NCBI GenBank assembly: GCA_903840415.1
Contig: CAIMFY010000094.1
Span: forward strand, 62,001 to 126,000
Reading direction: 5' to 3'
Length of the DNA stretch: 64,000 nucleotides
Source: an uncultured Opitutia bacterium
GTDB taxonomy: Bacteria > Verrucomicrobiota > Verrucomicrobiia > Opitutales > Opitutaceae
Below are positions 1-64,000 of the stretch, piece by piece. Each line of letters begins with the position of its first letter. Within the stretch, counting starts at the first letter, position 1. The notes under the pieces were generated by a model. The model was not told where the DNA came from. It saw nothing but the letters and a program-made list of their open reading frames with translations, and ran no database searches. The translations under genes were made by a program, and so were the position numbers.

Positions 1-709
1 TGGCACTTTCCTACTCGTTGTTGGCTCGATGGCGATCGCGCTGACGCTCGGCGTGTGTGCGGCGATTTACCTCAACGAATATGCTCGCGACGGCGCCTTC
101 ATCCGTTTCGTGCGGCTCGCAATCCTCAATCTGGCGGGCGTGCCCTCGATTGTTTTCGGCCTGTTCGGGTTCGGCATGTTTGTGATTGGGTTCAAAGTGT
201 TCGGCGTCCAATTTTTTGGCTGGAACGTCTCGCTGGCGGCGGGCTGGTTCACGCTCGCATTCATGGTGCTGCCGGTGGTCATCACCGCGAGTGAGGAGTC
301 GCTCAAGGCTGTGCCGATGGGCTTCCGGGCCGGATCACTCGCACTCGGCGCGACGAAGTGGCAGACGATTCGGAAAAACGTCCTGCCGTATGCGCTGCCC
401 GGAATTCTCACTTCATCGATTCTTGGCATCGCCCGCGTGGCCGGCGAGACCGCGCCAATCATGTTTACGGCTGCCTATGTCGTGCGCGATAAGCTGCCAT
501 GGGATGTCGCCAAGGTCAGCGATTTCTTTTTCCAAGGCGTGATGGCGCTGCCCTACCACATCTACGTCGTCAGCTCGAAAATTCCGCAGAACGAGTATAC
601 CGAACGCGTGCAATACGGCACCGCCTTCGTCTTTCTGCTGGTGGTCGCGCTGATTGCCGCCACTTCGATTTTGCTCCGCAACAAACTGCGCAGCCGCTAC
701 CAATGGTAA
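1..709 (+). CDS. pstA: Phosphate ABC transporter permease PstA (5' end outside window)
   Basis: Inner-membrane permease of the high-affinity phosphate importer. The reading frame is already open at base 2, so the N-terminus lies upstream; about 235 residues are visible. They contain several hydrophobic segments and the binding-protein-dependent permease cytoplasmic loop (residues around [14 protein letters not shown], then [19 protein letters not shown]), which docks on the ATPase. The stop codon overlaps the pstB start, which fits tight translational coupling. The partners pstS and pstC would be expected just upstream. The family assignment is firm; specificity is supported by the following pstB, phoU, phoB and phoR. 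Confidence 0.95.
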
Positions 710-1602
710 CCAGCGTTCCCATCCTCATGGACACCCGACCTTCCGCGCCCTCGACTGCCCCGGCGGCGGGCAAACCCACCGTGCGGCCCCCGGCCGTCGG
801 CGCGTCTGCCGTGGCTTCGCCCGCCGCACTGAATTTACCCGCCGCCACCACGCTGATCGACATCGAACAGGTGGATTTTTTCTACGGTGCCACCCAAGCG
901 CTCGCCGACATCAACTTGAAGATCGACGACAGGAAGGTCACCGCCTTCATCGGCCCGTCCGGATGTGGCAAATCGACGCTCCTCCGCTGTCTGAACCGGA
1001 TGAACGACCTGATCGAAGGCGCCCGGGTTTCCCGTGGCACCATCAGGATTCGCGGCGTGGAAATTTATCAACCTGATGTTGACGTGATCGAATTGCGCAA
1101 GCGCGTCGGCATGGTCTTCCAGAAGTCGAATCCGTTTCCGAAATCGATCTACGAGAACATCACCTACGGCCTCCGCCTTCAGGGGCGCTCGGACAAGTCT
1201 GATCTCGACGCCGTCGTCGAAAAATCCCTCCGCGGCGCTGCGCTTTGGGACGAGGTGAAGGATCGCCTCGACACCAGCGGTCTCGGCCTCTCTGGCGGTC
1301 AGCAGCAGCGGCTCTGCATCGCCCGTGCGATCGCGGTCGAGCCGGAAGTCATCCTGATGGACGAGCCGTGTTCCGCTCTCGATCCTGTTGCGACGGCGAA
1401 AGTCGAAGAGCTGATTCAGACTCTGCGTGAGAACTACACCATCGTCATCGTCACGCACAACATGCAGCAGGCGGCGCGCTGTTCGGACAAGACGGCGTTC
1501 TTCTATATGGGACGGCTTATCGAATACGCCGACACTCGGAACATTTTCACCAACCCCGCCAACCCCCAGACTGAGGCTTACGTTTCCGGCCGTTTCGGCT
1601 GA
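703..1602 (+). CDS. pstB: Phosphate ABC transporter ATP-binding protein PstB
   Basis: ATPase that powers phosphate import. From the ATG at 703 the protein has 299 residues. A Pro/Ala-rich N-terminal extension of about 50 residues precedes the ABC domain. Walker A (GPSGCGKST) lies near residues 84-92, followed by the signature LSGGQQQR, the Walker B region [12 protein letters not shown] and the switch histidine in VTHNM. The frame stays open further upstream inside pstA, but ATG 703 overlaps the pstA stop in ATGGTAA and is the natural coupled start; ATG 727 is the alternative. The family is certain; only the exact start is open. Confidence 0.95.
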
Positions 1603-1612
1603 GCTTTCTGCC

Positions 1613-2293
1613 ATGACGCACTACGACGAAGAAATGACGCGGCTCAAGGAGAGCCTGATCGCGATGTCCAGTCACGCCGAGTCGGCCGTGACCCGCGCCA
1701 TGCGGGCGCTAGTTGAACGCAACGACGACCTCGCCCGCGAGGTGCAGCGCGACGACGCCATCCTCGATCAATTCGAGATTGAGATCGACGATACGGCGCT
1801 GCACCTCCTCACCAAGGCGCCGCTCGCCACTGATCTCCGGCTGATCACCGTGGCGATGAAAATTTCCCAGAACCTCGAGCGGGTGGGAGACGAGGCGGTC
1901 ACGATTGCACGGCGGGCAATCGACCTTGGCACCGAGCCGCAGCTCAAACCCTACATTGATCTTCCACGGATGGCGACGATGTCGCTTGAAATGTTGCGCG
2001 ACGGAATCACCGCGTTCATCAACCGCGAGCCGGAAAAGGCCCGCGCGGTTGTGCCGCGGGATCAGGATGTGGACGACTTGAACCGCCAACTCCACCGGGA
2101 GCTTTCGAGTTACATGGTCGAGCGGCCAACCACCATCACCCGTTGCCTTCACCTCATGGTGATTTCCAAGAGCTTGGAGCGCATCGCCGATCACGCGACG
2201 AACATCGCGGAGGACGTGGTCTATCTCTACGAAGCCAAAGACATCCGACATACGAACTCCAAGGCGAATGAAACCGAAAATCCTGGTCGTTGA
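1613..2293 (+). CDS. phoU: Phosphate signalling protein PhoU
   Basis: Cytoplasmic adaptor that reports transporter state to PhoR and damps phosphate uptake. The 226-residue protein has the family length and two tandem three-helix PhoU repeats, each with the E/D-containing metal-site pattern (around LERVGDEAVTIARRA and LERIADHATNIAEDVVY). The start at 1613 lies 10 bases after the pstB stop. The frame is open far upstream, but that part is antisense-like noise inside pstB. The C-terminal 26 bases overlap the phoB start, suggesting translational coupling. Confidence 0.95.
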   Translation: MTHYDEEMTRLKESLIAMSSHAESAVTRAMRALVERNDDLAREVQRDDAILDQFEIEIDDTALHLLTKAPLATDLRLITVAMKISQNLERVGDEAVTIARRAIDLGTEPQLKPYIDLPRMATMSLEMLRDGITAFINREPEKARAVVPRDQDVDDLNRQLHRELSSYMVERPTTITRCLHLMVISKSLERIADHATNIAEDVVYLYEAKDIRHTNSKANETENPGR

Positions 2294-2957
2294 CGACGAA
2301 CCCGACGCGCTCGAAGTGCTCGGGTTCAAACTGAAGGAGGCCGGCTACACGCCGATCTTTGCCAAGGACGGCGCGCGGGCCATCACGGCAGCGCGCGACG
2401 AGCGCCCCGCGCTGATCGTGCTGGACCTCATGCTGCCAGAAATCGACGGCCTGGAGGTCTGCAAGATTCTGCGCCGGGACCCGGCAACCGCTATGATTCC
2501 CGTCATCATGCTGACCGCCCGCGCGGCGGAAATGGATCGGGTGCTCGGACTGGAACTCGGAGCGGACGACTACGTGACGAAACCGTTCAGCCCGCGCGAA
2601 CTCGTCCTGCGGATCAAGAAGCTGCTCGCCCGCGCGAAGGCGGCGGACGAGCCCGTCGCCCAAATCCACTTCGGCGAACTCGAAATTGATGTGCCGCGCC
2701 ACCGCGTGCTCGTCGCCGGGGAGTCAGTCACGTTGACGGCGACCGAGTTCAAGCTGCTCGAAATTCTTGCGCGCCGCCGTGGGCGGGTGCAGACGCGCGA
2801 GCGGCTGTTGCAGGACGTCTGGGGCTACGAAAATCCGATCGACAGCCGCACGGTGGACACGCACATGCGGCGGCTCCGGGAGAAAATCGGCGGGGCCGCG
2901 CGCTTCCTGGAGACGATTCGCGGCGTGGGTTACCGCTTTACCGCCGACTCGCCGTGA
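2268..2957 (+). CDS. phoB: Phosphate regulon response regulator PhoB (OmpR/PhoB type)
   Basis: DNA-binding regulator activated by PhoR. The 229 residues contain a receiver domain with acidic pocket D9/D10, phospho-acceptor D53 (IVLDLMLPEIDG) and conserved K105 (TKPFSPREL). A C-terminal winged-helix follows, with the OmpR-type end TVDTHMRRLREKIG and RGVGYRF. It starts inside the end of phoU, preceded by AAGGCGA as a ribosome site, and is followed after 19 bases by its kinase. Gene order supports phoB over other OmpR-family members. Confidence 0.93.
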   Translation: MKPKILVVDDEPDALEVLGFKLKEAGYTPIFAKDGARAITAARDERPALIVLDLMLPEIDGLEVCKILRRDPATAMIPVIMLTARAAEMDRVLGLELGADDYVTKPFSPRELVLRIKKLLARAKAADEPVAQIHFGELEIDVPRHRVLVAGESVTLTATEFKLLEILARRRGRVQTRERLLQDVWGYENPIDSRTVDTHMRRLREKIGGAARFLETIRGVGYRFTADSP

Positions 2958-2976
2958 CAATGCTCGCGGTTGACCC

Positions 2977-4158
2977 ATGACCGCGCTCAATTTTCTGCTT
3001 CTCGTCCTGCTCGCCCTTGTGGGCTACGCAGCTTGGTGGCAGCGTGCCTGCCGGCTCGCGGTGCAGGCCCGGCGCGAGCGCGCGATCGACGAGCTCAACC
3101 ACGCCCACGCCGAGGCGCAGCACGCGGTCACGGCGCGCATGGCGGCGATGCTCGACAGCATGATCGAGGGCTTGATTGTGATCGACGCGCGCGGGCGGAT
3201 CACACTGGCGAACCGCGCGGCGGAGCGGATGTTTGCGTTCTCGCGGATGATGGTGGGCGGCACGCTGCTGGAGGTCATCCGCCATCATGAGGTCGCCGCG
3301 CTGGCGAACCGCGTCAACGCGGGCGAGGGCGTGCTCGAGCACGAGGTGCGGCTGGAGAGCCCGACGTTGCGGGTGCTGCAAATCAGCGCGGTCGCGTTGC
3401 GCGACGCGGAGCAGGCGCCGGCGGGTGCGGTCTTGGTGTTTCACGATGTGACTCGGTTGCGCGAGCTCGAGGGGCTGCGGCAGGACTTCGTCGCCAATGT
3501 CAGCCACGAACTGCGCACGCCGCTCTCGCTCATCAAGAGCGCGGCGGAGACGCTCATCGACGGCGGCAAGAACGACGCGACTGCGTTGACGCGATTCCTT
3601 GAAATTATCGACAAGAACGCGAACCGGCTCACGCTGCTCATCGACGATTTGCTGCTGCTTGCGCAGCTCGATTCGGGGCGCGTTGATCTGCGGCTCGAGC
3701 CGGTGGTCCTCGGCGAAGCGGTGCGGGATGCATTCGATGATTTTGTTATGAAGGCGGCGACGCGCGGCGTCACGATTGTCCACGAAGTGCCCGCCGGGCT
3801 GGTCGCCCAAGCCGATCCGAACCGGCTGCGACAGGTGCTGGCCAACTTGATCGACAACGCGATCAAATATGGCGCAACGAACGGTCGGGTGTCGGTGCGC
3901 GGGCGGAAGCTCGCGGACGATCGTGTCGAGTTGAGCGTGCGCGACGACGGGCCCGGTATTCCGCCCGAAGCGACGGCGCGGATCTTCGAGCGATTTTACC
4001 GGGTTGATAAAGCGCGTTCGCGTGAACAGGGCGGAACTGGTCTCGGACTCGCGATTGTGAAGAATGTCATTCAGGCGCACGGCGGGGAAGTGCGCGTGGA
4101 GAGCGCGATCGGCGCGGGGACGGAATTTTTTATCACGCTACCTGCGGCAAGGAAATAA
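2977..4158 (+). CDS. phoR: Phosphate regulon sensor histidine kinase PhoR
   Basis: Membrane-bound sensor kinase of 393 residues for the phosphate response. There is one N-terminal membrane segment (residues about 3-21), a coiled linker, a PAS domain (about 55-165, MIEGLIVIDARGRITLANRAAERMF), a HisKA H-box around residue 176 (ANVSHELRTPLSL) and a HATPase domain with N-box LIDNAIKYG, G1 DDGPGIP and G2 GGTGLGLAIVK. It lacks a large periplasmic domain, as usual for PhoR, which senses through PhoU and the Pst complex. It is the last gene of the rightward phosphate run. Confidence 0.92.
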   Translation: MTALNFLLLVLLALVGYAAWWQRACRLAVQARRERAIDELNHAHAEAQHAVTARMAAMLDSMIEGLIVIDARGRITLANRAAERMFAFSRMMVGGTLLEVIRHHEVAALANRVNAGEGVLEHEVRLESPTLRVLQISAVALRDAEQAPAGAVLVFHDVTRLRELEGLRQDFVANVSHELRTPLSLIKSAAETLIDGGKNDATALTRFLEIIDKNANRLTLLIDDLLLLAQLDSGRVDLRLEPVVLGEAVRDAFDDFVMKAATRGVTIVHEVPAGLVAQADPNRLRQVLANLIDNAIKYGATNGRVSVRGRKLADDRVELSVRDDGPGIPPEATARIFERFYRVDKARSREQGGTGLGLAIVKNVIQAHGGEVRVESAIGAGTEFFITLPAARK

Positions 4159-4208
4159 GGCCGGACGGGGAATGGCTCTACTTCGGCCCGCCGCCTCGAA
4201 GTCGCGGC

Positions 4209-4625
4209 CTATTCGCCGTGATGCAGCGCGTAGTAGAGGACGACCACACCGAGCGCGAGCAGGGCGAGCGCACCGAAAAAATAAATCAGACAACCCTTCC
4301 GGACATCAGTCTTCATCGCGTCGGGTGCGACGCGGTATTGCTCTAGAATTTCGTCGGCGGCGGGCAGGACCTCGTTGGTCGCGGTGGGCACGGCGGGGGC
4401 GAGTGGTTGTTGCAGTAACGCAGCTGCCTGTGTCGACACATGGCTCGGTGCCGGGATGGCGGCGGCCTGCGGTGCGACCGGCATCACAGTGCGTGCGACC
4501 GGAATTGCGGCTGGAGAAGCGGCCCCCACGGACGCATCCGCGATTTCGCGGTCGAGCCAGACGAGTTGTTCCTGCACGAGCGCGCGTTGGCGGAGGAGTT
4601 GCGAAAGGCGATCGGAAACAGGCAC
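4209..4625 (-). CDS. Small single-pass membrane protein, unknown function
   Basis: Encodes about 138 residues from a GTG start. The N-terminal 30 residues are charged and helical (a coiled-coil-like stretch ending LVWLDREI). A Pro/Ala-rich linker follows, and near the C-terminus one clear membrane segment ([22 protein letters not shown]). I do not recognise the family. The start codon directly abuts the U-tract of the rpmA terminator, leaving no room for a normal ribosome site. The true start may be internal, or the transcript may be leaderless. Confidence 0.6.
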
Positions 4626-4655
4626 AAAAAAACGCAGCCCGGTTTGGGCTGCGTT
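4626..4655 (-). terminator. Intrinsic terminator of rplU-rpmA
   Basis: On the minus strand a perfect 10-bp stem (AACGCAGCCC paired with GGGCTGCGTT, plus-strand positions 4631-4640 and 4646-4655) with a 5-base loop is followed by a run of seven T. It lies 21 bases after the rpmA stop codon, the classical shape and place for a Rho-independent terminator. Confidence 0.93.
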
Positions 4656-4676
4656 TGAAAGCCAAATCTTCGCAAA

Positions 4677-4922
4677 TCAGGCAGTGACGATGGCGACCTT
4701 GCGGTGGGCCTTGTCGTATTTGACGGTGCCGTCCTTGAGCGCAAAGAGCGTCCAATCGCGGCCGACACCGACGTTCTTGCCGGGATGGAGTTTCGTGCCG
4801 CGCTGGCGGATGATGATGGAGCCGGCGGTGACGGTCTCACCGCCGAAAACTTTCACGCCGAGACGTTGTGAATGGCTATCGCGGCCATTCATTGATGTGC
4901 CCTGACCTTTTTTATGCGCCAT
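4677..4922 (-). CDS. rpmA: 50S ribosomal protein L27
   Basis: 81-residue ribosomal protein of the large subunit whose N-terminus reaches the peptidyl-transferase centre. It begins directly with MAHKKG, without the cleavable leader seen in Firmicutes, and carries the family core [21 protein letters not shown] and [18 protein letters not shown] before the ATG is a good ribosome site. It is encoded 24 bases after rplU, the conserved L21-L27 pair, and is followed by a strong terminator. Confidence 0.97.
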
Positions 4923-4946
4923 GGTGGGTGGTTCCTTTAAGTGGGT

Positions 4947-5261
4947 TTAAGCTTTGATGGACTCGATCTTGATGACCGAAAGTTCCTGGCGGTGGCCGCG
5001 TTTGCGCTCCATGCCCTTGCGCTTCTTTTTCTTGAAAACGATGACCTTGTCGCCGCGCTTGTTCTCCAACACTTTAGCAGAAACGATCGCGCCAGCCAGC
5101 GTCGGACGTCCCACCTTGTAATCGGCGCCTTCGCCCGCGGCGAGGACGTCCTTAATCTCTACGGTGGAGCCCTTTTCGGTGCCGGGATAGCGGTTGACGA
5201 TAAGGATGTCGCCCTCGGTCACAGTGAACTGCTGGCCTTGGGTTTTGATAGTGGCTTTCAT
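4947..5261 (-). CDS. rplU: 50S ribosomal protein L21
   Basis: 104-residue large-subunit protein that binds 23S rRNA. The N-terminus [18 protein letters not shown] and the C-terminal [13 protein letters not shown] stretch are typical of L21, and the length is typical. It is first of the rplU-rpmA pair. The region just before the ATG has no Shine-Dalgarno; a hairpin with 8-bp arms ends 4 bases before the start codon. Confidence 0.97.
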
Positions 5262-5265
5262 AAAT

Positions 5266-5288
5266 AAAACCGCGGAATAAGCGGTTTT
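5266..5288 (-). promoter_or_regulatory. Hairpin in the rplU translation-start region
   Basis: Perfect inverted repeat AAAACCGC (5266-5273) and GCGGTTTT (5281-5288) with a 7-base loop. On the minus strand it ends with TTTT and then ATTTATG, where ATG starts rplU. It could terminate the upstream kinase transcript, but it fills the place of the rplU ribosome site, so it may also control rplU translation. Which role applies cannot be decided from sequence. Confidence 0.55.
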
Positions 5289-5327
5289 GCGGTGGCGAAC
5301 GCAAGGGAAATCTTGGTTGCGTCCCGT

Positions 5328-6248
5328 TCAACTCGACACCGGATCGGGGAATTCGGCGACGCCGGGATGTGCGGCGTTGGCGGCCGCGTACGGGAGTGAC
5401 CACGCGACGGCATCGCGCCAGCTCAAGCCGCGGTGAAACCGAGCATGCAGAGTGCAGGCTAGCATCACGTCACCTGAGCCGGTGGCCGAAACCTCACGGA
5501 CAACTGGACTGGCGATCGTCTCGGGGTCGCTGTGGTCGGCGAGGAACCAGACGGGCCCGCGGCCATCCGTCACTGCCCAGCGGAGCGCGCGACCGCGATC
5601 GCGCAGCGCGAGGAGGATCTCGCCGCTGGAAAGTTTGCACTCTGCCGGCGTGCACAACGACTCGAGTTCGCGGCGATTGATGCGGACGAGCGCTGCGGCG
5701 CGATCGACCAACCACGCCAGCGGCGGGCCGTAAGTATCGACGATCAGCGAGCCGCGCTCGGGCCAGCGATAAAGCAAATCGCGCAGCGGATCGAAATCGG
5801 GCGATTCCCAGCCGGGCAGACTGCCGCAGACGGCGAGCACTGAGCCGGTCGGCTGGGCTTCGAGATATGCGACGCACGCGCGAAGCGCAGTGGCGTCGGG
5901 CGCGACGTCGGGGCCGAGAAAAGTTGTCTCCCTGTGCGCACCCGAAGCATCGCGGACGACGGTGCCGCGGCGGGTCGCAGCGCTCGTGGAAAAAGTCTGA
6001 AATGAAAATGTTTTCGCGCGCAGCCAAGCCTCGCAGGCTGCGCCGGAGCCACCGCCGGCGAAGCACAGCGCGGTGTTGGTCGCGCCTAGGCGGTTGAGCA
6101 TTTTCGAGACGTTGATGCCTTTACCACCGACCTGAAACGTTTCGCCAGCGGCGCGCTGCGTCCGGCCGGGCATCCAGGTTTCAAATTCAAGCGTGTGCTC
6201 CATGAGCAGATTGCCCGTGAGCGTGAAGATGTGAGGTGGGATGCTCAT
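5328..6248 (-). CDS. PfkB-family sugar kinase (1-phosphofructokinase-like)
   Basis: Cytoplasmic kinase of 306 residues. The N-terminal third carries the FruK/LacC-type motif VGGKGINVSKMLNRLGA. The C-terminal PfkB signature is SATGSGDVMLAC, where GSGD replaces the usual GAGD and keeps the catalytic Asp. These motifs place it nearest to 1-phosphofructokinase or tagatose-6-phosphate kinase; the exact substrate is not shown. The frame is open upstream to 6842, but ATG 6248 overlaps the stop of the MFS gene in ATGA, indicating translational coupling. A carrier plus kinase pair suggests uptake and phosphorylation of one sugar. Confidence 0.85.
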   Translation of the reverse strand: MSIPPHIFTLTGNLLMEHTLEFETWMPGRTQRAAGETFQVGGKGINVSKMLNRLGATNTALCFAGGGSGAACEAWLRAKTFSFQTFSTSAATRRGTVVRDASGAHRETTFLGPDVAPDATALRACVAYLEAQPTGSVLAVCGSLPGWESPDFDPLRDLLYRWPERGSLIVDTYGPPLAWLVDRAAALVRINRRELESLCTPAECKLSSGEILLALRDRGRALRWAVTDGRGPVWFLADHSDPETIASPVVREVSATGSGDVMLACTLHARFHRGLSWRDAVAWSLPYAAANAAHPGVAEFPDPVSS

Positions 6249-7669
6249 CGTTTGTTGGACCGGTAGAAGACGTAGTTCACGAGGAAGTCGAGCCCGAGCA
6301 CGCCGCTCAGCGTCCGGATATTGCGCATCGCGCCGAACACCATGGTGAGCGAACTGGCTGATGGTTCGTGCACCTTGAACAGCAGCACGCATCCGGCGAC
6401 GGCGATCGCGGGCTGCACGAGGAAGCAGATGTGATAGACCGCGAGCGGATCGGTCCAGCGGCCAAGTGCCGAGTTGAGCACGGCGCCGCCGAGCACGGGG
6501 GCGATCGCGGCGGCGAGCGAGGTGACCGCGAGGTTGAGTCCGATTGCGAGGCTCTTGGCTTCGATCGGAATCAGGCGCAGTAGGATCGTGAACTGGCCCA
6601 GCACGAAGCCCGAGCTGGCGATGGCGCCCATGCTGGTCATGCCGCCGAGCGCCCAGATGATGTAAACCATCGTGCTGCTGTGAGGCGTAAGGAGGCACCA
6701 CAGGAGGTTGACGCCCTGCCACACGAACAGCGACACGGCCATGACGGGACGGTTGCCGAAGCGATCGAGGAGCCGGCCCCAAGCAGGCAGGGCGAGGGCG
6801 CCGCCCAGCGCCGACACCGTTGAGAGCAGGCCGACGTCCCACGCCGACAGGTGGAGCTGTTCAAAAAGGAAAACCTGGTAGAACGGCCCGAAGCAATTCG
6901 CCGCGAACGACCACACCGCCCCAAACGCGATGAACCACAGCAACGACGTGGACTGGCGCAGCACAGCGATCTGCGCGGGCAGCGCGAGCACGGCTGCGGT
7001 GTCCGGGCGGTGGGCGCGCGTCGGGCTCGTCCACTGCCAGTAGAGCGAAAAAATCCGCAGGAAGACGGTGCCGGCGATGATCGTTTGGAACGCCCCGATG
7101 GCATAGTCCCAGCGCGCAAGCACCCAACCGGTTACGAGCAGAAATGTCAGGGTGGAGATTTGCAGGAGCCGGTTGCGGCGTCCGAAATATTTTCCGCGGA
7201 GCCGGGCGGGAATCCACTCCTGCACCCACGCGTTCCAACTCACGGCGGCGAAGGCGCCGAACGCGCTCGAGATAAAAAACCAAGTGATAAGCCAGACGGC
7301 GGCGAGGTCCGGCCGATCGCGCGGGATGAAACTCAGCAACACCGCGAGCGCGGCCCAGCAGAGCATGTTCAGCCCAGCGGTGAGCACGGTGACCGTCTTC
7401 GGCGGCCGCCAGCGCGAGAGAAACGGCGCGAAGAAAATCTGGAGAAAGTTGGCCAGAAACGGCATGGCCGTGAGCAACCCGATCGACGTCTTGGGCAGCA
7501 CCCACGCCTTCGTGATGAGCGCGGTGAGAAACACGTTAACCGGCAGCCCCATCGTCACGATCGGCATCGCGAAAAGTCCGTCCTGCACGCACAACGCGAG
7601 ACTGCGCTGCAGATCGGCTTTGCGCTGGGCGGGAGGTGGGGCGGATTCGCGCGCGAGGATTGCGTTCAA
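6245..7669 (-). CDS. MFS transporter
   Basis: 474-residue inner-membrane carrier with about 12 hydrophobic segments in two halves. A cytoplasmic loop with a conserved basic stretch (ARLRGKYFGRRNRLLQ) lies after segment 4, resembling MFS carriers of the sugar/glycoside group. The last four bases overlap the PfkB-type kinase start, so transport and phosphorylation are probably coupled. The substrate cannot be read from sequence. Divergent from the glycosylase gene, with only 26 bases between starts. Confidence 0.87.
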   Translation of the reverse strand: MNAILARESAPPPAQRKADLQRSLALCVQDGLFAMPIVTMGLPVNVFLTALITKAWVLPKTSIGLLTAMPFLANFLQIFFAPFLSRWRPPKTVTVLTAGLNMLCWAALAVLLSFIPRDRPDLAAVWLITWFFISSAFGAFAAVSWNAWVQEWIPARLRGKYFGRRNRLLQISTLTFLLVTGWVLARWDYAIGAFQTIIAGTVFLRIFSLYWQWTSPTRAHRPDTAAVLALPAQIAVLRQSTSLLWFIAFGAVWSFAANCFGPFYQVFLFEQLHLSAWDVGLLSTVSALGGALALPAWGRLLDRFGNRPVMAVSLFVWQGVNLLWCLLTPHSSTMVYIIWALGGMTSMGAIASSGFVLGQFTILLRLIPIEAKSLAIGLNLAVTSLAAAIAPVLGGAVLNSALGRWTDPLAVYHICFLVQPAIAVAGCVLLFKVHEPSASSLTMVFGAMRNIRTLSGVLGLDFLVNYVFYRSNKR

Positions 7670-7695
7670 GAGGCGGTGGAGCGGAATGAAAGGGG

Positions 7696-8391
7696 ATGCG
7701 CCGGATTATTAAAGCCAAAGAACTGCGCGCGAAGAAAACGGTTGCGCTCGCGCGCTGGCTGCTGGGCAAGCACCTCGTGCGGCGCCGTGCCGACGGTCGA
7801 ATCGACGCGCGGCTCATTACCGAAGTCGAGGCCTACGACGGAGAGCGCGATCTCGCCTGCCATGCGCGCGCCGGCCGCACGCCGCGCACGGCGGCGATGT
7901 ATGCGCCGGGCGGGGTGTGGTATATTTATCTCTGCTATGGCGTGCATGAGCTGCTCAATCTCGTGGTCGGCCCGCGCAACTGGCCGGCGGCGGTGCTGAT
8001 TCGCGGCGTCGAGGGCGTGAGCGGCCCGGGCCGCGTGACCAAGGCGCTCGCGATCGATCGCGAGCTGAACGCCCGACCGGCGACGATTCGCGCGAGCGGC
8101 CTGTGGCTCGAAGATCGCGGCGGGTGCGTGCCGCGGCGATCGATCCGGGCGACGCCTCGCATCGGCGTGAGCTTCGCCGGTTCGAAGTGGGCGCAGAAGC
8201 CGTGGCGGTTTATTTTGGAGGCGCGAGCAAGCGCGCCAGATCACGTTGAAGATCGTCCACGGAAATCGAATCGAGTTTCTCGCTGCGCCGAACGATGCAC
8301 ACGGCCGGAGTCGGCGGCGCCCACACGGCGGGATCGGTCGGACCAAACAGGAGCACGCAAGGTACGCCGCAGGCCGCCGCCAGGTGGCTGA
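7696..8391 (+). CDS. 3-methyladenine DNA glycosylase (AAG/MPG family)
   Basis: DNA repair glycosylase that removes alkylated purines. The family core is intact: LARWLLGKHLV, ITEVEAYDGERDLACHA (catalytic Glu in TEVEAY), YAPGGVWYIYLCYGVHELLN and GPGRVTKALAID, ending with TPRIGVSFAGSKWAQKPWRF. Family members normally stop just after KPWRF. Here the frame runs on for about 60 more residues of low-complexity Arg-rich sequence, antisense to the end of the convergent GT9 gene. The extra tail looks like lost-stop readthrough; a recent mutation or base error near 8210 is possible. Confidence 0.88.
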   Translation: MRRIIKAKELRAKKTVALARWLLGKHLVRRRADGRIDARLITEVEAYDGERDLACHARAGRTPRTAAMYAPGGVWYIYLCYGVHELLNLVVGPRNWPAAVLIRGVEGVSGPGRVTKALAIDRELNARPATIRASGLWLEDRGGCVPRRSIRATPRIGVSFAGSKWAQKPWRFILEARASAPDHVEDRPRKSNRVSRCAERCTRPESAAPTRRDRSDQTGARKVRRRPPPGG

Positions 8392-9106
8392 TGCCGGAGT
8401 CGTGGCCGACGAAGAGCTGGCAGGGCGCGAGCCGGGCCATTAGTTCGCCGAGCGGGAGATCGTGCGCGGTGAAGGCGCCTGGTGCGAGCCGCCGTGCGGC
8501 AGCGGACTCGGCTTCGCCTGTGACCATGAGCAACTCGGCGCCGTGTTCGCGCTCCAACCATTCACAAAGGATCGCCCAGCGTTCGAGCGGCCAGTTTTTT
8601 TTCAGCGATCCGCTACCGGGGTGGATCGCGATCGGCGCCCTAGAATCATCAACTCGTCCTCGGTTGTGTGGTGTGACGAGCGGATAAAAGAAATCACGCG
8701 ATTCGATGCCGACATCGGTCAGCGCGGCGCAGTAGTGCGCGGCGGCTGGTGCGATCGTTGGGTGGGCTGGTGCCGACAGAAATTTCTGCCCGGGTCGTAG
8801 CGGAAATTGTCGAAGCAGCGCGCCGTCGTCGTCCGGCCAGAAGTTCAGCACGAGGTCGAACGATCCGAGCCAAGCGGCAAGTTCCTCGGGCAGCGGAGCC
8901 GGGCCGAAGAGTGCGCTCCAGCGCGCCTCTTGTTGCGAGTGCACGGCGTCGATCAAACCCGAATCGTGGGCGATGGCGGCGGCGGTGGCGTTGCCGGCGA
9001 GTTCGATCCGGGCCGACGGCCATGTGCGGCGCAGCGCGGCGAGGGCGGGCAGCGTGACGATAAAATCGCCGAGCGCGCCGCCCCTAAGAACGAGGATTTT
9101 TCGCAT
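8210..9106 (-). CDS. Glycosyltransferase family 9 (heptosyltransferase-like)
   Basis: 298-residue GT-B fold enzyme of the ADP-heptose:LPS heptosyltransferase family. Visible are the N-terminal RGGALGDFIVTLPAL motif, the central AIHPGSGSLKKNWPLERWA nucleotide-sugar region and the C-terminal FVGHDSGISHLAAACGVPCVLLFGPTDPAVWAP. Start chosen at MRKILVL (9106); the upstream extension to 9199 is Arg/Pro noise. It overlaps the end of the DUF3108 gene by 23 bases. Probably acts at the inner face of the inner membrane in lipopolysaccharide or surface glycan assembly. Confidence 0.87.
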   Translation of the reverse strand: MRKILVLRGGALGDFIVTLPALAALRRTWPSARIELAGNATAAAIAHDSGLIDAVHSQQEARWSALFGPAPLPEELAAWLGSFDLVLNFWPDDDGALLRQFPLRPGQKFLSAPAHPTIAPAAAHYCAALTDVGIESRDFFYPLVTPHNRGRVDDSRAPIAIHPGSGSLKKNWPLERWAILCEWLEREHGAELLMVTGEAESAAARRLAPGAFTAHDLPLGELMARLAPCQLFVGHDSGISHLAAACGVPCVLLFGPTDPAVWAPPTPAVCIVRRSEKLDSISVDDLQRDLARLLAPPK

Positions 9107-9905
9107 TCGGCGCCGCTTCGACGACCGTGGGCTTGGCCGGGGTAGCGTCCAGAGTCGAGGGCGGCTGGTAGTGCGTAAGGGTGGCGACGCCCGCGCCAAA
9201 TTTGAACTCCACCTGAAACTTCACTGGGAGTTTCCGCTCGTCCTGAGAAATCCAGACGCTGACGGCGGAGCCGCGTTTGAACATACCCTTCGGCGGTGTC
9301 TTTTCCATGCGCGGAACGAGGACGAGTGTTTGGAACGTGCCGAGCGGTGTGCGCACTTCTTCGTATCGATCCGCGTGGATGGTCAGCTCGTAGAATTCGT
9401 TCTCGAAAAGCACCAGAGCGTCGCGCTGCTCGCCGGGTTTGAGATTCCACGTGCGAGTCTGCACGAGGCTCATAATGAGATCGAGTGGTTCACCGGAGGG
9501 GACGATGAGGGTGGCATTCTGATCGGAACTGATGGCATCGACGTAGGCGGCGGTGGAATTGGTGTAGTCGAAGGCGACGGAGTGCTTCGTTTCCTTGTTT
9601 GGCGCCTTGCTCGTTTCGGTGTTGGAGAGAAGGCGGCCAGTTTTGGGATCGAGCATCGCCTCGGCCCGGGCTTCGAAAGTGAAAAGTGCCCGGGCAAACC
9701 CCGTGGTTTCCGTTGTCGTCGTCACCCGTAAACGTGGCGCGCCATCGGTGGCGTCGGTGTTTTTCGCCGAGATCATAATCTCCCCGGCGTGCGGGAAAAT
9801 GCCCCAGCCGACCTTGTAGGTCAGCGTCTCACCATGGCGAAGCGCAGGCTCGGCGGCGTGTCCGGCAGCAGTGGCGAGGAGCATGAGAGTGGTTAGGAGA
9901 CGCAT
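9084..9905 (-). CDS. DUF3108 domain protein, exported
   Basis: 273 residues with an N-terminal signal peptide (cleavage probably after GHAAEP). The mature part begins GETLTYKVGWGIFPHAGEI, the usual opening of DUF3108 proteins, which form a periplasmic beta-barrel-like fold of unknown role. The C-terminal 30 residues are Pro/Ala/Thr-rich. It overlaps the GT9 gene, suggesting a shared envelope role, and follows the MBL exonuclease by 52 bases on the same strand. No catalytic residues can be proposed. Confidence 0.75.
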   Translation of the reverse strand: MRLLTTLMLLATAAGHAAEPALRHGETLTYKVGWGIFPHAGEIMISAKNTDATDGAPRLRVTTTTETTGFARALFTFEARAEAMLDPKTGRLLSNTETSKAPNKETKHSVAFDYTNSTAAYVDAISSDQNATLIVPSGEPLDLIMSLVQTRTWNLKPGEQRDALVLFENEFYELTIHADRYEEVRTPLGTFQTLVLVPRMEKTPPKGMFKRGSAVSVWISQDERKLPVKFQVEFKFGAGVATLTHYQPPSTLDATPAKPTVVEAAPNAKNPRS

Positions 9906-9957
9906 GTGGCGATGCGGTCAGCGGACCGCAAAGGTCGCGAAAGGTGCGTCGCGATTC

Positions 9958-10947
9958 TCACGTCGGCAAGGAAAACTCGAGTTGGTTCGTCTGGCCGAGC
10001 GCGAGCGCGTCGATGCCGCGAGCGCGGAGCGTGGCGGCAAATTCCCGGGCGAAACCGTGCAGGGTCAGCACGCGCTTTGGCTGCACGAGTTCGACGAAGC
10101 GCATCAAATCGGGGAAGTCGGCGTGATCGGAGAGCGGGAACGCGGCGTCGCAGCGCAGCCGGTAAATCGCGCCGGGGTCGAGCGCCCAGCCAGTGATCGC
10201 GGCAGTGCGGACGGCGGGCACCCGACTGAGCAGCCCGCGGCCGTGCGGCGGGCAAATCACGACATGACCGGCGACCTCGCGGGCGTCGAACTCGCGGTAA
10301 GGCGGAAATACGACTCCCAACTGTGCGTAGACGCGCGTGAGCCGGAGCGTTTCCGCGTGCAGCATGATCGGGAGATTCGCGGCGGCGAGGGCCCGAAGCA
10401 CTTCCTGACTCTTGCCGAGGCTGTAGCACATCAGCGCCGGGGTCGCGCCGTCGGCGACGGCTTGCTGGCAGAACGCGATCAATAGCGCGATGACATCTGT
10501 GTCCGGTGGAAACGCGTAGCGTGGGAGCCCGAAGGTTGTTTCCATGATAAGCACGTCGGCGCGTGGCGTGGCGCAGGTATCGGCGGCGAGTCCGGGGCGG
10601 AGTTTGAAGTCGCCCGTGTAGAGCAGTGAACCGTGCTCGGCCGACTCCAGGAGGATTTGCGCGGACCCGAGGATGTGGCCGGCCGGGTGCAGCGTGGCGG
10701 TGACACCAAACTCAAGCGCGTGCGGCCGGCCGAAAGGCACGGCGGTGATTGTCCGGCGGCCCGGCATCCGCGCGTGAATAAAGCGCGCCGTCGCCGGTGT
10801 GCATAAGATTTCTGGATGCCGCGCTAGGTGATCGGAATGGGCGTGCGAGACGAACGCGCGCGGCGTCCTCATCTGCGCATCGAGCCACCAGCCGATTTGC
10901 GGAAGGTGGACGCCCTTGCGGTAGCGCACATCCCAGGCGGCGGACAT
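9958..10947 (-). CDS. MBL-fold nuclease, SNM1/ligase-associated exonuclease type
   Basis: 329-residue metallo-beta-lactamase-fold protein. Metal motifs are SHAHSDH (near residue 36), HPAGHILGSAQI, LLYTGDFKLR and METTFGLPRY, with a late PLSDHADFPDL. This set is typical of the nucleic-acid-processing MBL branch, including the stand-alone ligase-associated DNA exonucleases. No ATP-dependent ligase or Lhr helicase is nearby, so the pathway is not confirmed by context. The start at 10947 forms TGATG with the stop of the zinc-ribbon gene; a longer frame to 11013 is unlikely. Confidence 0.78.
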   Translation of the reverse strand: MSAAWDVRYRKGVHLPQIGWWLDAQMRTPRAFVSHAHSDHLARHPEILCTPATARFIHARMPGRRTITAVPFGRPHALEFGVTATLHPAGHILGSAQILLESAEHGSLLYTGDFKLRPGLAADTCATPRADVLIMETTFGLPRYAFPPDTDVIALLIAFCQQAVADGATPALMCYSLGKSQEVLRALAAANLPIMLHAETLRLTRVYAQLGVVFPPYREFDAREVAGHVVICPPHGRGLLSRVPAVRTAAITGWALDPGAIYRLRCDAAFPLSDHADFPDLMRFVELVQPKRVLTLHGFAREFAATLRARGIDALALGQTNQLEFSLPT

Positions 10948-11219
10948 CAGTGGAGGACGAAGGCGCTGAGCACGAGGAGCACGAGGCAAACCGCCGCCAT
11001 CCACCAATACCACGCGAGCCCGTTGACTTTGGGCGGCGGCGGGCGGGCCGACCGGGTCTCGTCATCGAAGGCGTGCTCGGGCAAATCGAGATCGTCATAG
11101 ACGCTCGGCTCGCGCCAGCCGGTGCGCTCGTCGGCACCACACTCGGGACAAGCGCGGGCCCTGTGCGGAATGGTCGCTCCGCAAATGGCGCATTCCTCGG
11201 GTGGCGTCGTCTCAGGCAT
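10947..11219 (-). CDS. Zinc-ribbon membrane protein, small
   Basis: 90-residue protein with an N-terminal four-Cys zinc ribbon (CAICG then CPECG, residues about 10-30), an acidic middle and one C-terminal membrane helix (YWWMAAVCLVLLVLSAFVL). Function unknown. It overlaps the AI-2E-type permease gene by 8 bases upstream and the exonuclease gene by 1 base downstream, so it is embedded in an operon. Confidence 0.72.
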   Translation of the reverse strand: MPETTPPEECAICGATIPHRARACPECGADERTGWREPSVYDDLDLPEHAFDDETRSARPPPPKVNGLAWYWWMAAVCLVLLVLSAFVLH

Positions 11220-12360
11220 GGGGTCGGGCGAAATATTTCTTCCGCGCGAGCCGCCACGCCGTCACGAAAAACGCCGTCAGCGGAATCGCCAGCAGCATCC
11301 CGAGCACACCGCCCAACGCCGTGGCCCAAAAGAAAATCGCCACAATGATCGCGACGGGATGCAACCCAGTGCGATCACCCATGATTTTCGGCGTCAGCAC
11401 CCAGCCTTCAATGGCCTGCACGATCACTTTCACAACCAGCACGAGACCGAGCATCGCCCAGCCTCCTCCGGGTTGGAAAAACGCGAGCGGCAGGGCCACT
11501 GCCAGCCCGAGAATCGTGCCGAGATAAGGAACGATGTTGAGCACGCCGAGAAAAAGGCCGAGCGCGAAGCCAAACCTGAGCCCGACCAGTGTGAATCCGG
11601 CACCGAGCAGCCCGCCCATGATGAGCCCGATGAGGATCTGACCGCGGAAAAACGATTTGATGATCGCGACGAATTCGCGGACGAGAAAGATCACGTCTGC
11701 ACGCACGCCCGGTGAAAGGAAGGGCAGGTGCGCCGGGAGGTTCTCCGTCGGCTCGCCTCGGGCGAGCAGAAAGAAAAAAAGGTAAACCGGCACGATCGCG
11801 AGGTGGGTGACGAAGGCGAGCACACCGAGCACGCCGCCGCCCGCCGCCCGCAGCGACGGCAGGGCGTGGGTGATCAGCGCCTTGCCCTCGGTGGCGATCG
11901 TTTCGACCAACTGGCGCGACGCAGGCTCGCCGACTTGGCGCTGAGCGAGTGCCATCCATTGGGGGAAGTGTGCATTGAAATACTGGCTCGCGTTGTCCCA
12001 CAGGGTCGGCGCATAGCCGAGGAAATCAATGAACTGGCTGGCTAGCGGCGGCACCGCGAGCACCAGCAGGGCCGCGACGACCAGCAGGAAAACGCCGTAG
12101 AGCAGGACGACCGCCATCAACCGGCGGAGTCGAAGGCGCCGCTCAAGAATCTCGATCACCGGTCGCAGGATGAGCGCGAGAACGCCGGCCATAGCGAGCG
12201 GCCATAACACACCGGAAAAATATCCAACCAGCCAGCTGAGCGCCACGATCGCGCCGATCAGCAGCCCGGCCGTCCCGAGGAACGCCAGCAACGTCAGGGC
12301 TGAAGCGATCACCCGGCGCTGGCCAGAACTCAAAAACGGATGCGGTGACTCCGACGACAT
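11212..12360 (-). CDS. AI-2E family permease (UPF0118)
   Basis: 382-residue polytopic inner-membrane protein with about eight hydrophobic segments. Typical AI-2E/UPF0118 features are a long soluble middle region before the second membrane block, the GLIMGGLLGAGFTLVGLRFGF segment and the NIVPYLGTILG motif. Members include the proposed autoinducer-2 exporter TqsA and Na+/H+ antiporters, so the substrate is open. It follows the RND exporter by 42 bases on the same strand. Confidence 0.85.
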   Translation of the reverse strand: MSSESPHPFLSSGQRRVIASALTLLAFLGTAGLLIGAIVALSWLVGYFSGVLWPLAMAGVLALILRPVIEILERRLRLRRLMAVVLLYGVFLLVVAALLVLAVPPLASQFIDFLGYAPTLWDNASQYFNAHFPQWMALAQRQVGEPASRQLVETIATEGKALITHALPSLRAAGGGVLGVLAFVTHLAIVPVYLFFFLLARGEPTENLPAHLPFLSPGVRADVIFLVREFVAIIKSFFRGQILIGLIMGGLLGAGFTLVGLRFGFALGLFLGVLNIVPYLGTILGLAVALPLAFFQPGGGWAMLGLVLVVKVIVQAIEGWVLTPKIMGDRTGLHPVAIIVAIFFWATALGGVLGMLLAIPLTAFFVTAWRLARKKYFARPHA

Positions 12361-12402
12361 GCGCGACAGTCGATCAGACCGCGGCGGACGCCAAGCAAAA
12401 GC

Positions 12403-14751
12403 TCAGCGGCCCGCTTTCATGGCGAACGGTGCCTGCGTGCGCCCGGTGTGATGCCGCCAGAACCATCGCGCCATCGCGGGAAGCAAAATGATCGCGCCGA
12501 GCATGTTCACCAAGAACATGAACGTGAGCAGCAGGCCCATGTCGGCTTGAAACTTGAGACTGGAGAAAATCCAAGTGCTCACGCCGATCGCGAGCGTGAG
12601 GCCGGTGAAGACGACGGCCGCACCGGTGTCCTTGAGCGCGATCGCCATCGCATCCTCGAAGTATTCGCCGGTTTTCAGTGCGGTGTTGAGGCGAGCGAAA
12701 AGATAGATGCCGTAGTCGACGCCGATGCCGACGCCTAGCGCGACGACGGGCAGCGTCGAGGTTTTCAGACCAATGCCGAGGTAAACCATGAGCGCATAGG
12801 CGAGCCAGCTGACGATCGCCAGCGGGACGACGATGCAGAGCGTCGCGCGGATCGAGCGAAACGTAATTAGGCATAACGCGATCACGGCGCCGAACACCCA
12901 TAGCACGATGGGCGTCTGCGCCGCCTGCACAACTTCGTTGGTCGCAGCCATCACGCCGGCGTTGCCGCTAGCTAGGAGAAACTTTGCCTTGGGCGACGGA
13001 TGCGCGGCGGCGAAAGTCTTGGTGGCATCCGTCACAGCGCGCAGCGTCTCAGCCTTGTGATCGGTGAGAAAGATCATGATCGGCATCACGCTGCCGTCGC
13101 GGTTGAGCAGGCCGGTAGACGTCTCAATCGGGGAGACGGCTTGCGCGAGCGCTTGTTGGTTGCGCGGGAGAATGCGCCATTTGAGCGAGCCTTCGCTATA
13201 GCCGGCGTTGACGATCTTCGCCGTCGCGGGAACGGAAATCACGGACTGCACTCCAGGCACCGTGCGAATGGCGCCTTCGAACTGATCCATGAGCGCGACG
13301 ACGTCATAGTCGACACAGCCGTTGGGCACGGTCTCGACGAGCACGGAGAGAATGTCCACGCCGATGCTAAACTTGGAAGTGATGACGCGGGTGTCGGAAT
13401 TGTAGCGCGAACTCTGCCGCAGTTCGGGCACGCCGGCCTGCGTGTCGCCGATGCGGACCTGTTCGCCCTTCCAGAACGCCCAGGCCCCGGCGGCGAAACA
13501 GACGAGCATGATGGCCATCGAGGGGCCGGGCCGCATTTCGCGGGCTAGCCGATCCCAGAAGGAGTTGGTGATAGCGCGGCGGCTCGCGACCCACTCGCGA
13601 TAGCTGGCGGGCAGGCGGAGATATGAGAGCAGGATCGGCAGCAGGAAAAAGTTCGTGATGACGATCACGCTGACGCCGAGGCTGGCAATAATCGCGAGTT
13701 CGCGAATGACCTCGATTTTGATCACGAGCATCGTGATGAAGCCCACGGTGTCGGTCAGCAGCGCGACGATGCCGGGCGCGATCAGCTGCATGAACGCGGC
13801 ACGCGCCGCCGTGGGGCCGTCGACGCCCTTGAACATCTCATTGCGGAACGTGCAGATTTTCTGCACGCCGTGGCTCACGCCGATCGCGAAAACGAGAAAC
13901 GGCACGAGAATCGAAAACGGATCGATGCCGTAGCCGAGGGCGGTGAGGCCGCCGAGTTGCCAGATGACGGCGACGAGCGAACAGAGGACCGGCGCGAGGG
14001 CGAGTTTCCAACGTCCCGCGTAGTTCCACACCAGCAGCGCCGTGACGACGATGGAAATGGCAAACAAAACTAGGACATTGCGGGCGCCGTCGCTGATGTC
14101 GCCGATGACTTTTGCGAAGCCGATGATGTGAACGGAGATTTTTCCCCCAGTGGTGTGTTCGACGCGGTGGCGGATGGCCTCCAGTCCGGCGGCGACGCGG
14201 GTGTAGTCGATTTTATCGCCGGTGCTCGGGTCGATTTCGAGGAGCTGGGCGCTGACGATGGCGCCGGTGAAATCGTTGGCGACGAGTTGGCCGAGCTTGC
14301 CGGACTTGAGAATGTTTTCGCGGACCTTCGCGAAGTTAGCGGGCGTCGGGGTGAAGTCGGCGGGGATGACGTTGCCGCCGGCAAAGCCATCTTCGACGAC
14401 TTCGATGTAGCGGACGTTGGGCGTGAACAGCGACTGCACCTGGGGGCGATCGACGGCGGGGAGGAAGGTGACTTCTTCCGTGACAGATTTCAGTTCGCGA
14501 AAAAACGGTTCGGTAAAAATATCGCCCGACTCGGTCGTGAGTGCGACCAGCACGCGGTTCGCGCCGCCAAACTCGCTCTGATATTTCGTGAACGTGCGGA
14601 TGTAATCGTGATCGGTCGGCAGCGACTTATTGAAGCTGGCATCGACGTGGAGTCGCAGGGCAAAGACCAGCATCACCGCAGTGAGCACAGCGAATCCGCA
14701 GACCAGCGGAGTGCGCCAGCGAAACATCCAGGCGGTGAATTTTTCGAGCAT
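12403..14751 (-). CDS. RND/MMPL-family exporter
   Basis: 782-residue inner-membrane transporter with the two-fold RND layout. The first membrane helix (about 15-35) is followed by a large periplasmic loop (about 40-225), a block of helices including FAIGVSHGVQKI, a second large loop and a final block with VALGVGIGVDYGIYLFARL. Members move lipids or hydrophobic molecules. Start set at MLEKFTAWMF (14751), 37 bases after the YCF48 gene; an open frame continues to 14844 but overlaps that gene. Last member of the DUF1302-DUF1329-YCF48-RND set. Confidence 0.87.
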   Translation of the reverse strand: MLEKFTAWMFRWRTPLVCGFAVLTAVMLVFALRLHVDASFNKSLPTDHDYIRTFTKYQSEFGGANRVLVALTTESGDIFTEPFFRELKSVTEEVTFLPAVDRPQVQSLFTPNVRYIEVVEDGFAGGNVIPADFTPTPANFAKVRENILKSGKLGQLVANDFTGAIVSAQLLEIDPSTGDKIDYTRVAAGLEAIRHRVEHTTGGKISVHIIGFAKVIGDISDGARNVLVLFAISIVVTALLVWNYAGRWKLALAPVLCSLVAVIWQLGGLTALGYGIDPFSILVPFLVFAIGVSHGVQKICTFRNEMFKGVDGPTAARAAFMQLIAPGIVALLTDTVGFITMLVIKIEVIRELAIIASLGVSVIVITNFFLLPILLSYLRLPASYREWVASRRAITNSFWDRLAREMRPGPSMAIMLVCFAAGAWAFWKGEQVRIGDTQAGVPELRQSSRYNSDTRVITSKFSIGVDILSVLVETVPNGCVDYDVVALMDQFEGAIRTVPGVQSVISVPATAKIVNAGYSEGSLKWRILPRNQQALAQAVSPIETSTGLLNRDGSVMPIMIFLTDHKAETLRAVTDATKTFAAAHPSPKAKFLLASGNAGVMAATNEVVQAAQTPIVLWVFGAVIALCLITFRSIRATLCIVVPLAIVSWLAYALMVYLGIGLKTSTLPVVALGVGIGVDYGIYLFARLNTALKTGEYFEDAMAIALKDTGAAVVFTGLTLAIGVSTWIFSSLKFQADMGLLLTFMFLVNMLGAIILLPAMARWFWRHHTGRTQAPFAMKAGR

Positions 14752-14788
14752 CAGGGGGAGATCGACGTGGGACGGCGGAAAGGCGCGC

Positions 14789-15760
14789 TCAGGGTTTGGG
14801 CAAGAGCGTGACGCCAGCTTCGCCGACGGCGAGGATGGCACCATCGGGTAATTCGATGAGTTTCGCGACAGCCGTGGTGAGCGGCGTTAACCACGAAGCA
14901 AACGTGTGACCGTAGTCGCGACTCACCAAGCAGCCGCGCGCCTGGCCGGCGACGACGATCAGGTTGCTCTGAAGCTGCAGGGCGGTGGCGAGGAGCACCG
15001 GCTGGGGAGTGGCGATCGGTGACCAAGTCGCGCCGTCGTCGACTGAACGGAAGAGGCGGCCGCGTAAGCCGTGGGCGAGGAGGGTGCGTTTGTCGAGAGG
15101 CAGGATGCCGTAGAACGAGCCGTCGTAGGGCGCGGCGATGCGCTTCCACGTTACTCCGTCGTCGGCCGAGCGGAGCAGCGTGCCGTGCTCGCCGGCGAGG
15201 TAGAGAGTGCCGGTGGGGCCACGGGTGAGGTGGTTGAAATGGAAATCGTCGTCGGAGATTTTGCGACGGGTCCACGTCTTGCCCGTGTCGGTAGTGGACA
15301 GAAATAGGCCGTAGGCTCCGACAGCAATCACGTGTTGCGCGTTGAGCGCGAGCACGTCGAGGAAGGAGTCGGAGAGATTTTCTCCCTGCCATTGTTTTTG
15401 CCAGCTGTGGCCGCCGTCAGTGGTCGCGAGGAGGAGGGCGTCGTGGCCGACGGCCCAGCCGTGGAGCGCGTCGGGGGCAAAATTGACGGCGGTGAGGGTG
15501 GCGGTGGTCAGGTTCGTGGCACTTTGCCACGAGCGTCCAGCGTCCGCGGAACGCAGGATCGTGCCGCGCTCGCCGACGGCGACAAACTCGGTGCCGACGA
15601 CCGCGACATCGAGCAGCAGCATTCGCGGGGCGAGTTCAGCGGCGGGACTGACGAGGGCGAAAAGCAAAAGCGCAACCGTCACGATTGCGCTTTTGCCGCG
15701 GCGGCGGTCCGAGACCGCCGCCGGTAGGTTCGAATGAGAGACCATTGTTTCGGCGATCAT
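14789..15760 (-). CDS. YCF48-like BNR-repeat beta-propeller, exported
   Basis: 323 residues. After a basic stretch (RRRGKS) comes a hydrophobic signal segment (about residues 25-42), then six or more BNR/Asp-box repeats of the form RSADxGxSW or STTDTGKTW (for example LRSADAGRSW, LATTDGGHSW, FRSVDDGATW). The fold is that of the photosystem II assembly factor YCF48/HCF136, but in non-photosynthetic bacteria this family typically accompanies DUF1302, DUF1329 and RND proteins, as here. The start could be 15760 or 15745. Two perfect hairpins lie inside the first 100 bases of the gene. Confidence 0.8.
   Translation of the reverse strand: MIAETMVSHSNLPAAVSDRRRGKSAIVTVALLLFALVSPAAELAPRMLLLDVAVVGTEFVAVGERGTILRSADAGRSWQSATNLTTATLTAVNFAPDALHGWAVGHDALLLATTDGGHSWQKQWQGENLSDSFLDVLALNAQHVIAVGAYGLFLSTTDTGKTWTRRKISDDDFHFNHLTRGPTGTLYLAGEHGTLLRSADDGVTWKRIAAPYDGSFYGILPLDKRTLLAHGLRGRLFRSVDDGATWSPIATPQPVLLATALQLQSNLIVVAGQARGCLVSRDYGHTFASWLTPLTTAVAKLIELPDGAILAVGEAGVTLLPKP
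15666..15723 (-). promoter_or_regulatory. Two adjacent perfect hairpins, one terminator-like
   Basis: Read on the minus strand, first a perfect 10-bp stem with a 3-base loop (GGCGGCGGTC 15701-15710 and GACCGCCGCC 15714-15723), then a perfect 11-bp stem with a 9-base loop (CAAAAGCGCAA 15666-15676 and TTGCGCTTTTG 15686-15696) that ends in a T-rich run. The second has the shape of an intrinsic terminator, yet it sits in the signal-peptide coding region of the YCF48-like gene, inside the operon. Confidence 0.6.
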
Positions 15761-15785
15761 GAACCGCCGTAACTGCAGAATCCGA

Positions 15786-17144
15786 TCACCGCACGCCTTC
15801 GCGGCGAAGCGAATCAGGCGTGAAGTCGGCGGGCGTCCGCTTGAGATTAAAATTATACATCGGTTTATCGTTATCGAGGCCGATGGCGAGGTAGCGACCG
15901 TTGTCGAGGTGCATGTGGACCTCGAGGGTGCTCCAGAAGCTCAAGGCATCGTAATAATTGATGCAGTGTGCTTCGGAGACGACGTTCATCTGGCCGCGCT
16001 TGTCGTATTGATCGGCGATCAGGATCTGCCAGCTGTCCTCGTCGATGTAGAAAGTGCGGCGCGAGTAAACGTGATCGGTGCCGGGCTTCAGGGTGGCATC
16101 GACCACCCAGACGCGGTGCAGTTCATAGCGGGCGAGATCCTGATTGATGTGGAGCGGCTTCAGGATGTCGGCGACCTTGGTCTTGTCGCTGTGGAGCGTG
16201 TAGGAGTTGTAGGGGACAAGCAGTTCCTTCTTGCCGACGAGCTTCCAGTCGTAGCGATCGGGCGCACCGTTAAACATGTCGAATTGGTCGCTCGTGCGCT
16301 GACCGTCGGCCGCCGTGCCGGGATTGTCGTAGGCGACATTGGGCGCTCGGGTGACGCGGCGGCGACCGGCGTTGTAAACCCAGGCGCGGCGCGGTTCCTT
16401 GACCTGATCCATGGTTTCCTGCGCGAGGAGAATCGTGCCGGCGAGGCGGGCCGGGGCGACCACCGACTGCTTGAAGAAGATGAGCGTGTTGCTGTCATCC
16501 AGTTCTTTGGCGGTGATGTCGGGGCGGGTATAGTTGAAGAGAAACTCGTCCTCGAACTGCACGAGTTGGTAACCGCCGCCGCGTTCGACGGCCGCCTGAC
16601 CGATGTGGCGGTCGGCAGCTATGCCGCGATAGCGAGTCAGGAAATTCCACAGCACTTCGAGTCCATTTTGGGGAATCGGAAATGGCGCACCGACGATCGC
16701 GCCGGAGATGCCGTTACCGTTGGAGACGAGATTGGCGCTCGTGGCATTGGCCTTCGTGGCATCGTAGACACGCTGCGGATTGGCGGCGCTGCGATGCGTG
16801 GGGTAGACGACCAGTTTGTAGTCGGGATAAGCCTTAAGCAACGCGAGCGTGCCGGCGGCGAGCTTCGCGGAGTATTGTTCCGCGTTGCTCTGAGACACAG
16901 TGTAAAGCGGCTGATCGCTCGCGAATGGGTCTGGATGGTGGTCGCCGACTTTGTAGCCGGCGGGCGGGGTCGTGATGCCGCCGGTCCACGCAGGGATGGA
17001 GTTGTCGGCGTTGCCGGCCATCTCGCCACCGAGTGGAGTCAGATCCTTGCCGAGGCGGGCGGCGTCGGCGGCGCTGACGGCCGCGCGACCGGGCGCCAGC
17101 GAGACCACGAGGGTGAGTGCAAAAAGCCGAAGGAAGTTTTTCAT
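15786..17144 (-). CDS. DUF1329 protein, outer-membrane lipoprotein-sorting-like
   Basis: 452-residue exported protein with a signal peptide (MKNFLRLFALTLVVSLAPGR). It opens with AARLGKDLTPLGGEMAGNADNSIPAWTGG, the hallmark of DUF1329, and has the family length. The fold is related to LolA/LolB-type lipid-carrying half-barrels, so a periplasmic hydrophobic-ligand carrier is the best guess. It lies 42 bases after DUF1302 and 25 before YCF48, in one operon with an RND exporter. Confidence 0.85.
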   Translation of the reverse strand: MKNFLRLFALTLVVSLAPGRAAVSAADAARLGKDLTPLGGEMAGNADNSIPAWTGGITTPPAGYKVGDHHPDPFASDQPLYTVSQSNAEQYSAKLAAGTLALLKAYPDYKLVVYPTHRSAANPQRVYDATKANATSANLVSNGNGISGAIVGAPFPIPQNGLEVLWNFLTRYRGIAADRHIGQAAVERGGGYQLVQFEDEFLFNYTRPDITAKELDDSNTLIFFKQSVVAPARLAGTILLAQETMDQVKEPRRAWVYNAGRRRVTRAPNVAYDNPGTAADGQRTSDQFDMFNGAPDRYDWKLVGKKELLVPYNSYTLHSDKTKVADILKPLHINQDLARYELHRVWVVDATLKPGTDHVYSRRTFYIDEDSWQILIADQYDKRGQMNVVSEAHCINYYDALSFWSTLEVHMHLDNGRYLAIGLDNDKPMYNFNLKRTPADFTPDSLRREGVR

Positions 17145-17186
17145 GAGGGAAAAGGTCGAGGTAGATAGTCGGGGTGGCTCGTTGGC

Positions 17187-19178
17187 TTAGAAGGAATATT
17201 TCACGGTCGTGGAAACGTAGTCGCGATCGTAGAGAGGGTTAAAGTGGCCGGCGCCGAAGAAATTCACGTAGCGCAACTCGTAAGACCAGGCGTTGCGGAA
17301 GGTGAATTCGACCGAGGCGTTCACGCTGCGCCGATCCTTGATGAAGTTGCCGAGTGGGAGTGGGCTGTTGCCGTGGACATCGTGAGTGAACGCGATCGTC
17401 GGCGACATGTTCACATTCGGGATGATGTTATTGTAGTCGAGTCGGCCGAGGAGTTGGTAGCCACACGAAAACTTGTCGGCGAAGCCCTCGAAGCTGGTCG
17501 CGGGAACGGTGGGGAAGCCTGTGGCGACCATCGCAGCGGCGTTACCACCAGTGTTCGTGCCGGTGCCGTCGTAGCGCAGTGTGCTCTTGGAAGGCAGGTT
17601 GACCCAGAGTCCGCCAACTTCGCCGAGTAACGTGAACTGCTGCGCGCCGAGCATCGGGCCGAAGACTTTTGTGAGCGTAGTTTGCGCGGACCAGACATCA
17701 TGCCGGCGGTAGCCCGAGATTTCGGTGTTATATTGGCCGAGGTAGCTGCCGAGTTGGTTATTGGGTGGCGCGAAAGTGTTGGTGAGCGAAGAAAGTGTGG
17801 CGAACAGCAACTCCACGTCGTCGATTTGGAGCGGGACGCCGTGCTTATAGCCGACTTCGCCTTGCCAGGAGATACCAGTGTTGCCGATCGCGGTGTTGAA
17901 GCTTGCTCCTAACATATTGATGCCCTCGGGATATTCCGTGAAATACCGGCCGGTGGCGGCGGCGGTGAGCAGGCCAATCTTGCTCGCGCCGGCGACGATC
18001 GACTGAGCGCTGGGCAGGAATGGCGTGAGGCCCAGTGGTGTCAGCGCGCTGGCTGGCACCGCGCCGAAGGCGACGCCGAGGAGTGTGCTGATTGCTGTCG
18101 GCACCGAAGCGGCGGGCACGCCGTTCGCGATGAGTGCTGGCGCGAGGTTGGTCGTGGCCAGACTGCCCGCCGTCGCCTGCACGAACGCTGTGTCGATCGG
18201 TCCGGTAGGCGTGCGGGCGCTGATGACCGGCGAGCGGCTATTGTAGCGAGCGAAGTAGAAACCAAATTCGGTGTCATGCATTGACGGCGCGACGAGGTGG
18301 GCGGCGATGCCGTATTGATTGAGGTTGGAACCCACGCGGTCCGGACCGCGTGGGATGCCGCCGAGCGTGCCGTTGTCAGGGAGCGTGCCGAAGCCGAGAA
18401 AAACTTGGCTGCCTCCACGAGTAGCGAAATCGTTCGTCGAGAAATACGTGCCCGCCGGTTCAAGCTCGTTGCGGCGGAATTCCAGCAGCCAGAACGGCTC
18501 GATCGTGAGATTCTTCGTGAGGCCGATGGAGGCCTTGACCATGTTCACCGGCAGAAGCGCTTCCTTCAACTCGGAGCCGGGCGTGCGGAGTTTCGATAGA
18601 TCGACGGCATTAACGACGTTGATACCGTTCGGGATGAACGTGCTCTCGCCGAGGCTCAGCACCTGGCGGCCGATGCGGAGGTCGAACGGCATGTCCGCGC
18701 CGAGGCTAAATTTCCCGCGAACATACGCGTCGAGCAATTCGCCGCCGCGCACGACGCGGTCCTTCGCCGCTTGGGACAGAGGCGTGCGGAGAGTTTCACC
18801 CGCCTGGGGATCGGTAAACCAATAGCCGCGGACCAGCGCGCCAAAGTCGCCGTATTTAAGCTCGAGATCATGGGAACCCTTGAAGATTTGGGACACCCAG
18901 CCTTGAGCGTAGTTCAGGTTGCCGTCGTCGGAATTGACGGAATTGCTCAAGCCAGGGGTGCCATTAAAGGTATTTGCGATGCCGTAGTTGCCGGGCGAGG
19001 GATTGTTCAGGCGGTAGAGTCCACCCACCGATAACGTGGAGTCGAAGCTGCCTGTGAGCTCGCCGAAGGTGAATTGAAACGCGCGCGACGGCACGGCCGC
19101 CAGCAGCACACCGAGAGCGGCAATGAAGGTCGCGCGGCCAAAGCGGGCGGCGACAGTGGGAGACGGATGATCATTCAT
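17187..19178 (-). CDS. DUF1302 outer-membrane protein
   Basis: 663-residue predicted outer-membrane beta-barrel. After a signal peptide (about 33 residues, ending SRAF), the mature start FQFTFGELTGSFDSTLSVGG is typical of DUF1302, as are the alternating hydrophobic strands and the C-terminal aromatic end YVSTTVKYSF recognised by the BAM machinery. Start chosen at MNDHPS (19178); the frame is open to 19400 but crosses the uvrA promoter. It is the first gene of the envelope module and so sits closest to the promoter. Confidence 0.85.
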   Translation of the reverse strand: MNDHPSPTVAARFGRATFIAALGVLLAAVPSRAFQFTFGELTGSFDSTLSVGGLYRLNNPSPGNYGIANTFNGTPGLSNSVNSDDGNLNYAQGWVSQIFKGSHDLELKYGDFGALVRGYWFTDPQAGETLRTPLSQAAKDRVVRGGELLDAYVRGKFSLGADMPFDLRIGRQVLSLGESTFIPNGINVVNAVDLSKLRTPGSELKEALLPVNMVKASIGLTKNLTIEPFWLLEFRRNELEPAGTYFSTNDFATRGGSQVFLGFGTLPDNGTLGGIPRGPDRVGSNLNQYGIAAHLVAPSMHDTEFGFYFARYNSRSPVISARTPTGPIDTAFVQATAGSLATTNLAPALIANGVPAASVPTAISTLLGVAFGAVPASALTPLGLTPFLPSAQSIVAGASKIGLLTAAATGRYFTEYPEGINMLGASFNTAIGNTGISWQGEVGYKHGVPLQIDDVELLFATLSSLTNTFAPPNNQLGSYLGQYNTEISGYRRHDVWSAQTTLTKVFGPMLGAQQFTLLGEVGGLWVNLPSKSTLRYDGTGTNTGGNAAAMVATGFPTVPATSFEGFADKFSCGYQLLGRLDYNNIIPNVNMSPTIAFTHDVHGNSPLPLGNFIKDRRSVNASVEFTFRNAWSYELRYVNFFGAGHFNPLYDRDYVSTTVKYSF
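18331..18354. repeat. 24-bp perfect palindrome inside the DUF1302 gene
   Basis: CCCACGCGGTCC is followed at once by its exact reverse complement with no loop. It encodes part of a surface-loop-like stretch (IPRGPDRVGS). A perfect 24-mer is unlikely by chance and is a candidate protein-binding or cruciform site, or a recent sequence conversion. Confidence 0.7.
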
Positions 19179-19193
19179 GGGTATTAAACGTCG

Positions 19194-19213
19194 AAAAAAC
19201 CTCCGAACGGAGG
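19194..19213 (-). terminator. Terminator-like hairpin in the leader of the DUF1302 operon
   Basis: On the minus strand CCTCCGTTCGGAGG is followed by TTTTTT, ending 16 bases before the DUF1302 start codon. No leftward gene lies between it and the divergent uvrA start. It is therefore either an attenuator in the leader or a stop for antisense transcription coming from inside uvrA. Confidence 0.5.
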
Positions 19214-19265
19214 CCTGATTCATGGTTTGGAGCGAGGTCGAACCAACAACACGGGGTTTGTGTTG

Positions 19266-19331
19266 CGGCGACAAAATGGGGCTGCGGTGCGCGGTGCAAG
19301 TGCGAATATCTCGAGAATTCGGCGACAAAAT
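19266..19331. repeat. 12-bp direct repeat in the uvrA/DUF1302 divergent promoter region
   Basis: CGGCGACAAAAT occurs at 19266-19277 and again at 19320-19331, 54 bases apart, in the 208-base gap between the two divergent genes. The spacing is near five helical turns, so it could be a pair of binding sites. No known operator matches by eye. Confidence 0.4.
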
Positions 19332-19386
19332 CTGCGCATCGGGCTTTGACCCGCGCGGGATTTGCGCAAGGTTGCACGTTCGACTC

Positions 19387-22257
19387 ATGCAGGCCGCCAC
19401 TCACATCCACATCAAGGGCGCACGCGAGCACAACTTGAAGAACCTCGAGTTGCGGTTGCCGCGTGGAAAGCTGATCGTGATCACCGGGCCGAGCGGCTCG
19501 GGTAAATCGTCGCTGGCCTTCGACACGATTTATGCGGAGGGCTACCGCAAATACATGGAGAGCCTCTCGGCGCAGGCGCGGCAGGTGCTCGACCAGTTGA
19601 AACGACCCGACGTCGATTTCATCCACGGCCTTTCGCCGGTGTTGGCCATTGAGCAGCGCACCGGGCAGGGCGGCCCGCGCAGCACCATCGCGACCGCGAC
19701 CGAGATCGCCGACTACGCGCAGCTCCTCTGGGCGCTGGTCGGCGAGCAGCGCTGCCCGAAGGACGGCGGCCGCGTCGTCCAGCGCTCGCTCGACGACAAT
19801 GTGCAGCGCGTGCTCACCGAGTGCGCCGGCGAGCGCGTGATGCTGCTCGCGCCGTTCATGCGCGCGAAGCCGAGCGTGCTGCGCGAGGAACTGCCGCGCC
19901 TGCGCCAGCGGGGCTTCCAGCGCGTGCGGCTCGACGGCGAGATCAAGAATCTCGACGAGCCCAAGCTGCTCCCGTCCGGCGCCGGCTCGAAAGAAATCAA
20001 CGTCGAGCTGGTCTTGGATCGGCTGGTCGCAGTGGCAGACCAGCGCTCACGTCTGGCCGACTCGCTCGAGTTGGCCTTCCGCGAGGGCAAGGATCGCGCT
20101 GTCGTGCTCGCCCAGAGAAACGCGGAGGCGCCGTGGCGCGAGCTGCCGCTGTCGCAGTCGCTCGCCTGCGAGGTGTGCGGCGACGTGTTCGAAAAACTGA
20201 GTGCAAGGCATTTTTCGTTTTCGCACCGGGAGGGCGCGTGCCCAACGTGCGACGGCCTCGGCCGCAAACTGCGCTTCGCCTCTGAACTCATCGTGGCCGA
20301 TCCGGAGAAGAGCGTGCGCGAGGGTGCGCTCAAACCGTGGCGCATCGGCGGAAAAAATCTCATCATCAAGCACAACGCGCTCCTGAAGCAGTTAGCCGAG
20401 CAATTGCCGTTCGACGCCGACGTGCCATGGAAGAAACTCCCAGAGGAGACGCGTCATGCGATTCTGTTCGGGGCGGGGGAGCGCGAGTTCGCCTTCAAGC
20501 TGCGCCGCATGCGCGAGGCGAAGGCGCAGCCGTTTCCGGGTGTGGTCGCGGATCTCGAGCAGAGCTGGCGGCACACCGACAGCGAGGGGTTTCGCGCGCG
20601 GCTCACGACCTACATGGTGGCTGGCGATTGCCCGGAGTGCCACGGCTCGCGCCTCAACGCCCGCAGTGGTGCGGTGCGCGTGAGCGGGAAAACATTTCCC
20701 GAGTTTATGGCGCTCGACATCGGTGCGGCGCACGGCGTCGCGGGCGAACTGGTTGCTGCGCACGCGTCGAACGAGGCCGCCAACGATGTCGTCGCCGGCA
20801 TTGAGCAGCGGCTGCATTTTCTGCTCGAGACCGGGCTCGGCTACCTGACGCTCGACCGCGATTACGCCACGCTCTCTGGCGGCGAAGCGCAACGCGTGCG
20901 GCTCGCGACGCAGCTCGGCATGGGACTCGTCGGCGTCATCTACGTGCTCGACGAACCGAGCATCGGATTGCATCCGCACGACAACCAAAAGCTCCTTGAT
21001 ACGCTCGTCGCGCTCCGCGACCGCGGCAACACCGTCATTGTCGTCGAGCACGATGAGGACACGCTGCGCCTCGCCGACGAACTCATCGAGCTCGGCCCCG
21101 AAGCTGGCGTCGAGGGCGGACAGCTTTTGTTTCAAGGCACGCCAGTCGACTGCGCGAAGTTGCCACCGAAGTTGTCACGCACTGGCGGTTACCTGGCGCG
21201 AAAACTTTCGGTTGTCCGCGACGCGAAACAGAAAGCGCCCGACGGCGCCTGGCTTACTGTCCGCGAGGCTCGGGCGAACAACCTGCGCGGTATCGAAGCG
21301 AAATTTCCCATCGGTCTGCTGACGTGCGTCACCGGCGTCAGCGGCTCCGGCAAAAGCACGCTCGTCAACGATGTGCTCGCCGCCGCCGCCGCGCGCAAAC
21401 TCAACGGCGCCAAAACCATTCCCGGCAAACACCGCCACATCGAGAATCTCGATTTCTTCGAGAAGCTCGTCGAGGTTGACCAGCAACCGATCGGTCGCAG
21501 TCCACGCTCGAATCCGGCGACCTACGTCGATCTGCTCACACTGCTGCGCGATCTCTACGCGTCGGTGCCACTCGCGAAGGTGCGCGGCTACAAGGCGAGC
21601 CGGTTTTCGTTCAACGTCCGCGGCGGCCGCTGCGAACGCTGCCAGGGCGACGGCGCCATCAAGCTCGACATGCAGTTCATGGCCGACGCTTATGCGCCGT
21701 GCCCAAGCTGCGGGGGTCGGCGCTTCAATCGCGAGACGCTCGAGATTCTTTTCCACGGCAAATCGATCGCCGATGTGCTGGATATGACGGTGCGCGAAGC
21801 GATCGCGCTGTTTCGCAACCTGCCGCGCGTGATCGATAAACTCGCCACGCTCGACGCCGTCGGCCTCGGCTACCTCACGCTCGGCCAGTCGTCGACGACG
21901 CTATCCGGCGGCGAAGCGCAGCGCCTCAAACTTTCGCTTGAGCTCAGCAAACGCCAGCAGGGCTCGACGCTCTACATCCTCGACGAACCGACCACCGGCC
22001 TGCACTGGACCGACATCCAGAAGCTGATGGACCTGCTCTTCAAACTGCGCGACCAAGGCAACACCGTGATCGTGATCGAGCACAACCTCGACGTGATCAA
22101 TCTCGCCGACTGGCTGATCGACCTAGGCCCCGGCGGCGGCCGCGACGGCGGCGATTTAATCTACGCCGGCCCGCGCAACGAAATCGAAGCGTGCGAGCGC
22201 TCGCTCACCGGCGCGGCGCTGAAGCGGTGGAGTTCAGTGGCGGAACAACGCATTTGA
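19387..22257 (+). CDS. uvrA: Excinuclease ABC subunit UvrA
   Basis: Damage-recognising ATPase of nucleotide excision repair, 956 residues (usual 940-960). Two ABC units are visible: Walker [10 protein letters not shown] near residue 35 and GVSGSGKST near 650, signatures LSGGEAQRV near 496 and LSGGEAQRL near 839. Two zinc modules are present (CEVC...CPTC near 261; CERC...CPSC near 750). The region corresponding to the UvrB-binding domain (about 130-250) is present. Start set at [11 protein letters not shown] (19387); the open frame to 19222 lies in the promoter. Its end overlaps the convergent kinase by 24 bases. Confidence 0.94.
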
Positions 22258-23691
22258 GTTTTTTGCCACGCCAGAGTTTTTCACCGGCGAGGTCGTCGGC
22301 AGCAGCAACTCAATGGTGGCGCCGGCGCCGGGGCTGCTGATGGCTTGGATTGCGCCGTCGTGGCGGCGCACGGCGTCGCGGGCCATCGCCAGACCGAGAC
22401 CAGTGCCCCGCGAACCCTTGGTCGTGAAAAACGGTTCGAAAATCCGATCAAGCAACGCCGGATCAATGCCGGGCCCGTTATCGCGCACGCGGAGGCAGGC
22501 GCAGGGAACGCCGGCGAGCTGGGTCGCGGCGGGATTGAGTGCGCGCCCATCGGGCACCCATTCGCAGCTCAGGGTAATCACGCCATCGGGCCGACCGGCG
22601 ACGGCGTCGCGCGCGTTCTGAAACAAGTTGATGATGACTTGCTGGAGAACGGCATCGTTGGCTGCGACCCAGAGTTCCCGGGTCGGGAGAATCAAGGTCA
22701 CCTGCACACCCTCGGGAATTATGGGGCGCGTCACAGGAAACACAATTTCAAGCCATTGGCGCACCTCGAGTGGCACGCGTTCTGAAGTGGCAATGCCGCG
22801 CCGAGCATAGTCGTTCAGCTCGCGCACGGAGCTGGCGGCGCCGTGAACCAAGTGTTGCAGTTTGGCGAGATCCGCATGCACCGCGTCCGTTTGCGAGCTG
22901 GTGCGCCGCGACGTCAGCTCCAACTGTATGGTCAGAAGCGTGAGCGTGTTGTTGAAATCGTGCGCGATTCCGCCGGCGAACGTGCCGAGCGTCTCCAGCC
23001 GCTCCGCTTGGCGGATGCGTTCCTCAAGTTCAATCTGTCGAGTCAAGTCGTGCTGCACGCCAACGAAGTGCGTGATGACGCCGCGTTCGTTGGTGACGGG
23101 CGCGATGGTCAGCAACGCGGGATAAAAGGTGCCATCTTTGCGCCGGTCGACGATGCTGCCCGACCATACGCGACCCGAGGTGATCGTGGCCCACACGGCG
23201 CGGTAATGGTTTTGGTTTTGCGCGCCGCTCTTGAGCACTGAGGGACTTTTGCCGCGCACTTCGTCAAGCGTGTAGCCGGTGAACCGGGTGAACGCAGGGT
23301 TGGCGAATTCGATGCGACCGGCCACATCCGTGATGAGCACGGCCTCGCCGGCCTGCTCCACGGCACTCGCCAACCGCCGTGCACTCAGTGTCAAGTCCAA
23401 GGACCGCGAGAGATGCCATTGGACCACGCCGCCGAGCAGCACGAACAGCAGCGCGATACAGCTGCGCATCCACATTTCGTTGGCGCCACCGTGGGCGAAC
23501 TCGTGCGCGAAATTTCCCGAGTGAAATACGAAGGTATGCAGCCCCGTCTCGACGAGCCAATAGGCCGCGCCGACGATGACGCCAACAAGGGCGGCCGGCC
23601 CAAAAACGAAGGCCATGGGGGTGCCAACGCGGCGGTAGGCTCCGTTCCCGGTGCGGCTGGAGAAATCGAGATGTTGGGGGAGAATGTTCAC
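22234..23691 (-). CDS. PAS-domain sensor histidine kinase, membrane-bound
   Basis: 485 residues from a GTG start. Two membrane helices (about 26-48 and 73-95) enclose a short external loop rich in His, Phe and Glu. Then come a PAS domain (about 110-225, [28 protein letters not shown]), a dimerisation motif near residue 242 ([13 protein letters not shown], the NtrB-like group) and a HATPase with DNGPGIDP and [11 protein letters not shown]. No receiver gene is adjacent, so the partner is unknown. The end overlaps uvrA tail-to-tail by 24 bases. ATG 23616 is an alternative start. Confidence 0.85.
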
Positions 23692-23870
23692 GTCGTGAAA
23701 CGTTGCGACCTTGCGAGGGTTCGAGCCGATTTCGGCTTACTTCACATTTTAGACGATTGCCGCGCTGGAGCAAGTCGCACGCCTGCGCATTTCTTGTTGC
23801 TCTTCTTCGACTTGTACCGCCAAACGCGGTGCAGGTGAACCCCTGACGCCTTCAATGGCGGAAGGGTCGT

Positions 23871-24212
23871 CTATCTATTTTTTACCCGCAACGTCTCGCC
23901 AAGGTCTTCGACTTCGAAGATGCGCTGGCGGGTGAGCGGTGAATTGTTCGGCGCGTGCAGAGTAATCATGGGTTGGCCGTCGAAACGGTGGACGAGCATC
24001 GCGTGGCCGCCACCAACATAGATCGGCTCGGATTGTTGCTCCCACGGACCGGCGAGATTACCGGATGTCGAACGCGCCACACCAGTCGTGTAGCCGCCGG
24101 CACCGCTGCCCGTCCACACCATGAGGAGTTGATCGGTTTTGCTGCGGTAAACGATAGGTGCCATTGGTGACGTGGCAGCCGTATTGATCAGATTTTTTGA
24201 TCCAGGCATGTC
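23871..24212 (-). pseudogene. Truncated copy of the GH43 gene (3' fragment)
   Basis: About 340 bases closely matching the 3' end of the GH43 gene at 25447-26457, offset by about 1,576 bases. The product still reads MVWTGSGAGGYTTGVARSTSG and ends LGETLRVKNR, against LGETLRVKQR in the intact gene. The first two thirds of the gene are absent, and one extra base near 24149 shifts the frame upstream of that point relative to the intact copy. The similarity stops abruptly near 24210, where an unrelated sequence begins. It is a dead duplicate, not a functional hydrolase. Confidence 0.85.
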
Positions 24213-24286
24213 GGGGAGTAGGCGTGCAATCGCATGTCCTCGCCGTTGTCCTCGACAGAGTAGATGTGCGCACTAAGGTCGGGGCG

Positions 24287-24628
24287 ATGAATTCGGCGAC
24301 ATTGGCGCAATGCCTCCGAATTTTGCGCTGCCCACTTACTCATTCGGAACTATCGATTCTGACGGATGAAGAAGTGGCGGCGGCGAACCGGGCGCTTGCG
24401 TCGCACGCGAAGTCACATCGCGACGGAACTGCCGTGCCCAATCCGCTCGTCGCCGCAATTGGAACGTGTGATCGCTCCCGCCTCTACCGCGTCGACAATG
24501 CTATCGTCTGTTTGCTGGCCGACCTTGCGATCGTCGATGCGGCTACGGCGAAAGTCGTCCGCAACGGCGGAGGAGAAGCGTGTGGTCCAATCATTCTACG
24601 ACGAGTATGGCTGGGTGAAAGCCGGTGA
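24287..24628 (+). CDS. Trm112-like small domain protein (possibly the N-terminal part of the next gene)
   Basis: 113 residues. The first 85 resemble the UPF0434/Trm112 domain: LRCPLTHSELSILT, then AANRALA, RDGTAVPNPL and LYRVDNAIVCLLADLAI. Trm112-type domains activate or accompany SAM methyltransferases. The frame ends 47 bases inside the methyltransferase gene, and its last 25 residues look like out-of-frame reading. It is thus either a separate subunit coupled to the methyltransferase or the front part of a fused protein broken by a frameshift near 24545-24580. Confidence 0.65.
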   Translation: MNSATLAQCLRILRCPLTHSELSILTDEEVAAANRALASHAKSHRDGTAVPNPLVAAIGTCDRSRLYRVDNAIVCLLADLAIVDAATAKVVRNGGGEACGPIILRRVWLGESR

Positions 24629-25406
24629 CGGACTGTTCAACGACACCGCGCAGTTTACCGGCACGCGCTCGTTTGCGCGCGACTATCAGCGTTATTGCAA
24701 CGAGCGTATTGGACGTGAGCTGCGGGGTGGCAAATATTTGCTCGATGTGGCGTCGGGCGCGATTCCGCACGCCGAGTATCTGAATTTTTCGCGGCACTAC
24801 CAGGTGCGCATTTGCGTGGACTTCTCGGTCCGCGCCCTGCGCGAGGCGCGCGCGAAACTCGGCGAGGCAGGGCTCTACCTACTTGGCGACATCACGAACC
24901 TGCCGCTCGCCTCGGGCGTGATCGATGATGTCATTTCGCTACACACCATTTATCACGTGCCCCGCACCGAGCAGACAGCAGCGATGGACGAAGTCGTGCG
25001 GGTGACGAAACCGGGTGGACGCGCGGTGGTCGTTTACGTTTGGGCGAACTCGGCCGCAATGAACTTCGCCTTCGGGCTGCGGCGCGAGTTGGGTCGCATC
25101 CGGCACGCGCTCCGAACGAAAGGCGGCTCCGTCACGTCGGGCAAACCTGCCGATTCCACGGTCCCGCCGCTTTATTTTTCGCCGCAAAACCACGACTGGT
25201 TTGCGCGTGACATCGCTGCGCGGCACCCGGCAAGACTCAAGGTCTGGAGCGCCGAGAGCATGATGTTCCAGACACGGTTTTTCGGCGACCGCGGTTTCGG
25301 CCGGTTGACTCTCACGATCGTAAAATGGCTGGAGAATCGCTTCCCACGGTTGGCCGGACGCTATGGGCAATATCCGATGTTCGTAATCGAAAAACCGGTT
25401 GCCTGA
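24582..25406 (+). CDS. SAM-dependent methyltransferase (class I)
   Basis: 274 residues from GTG 24582, which is preceded by AGGAG with 6 bases of spacing. The Rossmann core is visible: motif I YLLDVASGAIPHAEYL, motif II RICVDFSVRALREAR, LGDITNLPLASGVIDDVISLHTIYHV (the usual acidic loop) and TKPGGRAVVVYVW. The frame is open further upstream to 24366, but that part is out-of-frame reading of the Trm112-like gene. Substrate unknown. It lies between an intact GH43 gene and a broken GH43 copy. Confidence 0.75.
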   Translation: MVQSFYDEYGWVKAGDGLFNDTAQFTGTRSFARDYQRYCNERIGRELRGGKYLLDVASGAIPHAEYLNFSRHYQVRICVDFSVRALREARAKLGEAGLYLLGDITNLPLASGVIDDVISLHTIYHVPRTEQTAAMDEVVRVTKPGGRAVVVYVWANSAAMNFAFGLRRELGRIRHALRTKGGSVTSGKPADSTVPPLYFSPQNHDWFARDIAARHPARLKVWSAESMMFQTRFFGDRGFGRLTLTIVKWLENRFPRLAGRYGQYPMFVIEKPVA

Positions 25407-25446
25407 CAGGGTCGCGTTGAGTCACTCGGCATTCCGGCTGGGCAGG

Positions 25447-26457
25447 CTAGCGTTGTTTCACGCGCAGCGTCTCACCAAGGTCATCGACTTCGAAGATGCG
25501 CTGGCGGGTGAGCAGCGAATTGTTCGGTGCGTGCAGTGTGATCATGAGTTGGCCGTCGAAGCGGTGGAAGAGCATCGCGTGGCCGCCACCGACATAGATC
25601 GGCTCGGCTTGTTGCTCCCACGGGCCGGCGAGTTTGCCGGATGTCGAACGCGCCACTCCAGTCGTGTAGCCGCCCGCGCCACCGCTCGTCCACACCATGA
25701 GCAGTTGATCGGTTTTGCTGCGGTAAAGATACGGACCATCGGTGACGTGGCAGCCGTATTGATCGGACTTTTTGCTCCAGGCGGCGTCGCTGCCGTGGAA
25801 GAGCCGCACAGGTTCGCCGTCGGTGGCGGAGAGGTCGTGCTTGAGTTTCACCATTTCGACGGTGCCGTCCTTGATCTGCACCCATTCGTGGCAGAATACC
25901 ATGGAGGGCACGCCGTCCTCAACCCAGAGCGTGCCGTCGAGCGTCATCATGTCAGTCGGCAGAGTGGAGCGATTTTCGAAAGGCAGAAACGGGCCAGTGA
26001 TCGAGTCGCTCCAGAGGACTTGCGAGCCGCGTTTCACTCGCGGGAGCCAGTTGCGCCACTGCTCGGGAAATTCGTGGTCGGAGTCGAAGGTAAGGAAGAG
26101 ATAATATTTTCCGCGGTAGGCGTGGATCTCCGGCGCCCAGATGCCGCGGTTCGACCACCAGTTTTCGGGGACTTCAAAAATCACGCGCGGGCCGTCCCAC
26201 GTTTCGAGATCCTTGCTGGTGTATTGGACGACGGTGGCGCGGCCGTTGGGGCCGCGCCGGCCGGCGCTGACGAGGAAGTAAGTCTTGGTCGCAGCGTCGG
26301 GGAGAATGCACGAATCGCGCAGGCGGATGTCGGCGAGTTTGCTGGGGCCGGGTGGTTGCGGTGCGCCGACGGGCGCGGCCGAAGTTTGCCCAAAGGAGGG
26401 AGATGCGAATACGACGCTCAGAACGATGGCGCACAACAGACGGGAATGAGAAGGCAT
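25447..26457 (-). CDS. Glycoside hydrolase family 43-like protein, exported
   Basis: 336 residues with a signal peptide (MPSHSRLLCAIVLSVVFASPSFGQ). Five-bladed propeller features of GH43 are visible: LRDSCILPD with the candidate base Asp, NRGIWAPEIHAYRGKYYLFLTF, LDGTLWVEDGVPSMVFCHEW with the candidate acid Glu, and GCHVTDGPYLYRSKTDQLLMVW. The family mostly hydrolyses arabinose- or xylose-containing glycans. An open frame upstream to 26604 is ignored because the signal peptide starts at 26457. Divergent from the secreted protein at 26587. Confidence 0.85.
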   Translation of the reverse strand: MPSHSRLLCAIVLSVVFASPSFGQTSAAPVGAPQPPGPSKLADIRLRDSCILPDAATKTYFLVSAGRRGPNGRATVVQYTSKDLETWDGPRVIFEVPENWWSNRGIWAPEIHAYRGKYYLFLTFDSDHEFPEQWRNWLPRVKRGSQVLWSDSITGPFLPFENRSTLPTDMMTLDGTLWVEDGVPSMVFCHEWVQIKDGTVEMVKLKHDLSATDGEPVRLFHGSDAAWSKKSDQYGCHVTDGPYLYRSKTDQLLMVWTSGGAGGYTTGVARSTSGKLAGPWEQQAEPIYVGGGHAMLFHRFDGQLMITLHAPNNSLLTRQRIFEVDDLGETLRVKQR

Positions 26458-26586
26458 GGGCAACGCGGGGTTGGCGCAGACGAAACCGATCGGCACGAGC
26501 GCGATCGAGCGCGCACGCTTCTGACCGTCAATCGCCTGAAGTCTCGTCTTTCGGGCGACGAACGGCGAAAAGGAGTGTTCCCCATC

Positions 26587-28401
26587 ATGAAACCGTGTTT
26601 GCACCTCGCCCCTGTTTTTTTTGGTCTCCTCGTTTCGCCCGTGCTGGCTGCAGTGAGCGAGCGGCCGATCATTGAAGTCAAAACGCCAATGCCCGCACCC
26701 GATTGGGCGAAACTTGAACGACGCATCCTAGCCGAAAGCGTGCCCGCCTGCCTCGAGTTCGAAAAAAAATACTATGACGACCGCGGTTACTTGCAGTGCT
26801 TCGTCCGCTGGGGCGCCAACGATGGCGCCGACGATGCGTTTGAAAACTTCGCCGACTGGCCGCAACTGCACGCACTCGGCGCCAGCGATGCGATCATGCC
26901 GGTTTTCCTAAAAACGTGGAATGGCATGATTCGGCAATACTCGGAGGCGAAGACGGTCGACGTGCCGGCCGGGCGCGACGGGATTTATTTCAAGGAGTTC
27001 AACGCCCAGGCCGACTGGATGCATCTCGGCGAAGGATTGCGGACATTTAACCAGATGGGGCTCTCGGTGCCCGAGTTGCCGATTTATGAGGAGCGGGCCC
27101 GGCGGTGGGCCGGTCTCTATATGGCAGAAGATTCCACGGCGCCGAACTACGACCCGAAGTTGAAGCTCATCCGCTCAATGCAGAACGGCAGCAAGGGGCC
27201 GATGTTGCGCAAAGCGACCGCGCTCGAATGGGTCGGCGATCCGTTTGAGGTGGGGAAGTTCGTCGCCGGCCACGGCGAGAGCACCTTCGAACAATTTCTC
27301 AAACACTATGAGGAATACACCGATGTCGTCGGCGATCATTTTCTCAATCTCGTCGCGACCACGCTGCCGACCGATGCCTATTTGCTCGCGAACAATCCGA
27401 AATACAAAAACTGGATCGTCGACTACATGGAGGCGTGGCTCGCACGCATGAAGGCGAACGGCGGCGTCATTCCCAGCTATGTCGCGCTCGACGGCACGGT
27501 CGGTGGTTCCGAGGGCAAATGGTGGGGCAACGCCTACGGCTGGGGCTTCAGTCCGATGAATCCCGTCAGCGGCCGGCGGGAGAACCGCAACCGCATCCCG
27601 CGCGCCACGGTCGGTTTCAGCAACGTGCTGCTCGTTACCGGCGATCAAAAATATGTCGACGCCTGGAGGACGATGATGGACGCCGTCAACTCCCACGTGC
27701 GCACAGCGGCCGATGGCCACAAGGAATATCCCACGATGCACGGCGCCGACGGCTGGTATGGCTGGCAGCGCGAGCCGTGGAATGTCGGCGCGCTCGAAGT
27801 GTGGTATTGGTCGCAGCGGGCCGACGACCGGGCGCGAGTCGGCAGCAATGCGTGGATCGAATTCTTAGAGGGAAAAAATCCCAGCTATGTGGAATCCGCG
27901 CTGCGGCGGGATCTGGAAAGCATGGCGCGGAAGGTGGCGGGATTTCGCGCGGACACGAAGCCGCCGGAACTCCGGCTCGCCGACAATATGATGGATTTCA
28001 ATCCCGCCACCGTAAATGCGCTTGAGCAGTTGATGTGGGGTGCGTTTCCGCCGGGACGCGCGGGCGAATTGCTGAATGCGAGGTTGCGTTACTTCGATCC
28101 GGTGCGCCAGCGCGCCGGAGTGCCGGAGGATGTGGGCGCGCTCGTCTCCGAACTGGGCGACGCGCACACCGTCGTCACGCTCGTGAATCTCAGCACCACC
28201 GCAACGCGCGAGGTCATCGTGCAAGGCGGCGCCTACGGCGAACACCAGATCGCGACCGTCGAGCTCGACGGAAAATCGACGACCATCGGCGCCAACACGC
28301 TCACGGTGCGGCTCGCGCCGGGAGCAGGCGCGAAGCTGACGCTCACCATGCACCGCTACGCGAATCAGCCGACCGTGCGTTTTCCTTGGAATCGTTCGTA
28401 G
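26587..28401 (+). CDS. Large exported protein of unknown family, possibly glycan-active
   Basis: 604 residues with a signal peptide (MKPCLHLAPVFFGLLVSPVLA). The long helical middle with repeated aromatic Trp/Tyr motifs (CFVRWGANDGADDAFENFADWPQL, GGSEGKWWGNAYGWGFSP, MHGADGWYGWQREPW) suggests an alpha/alpha toroid like those of lyases and unsaturated glucuronyl hydrolases. A beta-rich C-terminal domain follows (about 510-604). I do not recognise the family. The divergent GH43 gene starts 129 bases away, so a role in breaking down the same glycan is plausible. The open frame upstream to 25399 is antisense to GH43 and not part of the gene. Confidence 0.7.
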   Translation: MKPCLHLAPVFFGLLVSPVLAAVSERPIIEVKTPMPAPDWAKLERRILAESVPACLEFEKKYYDDRGYLQCFVRWGANDGADDAFENFADWPQLHALGASDAIMPVFLKTWNGMIRQYSEAKTVDVPAGRDGIYFKEFNAQADWMHLGEGLRTFNQMGLSVPELPIYEERARRWAGLYMAEDSTAPNYDPKLKLIRSMQNGSKGPMLRKATALEWVGDPFEVGKFVAGHGESTFEQFLKHYEEYTDVVGDHFLNLVATTLPTDAYLLANNPKYKNWIVDYMEAWLARMKANGGVIPSYVALDGTVGGSEGKWWGNAYGWGFSPMNPVSGRRENRNRIPRATVGFSNVLLVTGDQKYVDAWRTMMDAVNSHVRTAADGHKEYPTMHGADGWYGWQREPWNVGALEVWYWSQRADDRARVGSNAWIEFLEGKNPSYVESALRRDLESMARKVAGFRADTKPPELRLADNMMDFNPATVNALEQLMWGAFPPGRAGELLNARLRYFDPVRQRAGVPEDVGALVSELGDAHTVVTLVNLSTTATREVIVQGGAYGEHQIATVELDGKSTTIGANTLTVRLAPGAGAKLTLTMHRYANQPTVRFPWNRS

Positions 28402-28413
28402 CGGAGGAGACAG

Positions 28414-29211
28414 CTACTCGCCGTTGGGTTGCCCTCCAAATCCGCCGCCACCACCACCACCACCACGCCCGCCGCCGCCACCGCCTCCACGGCCGCCGCG
28501 CCCGCCGCCGAAGCCGCTCTCTTCACCGCGTTCGCTGGCAAACTCGAGAGTGGTGGTAGTTTCAACATAGACTCCTTTGCCATCCTTCTTCGGTGGATCA
28601 TAGGTCATCTGCGCCACCGCCTGCATCGCCGGCAGTTCGAGGTCCTTGTGCTTCACATCGACGACGGTCGGGTTGATGGTGGCGCCGTCGGGTGTGACGA
28701 CAAATTTTACCTGCACTTTTTCCTCTATGTTGGAGCCGATTAAGGCCCGCGGATAAATGGGGCGGGCATTTTTCTTCACCTTCAGCTTCCCACCAAAATC
28801 CTTTTGACTGAGCACCGGTTCAGTCAGAGCGACGAAGACTTTTCGCTTCATGCTCGCGTTCAGCTGTTGATCGAGCGGCGCGACAAAATGAAACGGGACG
28901 CTGACACGCCGATCCGCCGACATGCCGTCCACGGTGCCTGGCTCGAATTTCCAGCCTGCCACCGCGAGCATCGCCGCTCGGCCAAACGCGCGATGGGTGG
29001 CCATCGCTAGCTCCGGGTTCCCGACCGAGCCATCCGCCTTCACCGTGATATCGACCTCGACGGCGCCACTGAGGCCGCTGTCGGTCAGCGCTTCGGGATA
29101 CTCGGGCAACGGTGTCGCGACCGGTTTGGGATCAGTTCTTTGCGCGAAACCGGTGGCGGTCCCGGCCGCCACGCCGAGGAAGAAGATCGCACTCTGAAGC
29201 GTTTTTTTCAT
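28414..29211 (-). CDS. Exported protein with two TonB C-terminal domains and a Gly/Arg-rich tail
   Basis: 265 residues. A cleavable signal peptide (to FAQ, residue 24) replaces the usual TonB membrane anchor. Two TonB_C-like units follow (about 30-115, PEYPEALTDSGLSGAVEVDITV; and about 145-228, YPRALIGSNIEEKVQVKFVV). The last 35 residues are almost only Gly with a few Arg and Phe. With no anchor it is unlikely to transduce energy; a periplasmic scaffold role is possible. It ends 12 bases from the end of the convergent secreted-protein gene. Confidence 0.78.
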   Translation of the reverse strand: MKKTLQSAIFFLGVAAGTATGFAQRTDPKPVATPLPEYPEALTDSGLSGAVEVDITVKADGSVGNPELAMATHRAFGRAAMLAVAGWKFEPGTVDGMSADRRVSVPFHFVAPLDQQLNASMKRKVFVALTEPVLSQKDFGGKLKVKKNARPIYPRALIGSNIEEKVQVKFVVTPDGATINPTVVDVKHKDLELPAMQAVAQMTYDPPKKDGKGVYVETTTTLEFASERGEESGFGGGRGGRGGGGGGGRGGGGGGGGFGGQPNGE

Positions 29212-29349
29212 GGATGGTAGGAGGATGAACGTAATCCGGCAGGCGCGTGAGCCACGCGATCGGAGCGAGATTGGGGTGCAGGACGTAGCGCGCGGTGATT
29301 CGTTTCGTCAGACCGATGGGTGACGCGAAAGGCACCGCAACAGGGACTA

Positions 29350-29404
29350 GTGGACCGATCGCACCAGCGGTCCACGGTGAGACTGGCGCAAGCGGCTACC
29401 AGTC
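29350..29404 (-). terminator. Two small hairpins just downstream of yebC
   Basis: GTGGACCG (29350-29357) pairs with CGGTCCAC (29368-29375), and GACTGG (29381-29386) pairs with CCAGTC (29399-29404). On the minus strand they begin 9 bases after the yebC stop. There is no T-tract, so they would act as 3'-end stabilisers or weak terminators. Confidence 0.35.
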
Positions 29405-29412
29405 GCTGGTCC

Positions 29413-30144
29413 TCACTTCACCGCGGCCCAGACGCGCTGCACGTCTTCGTGATCTTCGAGTTCTTGCAGGAACTCGCCGACGTCGGCGCGCGTGGCCTCG
29501 TCCAACTCCGGATATGTCTTGGCGAGATAGCCGATTTCCGAAGTGACGACGGCCCAGCCGTTGTGTTTCAGCCAAGTGGTCACGGCGTGCACGGCGGTGC
29601 GCTCCGTGATGAAGCGGACGCCAACGTGATTTTCCGGAATATCGTCATTCTGCGCGTGAGTCAGAGGCTCAAAGTCGTTGGCGCCGGCTTCGATCGCGGC
29701 AGCCTCGCAGTCAATCTTCGTGTCCGCATGGTGCGCTTCGACGAGCCCGACGTGATCAAAAAGGAATTTGTTGCTGTGCAATTGCCCCAGCACGCCGCGG
29801 CGGAAGAGCAGGCGAATCTCGGGTGCGGTTCGCTGCTGGTTGTCGGTGTAAACCTCTACCATCACCGGCACTTTGTGCGGCGCGTAGCCTTCGAACCAGA
29901 CTTGCTCCATTGCCGTCTTGTCGCCGCCGATACCGGCGCCCTTGGCGATGGCGCGCTCGATGGCATCGCGGGTGACGCCTGCCTTCCGGGCCTTTTCGAG
30001 CACCGCAAAGAGCCGCGCATTGCCCTCCGAATCGGGGCCGCCGAGCTTGGCGGCGACGGTGATTTCCTTAACCAGTTTGCCGACGACCTGACCTTTTTTC
30101 AGGTTAACGATCGCGCGTTTTGCGTGGAGCCATTGACGTCCCAT
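29413..30144 (-). CDS. YebC/PmpR-family protein
   Basis: 243-residue cytoplasmic protein of the YebC/TACO1 family, linked to transcription regulation and to helping ribosomes through difficult sequences. The N-terminus MGRQWLHAKRAIVNLKKGQVVGKLVKEI matches the YeeN-like branch and not the MAGHSKW branch. Next come KAGVTRDAIERAIAKGAG and the acidic middle domain (VWFEGYAPHKVPVMVEVYTDNQQRT). Length is typical. It stands alone, with hairpins after its stop codon. Confidence 0.9.
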   Translation of the reverse strand: MGRQWLHAKRAIVNLKKGQVVGKLVKEITVAAKLGGPDSEGNARLFAVLEKARKAGVTRDAIERAIAKGAGIGGDKTAMEQVWFEGYAPHKVPVMVEVYTDNQQRTAPEIRLLFRRGVLGQLHSNKFLFDHVGLVEAHHADTKIDCEAAAIEAGANDFEPLTHAQNDDIPENHVGVRFITERTAVHAVTTWLKHNGWAVVTSEIGYLAKTYPELDEATRADVGEFLQELEDHEDVQRVWAAVK

Positions 30145-30192
30145 GAAGTGAGAGTGCGGGGCGGTCGCCGGTGGGCAACGCCGAAGTGCAGT

Positions 30193-30270
30193 TCAGTGCT
30201 TGCAGTTGCTGGTGTGACAGAGCCAGCACATGAGCAGCACAATGATCGTGAAAATTCCGATGAGAATCAT
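30193..30270 (-). CDS. Possible 25-residue membrane peptide
   Basis: A short frame encodes a hydrophobic helix ending with two cysteines and a basic tail (MILIGIFTIIVLLMCWLC). It lies upstream of yebC on the same strand. No ribosome site is evident. It may be a real micro-membrane protein or chance; the hydrophobic composition is the only support. Confidence 0.25.
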   Translation of the reverse strand: MILIGIFTIIVLLMCWLCHTSNCKH

Positions 30271-30418
30271 GAGACCAACCGAGGGGTAAAGGGGTAAGAA
30301 AGCAGAACGATCCGAAGCAGCGGCAGGCAACCGTTCGCCGAGTCGCATGGCCAGCAGAAAATTTTTGAACGGTTTTTCCTTTTGCGCCGGGCCGCCTTTG
30401 TGCGGCAATGCCGGCCTC

Positions 30419-31630
30419 GTGCCGCGACAGTTGCCCACCATCGTCCCGACCCCGGCTTTGCCGACGGTCGTTCATCTCGACGCCGATGCGTTCTTCGTGT
30501 CGTGCGAACTCGCGCTGAAGCCGGAGCTGCGCGGCACGAAATGCGCTGTCGGTGGGCGCGAGCGTGGCATCATCTCTTCGGCGAGCTACGAGGCGAGGGC
30601 GTGCGGCATTTACACCCCGATGCCGACTGCGCGCGCGCTGCAAGTCTGCCCCAGTTTGATCATGCTCCCGCATACGAGCGGGCTCTATTCCAAGGTGTCG
30701 CGCCAGATGTTCGATCTCTGCGAGACGCTCACACCGATCGTCCAACGCAATTCCATCGACGAGGGTTACCTCGATCTGGGCCCGTGTGGATTCACGACGG
30801 AGGTGGAGATCGAGACCCATGTGCGCCAGTTGCAGCAGCGCCTCGGCGACGAGTTGCAGATTCCGGTTTCGTTCGGTCTCGCGGCCAACAAACTCGTCGC
30901 GCAAATCGCCTCGAAGCTGCGGAAGCCGCGCGGCTTCGTCGTCGTGACACCGGGCACCGAGGAGGAATTCCTCGCACCGCTTCCGCTGGGCAAGCTCCCC
31001 GGCATCGGTGCGAAGACCGAGGCTGCGCTCGCGGCGAAACACGGTCTGAAACTCGTGCGCGACATCACTTCCCGCAACGACACCGAGCTAAAAGCGATTT
31101 TTGGTGACGGGTGGCGCGACATGCTCGCGACGGCCCGCGGTGTGGACGAGCGGCTCGTCGAGACGGAGCACGACGATGCAAAAAGCTATTCGCAGCAGGA
31201 GACGTTCAGCGCGGACATCGGAGATTTTTCCGAAATCGAACGCATCGCCAAGCGAATGGTTGACGAACTGCTCGCGAAGATTCGCGCGGATAAGAAACGC
31301 GTCCGGACGATGACCGTGAAGGTGCGTTATCCGGATTTTGTGCAGGAGGCACACGGCCGCAGTCTCGAGAACGCCACCGATCTTGAGGCGCCGTTTTACG
31401 CCCTGGTCGCGCCGCTGCTCCGGGCGGCGTGGCAGCAGCGCCGGCCATTGCGTCTCGTCAGTGTGAAATTTTCCGGCGTCGACGACGAGCCGGCGCAACT
31501 GGAGATGTTTGCGCAGTCCGACGAGAAGCGCCGACGACTGGCGGACGTGCTGGATCGGTTGAATGCGAGCCGCGGCTCGGCCGTGGTGCAGCACGGGCAT
31601 CAGCTTGCCAAACGCCGCGGCGCTTCCTAA
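30419..31630 (+). CDS. dinB: Y-family DNA polymerase (DinB/Pol IV-like)
   Basis: Translesion polymerase of about 403 residues. Catalytic motifs: VHLDADAFFVSCE (acidic residues and steric-gate Phe) and RNSIDEGYLDL, where Gly replaces the common Ala of SIDEAY. The thumb has PGIGAKTEAAL, and the little-finger domain follows. It lacks the extreme C-terminal beta-clamp motif in its usual form, although QLEMF near the end (AQLEMFAQ) is a good clamp-binding candidate. GTG 30419 is my start; ATG 30347 is in frame but adds a stretch unlike the family. Confidence 0.87.
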   Translation: MPRQLPTIVPTPALPTVVHLDADAFFVSCELALKPELRGTKCAVGGRERGIISSASYEARACGIYTPMPTARALQVCPSLIMLPHTSGLYSKVSRQMFDLCETLTPIVQRNSIDEGYLDLGPCGFTTEVEIETHVRQLQQRLGDELQIPVSFGLAANKLVAQIASKLRKPRGFVVVTPGTEEEFLAPLPLGKLPGIGAKTEAALAAKHGLKLVRDITSRNDTELKAIFGDGWRDMLATARGVDERLVETEHDDAKSYSQQETFSADIGDFSEIERIAKRMVDELLAKIRADKKRVRTMTVKVRYPDFVQEAHGRSLENATDLEAPFYALVAPLLRAAWQQRRPLRLVSVKFSGVDDEPAQLEMFAQSDEKRRRLADVLDRLNASRGSAVVQHGHQLAKRRGAS

Positions 31631-31644
31631 TTCGCATCCTGCCA

Positions 31645-32208
31645 ATGCCTATCTACGAATACTACTGCCAAGACAATCACACCATCTACCAGTTTTTCGC
31701 GAAGACGTTGGCGCAGGGACGAAGCACGCCGCGCTGTCCCGGCAACGCGAAATTTCGCATGAAGAAACTGGTTTCCGCCTTCGCTGTGACCAAGGGTGGG
31801 AAAAAAGACGACGCGGCCGAAGCGAAACCATCCACGACGCCGGGCGACACCGCGGAAGATGCCCGGATGGAGGCCGCGATGGGTGCGATGGAGAAGGAGT
31901 TCTCCAGCGTCGACGAAAACGATCCGCGGGCGATGGCCAAGATGATGCGCCGGATGTCCGAACTCACGGGCGAAAAAATCGACGGCGAGATGGAGGAAGT
32001 CGTGCGCAAACTGGAGGAAGGCGCCGATCCCGATTCACTCGAAGATCAACTCGGCGGCGACGCACCCGGCGAGCCGGATCCGTATGGCGATGAAATGGGA
32101 ATGGGCGGTCCACCCGCCGAAGCGCCCGATCCGAAGGAGCCGCGGCACCGATTCAAGGCGCGCAAGTTGCCGCCACGGCGCGATCCGCAGCTCTACGATT
32201 ACGAGTGA
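31645..32208 (+). CDS. FmdB-like regulatory protein with degenerate zinc ribbon
   Basis: 187 residues. It opens MPIYEYYCQDN, as FmdB proteins do, but both expected CxxC pairs read CxxN (CQDN and CPGN), so metal binding may be lost. The rest is acidic and helical (DENDPRAMAKMMRRMSELTGEKIDGEMEEVVRKLEEG) and ends in a basic Pro-rich tail. Start at 31645 is 15 bases after the dinB stop; the frame is open upstream to 31429 inside dinB. Function of the family is poorly known. Confidence 0.8.
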   Translation: MPIYEYYCQDNHTIYQFFAKTLAQGRSTPRCPGNAKFRMKKLVSAFAVTKGGKKDDAAEAKPSTTPGDTAEDARMEAAMGAMEKEFSSVDENDPRAMAKMMRRMSELTGEKIDGEMEEVVRKLEEGADPDSLEDQLGGDAPGEPDPYGDEMGMGGPPAEAPDPKEPRHRFKARKLPPRRDPQLYDYE

Positions 32209-32210
32209 GC

Positions 32211-32281
32211 GGAGAAACCACGAAACACGCCAAAGACACGAAATGGATTTGGTTTTCGTGGGATTCGTCTGTTTCGTGATT
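32211..32281. repeat. Intergenic imperfect inverted repeat with CACGAAA units
   Basis: Between the FmdB-like and IMPase genes lies ACCACGAAACACGCC, AAAGACACGAAA and then TTTTCGTGGG and GTTTCGTGATTG. It is an imperfect palindrome built from ACGAAA/TTTCGT units. Repeats of this type occur between genes in many bacterial genomes; their role is unknown. Confidence 0.55.
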
Positions 32282-32286
32282 GCCTC

Positions 32287-33084
32287 ATGCCTTCGCCTGA
32301 ATTTCTCGCCCGCATCGCAGCCGCTCAGCGCGCCGTTACGGCGCAGACCGAATTGCTGCACCGCGAATTTGGCCGCGCCGAGAGCCGTTGGAAGAGCGAC
32401 GGCACGCGCGTGACCGCAGTCGATGTGGCGATCTCGGAAAATATTTTCGGCGAGTTGCGCGCTCAGTTTCCGGCGGATCAGTTTTTCAGTGAGGAGCTGG
32501 CAGAGACCGAGGCGCCGATTCCGGTGACGGCCGAATTTTCCTGGGTGCTCGATCCGATCGATGGGACGAACAACTTCGCGCTCGGCATTCCGCACTGTGC
32601 GATCGCGCTGGCGCTGTGCGTGCGGGGCGAGCCGGTTTACGGCGTGGTGTATGATTTGAGCCGGCGGACGCTCATGCGTGGCGGCCCGGGCTTCGGGGTG
32701 CGCGACGGCGAGCGCGAGGTGCGGGTGAGCACGGCGCCGTTCACGAAGGAAACACTCGTCGGTTTCCACAGCCCGTTCGACAAGTCGCTACTGCCACTGG
32801 CGAGCGGCGTGCTGTCGCAGTTCAAGATTCGCGGGCTCGGCAGCGCGACGCTTCATCTCGCCTATGTGGCGGCGGGTATTCTCGACGGGTGCGTCGACTA
32901 CAACGTGAAGATTTGGGATTTGGCGGCGGCGATTCCGCTGGTGCGCGCGGTCGGCGGCGAGGTCCACTTTCTCAACGGCGAACAACTGCCGATGAAAATT
33001 TTCGATCTCAAGATGAAGCGCATCATCTACGTCGCCGGCAGTCCGGCGATGTGCGCGCAGTTGCGGCAGTTGATGCGACTCTAG
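32287..33084 (+). CDS. Inositol monophosphatase family protein
   Basis: 265-residue Mg-dependent phosphatase. The metal site motif is WVLDPIDGTNNFALGIPH (classical DPIDGTxNF), and the C-terminal motif is VKIWDLAAAIPLVRAVGGEV (usual WDxAAGxLLVxEAGG). An EEL segment (FFSEELAE) supplies another metal ligand. The substrate could be inositol phosphate, histidinol phosphate or another sugar phosphate; the motifs do not decide. The stop codon lies in a CTAG shared with the convergent gene. Confidence 0.88.
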   Translation: MPSPEFLARIAAAQRAVTAQTELLHREFGRAESRWKSDGTRVTAVDVAISENIFGELRAQFPADQFFSEELAETEAPIPVTAEFSWVLDPIDGTNNFALGIPHCAIALALCVRGEPVYGVVYDLSRRTLMRGGPGFGVRDGEREVRVSTAPFTKETLVGFHSPFDKSLLPLASGVLSQFKIRGLGSATLHLAYVAAGILDGCVDYNVKIWDLAAAIPLVRAVGGEVHFLNGEQLPMKIFDLKMKRIIYVAGSPAMCAQLRQLMRL

Positions 33085-34439
33085 ACCTGGTAGGTCTTGA
33101 GCGGCACCGGATCGAGGACCTTGGACTTCGGCGCCTGGAGGGCGAGTTGTGCGGCGAACCATGCGCGTGCGTCCGGATCGCCGTGGGTCAGGACGATGCT
33201 GCGGGCGCCGGTTTGCACGGCAAACTCCAGCAGTTCTTCGCGGTCGGCGTGGCCGCTGAGTTCGAAGCGTTCGATTCGCGCCTTGATTTTTACGCGCACG
33301 TTGGCGGCCTCAAAGAGAAATTGTTCCCCGGGCTTCGCGGCGAGGAGTTGGCCACCGGGCGTTTCAGGATCGCAGTAACCGACGAAACCGATCGTGTTGC
33401 GGGCGTTTCCGAGTAGTCCGGAGGCAAGGGTGTAACTCGGCGTCTTCGCGACCATCATGCCGGAGCTGATGATGTAGAGCGCGTTTTGCTGAGGATCTTC
33501 GCCGGCGATCATTTTGCGGGGCGTCGGCTTGATTTTGAGTTCCTTGATGATGCCGCGGTTGAATTGGATGTGCTGCGTCTTCCGGCAGATTTCGTCGAAG
33601 TAGTCGGCGAGATCCATGCCGAGGCCGGAGGCGAAGATGGGGCACTCGACGAGGCGGCCGAATTTGCGGGCGTCGTGGATCACGGAGAGCACTTCCTGCA
33701 TGCGACCGAGCGCGAACACCGGAATCAGAAACGAGCCGCCGCGCTGAATGGTGTCGTTGATGGAGGTGATGAGCCGGGCGAATTCGTTGGCGCGCTCCTT
33801 GCCGGGGATGCGTTCGGTCACGCCGCGGGTGGTCTCGGTGATGAGGGTGTCGAAGTGGCCGGAGGGAAATTTCGCGCCGGGGAGTGTGCGTTGGTTTTCG
33901 AAGAGGACGTCGCCGGTGATGAAGATCGCGCGATGCTTGTGGTGGAGTTCGACGCCGGCGGCGCCGGCGACATGGCCGGCCGGCCGCAGGACGATCTCGA
34001 GATCGTCCTTCGCGCTGCGGAAATGTTTCACCTGGCCGAAATTGAGGCCCGTGATGCGCTTCGCGCAGCGATCGATTTCCTCGTGGGTGAAGAGCGGATA
34101 GTCGGGGATGTTTTCATCCTCCTTCTGGCGAAGCATGACGTTGGCGGAGTTGTGGAGCATCCGCTCGATGAGCATGCGGCTCGACGTCGTCATGATGACG
34201 GGCGTGTTTGGGTGCTCGCGCATGACCACAGGCAGGCTGCCGATGTGATCGAGGTGGCAGTGCGTGATGATGATGAGATCGAGCGTGACGCCGCGGAGAG
34301 GCTTGAGGTCGGGTGTCGCGGCGCGGCCGACTTTTTTCGGGTGCAGGCCGCAATCGATCAGGATGTTCAACTCGCCGAGCTGGAGGAACAACGAATTGGC
34401 GCCGATGCCGCCATCGCGGTTCAAATCAGTGAGCTTCAT
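33081..34439 (-). CDS. MBL beta-CASP nuclease (CPSF/RNase J-like)
   Basis: 452 residues. Metallo-beta-lactamase motifs ITHCHLDHIGSLP, LRPAGHVAGAAGVEL and IFITGDVLFENQ are followed by the beta-CASP segment (PVFALGRMQEVLSVI, LYIISSGMMV) and LSGHADREELLEF near the end. This is the mRNA 3'-end-processing/exonuclease clade, without the extra C-terminal domain of RNase J. Likely an RNA nuclease in the cytoplasm. Its end overlaps IMPase by 4 bases. Confidence 0.85.
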   Translation of the reverse strand: MKLTDLNRDGGIGANSLFLQLGELNILIDCGLHPKKVGRAATPDLKPLRGVTLDLIIITHCHLDHIGSLPVVMREHPNTPVIMTTSSRMLIERMLHNSANVMLRQKEDENIPDYPLFTHEEIDRCAKRITGLNFGQVKHFRSAKDDLEIVLRPAGHVAGAAGVELHHKHRAIFITGDVLFENQRTLPGAKFPSGHFDTLITETTRGVTERIPGKERANEFARLITSINDTIQRGGSFLIPVFALGRMQEVLSVIHDARKFGRLVECPIFASGLGMDLADYFDEICRKTQHIQFNRGIIKELKIKPTPRKMIAGEDPQQNALYIISSGMMVAKTPSYTLASGLLGNARNTIGFVGYCDPETPGGQLLAAKPGEQFLFEAANVRVKIKARIERFELSGHADREELLEFAVQTGARSIVLTHGDPDARAWFAAQLALQAPKSKVLDPVPLKTYQV

Positions 34440-34513
34440 GTCCGCACAAAGAGAACGATAATAGGGGTGAGAACGAGAACGAAGTTACGGCAACGTGTCA
34501 GCGGCGCGAATGG

Positions 34514-34915
34514 TCACATGTCGCCCGGCCCCGTTCGCGGAATGGCGAGCTCGAACGGCGGGAGGATCACGTGAATCTTGCGCCCGAGCTCATCGACGCC
34601 GTGAAAGCTGCCCTGTGCCACCGCGTCGACGCCCGTGACGTGGTAGCTGTTGTAGGAGAATTGTTCGCCCGGGGTCAGGCGCGGCGTCTCGCCGACGATC
34701 TTGTCACCTTCGATGACGAGGCGCGTGCCGTCGGCGTGAAGGACGACCCATTTGCGGCCGAGCAAGGTGATGGTGCGGTCGGAGCGATTGTTGATCGTGA
34801 TGTGGTAGACGAAGGCGTGAGGTTTGTCCGGCGGCAAGCTGGCCCCGCCATGGTGATGGCAGAGTTTGTCAAGGCGCGCGGTGAGACCGGGCAATTCACG
34901 GGAGAGACTGGGCAC
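34514..34915 (-). CDS. apaG: ApaG-domain protein
   Basis: About 133 residues from GTG 34915. The immunoglobulin-like ApaG fold is clear: [24 protein letters not shown], then [26 protein letters not shown] and GSFHGVDE. Length is near the family norm of 125. An in-frame start at 34990 would place it 11 bases from the divergent purH start, so a downstream start is preferred; other starts are possible. Role in bacteria unclear (named for cobalt resistance and Ap4A phenotypes). Confidence 0.8.
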
Positions 34916-35001
34916 AGGCCGAAACAGACGCCGGATTTCCGGGACAGCAAGCGGCTTTCCGCTTGCTGCACGGCGCAACGCAAAACACAAACTCGCGCCG
35001 T

Positions 35002-36549
35002 ATGGCCAAACTCGCCCTCCTTTCTGTTTCCGACAAACGCGGTCTCGTGGAATTTGCCACTGCGCTCGTAAATGCGCACGGCTACCAGCTGCTTTCCACC
35101 GGCGGCACGGCGAAATTGCTCGCCGACCGCGGACTGCCGGTGACCGAGGTGAGCCAGCATACCGGCTTCCCCGAAATCATGGAAGGCCGGGTAAAGACAT
35201 TGCATCCGAAAATCCATGGCGGCCTGCTTTGCCGACGCGACAAGCCCGACCACCTCGCGCAGGCGAAGGCGAACGCCATCGAGCTGATCGATTTGGTGGT
35301 GGTGAACCTCTACCCGTTCGAGGCCACCGTCGCGAAACCCAACGTGCACTTCGAGGAAGCGATCGAAAACATCGACATCGGCGGGCCGTCGATGCTGCGC
35401 AGCGCCGCGAAGAATCACAAAGATGTGACGGTCGTCTGCGATCCGGCGGACTACGACGCGGTGCTGGCGGCGTTCGCGGACGAAGCGCAACTCGGCGAAC
35501 TGCGCCGCAAGCTCGCGCTGAAAGTTTTCGAGCGCACCGCGAGATACGACTCCGCCATCGCCAAATATCTTGAGGCGCAGGCGACAGCGCCGGATCTCGA
35601 GGCGCTCAGCGGCTTTCCGGCGACGCTTTCGCTCTCGTGGAAAAAAGCGCAGTCGCTCCGCTACGGCGAAAACCCGCACCAAAAAGCCGCGCTTTACGGC
35701 ACGTTTCACGAGCACTTCTCCCAGCTCCAAGGCAAGGAACTTTCCTACAACAACATTCTGGACATTACCTCGGCGACTTATCTCATCGGCGAGTTCGAGC
35801 GCCCGACGCTGGCGATTCTGAAGCACACGAATCCCTGCGGCGTCGCGAGTGCAGACTCGCTCGAGGCCGCATGGGAAAAAGCCTATGCGACGGACAAGCA
35901 GGCGCCGTTTGGCGGCATCATCGTCGTCAACCAGACGCTCGGCGGTGAACTCGCCAAGACGATCGCGGAGATCTTTACCGAGGTGATCATCGCGCCGCGG
36001 TTCAGCGACGAGGCGCTGGCGATTTTCGGCAAAAAGAAAAACCTGCGCCTAATGATCGCCAAGGGCGGCATCGGCGCCGACGCCTTGCTGGAGATTCGCT
36101 CCGTCATCGGCGGCGTGCTCGTGCAGGATCGCGATCGGACTCTTGGGAATGTGAGCGAATTCAAGGTGGTGACGAAGCGCCAGCCGACGGCCGACGAGTG
36201 GGCGGCGATGATGTTCGGCTGGAAAGTCGGCAAGCACGTGAAGTCGAACTCCATCGTTTACTGCCGCGGCGAACAGACGCTCGGCATCGGAGCGGGCCAG
36301 ATGGCGCGTGTCGACAGTTCGCGCATTGCGGTGTGGAAAGCCGGAGAGGCCAAACTCGATCTGCACGGCTCCGTCGTAGCCAGCGAGGCCTTGTTTCCCT
36401 TTGCCGACGGACTGATCGCCGCGGCCAACGCCGGCGCTGTGGCGGCGATCCAACCCGGTGGTTCGGTGCGCGATGCCGAGGTGATCGCGGCCGCGGATGC
36501 TCGTGGAATGGCGATGGTCTTCACGGCGAGTCGCCATTTTAAACATTAA
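35002..36549 (+). CDS. purH: Bifunctional AICAR transformylase/IMP cyclohydrolase PurH
   Basis: 515 residues, the family length. The N-terminal IMP cyclohydrolase domain ([50 protein letters not shown]) is followed by the transformylase domain ([32 protein letters not shown]). It catalyses the last two steps of purine synthesis. Start set at 35002 because MAKLALLS matches the family; the frame extends upstream to 34963. The C-terminus ends with [10 protein letters not shown], as usual. Confidence 0.96.
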
Positions 36550-36590
36550 TCTGGTTGGCGCGGGGCGGAGTTTCGCGCCACTCTCTTTGG

Positions 36591-37964
36591 ATGTTTGACC
36601 CCGTTGAAAAACTAAAAGAGTTCATTCGTCAGCCGAGCGTCTCGACTGACCCCAAGTTTAGCGCCGGTATGAAAGGTGCGCAGGAATTTGTCTCCGGCCT
36701 GCTCGGTTCGCTCGGGTTCAACGTTGAGGTGGCGAAGACCGAAATGCACCCGCTGATCCTCGCCAGCTACGGTAGCGATCAGTCATGGCCGCACGTCCTT
36801 ATTTACGGTCACTACGACGTCCAGCCGGCTGATCCGTTGAACCTGTGGAAGACACCCGCGTTTGAACCGACGATCGTTGGCAACCGCATCTGCGGTCGTG
36901 GTGCGGCAGACAACAAGGGGCCGTTGATGACCATTATCACGGCGGTGGGCCGACTCCTGGAGGAAAATCCGAAACTACCGTTGCGGATCACTTTCCTTAT
37001 CGAGGGTGAGGAGGAGATGGGCAGCCCGAGTTTTCCGAAATTTCTGGAACGCTATGCGCCGAGGTTGAAGGAGGCTGATTTCGTGTTTCTCTGCGACACG
37101 GCCCTGCCCAACGAAAACCAAGTTGTGATCACCGCGGGGTTGCGCGGTCTCGCGCTCCTCGACGTGCAGGTGACGGGAGCGAAAGGCGACTTGCATTCGG
37201 GTCTACACGGAGGCGTGCTGCGCAATCCGATCCAGGCGCTCGCCGAAATCATCGCGACGCTGCACAATCCGGACGGGCGCGTGAACGTGCCGGGCTTCTA
37301 CGACGACGTGCTGGATGTGCAGCCTTGGGAACGCGACGAGTTGAAGAAACTCGGTGCGAACGAGGAGGAATATAAAAAATTTCTTGGCATCGAGGCGTTC
37401 TACACGACACCGGGATTCACTCCGTTCGAGGCCCTGCGTTTTCAGCCGACGCTGGAGTTCAACGGCATCGGCGGCGGCTACCAAGGCGAGGGCACGAAGA
37501 CCGTGATTCCGAGCAAGGCGTTCGCGAAGATTTCCTGCCGCCTCGTGCCGAATCAGTCGCCGGACAAAATCAAACAGCTCGTCATGGACGCAATCCGCGC
37601 CCGCGCCCCGAAGGACGTGAAGATCGAGTTCGTCGATCAGCACAAGGGCGAGCCGTATATCGTCGTGCCACCGGGTCGCTCCAACACACCGCCCGATCAG
37701 TCGCCGGTGCTGGCGCGGGCGTTTCGCGCCACCGATCAGGCCGTGACGGAAGTGTGGGGACGGCCGCCGCTGTATTTGCGCGAAGGCGGCAGCGTGCCGA
37801 TCATCGCCGAGATCAAGCGGGTGACGGGGCTCGATTCGGTTATGATGGGGCTCTTCCTGCCGGAGGATAATCTGCACGCGCCGAACGAGAGCTTTAATCT
37901 CGATGTGATGAACAAAGGCATCGAGACAATCCGGCGGATGCTGCTCGCGGTCGCCAAAAAGTAA
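36591..37964 (+). CDS. M20 family dipeptidase
   Basis: 457-residue di-zinc peptidase. Metal-site motifs: IYGHYDVQPAD, GRGAADNKGP, IEGEEEMGS (catalytic Glu pair), SGLHGG, and a late His in EDNLHAPNE. The dimerisation insert is complete. Family members hydrolyse Xaa-dipeptides such as carnosine-like substrates; the exact substrate is not shown. It starts 41 bases after purH in the same direction. The upstream in-frame start at 36555 is less likely. Confidence 0.9.
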   Translation: MFDPVEKLKEFIRQPSVSTDPKFSAGMKGAQEFVSGLLGSLGFNVEVAKTEMHPLILASYGSDQSWPHVLIYGHYDVQPADPLNLWKTPAFEPTIVGNRICGRGAADNKGPLMTIITAVGRLLEENPKLPLRITFLIEGEEEMGSPSFPKFLERYAPRLKEADFVFLCDTALPNENQVVITAGLRGLALLDVQVTGAKGDLHSGLHGGVLRNPIQALAEIIATLHNPDGRVNVPGFYDDVLDVQPWERDELKKLGANEEEYKKFLGIEAFYTTPGFTPFEALRFQPTLEFNGIGGGYQGEGTKTVIPSKAFAKISCRLVPNQSPDKIKQLVMDAIRARAPKDVKIEFVDQHKGEPYIVVPPGRSNTPPDQSPVLARAFRATDQAVTEVWGRPPLYLREGGSVPIIAEIKRVTGLDSVMMGLFLPEDNLHAPNESFNLDVMNKGIETIRRMLLAVAKK

Positions 37965-38000
37965 GGTCGGGCCGCTGGGCGCGCCGCGAGTTTCGCGCGC

Positions 38001-38327
38001 TCAGGCCTTTTTCACGAAACAGGCTTTGAGCGCCATCCCGACGCCCTCGATCTTGCAGTCAATCTCGTGATCGCCGTCCACCAGTCGGATATTCTTCGCC
38101 TTGGTGCCACCTTTCAACACTCCCGAGCCACCGCGCAGTTTCAAATCCTTGATCAAAGCGACCGTGTCGCCGTCGGCCAGCACGTTGCCATGCGCGTCCT
38201 TCACGATCCGCGCGGCTTCGGGGGCGGTTTCCTTCGGCCATTCATGGCCGCACGTGGCGCACTCCCATTTGTCGGGGTGGCTGAGGATATCATCAAGGGT
38301 GCAAGCGGGGCAGCCGAGTTTGGTCAT
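38001..38327 (-). CDS. yjdM: PhnA/YjdM-family zinc-ribbon protein
   Basis: 108 residues. An N-terminal four-Cys ribbon (CPAC at residues 6-9 and CATC at about 25-28) is followed by the PhnA beta-barrel (VLADGDTVALIKDLKLRGGSGVLKGGTKAKNIRLVDGDHEIDCKI). Despite the name it is not a phosphonoacetate hydrolase; the role is unknown. The longer open frame to 38531 is noise overlapping engB. It ends 37 bases from the stop of the convergent peptidase gene. Confidence 0.9.
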   Translation of the reverse strand: MTKLGCPACTLDDILSHPDKWECATCGHEWPKETAPEAARIVKDAHGNVLADGDTVALIKDLKLRGGSGVLKGGTKAKNIRLVDGDHEIDCKIEGVGMALKACFVKKA

Positions 38328-38413
38328 CGTGAAAAGTGAAACGGTCAAACTGCCCGGCGCCAACTGCGGTGGGCAAGCCCTAATGTTTCCGGTGGGCTCC
38401 GGGGTCGCTGCCC

Positions 38414-39025
38414 TCATCCGCTCGCGCGATTCTTGGCTCCCAGCACGGTCTCGATGCTGCCGAGAATTTCCATGCGGCCGTCTTTGTTTTTGGCCGAGCT
38501 GAGGAAAACTTCCGGCAGCTCGCTCCGCCACTCGGCGATCTTCGCCTTGAACAAGTCAATGTTGGCCAGCGAACGCGTGACGGATTGCTTGTCGGCCTTC
38601 GTGAAAATCAGCGCATACGGTGCGCGACAGCATCCGAGCCACTGCACAAACTCGAGGTCGATCGCCTGCGGCGGCAGCCGCGAATCGATGAGGACGAACA
38701 CACGCGCGAGATTGCGCCGCTCCTCGAGAAACTCCGTGACCGCGGCGTTGAACGCCGTGCGCTCCGTCTTGCGAACGTGCGCGTAGCCATAGCCCGGCAA
38801 ATCGACGAGGCTCCAGCGGCCGTTGATCACATAAAAATTGATCAATCGGGTCTTGCCAGGCAGGTCGGAAACTTTCGCTAGTTCCCGGCGTCCGGTGAGC
38901 AGGTTGATCAGAGACGACTTGCCGACATTGGACCGACCGATGAACGCGAACTCCGGCAACGCCCACGCGGGGCACGCCTCCAGATCGGGTGCGCTTAGCT
39001 CGAATTCGGCAGATTGGATTTTCAT
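38414..39025 (-). CDS. engB: Ribosome biogenesis GTPase EngB (YihA/YsxC)
   Basis: 203-residue GTPase for 50S assembly. Motifs: G1 GRSNVGKSS, G3 DLPGYGYA, G4 TKAD and G5 SSAKN, in order and spacing typical of EngB. It lies downstream of the DEAD-box helicase on the same strand, and both probably serve ribosome assembly. Confidence 0.94.
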   Translation of the reverse strand: MKIQSAEFELSAPDLEACPAWALPEFAFIGRSNVGKSSLINLLTGRRELAKVSDLPGKTRLINFYVINGRWSLVDLPGYGYAHVRKTERTAFNAAVTEFLEERRNLARVFVLIDSRLPPQAIDLEFVQWLGCCRAPYALIFTKADKQSVTRSLANIDLFKAKIAEWRSELPEVFLSSAKNKDGRMEILGSIETVLGAKNRASG

Positions 39026-39079
39026 GCGGTAGCGCCGACGCTAGCCGGGCGCGGTCTCCCACGCGAGCTTCCTCGCCAC

Positions 39080-40360
39080 TCAGCGCCAGGGCCGAAACCG
39101 CCGCGATTCGAGACTCGGATTGTCGGGCTTGTTCATGCTGGCGGCCGCCTCGCGAAGTTTGTCTTTCTTGCTCTTGCGCCGGCCCTTCACGCCACCGGTG
39201 GAAAGAGCCGGCGCGTCCGTGACGACAGGCTCAAATCCAGCGATTTGCTCGCGCGGGAGTTCGAGGCGATGGCGTTTTTCGATCAAACGGAAATGCGCGT
39301 GCGTTTCGGCACTGACGAAACTGATCGCCACGCCCGTCTCGCCGGCGCGAGCTGTGCGGCCGATGCGATGCGTGTAATCCACGGCCGAGCGCGGCAAATC
39401 GTAGTTTACCACAACCGGGAGCCGGGCGATGTCGATCCCGCGCGCGGCGAGATCCGTGGCGAGCAGCACCTGCACTTTGCCGGCTTTGAAGTCCGCGAGG
39501 GCCGCGGTGCGCGCGCCCTGGCTGAGCTCGCCATGCAGCGCGGCGGCGGTGAGACCGGCCTTGCGGAGTTTTTCCGCGACGTGCTCGGTGGCGTATTTTG
39601 TGGCTACAAACACCAGCACTCTCGGCCACGCGTTCTCCTGCACGAGATGACGGAGGAGTTGCGTGCGGCGCGGCGCATCGACCTCGATGACGCGTTGTTG
39701 TATGTCCGGAGCGGTCGCAGGCGCCGCCGCCACCTCCACCCGGATCGGATCGCGCAGCAGAGCGGTGGCGAGCGCCTGCACGCTCGCGGGAAACGTCGCC
39801 GAGAACAGCAGGCTCTGCCGGCGCGCCGGCAGGAGCGCGACGATCCGGTTGAGTTCGGCACTGAACCCGAGATCGAGCAACCGATCGGCTTCATCGAGCA
39901 CGAGGATAGACATGGCGGAGAGCGACAGGGCGTTGTGGTCGAGCAAATCGAGCAGCCGGCCGGGCGTGGCGATGAGGATGTCGGCGCCGCCGCCGAGCGC
40001 CATCATTTGCGGATTGATCGAGACGCCGCCATACACGACCAAGGTTTTGGGCGGTGCGGGAAAATAACGGGCGTAGCGCCGGATGGCTTCGCCGATTTGC
40101 GCGGCAAGTTCACGCGTCGGCACCAAGATCAGCGCGCGGACGATTCTACCGTGAGGACGGCTGCGCGCACTCAGCAATTCGAGCATAGGCAGCGCAAATG
40201 CCGCGGTCTTGCCAGAGCCTGTTTGCGCCGAAGCCCAGACATCGCCCCCGCGCAAGATGGCGGGAATCGCGCCGGTCTGGATGGGCGTGGGCGCGGCATA
40301 GTCGCGTTCGGCCACAGCTCGCAACAGTGGCACGGACAGGCCGAGAGATGTAAACGACAT
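39080..40360 (-). CDS. DEAD-box RNA helicase (RhlE-like)
   Basis: 426 residues. Helicase motifs in order: TPIQTGAIP (Q motif), AQTGSGKTAAF (I), PTRELAAQI (Ia), VLDEADRLLDLGF (II), SATFP (III), ATDLAARGIDI and HRIGRTARAG (V/VI). The C-terminal tail is basic (KGRRKSKKDKLREAA), as in RhlE, which acts on rRNA precursors. It sits between an S4-domain gene and engB on one strand, consistent with a ribosome-maturation group. Confidence 0.9.
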   Translation of the reverse strand: MSFTSLGLSVPLLRAVAERDYAAPTPIQTGAIPAILRGGDVWASAQTGSGKTAAFALPMLELLSARSRPHGRIVRALILVPTRELAAQIGEAIRRYARYFPAPPKTLVVYGGVSINPQMMALGGGADILIATPGRLLDLLDHNALSLSAMSILVLDEADRLLDLGFSAELNRIVALLPARRQSLLFSATFPASVQALATALLRDPIRVEVAAAPATAPDIQQRVIEVDAPRRTQLLRHLVQENAWPRVLVFVATKYATEHVAEKLRKAGLTAAALHGELSQGARTAALADFKAGKVQVLLATDLAARGIDIARLPVVVNYDLPRSAVDYTHRIGRTARAGETGVAISFVSAETHAHFRLIEKRHRLELPREQIAGFEPVVTDAPALSTGGVKGRRKSKKDKLREAAASMNKPDNPSLESRRFRPWR

Positions 40361-40379
40361 GAGCGAAGAGCGGGGCGCG

Positions 40380-40613
40380 TCAGCCCAGTTGCACGAGGAG
40401 CGTTTGATCGCCGAGCGTCACCCGATCGCCGGCGGCGAGCTTTTTGCGTTTCTGGGTCTCGACTGTGCCGTTGAGCCGCACGCGGCCCTCGCTGATCAAC
40501 TGCTTGGCTGCGCCGCCGCTGTCGGCCAACCCGCCGAATTTCATGAACTGACAGAGTTCTATGGGAATCTCCCGCACGAGAACCTGGCGGGCGTTAGATG
40601 AAGCGTTGGGCAT
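40380..40613 (-). CDS. S4-domain RNA-binding protein
   Basis: 77 residues, essentially only an S4 domain (LCQFMKFGGLADSGGAAKQLISEGRVRLNGTVETQKRKKLAAGDRV). This YbcJ-like group of small S4 proteins binds RNA. It is first in a leftward set with the helicase and engB, with 19 bases between it and the helicase start. Confidence 0.87.
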   Translation of the reverse strand: MPNASSNARQVLVREIPIELCQFMKFGGLADSGGAAKQLISEGRVRLNGTVETQKRKKLAAGDRVTLGDQTLLVQLG

Positions 40614-40742
40614 CGGAGCCGGATTAGCGGGGAGGGGACAACGAGTCCACCTTCACTTTCTGCAATCGAAAACCGCGCTACCGCCGCAGCAGAGCATCCG
40701 GCCTTGATGATCGGAGTCGGGTGCGCCACGGTTTCTCACCCC

Positions 40743-41753
40743 ATGAATACATCAACGCCATCATCTGGATTTCTTAGTCGTCGGGATTTTATCGCGCGCG
40801 CCGGTCTGATCGCCGCCGCCGCCGGGCTCGCGCCCAGTGCGCTGCGCGCCGCCGACGCTCCGGCTGCGACCACCATGAAGCCCGCCGTGGCCAAGCACTA
40901 TGACATTGGCATCTTGGAAAAATGGTTTTTCGACGGCGGCAACGGCGGCCCGCTGAAATACACGCCCGATGAGATGGCGCAGACGCTCGACGAAATCGGC
41001 CTCGACCTCGAACTCACGTTGCGCAAACAGGGACACATTTCACCGGAGAAAGCGCCCGACGAACTCCCGGTGATGGCCGCCGCCCTCGCGAAAAAAAACC
41101 GCCGCATCCTGTGGGTGGCGATGGACACCGTCCGCCCCGACGAGCCGCACTGGGAGAAAGCGCTCCGCACCGCGAAGCAACTAGGCGTGCCGCAATACCG
41201 GCACCGCGGTTTCCAATACAGACCGGGCTCGCCGCTCAAGGCGCAGATCGCGAATTTCCACAGTATGGCAAAGGAGTTTGCCGCCGCGAACAAGGAGATC
41301 GGCATTCAGGCGGTTTACCAAATCCACGCGGGCCGTCAGATGGCGGGCAGCGCCGCCTGGGATCTCGATCTCATCCTCGGCGACATCGACCCGAAGGATT
41401 TCGGCGTGGCCTTCGATGTGCAGCACGTGATGGTGGAGCAAACCATGTCGTGGCCCAATGCCGTGGAAGTGCTGGCTCCGCGCACCGTGGCCCTGTGCGT
41501 GAAGAGCTTTAAGTTTGAAGGCGAACAGCAGATCGAAGTGCCGCTCGGTGAGGGTCGCGTGAAAAAGGCGATCGTCGATCAGGTGATCGCGGCGCACGGC
41601 GGGCCGCTGCCGATCTGCATCCACATCGAGCATTTCATGGGAACTGCGGGCAAGCTCGCGCCCGTGCCGTTCGCGCAACGCGCCGCGATCGTCGAGGCGT
41701 TTCGTGCCGATGCCCGGGTGCTACGCAGTTGGCTTGGTCTGGCGCCGGTCTGA
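40743..41753 (+). CDS. TIM-barrel protein, Tat-exported (sugar-phosphate isomerase/epimerase-like)
   Basis: 336 residues. The N-terminus has a Tat motif (SRRDFIARAGLIAAAAGLAPSALRA). The remainder resembles xylose-isomerase-like TIM barrels (LRTAKQLGVPQYRHRGFQY, GVAFDVQHV, CVKSFKF). The metal site of active isomerases is hard to see in full, so the function is open. Start at 40743 because the Tat signal follows; an upstream in-frame start exists at 40704. Followed by another Tat-exported protein. Confidence 0.78.
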   Translation: MNTSTPSSGFLSRRDFIARAGLIAAAAGLAPSALRAADAPAATTMKPAVAKHYDIGILEKWFFDGGNGGPLKYTPDEMAQTLDEIGLDLELTLRKQGHISPEKAPDELPVMAAALAKKNRRILWVAMDTVRPDEPHWEKALRTAKQLGVPQYRHRGFQYRPGSPLKAQIANFHSMAKEFAAANKEIGIQAVYQIHAGRQMAGSAAWDLDLILGDIDPKDFGVAFDVQHVMVEQTMSWPNAVEVLAPRTVALCVKSFKFEGEQQIEVPLGEGRVKKAIVDQVIAAHGGPLPICIHIEHFMGTAGKLAPVPFAQRAAIVEAFRADARVLRSWLGLAPV

Positions 41754-41791
41754 CCCGGTTGCCGATAAACTCGGCGGTCACTTTCATCGCG

Positions 41792-42721
41792 ATGAACGAC
41801 ACCGCCATGAATCCAGGTTGGAGCCGCCGCACTTTTTTGAAAAATGCGGCGCTGCTCCCGTTGGCGGGATTGGTGGCCAAGGCGGCGGAATCGGCTGCGC
41901 CGACGATTGATTCTCACGTCCATGTGTGGACCCACGATCCGCGTTTCCAGTGGGCGCCCGAAACGAAAAGTCCCCCGGATCGGGAGGCGACTGCGGAACA
42001 GTTGCTGGCCCTGATGAAGGCGAACGGCGTGAGCCGGACGGTCATCATTCAGGTCATCCATTATCGTTGGGACAATCGGTATGCGGCGGACGTCCTGAAG
42101 CGGTATCCCCAGTTTTTCCGCGGCGTGGCACGAGTGAATCCGCAAGATCCGGACGCACCTGATCACCTCTCGCGGTTGACAGAGAACGATGGCTTTCGGG
42201 GTGTGCGGCTCAGTCCCGCGGCCGATGCGTCGGGCGATTGGATTCGCGGTCCGCTGATGGAGCCGCTGTGGCGGCGGTGCCGCGACCTCCAGGTGCCGAT
42301 GACCATCCTCGCGCCGATCGGGCGAATGCCGGATGTGATGTGGTGGGTGGATCGGTTTCCGGAGTTGACGGTGGTGATCGATCACATGGCGGATTGTCCG
42401 CTCAACCAGCCGGCGGAGCTGGAAAAATTGCTGGCGCTGCGGCGCTTCCCGCGGGTGCATGTGAAAATTTCCCATGCGTGGTCGCTGTCGGCGCAGGCGT
42501 TTCCCTACTTGGACGCACAGAAGCAGATCCGGCGGATCTACGACGCGTTCGGTCCGCAGCGGCTGATGGCGGGGACGGATTGGCCGTTGGTGGAAAAATA
42601 CTGCACCTACGCCGAGGCGATCGATCTGGCGCGCGCGCGAATCGCGTTTCTCAACGCGGACGACCGGCGCTGGATCTGCGGGCTGACGGCCGAAAAAGTT
42701 TGGTTTGCGAACGGCGGCTAG
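41792..42721 (+). CDS. Amidohydrolase_2-family protein, Tat-exported
   Basis: About 309 residues with a Tat signal (SRRTFLKNAALLPLAGLVAKA). The TIM-barrel metal motifs are TIDSHVHVW near the start, then VKISHAWS and AGTDWPLVE near the end, as in L-fuconolactonase-like lactonases. It may hydrolyse a sugar lactone. Starts 41792 and 41807 are both possible. Its stop codon shares a CTAG with the convergent HD-domain gene. Confidence 0.83.
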   Translation: MNDTAMNPGWSRRTFLKNAALLPLAGLVAKAAESAAPTIDSHVHVWTHDPRFQWAPETKSPPDREATAEQLLALMKANGVSRTVIIQVIHYRWDNRYAADVLKRYPQFFRGVARVNPQDPDAPDHLSRLTENDGFRGVRLSPAADASGDWIRGPLMEPLWRRCRDLQVPMTILAPIGRMPDVMWWVDRFPELTVVIDHMADCPLNQPAELEKLLALRRFPRVHVKISHAWSLSAQAFPYLDAQKQIRRIYDAFGPQRLMAGTDWPLVEKYCTYAEAIDLARARIAFLNADDRRWICGLTAEKVWFANGG

Positions 42722-43263
42722 TCGAAGGCTGCGAGAAACTTGATCACGTTGGCGACATGATCGTCGACGGTGACGCCGAGGTGTTCGCAGCCTTTGACGA
42801 TCGTGGCGCGGTCCACTTTGGCGGCGAAGGCGGTATCCTTGATCTTCTTTTTGATCGAACTGACCTTCATCTCGCCGAAGCGCACCGGGTTCATTTTCCG
42901 ATAGGCGTAAAAGATGCCGCAGAGTTCGTCGGTGGCGAGGAGCGCGGCGGCGAGTTTCGTGCGCGGGAGAGTCGTGCAGCCGTTGTAGCCGTAGGCGTGG
43001 GCTTCGACGGCGTGAATGAGGTCCTCGGGATAATTCCACTCGGCGAACCAGCGCAGCGAGTCGCGCGGATGGGTTTCGGGGTGTTGCTCGAAATCGATGT
43101 CGTGCAACAGGCCGGTGATGAACCAGAGATGCGAGTCGGCCTGAAAAAGCAAAGCGTAGCCCTCCAGCGCGGTCGCGACCATCCGGGCATGATAGCGCTG
43201 GTAGTCGTCGGCGACGTGTGATTCGAGGAGTTGGCGGGCTTCGTCTTTGGTCGGGAGAGGCAT
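42718..43263 (-). CDS. HD-domain hydrolase
   Basis: 181-residue metal-dependent phosphohydrolase. HD features: HARMVATALEG (first His), LLHDIDFEQHPETHP (central HD) and VEAHAYGYNG. These short HD proteins act on nucleotides or similar phosphates; the substrate is unknown. It lies 24 bases after the cNMP-binding kinase gene on the same strand. Confidence 0.82.
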   Translation of the reverse strand: MPLPTKDEARQLLESHVADDYQRYHARMVATALEGYALLFQADSHLWFITGLLHDIDFEQHPETHPRDSLRWFAEWNYPEDLIHAVEAHAYGYNGCTTLPRTKLAAALLATDELCGIFYAYRKMNPVRFGEMKVSSIKKKIKDTAFAAKVDRATIVKGCEHLGVTVDDHVANVIKFLAAFD

Positions 43264-43287
43264 GTTGAAAATTTCGATCGATGAAAC

Positions 43288-44385
43288 CTAGCGGGCGAGC
43301 GGCAAGGTAAATGAAAACGTCGCGCCTTGGCCCGGCACACTCGTCGCCCAGATCCGGCCGCCGTGATCTTCGGCGATGCGGCGACAAATGGTGAGGCCGA
43401 GGCCGGTGCCGTGCGGTTTGCCAAACGTCGCAAACGGTTTGAAGAGCGAATCGGCGATCTCCGGGGGGATGCCCTGACCGGTGTCCTGGACCTCGACGTG
43501 AAGTTCGCCGGCGACTTTTTTGAAGCGCAACGTGATTTGCCCTCCGTCTTTCATTTCGTCCGCGGCATTGCCCAAAAGATTGTGCAGCAGGCGTGAAAGA
43601 CGCTGGGGTTCGATTCGCACCGGCACGCTGGGCGGCGGAGTTTCCAGCACGAGTTTCACGCCCCGGTGGGCGAGTTCATCGGTTGCTTCCTGCGCGAAGG
43701 AATTTAGGTAGGAAGCAAATTTCAGCCGCCTCAATTTCGGCTGCTGATCGTCTGACCGGGTGTAATCGATCAGCTCTTGCAGCATCGTTTTCATCCGCTC
43801 CGTCTGCCGCGAAACCATGGTGCGCAATTCGCGGCGTTGCGACAACCGGCTGCCCGGACTGCACGCCAGATCGGTCGCGAGCCCAATCACGGCCAGTGGC
43901 GCCTTGAAGTCGTGCACGATGGTGGTCGCGAAACGGCCGATGACAGCGAGGCGCTCGGCCTGCATAATTTCCTCGACGTATTTTTGGTTCAGGTTGCGCA
44001 TCCGCGCACTGAACTCGCGGATGATGCTCAGGGCCATTTCGGGCCGACGTTCCAACAGACTCAGCAACCGGCGCCGAGTGACAAACAGGGTCTTGGTATA
44101 AATTTCCGCCGTCGCGGTCGCGGAGCGCAGAGCGTCATCAACCACCGCCATCTCGCCAAAGAAATCGCCGGGGCCGATAGTCGCGAGCACACGCGATTCC
44201 TTCGGTCCGATCGCGGCTGAAATCTGCACCCGGCCGGAGACGACGATATAGAAACCGTCGCCGGGCTCACCGGCAGAAAAGACGACTTGTCCCGGCGCAA
44301 ACGCGCGAAGCTTCGCTCCGGGCTCGAAGGCCCTCAGATTGGCATTGAGCACACCGATGGGCTTCTTGGTTTTGGGGGACGCCAT
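43288..44385 (-). CDS. Cyclic-nucleotide-binding histidine kinase
   Basis: 365 residues without membrane segments. N-terminal cNMP-binding/CRP-like domain (about 20-140, VVFSAGEPGDGFYIVVSGRVQIS and GPGDFFGEMAVVDDALRSATATA), then an H-box (RFATTIVHDFKAPLAVIG) and HATPase (LLHNLLGNAADEM, VQDTGQGIPPEI, GTGLGLTICRR). A soluble kinase that could sense cyclic nucleotide or a similar ligand. No response-regulator gene is adjacent; the HD protein downstream may act in the same pathway. Confidence 0.87.
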   Translation of the reverse strand: MASPKTKKPIGVLNANLRAFEPGAKLRAFAPGQVVFSAGEPGDGFYIVVSGRVQISAAIGPKESRVLATIGPGDFFGEMAVVDDALRSATATAEIYTKTLFVTRRRLLSLLERRPEMALSIIREFSARMRNLNQKYVEEIMQAERLAVIGRFATTIVHDFKAPLAVIGLATDLACSPGSRLSQRRELRTMVSRQTERMKTMLQELIDYTRSDDQQPKLRRLKFASYLNSFAQEATDELAHRGVKLVLETPPPSVPVRIEPQRLSRLLHNLLGNAADEMKDGGQITLRFKKVAGELHVEVQDTGQGIPPEIADSLFKPFATFGKPHGTGLGLTICRRIAEDHGGRIWATSVPGQGATFSFTLPLAR

Positions 44386-44478
44386 GGCCGCGTTACTCTT
44401 GGTGGCGAGGCGACGAGCGCAAAGGGAAACGGTTTAAGTTTGAAAACGGCCGGCGGTCTTCGGCGCAGGTTTGTGCCG

Positions 44479-45561
44479 CTATTTTGGCGGAGCGAGCGAA
44501 GCGACGTAGGCGGCGATGGCGACAAGGTCGTCGCCGGTCAGAGGGGTGACGATCGGTAACATCGTAAGGGAGAGCGGACTTTTGCGCGTGCCTTGCTGCA
44601 TGTCGTAGAGTTGGCGCACTAGGTAGCTCGGCGACCGTCCGGCGATGCCCGGAACCTCGGCCAGACCTTTCAAATCCGGGCCGTGACAGGTGCCGCACGC
44701 GACGGTTTTTCCGGGTACAGGTTCTCCGTTGCGGACGGTCGCGCCGCCGGTCGTGACCAAGATTTCACCTCTCCGCACGCTGCCGAAGGGGACGAACGCG
44801 ATGAAGCCCGAGTGCGGGTGGCGCAGCAGCTCGGTCGCGTCGACATCCTCGGGCACTTCAATAATGCGGCCAGCGAGGAGTTCGGTGCGCTCCGTTTCTA
44901 TGGGGAGAAACATATTGCTCACGATGCGGGTGCGCGGCACCCGGTCGGTCTCGACGACGCGAATCCACGGCGTCCACGGCATCGCGCCGAAATATTCCGC
45001 TGCCGTCTTGATTTCTTCGTCGGTCATCGCCTTCGCGAGCGCAATCATGAGGAGCGTGTTGGCCTTGCGGGGCTCAACCGAACTGCGCAGGCCGTTTCGC
45101 ATGTCCTGCATCTGCCGGATGAAATATGGCACCGGCAGGCCCGAGACGGGCGCATTTTCCGGGCGCCCTTTGCCGTTCGGCATGTGGCAAAACGCGCAGC
45201 CGTAGCCGTTCGCGCCCAAGCTGGCCGGGCCGTGTCGCATGAGCGGTGTGAGCGCTGGATGATCGCCGGGAAACCAGTCCACGACGTCGTTACCATTGCG
45301 AATCTCCAGCAGCGAAAATGCGCCCGTGCTGCCCTCGATTTTCCGCTTCCGCATCTGTTCGCCCACATCTTCATTCTTGCGCAAGGATCGGCTCGGACCC
45401 GCTGGCATGACCGCTTTCTCACCCGGCTTGGCCGGCGTGACAAAACCGTAGGCCCACAGCGGCACCTCGGGCCTCGCCGCGCGCTTCACCACGAACGTCG
45501 CCAGCGCCGCAGTCATCGTCACTCCGCCGATCGCGCCGACAACCAAGTGGGGGAACTTCAT
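44479..45561 (-). CDS. Diheme cytochrome c, membrane-anchored
   Basis: 360 residues with an N-terminal membrane helix (about 5-27) and two haem motifs, CAFCH (about residue 122) and CGTCH (about 292). Each lies in a cytochrome c-like domain with distal Met candidates. It probably carries electrons in the periplasm. Molybdopterin oxidoreductases of the isoquinoline-oxidoreductase type use such cytochromes, and one lies about 1 kb away on the other strand. Confidence 0.85.
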   Translation of the reverse strand: MKFPHLVVGAIGGVTMTAALATFVVKRAARPEVPLWAYGFVTPAKPGEKAVMPAGPSRSLRKNEDVGEQMRKRKIEGSTGAFSLLEIRNGNDVVDWFPGDHPALTPLMRHGPASLGANGYGCAFCHMPNGKGRPENAPVSGLPVPYFIRQMQDMRNGLRSSVEPRKANTLLMIALAKAMTDEEIKTAAEYFGAMPWTPWIRVVETDRVPRTRIVSNMFLPIETERTELLAGRIIEVPEDVDATELLRHPHSGFIAFVPFGSVRRGEILVTTGGATVRNGEPVPGKTVACGTCHGPDLKGLAEVPGIAGRSPSYLVRQLYDMQQGTRKSPLSLTMLPIVTPLTGDDLVAIAAYVASLAPPK

Positions 45562-45681
45562 CGGGCTTTCAGGAGGTGAGCGCGGCGCGATCGGGAGCGA
45601 AGGGATGTTTTCATGAAATCGGTATGGATGATAGCCGCCGTTCCGCAGTCGGGTGCGATGGCATGCACAGCAATACGCGAA

Positions 45682-46431
45682 TCAGCTCGCCCGCTTCAAT
45701 CGTTTCTCGATATCGCGCTGCGTCGTTCCGCTCGCGTCGAACTCTTTTAGTTTTGTGACCATTTCAGTGGCGTGCGCGGTGTCCTTCGCGCCGGTCAACA
45801 CCTCGATGAAGTCCAGCAATTGAGTGACGGCCAAATCATGAGTCGGGTCGTCTTCTTCGGCATTTTTCGGCACACGCGCGATTTGAGCGTCGGCGGTGCG
45901 CGCCATCGCTTCAAATGACATCGTGCTGGCGGCGTCTGCGTAACGCCGTTTACCGAGGAGCGCAGTAAATCCCGGCAAACCGAAACCGCGCCGCCGCGGA
46001 TCGCCCGCGGGCAATTTGTCGAACGTCTTGATCAGGCGGCTCTCTTCACCCAGCGCATCGCACCACGCGCTGAACTCCACCGCGGCGGAATCGTCGCCGC
46101 CGGCGAGCAGGCGCTTCTCTGCATCGGCTCGCCATTTGATCATAGCTTCCTCGGCGGGACCGTAGCTCTTCGAGAGGCGTTTGATCATGCCGACCAGAAT
46201 CGTCGTCCGTAAATTTTTTAGCCGGGGAACCGCGACCATGCCTTCGTCGTAGCACCAGCGGAATTCTTTCATGGCTTGCGGTCCGTAGCCACCCGCGGCG
46301 AATTCCTGTCCTTTACCGAGACGTTCCTGCACCATGGCTTCGGTGATTTCCGGAGCCGCCGCTCGAGCGACCGTTAGGCCGAGCAATGACAACACAATGA
46401 ACAGAAACAGGGGCGGGGTCGGCCTTTTCAT
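45682..46431 (-). CDS. Exported protein of unknown function
   Basis: 249 residues with a signal peptide (MKRPTPPLFLFIVLSLLGLTVARA). The mature part is mostly alpha-helical with a Trp/Cys-containing early motif (KEFRWCYDEGM), suggestive of TPR-like helices, although no repeat is clear. I do not recognise it. Start set at MKRP (46431); 46449 is in frame. It lies between the cytochrome and the molybdopterin protein, divergent from the latter. Confidence 0.65.
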   Translation of the reverse strand: MKRPTPPLFLFIVLSLLGLTVARAAAPEITEAMVQERLGKGQEFAAGGYGPQAMKEFRWCYDEGMVAVPRLKNLRTTILVGMIKRLSKSYGPAEEAMIKWRADAEKRLLAGGDDSAAVEFSAWCDALGEESRLIKTFDKLPAGDPRRRGFGLPGFTALLGKRRYADAASTMSFEAMARTADAQIARVPKNAEEDDPTHDLAVTQLLDFIEVLTGAKDTAHATEMVTKLKEFDASGTTQRDIEKRLKRAS

Positions 46432-46625
46432 CGGGCGAACAATGCGCACCTCGCTCAGCGCGGGAAGTCAAAAGTATCACCCATTGCATTCGGGCGCGCT
46501 TTTCTATCCCCGTGCGGCACGTTGCCGGCCCGACAAATCGTGTTTGCCACGGAAATTTTGGTGCGCAGATTGCGCCCGGTGACTGCTTTCGGAATTATCC
46601 CTTCGGCTCTTCCCACTTTTCCGCC

Positions 46626-48815
46626 ATGAAAGCATCGCCGCATTCCTTTCGTTTACCCATGGACCGCCGCGCTTTCATCAAGGTTAGCGCGCTCGCCGGT
46701 GGCGGACTTCTGGTCGGCACTTACCTGCGTTTCGGAGATTCCCCGGCGCTCGCCGAAACCGCACCCGTTGGTGCGACGAACTTTGTCCCGAACGCGTTCA
46801 TCAGCATCGCGCCGAACGGAGCGGTGTCGCTGATCGCGCCAAACTCCGAGATGGGTCAGGGCGCCAAGACCGCGCTCCCCATGATCGTCGCTGAGGAACT
46901 CGATGTCCCGTGGGATCAGGTTTCCATCACTCAAGGCGATTTGAATCCGGCCTATGGTCGGCAAATGGCGGTCGGCAGTATGTCCACGCCGACCAATTTT
47001 GTTCCGCTCCGGCAGGCGGGTGCCATGGCGCGGGCGCTGTTGGTGGAGGCCGCCGCCCAGACGTGGGGCGTGCCCGCGGCCGAATGCATGACTGAAAACG
47101 GCGCGGTCCTTCATCGTGCGACCACTCGCCGCGCGACCTATGGCGAATTCGCGGCGAAGGCCGCGGCGCTCCCACCTCCGGCCAACGTCACGCTGAAAGA
47201 TCCGAAAAATTTCGAACTCATCGGCACGCGTGTGCCCGGCGTAGACAACGCGAAAATCGTCACCGGGCAACCGCTCTTCGGCATCGATCAAAAACTGCCC
47301 GGCATGGTTTACGCCACCTACACGAAGTGCCCTGTGTTCGGCGGAGATTTCGTCAGCGCGAATCTCGACGAGATCAAGGCGAAGCCCGGCGTGCGTGATG
47401 CATTTGCGCTCGAAGGCATCAAGGGTTTGCCGTCCGGCGTAGCTGTTGTGGCCGACTCGACGTGGAATGCGTTCATCGCGACCAAGGCGCTGCGCGTCCA
47501 GTGGGACGAAGGCGCGGCCGTCAGTCAGGACAGCGACGAAATGGCGAAGCAGGCGGATGTCCTCGCGAAGGCCGCGCCGCCGGCGGCGCTCGCCCCCGGC
47601 GTGAAGGCGGTCGAGGCGATCTACCATTATCCGTTTCTCGCCCACGCCACGCTGGAGCCGCAGAATTGCACCGCGCTATTCAAAAATGGCGTCATGGAAA
47701 TGTGGACGCCGACCCAGATTCCGGGCAGCGGCCACAACCTGGTTACCAACGGCCTCGGCATCATTGCCCCCAACGTCATCGTTCACGTCACGCGCCTGGG
47801 TGGCGGCTTCGGGCGCCGCGGCAGCAACGAATTCTCCCTCGAAGTCGCGGCCATCGCTAAAAAATTGGAGGGCACGCCAGTCAAGCTAACGTGGACGCGC
47901 GAGCAGGATTTCGCGCACGACAACTACCGCTCCAACGGCTGGCACCATTTTCACGCGGGCCTCGACGAGGCTGGCAAGGTGGTCGCGCTGCACGATTCGT
48001 TTGTGAAGATGCAAGGCGGTCCCGGCGACATGACTGGCGGCGGCTTTCCGTTCAACGCCGTTCCGGGCTCGCAGGTGAAATCCGGCAAGCTTCCCGCTGG
48101 CATTCCCACCGGTTATTGGCGCGCTCCCGGTGACAATGGCAACATCTGGGCGACCCAGTCGTTCGTGGACGAACTCGCCCACGCCGCCGGTCGCGACCCG
48201 CTCGCGTTCACCCTCGATTTGCTCGCCTCGATGCCGGCGGCCGTTGCTCCCGACGGTGGAGGCCGCGGACGCGGCGGACGCGGTGGTGGTGGATTCGACG
48301 CCGCCAAGATGACGGCCGTGCTGAAACTCGCCGCGGAAAAAGCCGGCTGGGGCCAAGCCCGGCCGCGCGGCGAAGGGCAGGGCTTCGCCATCACGCACAC
48401 TAATAACGCCTACGTCGCCATCGTGGCCGAGGTGAAAGTAAGTCCGGCCGGCGAACTCGCGATTCAGAAACTCACCGCCGCCGTCGATGCCGGATTGATC
48501 ATCAACCTCAGCTCGGCGGAGAGCCAGGTGCAGGGTGCTATGCTTGATGGCATCAGCGCAGCGTGGTTCCAGAAGATCACGATCAAGCGCGGCGCCGCCG
48601 CGCAGACGAACTTCAACGACTATCCGATGCTGCGCATGAACCAATCGCCGCCGGTGGTAGAAGTTCATTTCGTGAAATCCCTCGCTGCGCCCACCGGCTT
48701 GGGCGAGCCCGGCCTGCCACCGGCCGCGCCCGCCGTCTGCAACGCCATCTTCGCCGCGTCCGGCAAACGCATCCGCACGCTGCCGCTTATCAGCGAGAGT
48801 CTGAAGTGGGTTTGA
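46626..48815 (+). CDS. Molybdopterin-binding aldehyde/isoquinoline oxidoreductase large subunit (IorB-like)
   Basis: 729 residues with a Tat signal ([15 protein letters not shown]). The molybdopterin domain is clear: [34 protein letters not shown] and the catalytic-Glu region [15 protein letters not shown]. Length matches IorB-like subunits of the xanthine oxidase family, which need a [2Fe-2S] partner (IorA) not encoded nearby. A Gly/Arg-rich insert at about 48254-48297 is unusual. It may pair with the diheme cytochrome or with a distant small subunit. Start 46659 is the alternative. Confidence 0.85.
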
Positions 48816-48906
48816 AATCGCTGAGAGTTTCATACGACCTTCCGACCACCGGCCTCCGCATTTTGCCTCTGGTCACGTGTCGCGTGAGGTGCAAGTGTGC
48901 CGGCGC

Positions 48907-49650
48907 ATGAGTCGCGTGATGTGTTACCGCTGTTACTGGCCGGCCCAGCATTGTTGGTGCGGTTCTATTACGCCTATGCCCACGCGCACCAAGTTCGTAT
49001 TCCTCATGCACCCGTATGAACACAAGCGAGTGAAGGCGAACACCGGCCGGCTCACGCACCTCTGCCTGCGCGAAAGCGAACTGCACCTTGGCATCGGTTT
49101 CGACGAGCATAAGGGCGTGCAGGTCTTGATCAATGATCCAAAAAATTATCCTGTGCTCCTTTATCCGAGCCGTGAGGCAGTCGATCTGTCGACGGTGCAA
49201 AAGCAAGATCCCCAACTCTCCACCGTCCGCGCTCAACTCGAGACGCGTCGACTCGTCGTCTTCCTGCTCGATGCGACGTGGCGCAAGGTCCGGCCGATGT
49301 TGCGCCTGAGCCCCAGCCTGCAACGGCTGCCGCGCATCATGTTTTCCCACGCCGCGCCGAGCCGCTACCGCATCAAACGTCAGCCGGAACCGGGCTGTCT
49401 CTCGACACTCGAGGCCACCCACGAATTGCTGGTCGCGCTCGATCGCTCTGGGCTCGACGCCTACACTCAACCCGCGCAACTGCTCGACGTGTTCCAGCGC
49501 ATGCAGGATTTTCAAATCAGCTGCGCCACCGCCAACGCGCCCCGCGGTGATCGCCGCCATGTCCGCCGGCTCCCGTCGGACCGCCCCGCCACTCCAACGC
49601 CCGTTCTCGCGCAACGCCACCGCATCTTTCCCGTGGCGGTGGCGAGTTGA
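48907..49650 (+). CDS. DTW-domain tRNA-uridine aminocarboxypropyltransferase-like protein
   Basis: 247 residues. N-terminal Cys cluster (CYRCYWPAQHCWC) and the DTW-family motif in variant form DATW (FLLDATWRKVRPMLRLSPSL), followed by SRYRIKRQPEPGCLSTLEATHE. The family adds the acp group to tRNA uridine. Start at 48907 is preferred; 48877 is possible. The C-terminal 40 residues are basic and variable. Confidence 0.83.
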   Translation: MSRVMCYRCYWPAQHCWCGSITPMPTRTKFVFLMHPYEHKRVKANTGRLTHLCLRESELHLGIGFDEHKGVQVLINDPKNYPVLLYPSREAVDLSTVQKQDPQLSTVRAQLETRRLVVFLLDATWRKVRPMLRLSPSLQRLPRIMFSHAAPSRYRIKRQPEPGCLSTLEATHELLVALDRSGLDAYTQPAQLLDVFQRMQDFQISCATANAPRGDRRHVRRLPSDRPATPTPVLAQRHRIFPVAVAS

Positions 49651-49672
49651 CCCCAAGTTTTCACTCGGAACC

Positions 49673-49703
49673 GCGGAGCCAGACAGAAAATTTCTGCCTC
49701 CGC
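49673..49703. terminator. Bidirectional hairpin between convergent genes
   Basis: GCGGAG (49673-49678) pairs with CTCCGC (49698-49703), enclosing CAGAAA and TTTCTG as an inner stem. It lies between the ends of the DTW gene and the membrane-protein gene. It may end both transcripts; it lacks a long T-tract. Confidence 0.5.
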
Positions 49704-49732
49704 GTTCTCTGCGCGTGCGCGTGAGCCACGGT
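49698..49732. repeat. Copy of a CGCGGAGAA-type intergenic repeat (inverted)
   Basis: CTCCGCGTTCTCTGCG followed by CGTGAG reads on the minus strand as CTCACG, then CGCAGAGAACGCGGAG. The same units occur at 51866-51898 and 53307-53345. A short intergenic repeat family of unknown function. Confidence 0.45.
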
Positions 49733-49736
49733 TCGC

Positions 49737-50459
49737 CTAGCGTCGGGCGAAAAACTGCCGCACTAGCGCGACGGCCGGTAACGCCATCAAGGCCCAGGCC
49801 ACGAGAAACAGCGGCCAGTTGAACGCGACCGGCAGGATCGCCTGAATCGATTCGCCGTGGCGCACCGCGTGAATCGCATCCGCCATGAAGACATAAAGCG
49901 CGAGAGCGACGCCGATGCCGCTGAGCCAGAGCGAACCCGTCGACGGCCACAGAGGCGGCCCGCCCCGCTCGTCGTGGCAAGCCAGTACGCCTCCGCCGAC
50001 GATCATCAATCCCGCGATCATCACCGCCGCGAGCACCGGTCCCCACCACGGCAGCGGCAGTAGAAACAGGATGTCCCAATCGAGCAGGGAATGCGGCCAG
50101 CCGGTCAGCGGAATCAGAAACACATAATAAAAAATGTCCCAGACCCCGAACGCAGCGACGAAGTAGCCGAAGCGCGATCGCCCGGTGCGTCCGGCGAGCC
50201 AGCCGACCGTGAGCAACATCACCAGCGTAGCCGCCTCGCGCACCCATTCCGTGCCCCCGAGGGTGCCGGCGATCGGCAGCGGGTTGGGCTGATAGGGCTC
50301 CAAGCGATTAACGAGGGTCCGCAGATAGAGCACCGCCGCCGACTCGACCCACGCCATAGCCACTGCAAATCCGGCGACGACGAGGAGTCGGCGGCCCACG
50401 CCCAGCGGAAGATCGGATGATGACGGTGGCATGGCGGGCAAGCTTCCGGGGCTGATCAA
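49737..50459 (-). CDS. Polytopic membrane protein, unknown function
   Basis: 240 residues with about six membrane helices (for example RLLVVAGFAVAMAWVESAAVLYL, FVAAFGVWDIFYYVFLIPL, WGPVLAAVMIAGLMIVGG). An FGVWDIFYY motif and a short external LTGWPHSLLDWD loop are distinctive. I do not recognise the family. Starts at 50459 and 50432 are both possible. Confidence 0.7.
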   Translation of the reverse strand: MISPGSLPAMPPSSSDLPLGVGRRLLVVAGFAVAMAWVESAAVLYLRTLVNRLEPYQPNPLPIAGTLGGTEWVREAATLVMLLTVGWLAGRTGRSRFGYFVAAFGVWDIFYYVFLIPLTGWPHSLLDWDILFLLPLPWWGPVLAAVMIAGLMIVGGGVLACHDERGGPPLWPSTGSLWLSGIGVALALYVFMADAIHAVRHGESIQAILPVAFNWPLFLVAWALMALPAVALVRQFFARR

Positions 50460-50498
50460 TCTGAATCACCGCGGGCCAAAAGCGCGGAGAGAACGAGA

Positions 50499-50934
50499 TT
50501 ACTTTGCCGTGCAGCTAAACATCCACTCGTTTCCGTACCGATCGATGAGGCTGCCCCAATAGCCGCCAAACGGCATTTCGGTCAGCTCATACTCGACCTT
50601 GCCACCCACTTTCAGGGCAGCGAACAAACGATCAGTCTCGGCCCGGCTGTCGGGCTCGAGGTAGATGGTGACATTGTTGCCGAGGATCAGCGGGCCCATC
50701 GATGTGGGGGGCGTCGTTGCCCATGATCACCATGCCGCCGAGGGTCGGGAGTGAGATGTTCATGACCATCTTGGCTTGGTCGGGCGGCAAGGGCGGCTGG
50801 CCGGGACCGGTCGGAAGGTCGCCGAAGCGCTTGATGGGACCGATGAATTCAGTGTTGAACACCGACTTGTAGAAGCGGAAAGCTTCCTCGGCTTTGCCGG
50901 CGGCGAAGTGAAACCAAATGGAGGTGCGAGCCAT
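50499..50934 (-). pseudogene. VOC/PhnB-like gene interrupted by a frameshift
   Basis: Two overlapping frames together spell one glyoxalase-fold protein of the PhnB type. The first (MARTSIWFHFAAGKAEEAFRFYKSVF to MVIMGNDAPHID) and the second (GPLILGNNVTIYLEPDSRAETDRLF to YGNEWMFSC) join near 50700, next to a run of six G (50706-50711; C on the coding strand). A single-base change there breaks the gene. It is either a genuine recent pseudogene or a base-call error in the homopolymer. Confidence 0.75.
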
Positions 50935-51000
50935 GGTGGATGGGTTAGCAGAGGGACAATCCGACGTCACGCAGTGTCAAGCGTCATGGCCACGGAGGAA

Positions 51001-51092
51001 CCGGAGAGGGGCAAGTCTCGACGGTTGACGAAAGATTTGTGCGCGCCCGACCCGGCCGATTGCTGTCAAGATTCAAGACCTGCCCTCTCCGG
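51001..51092. repeat. Inverted repeat enclosing about 70 bases, intergenic
   Basis: CCGGAGAGGGGCAAGTCT (51001-51018) is the near-exact inverse of AGACCTGCCCTCTCCGG (51076-51092). Between the broken VOC gene and the DHFR-like gene. It may be a small stem-loop RNA or a remnant miniature element. Confidence 0.45.
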
Positions 51093-51177
51093 CTGCCCGC
51101 AAGTCTGCATCGCGCGCGTCCGTTCGTTTAAGGATTGTCAGCGGTCGTGATTATCCGATCGCTCTATTTCCAATCCC

Positions 51178-51849
51178 ATGAGCACCCAATCCTCACGATC
51201 CAAACTTCGCGTCAATTGCTTCTCCATTTCCCTCGATGGTTACGGCGCCGGCCAGCAGCAGGAACTCTCGAATCCGATGGGTGTGGGCGGCATGGCGCTG
51301 CACGAATGGGTTTTCCCCACGCGCACGTTTCAAACCCAGCATGGCGGAGGCACGGGCGGCACGACGGGCTTCGACGATGATTTCGCGGCGCGCGGAATGG
51401 CCGGCCTCGGGGCGTGGATTCTCGGCCGCAACATGTTTGGCCCGATCCGTGGCGAGTGGCCGGACGATCAATGGAAAGGTTGGTGGGGCGACAATCCTCC
51501 CTACCACGCGCCGGTGTTTGTCCTCACGCACCATCCACGCGCCCCGCTCGTGATGGCGGGCGGCACCACGTTTCACTTTGTGATCGATGGCATCCACGCG
51601 GCGCTGAACCGCGCCCGCGAAGCCGCCCAAGGGAAAGACATTCGAGTCGGCGGTGGGGTCGCGACGCTGCGCCAATACCTGCAGGCGGGGTTGATCGACG
51701 AGCTGCATCTGGCCATCTCGCCGGTTTTGCTCGGCCAGGGAGAGAATCTGTTCGCCGGACTCGATCTGCCCAAGCTCGGCTACCAGCGCACCGAGCACGT
51801 GCCCTCGGCCAGCGCGACGCATGTCGTGTTCACGAAACGCGCGTCGTAG
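51178..51849 (+). CDS. Dihydrofolate reductase-family protein (RibD C-terminal type)
   Basis: 223 residues. DHFR-fold motifs: RVNCFSISLDGYGAG at the start, LGAWILGRNMFGPIRGEW, FVLTHHPRAPLVMAGGTTFHFV, DIRVGGGVATLRQYLQAGLIDELHLAISPVLLGQGENLF. This group is usually annotated as a DHFR-like or deaminase-reductase protein of unknown substrate. Its last 55 codons have a second, truncated copy 1,441 bases downstream. Confidence 0.87.
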   Translation: MSTQSSRSKLRVNCFSISLDGYGAGQQQELSNPMGVGGMALHEWVFPTRTFQTQHGGGTGGTTGFDDDFAARGMAGLGAWILGRNMFGPIRGEWPDDQWKGWWGDNPPYHAPVFVLTHHPRAPLVMAGGTTFHFVIDGIHAALNRAREAAQGKDIRVGGGVATLRQYLQAGLIDELHLAISPVLLGQGENLFAGLDLPKLGYQRTEHVPSASATHVVFTKRAS

Positions 51850-52040
51850 TTCACGCGGCGAAGAAGAAGTCTCACGCTGTGGCGCGGAGAGAATTCTGCG
51901 GAGTTGGTGCGACCCACGCATATTCGCCACGAGCGCCGGTCAGTTGAGCAAACGTGATCCCTTCGGGGCTTGCTCGAGCGAACCACACCGGAAAGTGGCC
52001 GGGATTTGACGCTGCGTGGGGCCGTCCGCAATCTCCGGCA
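51850..52040. repeat. Intergenic region with repeat unit, first copy
   Basis: The stretch just after the DHFR-like gene (to about 51898) contains GAAGTCTCACGCT and GCGCGGAGAGAA, repeated after the truncated DHFR copy at 53307-53345. The rest of the gap, up to the LD-carboxypeptidase start, shows no clear feature. Confidence 0.45.
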
Positions 52041-53111
52041 ATGCCCCCGATTACCGCGAACGACGCCTTGTCTCGACGCACGTTTCTCCAGCGCACCGCC
52101 GCCCTTTCGGTCCTCGCGTCGGCCGGTTGTGCCGGGATTTCTACCCATACCTCGAGCGCCGGGCCGCTAATCAAACCGACGCGGCTCGCGAGCGGAGCCA
52201 CCGTCGGGATCATCGCGCCCGCCAGCGGCGTGAAGCCCAACACCTTTGACCATGCCGTCGCCGCCATCGAGGGACTCGGTTTTCGCACGAAGATCGCGCC
52301 CTTTGCGCGCGGCAACGGCGAACTGTATTCCGGCACCGAAGCCGAACGGCTGGCCGATTTGCATGGGGCCTTCAGCGATCCGGAAATCGACGCCATCTGG
52401 TGCGTGCGCGGCGGCATCGGCGTGCAACGGCTGCTGCCGAACGTCGATTTCGAGCTGATCCAGCGAAATCCCAAGGCCCTGATTGGATTCTCGGACATTA
52501 CCGCGTTGCACGTCGCCATCCATGAACGCTGCGGCCTGGTTACCTTTCACGGCCCGGTGGGCATCTCCACTTTCTCCGACTACACCCGGCAGCACGTGCT
52601 CGAGGTGCTGACGGGCACCGCCGTTCCTCGGGCCATCGAGGTTTCGCCCTTCAACCGGCAGCAAACCGATCCAGGATTTAAATCGGAGGTCATCGCGCCG
52701 GGCCGGGCCCGCGGGCGCCTCGTGGGCGGAAACCTGACCGTGCTCACCGGCCTCATCGGTACGCCGTGGGGTCTGAGCAACGTGAATGGCGCCATCCTCT
52801 TCCTCGAGGAGGTCGAGGAGACGCCGCAGAAGATTGAGCGGATGCTCACGCAGCTTCAACAGGCCTTGGACTTCAGCAGCGTGGCCGGCGTGGCCCTGGG
52901 CGTCTTCAGCAAGTGCGTCTCGAAGCCCACCAGTCCGTCCCCGCCCGCGATCGAGATTTTGAAAAGTCATTTCGCGAAGCTCGGCGTCCCTGTGGTCTAC
53001 GGTCTTTCCTTCGGCCACGTCCGCGACCACTTCACGATCCCGTTTGGCACCCTGGCCGAACTCGACGCCGACACCGCGACCCTGACATTTCTGGAAACCG
53101 GCGTGACCTAA
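52041..53111 (+). CDS. LD-carboxypeptidase (S66 family), Tat/lipoprotein-like signal
   Basis: 356 residues. N-terminal SRRTFLQRTAALSVLASAGCAG is a Tat-like signal ending in a possible lipobox Cys. The S66 fold is clear: IIAPASGVKPNTFDHAV, IWCVRGGIGVQRLLPNVDFELI, ALIGFSDITALHVAI (family Ser in GFSD), GGNLTVLTGLIGTPW, ILFLEEVEETP (Glu) and LSFGHVRDH (His). Such enzymes trim tetrapeptides in peptidoglycan recycling. It sits between the DHFR-like gene and its truncated copy. An upstream frame from 51954 is unlikely. Confidence 0.88.
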   Translation: MPPITANDALSRRTFLQRTAALSVLASAGCAGISTHTSSAGPLIKPTRLASGATVGIIAPASGVKPNTFDHAVAAIEGLGFRTKIAPFARGNGELYSGTEAERLADLHGAFSDPEIDAIWCVRGGIGVQRLLPNVDFELIQRNPKALIGFSDITALHVAIHERCGLVTFHGPVGISTFSDYTRQHVLEVLTGTAVPRAIEVSPFNRQQTDPGFKSEVIAPGRARGRLVGGNLTVLTGLIGTPWGLSNVNGAILFLEEVEETPQKIERMLTQLQQALDFSSVAGVALGVFSKCVSKPTSPSPPAIEILKSHFAKLGVPVVYGLSFGHVRDHFTIPFGTLAELDADTATLTFLETGVT

Positions 53112-53125
53112 AGTCCGTTTTTCCG

Positions 53126-53290
53126 GGAGGGTTGATCGACGAACTGCATCCGGCCATCTCGCCGGTTTTCCTCGGATCGGGAAAAAACCTGTTCGCCGGA
53201 CTCGACCTGCCCAAGCTCGGCTATCAGCGCACCGAGCACGTGTCTTCGCCGCACGCGACGCATGTCGTGTTCCCGAAACGCGCGCCGTAG
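53126..53290 (+). pseudogene. Truncated 3' copy of the DHFR-like gene
   Basis: The frame reads GGLIDELHPAISPVFLGSGKNLFAGLDLPKLGYQRTEHV and ends in VVFPKRAP, matching the end of the DHFR-like gene (GLIDELHLAISPVLLGQGENL and so on). There is no start or reductase core. The match continues about 45 bases past the stop in both copies. Clear remnant of a partial duplication, with homology beginning abruptly 14 bases after the LD-carboxypeptidase stop. Confidence 0.85.
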
Positions 53291-53477
53291 TTCACTTTAC
53301 GTAGACGAAGTCTCACGCTGAGACGCGGAGAACGCGGAGAGAAGAGTGGAACGATTGGCCCGATGACGACGCACCGGGCGCCACGATGCTTGCCCCGCAC
53401 GGCGAGCATTTCCTTCACGATGGTAGCCTCGTTGGCTTCGAGTTCGGCTGCCTTCGTTTGCACGGCGAGAGCTTGTG
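53291..53477. repeat. Intergenic region with repeat unit, second copy
   Basis: GAAGTCTCACGCTGAGACGCG with two ACGCGGAG units at 53307-53345 matches the stretch after the intact DHFR-like gene. The remaining 130 bases up to the polysaccharide-lyase stop hold nothing I can identify. Confidence 0.45.
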
Positions 53478-54257
53478 CTACTTCGACTCTTCTTCGGTCA
53501 GGGGACGTTTCCGATATTCATCGAAAAACGCGTTCATCGGCTCAGCCATCCGATCCCGGTACAGGCCCATCTTAAAGTAAAACCATCCGTTCTTCGGGTA
53601 GCCGAATTCTTCCGTGTAGGCGGTAGTGCCGTGAAAGTCGCAAACTTGTTTTCCGTTCAGCCAGACTCGCACCAAACCTCCGTCCGAACGCACGTATTTG
53701 AGGTGAAAAACGAAATCCAGCCAGCGGCCGCGAATCTCCTCGTTTGTGCGAAAGAGGGTCTGTTGCTTGCGACTGGTCTGCAGCGTGACCGACAATTCGC
53801 CACCAACGTAGCGCAACGCGACGACCGGGTTGTCCACCAGTGCGGTGCGCTTGACGTCGTATTGTTTCCACTGGGCGAGCACGAGCCGGGTGGGCACCAC
53901 TTGAAAGTCTTTGGGCAGAAACAGACTGAAGGCATAGGCGAAACCGTCTTCTTCGCGCGCCACGAGATCCTTGCGTTCCATCAACTCGGCTCGCTCCGTT
54001 TCCTTGCTTTGGAGAGGATCGATTCCCTCATACTTGTCGCCTTGGTGAACAGTTACCTTGGCGGCGCCCCGTCCCACGCGGGTCACGATGGATTGAAGTT
54101 CGACGGAACCGGGTGCGAACCGTTCCGTATCCCATACTTTGCTCAGCGTGCTTCCCTCGAAGTCGTCGTAGACTTCCCGGTTCGACGCCGCCTGAGCGGT
54201 CGAACCCATGAGGAGTGCAACCAGAAGTGGAATGCTCCGACCAGTCGGGCGGATCAT
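53478..54257 (-). CDS. Polysaccharide lyase, heparin-lyase-like, exported
   Basis: 259 residues with a signal peptide (to AQA). The jelly-roll features of the heparin lyase I-like family are visible: VTVHQGDKYEG, ERAELMERKDL (the basic/acidic substrate patch), LAQWKQYDVKRTALVDNPVVALRYVGGELSV and YFKMGLYRDRM. Members cut uronic-acid-containing glycans such as alginate or glucuronan. The gene follows icd by only 11 bases, an unusual pairing. Confidence 0.8.
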   Translation of the reverse strand: MIRPTGRSIPLLVALLMGSTAQAASNREVYDDFEGSTLSKVWDTERFAPGSVELQSIVTRVGRGAAKVTVHQGDKYEGIDPLQSKETERAELMERKDLVAREEDGFAYAFSLFLPKDFQVVPTRLVLAQWKQYDVKRTALVDNPVVALRYVGGELSVTLQTSRKQQTLFRTNEEIRGRWLDFVFHLKYVRSDGGLVRVWLNGKQVCDFHGTTAYTEEFGYPKNGWFYFKMGLYRDRMAEPMNAFFDEYRKRPLTEEESK

Positions 54258-54268
54258 CGGAAGCGCTT

Positions 54269-56569
<2,301 letters not shown>

Positions 56570-56690
56570 TCAAAGACGTCGAATCCAGCCGGTCAAAGGC
56601 TTTTGCGCCGCAATTCTTGCGGTAACCGCCGCAATCGCTGCTGCGAGGAGCGAGGGCGCGGCGCGATCAATCGTGCGACCGTAGCCAGTG

Positions 56691-57623
56691 TCACTTCGCT
56701 TCGCCGATGATAGTGAGCGGACCGATCTCGACTTTCCCTTCGCGAGGTGGGGGCGTGACGGTTTCGACTTGGTCGGTCGTGCGCCCAACGAAGTTCACGG
56801 CGGTTATACTCATTTTCTCGAGCGCGCCGGAAAAGTTGTTGCCGGGTGAGCCCATGTTGAGGTGCAGCGTCCAGACTGCCCTCCGGTTTTCCCCAAGTGG
56901 TGTCGGCTGGTGGAGATCATACGCCTTGAGCACGATAAAATAGCGCTCCTCGCGGAGGTCGTGTCGCAGCGTATATTCGTCCGCCGTGGTGCCGAGGCCC
57001 TGGCTAAACTGGCGAAGCGCGCGGGTGTAGCCGAGCAACTGGGCGGCATTTGCGGCGGTCTGTTCGATGGAGATTTGGTCGGTGAGCTGCGAGAGGGCGT
57101 CAAACGCGCGCGCTTGGCCGCCTTCGTCGGCCCGTTCCGCCATCAGACCCGCAGCGACATCGTGCGTCGCGGCGGCCTGTTCGATTTTCGCTTGTCGGAT
57201 GCCGTCGACGACTGAGGTGTCGAGCGTGGGCGACGTGCGGGCCGTCAACTCCAGCATCGAGGTTTGCGGCGACGTCGTGCCCCAATGGACCACGATGAGA
57301 AGATCCGCCTCCTTTGGGTTCTTGGCGGGAAGATATTCGCGGCGACCGAGCTCGGGCGCAAAAATTTCGGCGATGTGGCGAAACGACATTCGCTCGATGG
57401 ATTTGTCCACCGACAAGCCATCGAAGTAATGACCCTGCATCACCACGTAGGTCTCTCGCTTTGGCTTTTCACCACTGAATTTCTGGCGAGTATATTCGGG
57501 ATCAGCAGTGGCTACCACTACGACCTTGGAGTCGGCCAGACAGCGTGTGGCGGCCGGCAGGCAGGTCACGGCGAGCATGGCGACAAGGGTTAGAGGCGGG
57601 GATCTCGTCACGGAAAAGCTCAT
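56691..57623 (-). CDS. Exported protein of unknown function
   Basis: 310 residues with a signal peptide (ending about RCLA). No known motif is clear. A stretch ADLLIVVHWGTTSP and the later LREERYFIVLKAYDL suggest a mixed alpha/beta domain as in some envelope proteins. It precedes icd on the same strand by 154 bases and is divergent from the GH2 gene. Confidence 0.65.
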   Translation of the reverse strand: MSFSVTRSPPLTLVAMLAVTCLPAATRCLADSKVVVVATADPEYTRQKFSGEKPKRETYVVMQGHYFDGLSVDKSIERMSFRHIAEIFAPELGRREYLPAKNPKEADLLIVVHWGTTSPQTSMLELTARTSPTLDTSVVDGIRQAKIEQAAATHDVAAGLMAERADEGGQARAFDALSQLTDQISIEQTAANAAQLLGYTRALRQFSQGLGTTADEYTLRHDLREERYFIVLKAYDLHQPTPLGENRRAVWTLHLNMGSPGNNFSGALEKMSITAVNFVGRTTDQVETVTPPPREGKVEIGPLTIIGEAK

Positions 57624-57808
57624 TATCGCGGCGAGCGAACGATGGTGTCAAAAGCCAAACCCAGGGCAGCGCGGCGCCACTTGATTTGGCGGGAAAAACG
57701 TGGCGGCAAACCAGTTTGAATGGTCGGGCTCCTCCGCAAAACCGGACGGTCCGCTGTTTTAGCGACAAATCATTTTGCTTTCATTGCGGTGCTTGGTCCG
57801 ATGAGGGG

Positions 57809-60451
57809 ATGCGTCACCTCAGCATTCTTTTGTCGGCTGGTCTCCTCGCTTGGTGCGGTAACGTGCTTGCCGCGGAACCGCGTTACTCGCCGCCGGCGTC
57901 GCCGCGCGCCATGTTCAATTTCAACCCAGGCTGGAAGTTCGCCTTCGGCGATGCGGCCGGCGCCGATCAGCCGGCATTCGACGACGCCACCTGGGCGAGC
58001 GTCAGTCTCCCGCACACGTGGAACGAGACCGACTCTTACCGCGCCTACATCAGCCACAGCGGCGGCGACCAGACGGAAAAATTCGGCGTCGGCTGGTATC
58101 GGAAGCACTTCAAGCTCCCCGCGAGCGCCGCCGGCCAGAAAGTTTTCCTTCAATTCGATGGGATGCGCCAGGCCGGGCGTTTTTTCCTGAACGGACAACC
58201 GATCGGGAAATATGAAAACGGCGTGACCGCCGTCGGCCTCGACCTCACGAAGGCCGCGAAGTTTGGCGATCAGGAAAACATTCTCGCCGTGAAAGTGGAC
58301 AACAGCCCGAACTACAAGGAGGAGTCCTCGGGCACGCCGTTTCAATGGAACGCGAAGGACTTCAATCCGAATTTCGGCGGGCTCAACCGCGACGCCACTC
58401 TGATCGTTGCGGGCAAAATTTATCAGACGCTGCCCCTCTACGAAAATCTCAAAACCACCGGCATCTACATTTATCCCGAGGCGATCGATTTGAAGAAGAA
58501 GACCGTGGACGTGAAGGTGGAGGCCGAGGTAGCCAACGAAACCGGCGACTACGCCTCCATCACGTTGTCCGCGGTGGTTGTGGACCGTGATGGTGTCGTG
58601 CGCGCGAAACTCGATGGCAACACCTCCGACCTAGTGGCCGGCCAGGCAGAAATTTTCACTGCGTCCGGCCCGCTAAAGGACGCCCGTTTTTGGGATGTGA
58701 ACGATCCGTATCTCTATCGCGTTTTTTCGATCCTCAGCGTGAACGGCAGAGTCGTGGACGTGTGCGAGACGACGACCGGATTTCGTCAGACGGAGTTCAA
58801 GGGCGGCGCGGGCGCGGGTGGCGTGTGGTTGAACGGTCGCTTCGTCTGGCTCACCGGTTACGCGCAGCGCTCGGCGAACGACTGGGCCGGGCTCGGCGGT
58901 GCGTATCCGGACTGGATGCACGAGTTCACGCTCCAACTCCTGCGCGAGAGCAACGGCAATTACCTGCGCTGGATGCACGTCGCGCCGCAGCGCGCCGATT
59001 CCGCCGCATGCGATCGCCTCGGCATCGTGCAAGTCTGCCCGGCGGGCGACAAGGAACGCCTCGTCACGGGCCGCCAGTGGGAGCAGCGCGCCGAAGTCAT
59101 GCGCGCGACGATGATTTTCTACCGCAACAGCCCGAGCACGTTTTTTTGGGAGGCGGGCAACACCATTGTGACGCCGGAGCAAATGGAGCAGATGGTAGCG
59201 CTGCGTAAGGAACTCGACCCGCACGGCGGCCGCGTGATGGGCACCCGCGACAACGATCTTGCGAACGAAAACAAGGCGCTCACGCCGATGTCAGAGTATT
59301 TCGGCGTGATGATCGGGCAGGCGCTGCAAACCGACAAAATCGCGGGCGACGACATTTTCCGCGGCTACAGCATCGCTCGTCGCGACAAGGCGCCGCTGAT
59401 TGAGACGGAGGATTTTCGCGACGAAGCCGGCCGCGATGTCTGGGACGAATTCTCCCCACCGCACTTCGGCTTTAAACCCAAGAGCGGCTCGATGGGTGGC
59501 CGGCCCGTGGATACCTACCACTGGAACTCGGAGACGTTCGCGCTCGCCGGGGCGACGCGCTACGCGAGCTATGTGCGCAACCGCATCGACAACCCCGATC
59601 CTGGGCACTCGAAATGGTCGGCCTACTGCTCGATCTATTTTACGGATGAGGATGCCGACGGCCGGCAACAGGGCAGCTATGTGCTGCGCGTGAGCGGCAA
59701 GGTGGACGGCGTGCGGCTGCCGAAATCGCTCTTCTACGTTTCGCGCGTGATGCAAAACGAGCAGCCCGACCTGCACATCATCGGACACTGGAATTATCCC
59801 GCCAACACGAAGAAAACCGTCTACCTAGCGGCGTCGCACTGCGACCAGGTGGAACTGTTCGTGAACGGGAAATCCCTCGGCTCGGCGAACAAGCCGCACA
59901 AATTTGTCGATACCTTCGGTGGCAGAACCATGGGCTCGGCCGAGCTGGAGTCGGGCACGGACACGGGTTGTGTTTACGCTTTTCCAGAGGTGGTGTTCGC
60001 GCCCGGCACGATCAAGGCGGTGGCGACCAAGGGCGGCAAGATGGTCGCGCAACAGGAAATCCAAACCGCGGGTGAACCGAAGGCGATCAAGCTCACGCTC
60101 CACACCGGGCCGGCGGGCTTGCAAGCCGACGGGAGCGACGTCGCGCTGATCGACTTCGAGGTGATCGATGCGCAGGGCCGCCGCTGCCCGACGGACGAGA
60201 CGCGCGTGGATTTTGCCGTCACGGGTCCAGTGGTCTGGCGTGGCGGTTTCAACGCCGCGAAACTCAACACGACGAACAATCTCTACCTCGACACCGAGTG
60301 CGGCATCAACCGCGTCGCCGTCCGCTCCACGCTGACGGCCGGCATCATCACCGTTACCGCGACGAGCGCCGGCCTCACGTCCGGGACGTTGAAAATCGAA
60401 GCGAGACCGGTCGCGATCATGTCTGGCCTCGTGCGCGTGGCATTGCCCTGA
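57809..60451 (+). CDS. Glycoside hydrolase family 2 protein, exported
   Basis: 880 residues with a signal peptide (to VLAAE). N-terminal jelly-roll sugar-binding domain (about 35-190, FAFGDAAGADQPAFDDATW, SLPHTWNETDSY, GVGWYRKHF), an immunoglobulin-like domain (about 195-310), a TIM barrel (about 310-600) and C-terminal Ig-like domains (about 620-870, LAASHCDQVELFVNGKSLG). The catalytic Asn-Glu of GH2 is replaced by Asn-Thr (FFWEAGNT near residue 445), while a candidate nucleophile Glu remains in LIETEDF near 531. The true activity is uncertain. Confidence 0.87.
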   Translation: MRHLSILLSAGLLAWCGNVLAAEPRYSPPASPRAMFNFNPGWKFAFGDAAGADQPAFDDATWASVSLPHTWNETDSYRAYISHSGGDQTEKFGVGWYRKHFKLPASAAGQKVFLQFDGMRQAGRFFLNGQPIGKYENGVTAVGLDLTKAAKFGDQENILAVKVDNSPNYKEESSGTPFQWNAKDFNPNFGGLNRDATLIVAGKIYQTLPLYENLKTTGIYIYPEAIDLKKKTVDVKVEAEVANETGDYASITLSAVVVDRDGVVRAKLDGNTSDLVAGQAEIFTASGPLKDARFWDVNDPYLYRVFSILSVNGRVVDVCETTTGFRQTEFKGGAGAGGVWLNGRFVWLTGYAQRSANDWAGLGGAYPDWMHEFTLQLLRESNGNYLRWMHVAPQRADSAACDRLGIVQVCPAGDKERLVTGRQWEQRAEVMRATMIFYRNSPSTFFWEAGNTIVTPEQMEQMVALRKELDPHGGRVMGTRDNDLANENKALTPMSEYFGVMIGQALQTDKIAGDDIFRGYSIARRDKAPLIETEDFRDEAGRDVWDEFSPPHFGFKPKSGSMGGRPVDTYHWNSETFALAGATRYASYVRNRIDNPDPGHSKWSAYCSIYFTDEDADGRQQGSYVLRVSGKVDGVRLPKSLFYVSRVMQNEQPDLHIIGHWNYPANTKKTVYLAASHCDQVELFVNGKSLGSANKPHKFVDTFGGRTMGSAELESGTDTGCVYAFPEVVFAPGTIKAVATKGGKMVAQQEIQTAGEPKAIKLTLHTGPAGLQADGSDVALIDFEVIDAQGRRCPTDETRVDFAVTGPVVWRGGFNAAKLNTTNNLYLDTECGINRVAVRSTLTAGIITVTATSAGLTSGTLKIEARPVAIMSGLVRVALP

Positions 60452-60483
60452 TTGGCTGCCGTAGCGACCCACGCTGCTTTACC

Positions 60484-61428
60484 ATGAACCTCCCCAGACC
60501 CACATCGTTCGTTCTGTTGGCGTTTGTGCTGCTGGCGCGCCCCGGCTTCGCGCAAATCAACACCGTCCAAACCGTCGCGCCCGGCGTTTATTTCCACGAA
60601 GGTGATCCGCGCCGCGGCCACAGTAACAACGGCTGGATAGTCTTCGACGACTTCGTGCTCGTGATCGATGCGAACTATCCTTCTGGCGCAAAAATCGTCA
60701 TGCCGCAGATCGCTGCGACGACGGAGAAGCCCGTGCGTTTCGTCTTCAACACGCACCATCACGCCGACCACGCCTATGGCAACCAACTCTGGGCCGACGC
60801 CGGGGCTACGATTGTCTCGAGCACCGCCGCGCTCGCCGAGTTGAAGTCAGTCGAGACCGGCGCGTTTGGCGGCGAACCAGGTCGCTGGGAAACCTCCGCC
60901 AAGACTCGGCCTGATGTTGCCGCCACCAAACTCAAGCCGCCCGTGCTGCTGTTCCCGCGCGATCTGTTTGTGGACGACGGTCGTCATCGCGTGGAGTTGC
61001 TCTGGCTCGGTGCCGGCCACACCAAGGGCGACGCGTATGCCTGGCTGCCGAAGGAAAAAATTCTTTTCACCGGTGATGCCTGCGTGAACGGTCCGCGCAA
61101 CAACGTGAACGACGGTGATCTCGGCGAATGGATCAAGACGCTCGAACTCGTGAAGCAGCTCGGCGCGGAGAAAGTCTGCCCCGGTCATGGTCCGATGGGT
61201 GGCCCGGAAATCATCGTCAACCAGCAGGTGTATCTCATCGCCTTGCGGCGGGAAGTGAAGGCGCTCATGGACGCGCACAAGACGCCGGCCCAAGTGAAGG
61301 CGGCGTTGCCCGACATCGCGGCGGCGATCAAACAAGACCCGCGGGCGGCGATCTACGCGCCGCCCAATCTCACGGCGCACGTGCAGAAAGCGTGGACCGA
61401 GTTGGGTGGCGAACCGTTGCCGAAATAG
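60484..61428 (+). CDS. MBL-fold metallo-hydrolase, exported
   Basis: 314 residues with a signal peptide (to FAQ). Metal ligands are HHHADHAYGN, the GAGHTKGD His, FTGDACVNG and GHGP. These resemble class B3-like and quinoprotein-relay metallohydrolases in the periplasm. It follows the GH2 gene by 32 bases. Substrate unknown. The open frame upstream to 60298 overlaps GH2 and is not part of the gene. Confidence 0.83.
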   Translation: MNLPRPTSFVLLAFVLLARPGFAQINTVQTVAPGVYFHEGDPRRGHSNNGWIVFDDFVLVIDANYPSGAKIVMPQIAATTEKPVRFVFNTHHHADHAYGNQLWADAGATIVSSTAALAELKSVETGAFGGEPGRWETSAKTRPDVAATKLKPPVLLFPRDLFVDDGRHRVELLWLGAGHTKGDAYAWLPKEKILFTGDACVNGPRNNVNDGDLGEWIKTLELVKQLGAEKVCPGHGPMGGPEIIVNQQVYLIALRREVKALMDAHKTPAQVKAALPDIAAAIKQDPRAAIYAPPNLTAHVQKAWTELGGEPLPK

Positions 61429-61498
61429 GCGCGGCCTGCGGACCGACTTGCGGTCGCCGCCTTGAACGAGCAACGTCCGCCAGCTCCCCTTTTTTCCT

Positions 61499-62044
61499 AT
61501 GAAGAAATTCCTTCCGTTCTTCCTCCTCGCCGCCGCTAGTCTCTGCGCGCAATCGCAGAAAATCGACTTGGGTGCGCACGGCCGCATCGCGCTCTACCTC
61601 GACGACACGTGGAAATTCGACGTCGCCGATTTCGGTGACCGGCAGATGGTGACCATCGCTCCGAAGGGCGATGCCAACGCTTCTTGCGCGCTCACGATCA
61701 CGTTTCCCGATCAGGATCGGCTGGATACTAAGAAACGGCTGAGCCTGCGCGTCGAGGTGAGCGGGACGGCGATCGCGGGCCAGTCCGTCGAGGGGAAGGC
61801 CATCGCGAAGGAATTTTCGCTGCAAACGGGCTATGGCTACTTCTGCAATTTCACCGACCCCGATCTCGTCGGCAAGCCGCCGGAGAAAGGGAACTTCAAA
61901 ACCATCAGCGCTGGCATGATTCATCTCGCTGCGGACGTGCTGATCGAGGTCACGATTTCGGCGGACGGTTTCAGCAGCGCGCCCTACCAGCAACTTCTCG
62001 GGATGATCGAGGGTATGGAATATACGCCTGCCGCGAAACGCTAG
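61499..62044 (+). CDS. Exported protein of unknown function
   Basis: 181 residues with a signal peptide (MKKFLPFFLLAAASLCAQSQ). The mature part is beta-rich (GRIALYLDDTWKFDVADFGDRQMVTIAP) with a C-terminal helix. A similar plan occurs in small periplasmic binding or inhibitor-like proteins, but I do not recognise it. It lies 70 bases after the MBL gene and ends 9 bases from the stop of the convergent esterase gene. Confidence 0.68.
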   Translation: MKKFLPFFLLAAASLCAQSQKIDLGAHGRIALYLDDTWKFDVADFGDRQMVTIAPKGDANASCALTITFPDQDRLDTKKRLSLRVEVSGTAIAGQSVEGKAIAKEFSLQTGYGYFCNFTDPDLVGKPPEKGNFKTISAGMIHLAADVLIEVTISADGFSSAPYQQLLGMIEGMEYTPAAKR

Positions 62045-62053
62045 CCGGAGCGG

Positions 62054-62971
62054 TTAGGACTTCGCTGCGGTCAACCAACCGCCGTTGCGCAGCCATTCTT
62101 CAAGGCGATTGGTCCAGGTCGATGGTCCGGGCAGATCCGGCCTCATGCCGAAGCCGTGCGGACCTTTCGGCCAGACGTGGAGTTCGGCGTCGACGCCGGC
62201 CTTCCGCAGCGCTTGGAAAAACATGAGGGAGTTTTCAACCGGCACAGTCTTGTCCTCCTCGGTGGCGACCAGAAACGTCGGGGACGTTTCCTTGGTGACG
62301 TGCAGTTCCAGCGACATGTGGTCAAGCGCCTCGGGTGTGGGCGTCGCGCCGAGCAGGGCTTTGCGCGAACCGGCGTGGACCAGCGGATCTTTCATCGTGA
62401 TGACGGGGTATAGGAGCACGGCGAAATCGGGCCGGCCGCTGACGGCGTCGAGCGCGGCGCCGGTCTTGCCGTCGGGATCGTTGAAGAGCGTGGAGGCGCT
62501 CGCCGCGAGATGGCCGCCGGCCGAGGCGCCGAGCACGCCGATGCGTTCCGGTTTCACACCGAATTCAGTGGCGCGCGACCGCACGAGCCGAATGGCGCGG
62601 AGCACATCGCGCAACGGCGCGGGGTGGCCGTATTCCACCATGCGGTAGTGGAGCACGAAGGCGGTGACGCCAAGGGCGTTGAGCCGCGCCGCGATGAGCG
62701 AGCCTTCGTTTTCGATCGAGAGGCGGACGTAGCCGCCGCCCGGGCAAATGATCACCGCTGTGCCGACGGCCTTGTCGGCGGGAGCGGGGAAGACGGCGAA
62801 GTAGGGATGGTGGACATTGGAGGCGCGCGCGCCCTCGATTTTCTCCGGCGTGGCGTCGGCGCGCAGGCCGGGCACGCCTTCGGGCCAAATCTCGATAGTC
62901 GCGGGTTCGGCGGCGAGTCCGGCGAGGGGGAGGATTGCAGAGAGCAGAATCAATACGCGGGGTAGCTTCAT
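62054..62971 (-). CDS. Alpha/beta hydrolase, exported esterase-like
   Basis: 305 residues with a signal peptide (to GLAAEP). Fold motifs: IICPGGGYVRLSIENEG (oxyanion region), GVLGASAGGHLAAS (nucleophile Ser in GASAGG), an Asp in TEEDKTVPVENSL and a His in WPKGPHGFG. This is the acetylxylan-esterase-like group of the lipase family and would suit removal of acetyl groups from glycans. Divergent from xylulokinase. Confidence 0.87.
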   Translation of the reverse strand: MKLPRVLILLSAILPLAGLAAEPATIEIWPEGVPGLRADATPEKIEGARASNVHHPYFAVFPAPADKAVGTAVIICPGGGYVRLSIENEGSLIAARLNALGVTAFVLHYRMVEYGHPAPLRDVLRAIRLVRSRATEFGVKPERIGVLGASAGGHLAASASTLFNDPDGKTGAALDAVSGRPDFAVLLYPVITMKDPLVHAGSRKALLGATPTPEALDHMSLELHVTKETSPTFLVATEEDKTVPVENSLMFFQALRKAGVDAELHVWPKGPHGFGMRPDLPGPSTWTNRLEEWLRNGGWLTAAKS

Positions 62972-63087
62972 CGCCGGCCACTATTGGGGGTCTAATGTGC
63001 GAATCAATTCTTCCCGTTTGATTTTGAAGTGGACGGTCCGACCGGGTGAACTGGCCGCGTCATCTCCAAACCCGCAGTATTTTCGCC

Positions 63088-64000
63088 ATGTCCCTTTTCA
63101 TCGGCATCGATTCCGGCACCCAGAGCGTCAAGGCGATCGTCCTCGATCTCGATGCGCGCAAAGTCGTCGCCGAAGCGCGCGCGCCGCACGCACTTATCCC
63201 TGGCTTGCCGGTCGGCCATATGGAGCAGCATCCGGCGGATTGGACGGCGGCGCTCGATACAGTGCTGGCCGAAGTCGCCGCGAAGACCGATCGGTTGCGG
63301 GTGCGCGGCATCGGCGTGTCGGGGCAGCAGCACGGCTTCGTGCCGCTCGATGCGCACGGCGCGGTGATCCGGCCGGCGAAACTCTGGTGCGACACGAGCA
63401 CGACCGTCGAGTGTGCGATCATCACGAGAAAGCTCGGAGGCCCGAAGGCGGCGATTCGTAAGACTGGCAACCTGATCCTGCCGGGGTTCACGGCGCCGAA
63501 GATTCTCTGGCTGAAGCGGCACGAACCGGCGAACTACCGGCGGTTGCGGCACGTGTTGCTGCCGCACGACTACCTGAATTTACATCTCACGGGAAATTAC
63601 TTCATGGAGTGTGGCGACGCCTCGGGCACGGCGTTGATGGACGTGCGCCGGCGTCGCTGGTCGCGCGACGCCGTCAACTCGATCGACCCCCAACTCGCGG
63701 ATTGGCTTCCGGCGATTTCGCAATCGCACGAGGCGGCGGGCACGCTGCGAGCGGAACTCGCCGAGAAATTCGGATTTTCCCGCGACGTCGTCGTCAGCGC
63801 CGGCGGCGGCGACAACATGATGGGTGCTATCGGCACGGGCAACGTCGCGCCGGGCGTCGTGACGGCGAGCTTCGGCACGAGCGGCACGATCTACGCGTTT
63901 GCACGGAAACCGGTAATCGATCCGCAGGGGGAAATTGCGGCGTTTTGTTCTTCGACGAGCGGATGGTTGCCGCTGCTCTGCACGATGAATGTGACGACCG
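63088..64000 (+). CDS. xylB: Xylulokinase, 3' end outside window
   Basis: FGGY-family sugar kinase, about 304 residues visible. N-terminal FIGIDSGTQSVKAIVLDL phosphate loop, GVSGQQHGFVPLD, LWCDTST, HDYLNLHLTGNYF and the second motif SAGGGDNMMGAIGTG. It phosphorylates xylulose for entry into the pentose phosphate pathway. No stop is reached before the window ends. A xylose isomerase gene could follow. The start is 116 bases from the esterase start, on the opposite strand. Confidence 0.9.
   Translation, partial: MSLFIGIDSGTQSVKAIVLDLDARKVVAEARAPHALIPGLPVGHMEQHPADWTAALDTVLAEVAAKTDRLRVRGIGVSGQQHGFVPLDAHGAVIRPAKLWCDTSTTVECAIITRKLGGPKAAIRKTGNLILPGFTAPKILWLKRHEPANYRRLRHVLLPHDYLNLHLTGNYFMECGDASGTALMDVRRRRWSRDAVNSIDPQLADWLPAISQSHEAAGTLRAELAEKFGFSRDVVVSAGGGDNMMGAIGTGNVAPGVVTASFGTSGTIYAFARKPVIDPQGEIAAFCSSTSGWLPLLCTMNVTT

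Follow-up and report, generated by a model that had tools for sequence, protein, structure and literature searches.

A chromosomal DUF1302-DUF1329-YCF48-RND cassette of AmeABCD-like composition at a uvrA site in Opitutaceae

The closest described system is AmeABCD of Castellaniella defragrans, characterized in 2018 (PMC6394551). It is reported to comprise a DUF1302 protein, a DUF1329 protein of the LolA superfamily, a COG4447 propeller, and a 12-segment RND protein (605, 451, 316, and 787 aa, respectively), whose genes follow each other in that sequence within a monoterpene island and are monoterpene-inducible. The deletion mutant grew more poorly on apolar monoterpenes, tolerated them less well, and accumulated slightly more Nile Red. 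The authors call AmeABCD an exporter and describe all members of the AmeD lineage as encoded in cassettes of this make-up. In Pseudomonas putida (PMC10866462), PP_0765, PP_0766, PP_2018, and PP_2019, which include DUF1302 and DUF1329 proteins as well as a periplasmic protein and a transporter of the RND type, are reported to share one phenotype, the requirement for growth on Tween 20, and to have predicted contacts with each other, although they are encoded at two separate loci. The 'nanopod' cluster of ORM2a (Desulfobacterota) also unites porin-like, DUF1329, YCF48-related, and MMPL proteins; it is reported as highly expressed in a benzene-degrading culture, with a universal stress protein and a hypothetical protein interposed (PMC13101534), and the same source refers to a Delftia strain that grew less well on phenanthrene after deletion of a DUF1329 gene. 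Further accounts place the four families in aromatic-degradation regulons with a suggested role against toxic concentrations (PMC6449761), DUF1302 and DUF1329 in a phenol-hydroxylase cluster (PMC7012976), DUF1302 and DUF1329 proteins in nanopods, with a DUF1302 protein in the Delftia outer membrane (PMC3110197), and an MMPL protein with a LolA-like domain, raised on C28 alkane, beside a porin (PMC6304351). Despite these monoterpene, aromatic, and Tween phenotypes, Pfam continues to list both DUF1302 and DUF1329 as unknown. In the open-access literature, we found no report of a verrucomicrobial cassette of this kind, although the tree in Fig. 7 of PMC6394551 may include Verrucomicrobiota.

Here, we analyzed a window of 64,000 nucleotides; its contig measures 198 kb, and the genome (4.9 Mb) is estimated to be 98% complete. 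Four genes on the minus strand, between 19178 and 12403, match AmeABCD in both families and order: a DUF1302 outer-membrane protein (A; 17187..19178, 663 aa, PF06980, E 4.2e-149), a DUF1329 periplasmic protein (B; 15786..17144, 452 aa, PF07044, E 1.5e-150), a YCF48-like beta-propeller (C; 14789..15760, 323 aa, PF14870, E 1.4e-20), and an RND/MMPL inner-membrane transporter (D; 12403..14751, 782 aa, PF03176, E 1e-29). The intergenic gaps of A/B, B/C, and C/D are 42, 25, and 37 bases. An earlier note had described these leftward genes, their gaps, and their families from the sequence; the coordinates and strand were confirmed, and the Pfam search upheld the family names. The start codons are those set in that note, and longer upstream open frames exist for the DUF1302 and RND genes. 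The module is not new, AmeABCD having this composition and order. Compared by families, order, and lengths, the two cassettes agree, the protein lengths being similar; they differ in setting, since AmeABCD belongs to a monoterpene island with monoterpene induction, whereas the window cassette lies beside uvrA and no catabolic genes were found there. The uvrA gene, whose start at about 19387 was chosen by eye, runs in the opposite direction to the cassette, and a gene of the AI-2E family (12360-11212, minus strand) follows 42 bases past the RND gene. The minus-strand run of 12360-8210 contains AI-2E, metallo-hydrolase, and DUF3108 genes (Pfam), then a glycosyltransferase-like gene recognized by eye.

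The verrucomicrobial origin proposed for the window was supported. In G357, a genome of the same family code (f1) as the window's genome, the RND protein is identical in sequence to the one found in L070, a named MAG of Cephaloticoccus (Opitutaceae), and the host family was therefore assigned to Opitutaceae; L070 and L053 have the same RND sequence.

For structure prediction, the window proteins were aligned with 37 DUF1302 and 43 DUF1329 relatives, and AlphaFold2 was used for DUF1302. Protein A has a signal-peptide-like N-terminus and an aromatic C-terminal residue, and its model (pLDDT 86.9, pTM 0.81) has 18 strands of at least 8 residues and a helical insert at about residues 330-407. The VIA-align search related this model to OccK porins (Z 23), MOMP (Z 21), and AlgE (Z 20) at 9-12% identity. 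Thus, on the model, protein A is a porin-like barrel of the outer-membrane type, a fold that does not tell the substrate. In Pfam, PF06980 was the sole family matched at E 0.01, with no match to FadL (PF03349), and the DUF1302 profile gave one match in the PDB (E 0.041), a ketoacyl reductase, which we took as chance. The DUF1329 model (pLDDT 89.2, pTM 0.89) was similar over residues 157-452 to LolA3 of Porphyromonas gingivalis (9tp6; Z 20.8, rmsd 2.6, 234 aligned), to the solved DUF1329 protein 4z48 (Z 18.9), and to LolA and LolB chains (Z of about 7-11) among the VIA-align matches listed, and the first 156 residues were barely covered by this search. As modelled, residues 157-452 of B have a LolA-like fold. 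Protein B differs from LolA and LolB in carrying about 155 residues before the LolA-like domain and in having an RND protein as partner instead of LolCDE. The outer-membrane barrel and the lipid-carrier-like protein of the earlier note were thus supported by the models, and no fold speaking against them was seen.

Protein C has one N-terminal hydrophobic segment by hydropathy and matched solved Ycf48 chains (E 4e-20), and it scored 78.3 bits against the NCBIfam Ycf48 model NF010237, under the cut-off of 326. For protein D, hydropathy gave 12 hydrophobic segments at a threshold of 1.35 and 13 at 1.2. The best NCBIfam model was HAE3 (TIGR00921) with 178 bits, under the cut-off of 351.9, and weak matches to MmpL5/MmpL4 and HpnN chains relate D to the lipid-exporting kind of RND protein. 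D did not reach the NCBIfam cut-offs for HpnN (TIGR03480, 77.2 against 751.85 bits; NF052374, 31.2 against 1100) or for the sterol transporter BstA (NF045600, 23.6 against 1400). Asp-Tyr pairs of such RND proteins carry protons. In D, the pair Asp679-Tyr680 in TM10, aligned to the MmpL5 Asp-Tyr pair, is conserved in 95% or more of the 83 rows. The same holds for Ser293-His294 in TM4, a position that a weak alignment (E 0.0011) assigns to Asp-Phe in HpnN. The combination of TM4 Ser-His and TM10 Asp-Tyr may be characteristic of this lineage of RND proteins.

Judged by its gene content, its gene order, and the folds predicted for its proteins, the locus falls into the AmeABCD-type class, with the HAE3 model of D scoring under its cut-off. 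We favor, with moderate confidence, a four-part transporter of this type for hydrophobic or amphiphilic molecules, with net export. The RND protein D, probably proton-driven via Asp679 in TM10, would take the cargo from the inner membrane; the LolA-like B would ferry it through the periplasm; the propeller C may help to assemble or dock B with D; and the porin-like A would pass the cargo through or into the outer membrane. The net flow outward would amount to envelope detoxification or lipophile homeostasis. We infer the cargo class, proton coupling, docking, and direction, and export is most likely the direction of flow rather than import. The trans-envelope module for hydrophobic cargo proposed in the earlier note agrees with the gene families and their order, with the folds as predicted, and with the AmeABCD precedent, whereas its continuous path from inner to outer membrane, and the direction along it, are still what we infer.

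The conservation of the cassette was evaluated in 387 genomes of the phylum, using DUF1329 as the query and E below 1e-100 as the definition of a strong match; weak partial matches in 17 more genomes were dropped. The search resulted in 26 copies in 25 genomes, with 23 of the 37 genomes of the window's own family but only 2 of the 350 others (G119 of the same order and G294 of the same phylum). The A-B-C-D order was kept in all 25 verrucomicrobial loci other than the window's, with alignments in two pieces for D of L040 and A of L043. The cassette is thus conserved as a unit in gene content and order, and the four genes were not separated in these relatives. The uvrA gene was in the flank of 22 of the 25 loci (all except L043, L048, and L057) and of six of ten named verrucomicrobial loci; two of the four misses, L075 and L109, have no upstream sequence. 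The pairwise distances of the four proteins correlated at r 0.67-0.88 over 32 verrucomicrobial loci and at 0.71-0.90 over 45 non-verrucomicrobial loci, values that shared ancestry inflates; none of 500 permutations gave a correlation as high for any of the six protein pairs. A gene of the AI-2E family was in the stretch of 11 of the 26 cassette loci, and a DinB-type polymerase gene (PF00817), found a few kb beyond uvrA (for instance L034, 17564-18772), belongs to a cluster represented in 10 of the 26. One genome (G010) has a second cassette, L048 (G010:C25:790201-810200), away from uvrA.

We also viewed the uvrA flank in 12 hand-picked Opitutaceae genomes without a strong DUF1329 match. The flank covered was about 4 kb long for G085 and 6.7 kb for G372, and 12 kb for each of the remaining genomes. 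Four of the 12 (G045, G140, G085, and G116) had an empty site, and uvrA stood directly beside AI-2E, which is the far neighbor of the cassette in the window. In G411, uvrA was beside DUF3108. G372 harbors a broken RND remnant in two pieces between uvrA and AI-2E (L159, G372:C9:1-7700, at about 5497-6494), and the cassette was therefore lost in this close relative; in the genus of G372, eight of ten sampled genomes carry it. The remaining six of the 12 genomes showed no cassette gene or downstream neighbor within 12 kb. From this comparison, the unit begins with the DUF1302 gene and ends with the RND gene; what follows downstream lies outside it.

A recent acquisition of the window's copy was considered and found unsupported, given the GC content of the cassette (0.618, against 0.624 for the window) and the grouping of the verrucomicrobial RND rows. 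An unrooted RND tree, built quickly from 83 rows that include proteobacterial relatives other than AmeD, united 34 verrucomicrobial rows in one starred group (SH-aLRT 99). The sole verrucomicrobial row outside it, L043 of G294, grouped with a proteobacterial MAG (L134); as L043 is on a 9.7 kb contig, this may reflect a separate transfer or misbinning. An old transfer of the cassette between phyla would still be compatible with this sequence tree.

The wider scan, with one genome per species and a mixed DUF1329 alignment, yielded 80 loci among the matches listed, from Pseudomonadota, desulfuromonads and their relatives, Acidobacteriota, Nitrospirota, and Verrucomicrobiota. Forty-nine of these listed loci were A-B-C-D and one was A-B-C-D plus a second A-B; the others comprised 18 A-B, five B, four A-B-C, and three B-C-D, and several incomplete ones were due to contig ends. 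On plasmids, we chose eight loci from 42 and 79 matching records: five were A-B-C-D, one was B-A-C-D (Vibrio), one A-B, and one C-D. Seven of the eight adjoin catabolic-type genes, namely a fatty acid-CoA ligase with a thiolase, an aldolase/acetaldehyde dehydrogenase set, a fatty acid-CoA ligase, aldehyde dehydrogenases, a homogentisate dioxygenase, a Rieske protein with a VOC protein, and an acyl-CoA dehydrogenase, respectively, and the C-D pair lies among transposases.

The favored reading, an AmeABCD-type exporter, draws on the cassette order in 25 of 25 fetched loci and in 49 of the 80 listed loci, on the empty sites in four of the 12 genomes, and on the single remnant. Against it stand the slight Nile Red effect in C. 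defragrans and the Tween 20 requirement of P. putida, the latter of which also suits uptake. The catabolic associations described below count against it too. In an uptake route, fatty acids, acyl esters, or hydrocarbons would enter through the barrel, cross the periplasm on DUF1329, and be handed to the inner membrane for catabolism with the help of the RND protein. We consider this unlikely, and the gene content around and outside the cassette argues both ways.

Nine catabolic queries (two acyl-CoA ligases, two thiolases, a FadB-like protein, an acyl-CoA dehydrogenase, CaiB, a Rieske component, and a LuxR regulator) were searched around the cassette. None was found in 24 of the 25 verrucomicrobial loci or in the 10 named ones, some of these loci being short, and thus no catabolic query gene stands beside the uvrA-linked copies. 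The one exception, L048, adjoins acyl-CoA ligase, FadB-like, and thiolase genes according to Pfam, as uptake would have it; three of the nine queries came from L048, so the Pfam result is the independent evidence for this locus. Outside the Verrucomicrobiota, among the matches listed, an acyl-CoA ligase was near 19 of 70 named loci, and a ligase, FadB, thiolase, or acyl-CoA dehydrogenase was near 27 of the 70. The background of 182 AMP-binding genes in 14 of those genomes (about 61 Mb) corresponds to about 0.05 per 17 kb, and no p-value is given for the enrichment due to the relatedness of the loci.

In the 200 sampled Opitutaceae genomes, 117 matched DUF1329, and 11 weak matches were dropped, leaving 106 carriers. 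A strong 3-hydroxyacyl-CoA dehydrogenase (PF02737) match was present in 61 of the 106 carriers and in 26 of the 94 non-carriers (p 3e-5), and by genus in 16 of 29 against 5 of 20 (p 0.045), an association that is weak and that speaks for uptake. However, 45 of the 106 carriers had no strong PF02737 match, although scoring was limited to 16 candidates per genome and some may have been missed, and genus g19 had the cassette in 10 of 10 genomes and a strong PF02737 match in none of the 10. The window's genome has a 3-hydroxyacyl-CoA dehydrogenase; in its sampled congener G401, which carries the cassette too, no match was strong. With only a weak association, and within the 16 candidates scored per genome, beta-oxidation was rejected as the general purpose of the cassette. 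FadL (PF03349) was likewise rejected as a partner or substitute, being matched in 38 of the 106 carriers and 38 of the 94 others (p 0.56), with no match in the window's genome. A purely nutritional uptake is ill-suited due to the absence of the catabolic queries near the loci and the carriers lacking a strong PF02737 match. To our knowledge, import by an HAE3-type RND protein would also be unusual.

Envelope biogenesis, in which an endogenous lipid would be moved from the inner to the outer membrane, along the lines of hopanoid transport by HpnN or lipoprotein transport by the Lol path, seems about as improbable as uptake. The predicted LolA-like fold of B, the weak RND match to HpnN, the fixed uvrA site in 22 of 25 loci, and the lack of catabolic neighbors are in its favor. 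D and HpnN belong to the same wider RND group, but D scored 77 against the HpnN cut-off of 752, carries Ser-His in TM4 in place of Asp-Phe, and comes from a genome without a hopanoid cyclase match. The hopanoid cyclase PF13243 was matched in 16 of the 200 Opitutaceae at E 0.001, convincingly in two (G421, 3.5e-26; G414, 5.2e-20), the others being at 2.4e-7 or weaker, and squalene/phytoene synthase PF00494 in 18 of the 200, 12 of them carriers; neither was matched in the window's genome. Hopanoid, squalene, or carotenoid cargo in general was rejected on these counts, and a triterpenoid or carotenoid cargo is unfit for the biogenesis proposal. Moreover, the cassette is not essential in the family, as only 106 of 200 genomes carry a strong copy, and relatives are induced by hydrocarbons, according to PMC6394551. 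That A-B and C-D are two separate pairs merely travelling together is very improbable: only A-B was found, within the stretch viewed, in 17 listed loci of Pseudomonas, Marinobacter, and Thiopseudomonas, and one plasmid locus has C-D alone, but all 25 verrucomicrobial loci fetched keep the four genes side by side, the four empty sites lack all of them, and in P. putida the two pairs, though encoded apart, have one phenotype in common and predicted contacts (PMC10866462).

Neither beta-oxidation nor triterpenoids and carotenoids explain the cassette generally, given the carriers without PF02737 and the rarity of PF00494. The fixed uvrA site, the persistence without strong beta-oxidation or triterpenoid genes, and the retention or loss as a unit suggest, tentatively, that the Opitutaceae cassette has become detached from hydrocarbon and fatty-acid catabolism and provides an optional envelope route for a class of lipids or lipophiles outside the known RND lipid transporters; we regard this as possible, though doubtful. 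What is new here is the host and the setting: the cassette is chromosomal, occupies a fixed site without catabolic neighbors, and is either complete or missing altogether. The machine was already known; it is a useful but modest addition and not a new kind of system. Pairs of Opitutaceae with and without the cassette could separate the basic transport activity from catabolism. If the export reading is true in the form of a general lipophile exporter, part of solvent tolerance outside Proteobacteria would be explained.

Regulatory signals were also scanned. Promoter-like sites (one against 1.2 expected) and terminator-like sites (seven against 6.0 expected) were at chance level. A dedicated scan of 32 loci located an attenuator-like 5-pair hairpin followed by six T at 19213-19194 (minus strand), 15 bases before the DUF1302 ATG, which was absent from the list of the general terminator scan. 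The hairpin was not conserved, as a second terminator-like site among the 32 loci was found only in L049 and farther off; by eye, L072 has a similar upstream hairpin.
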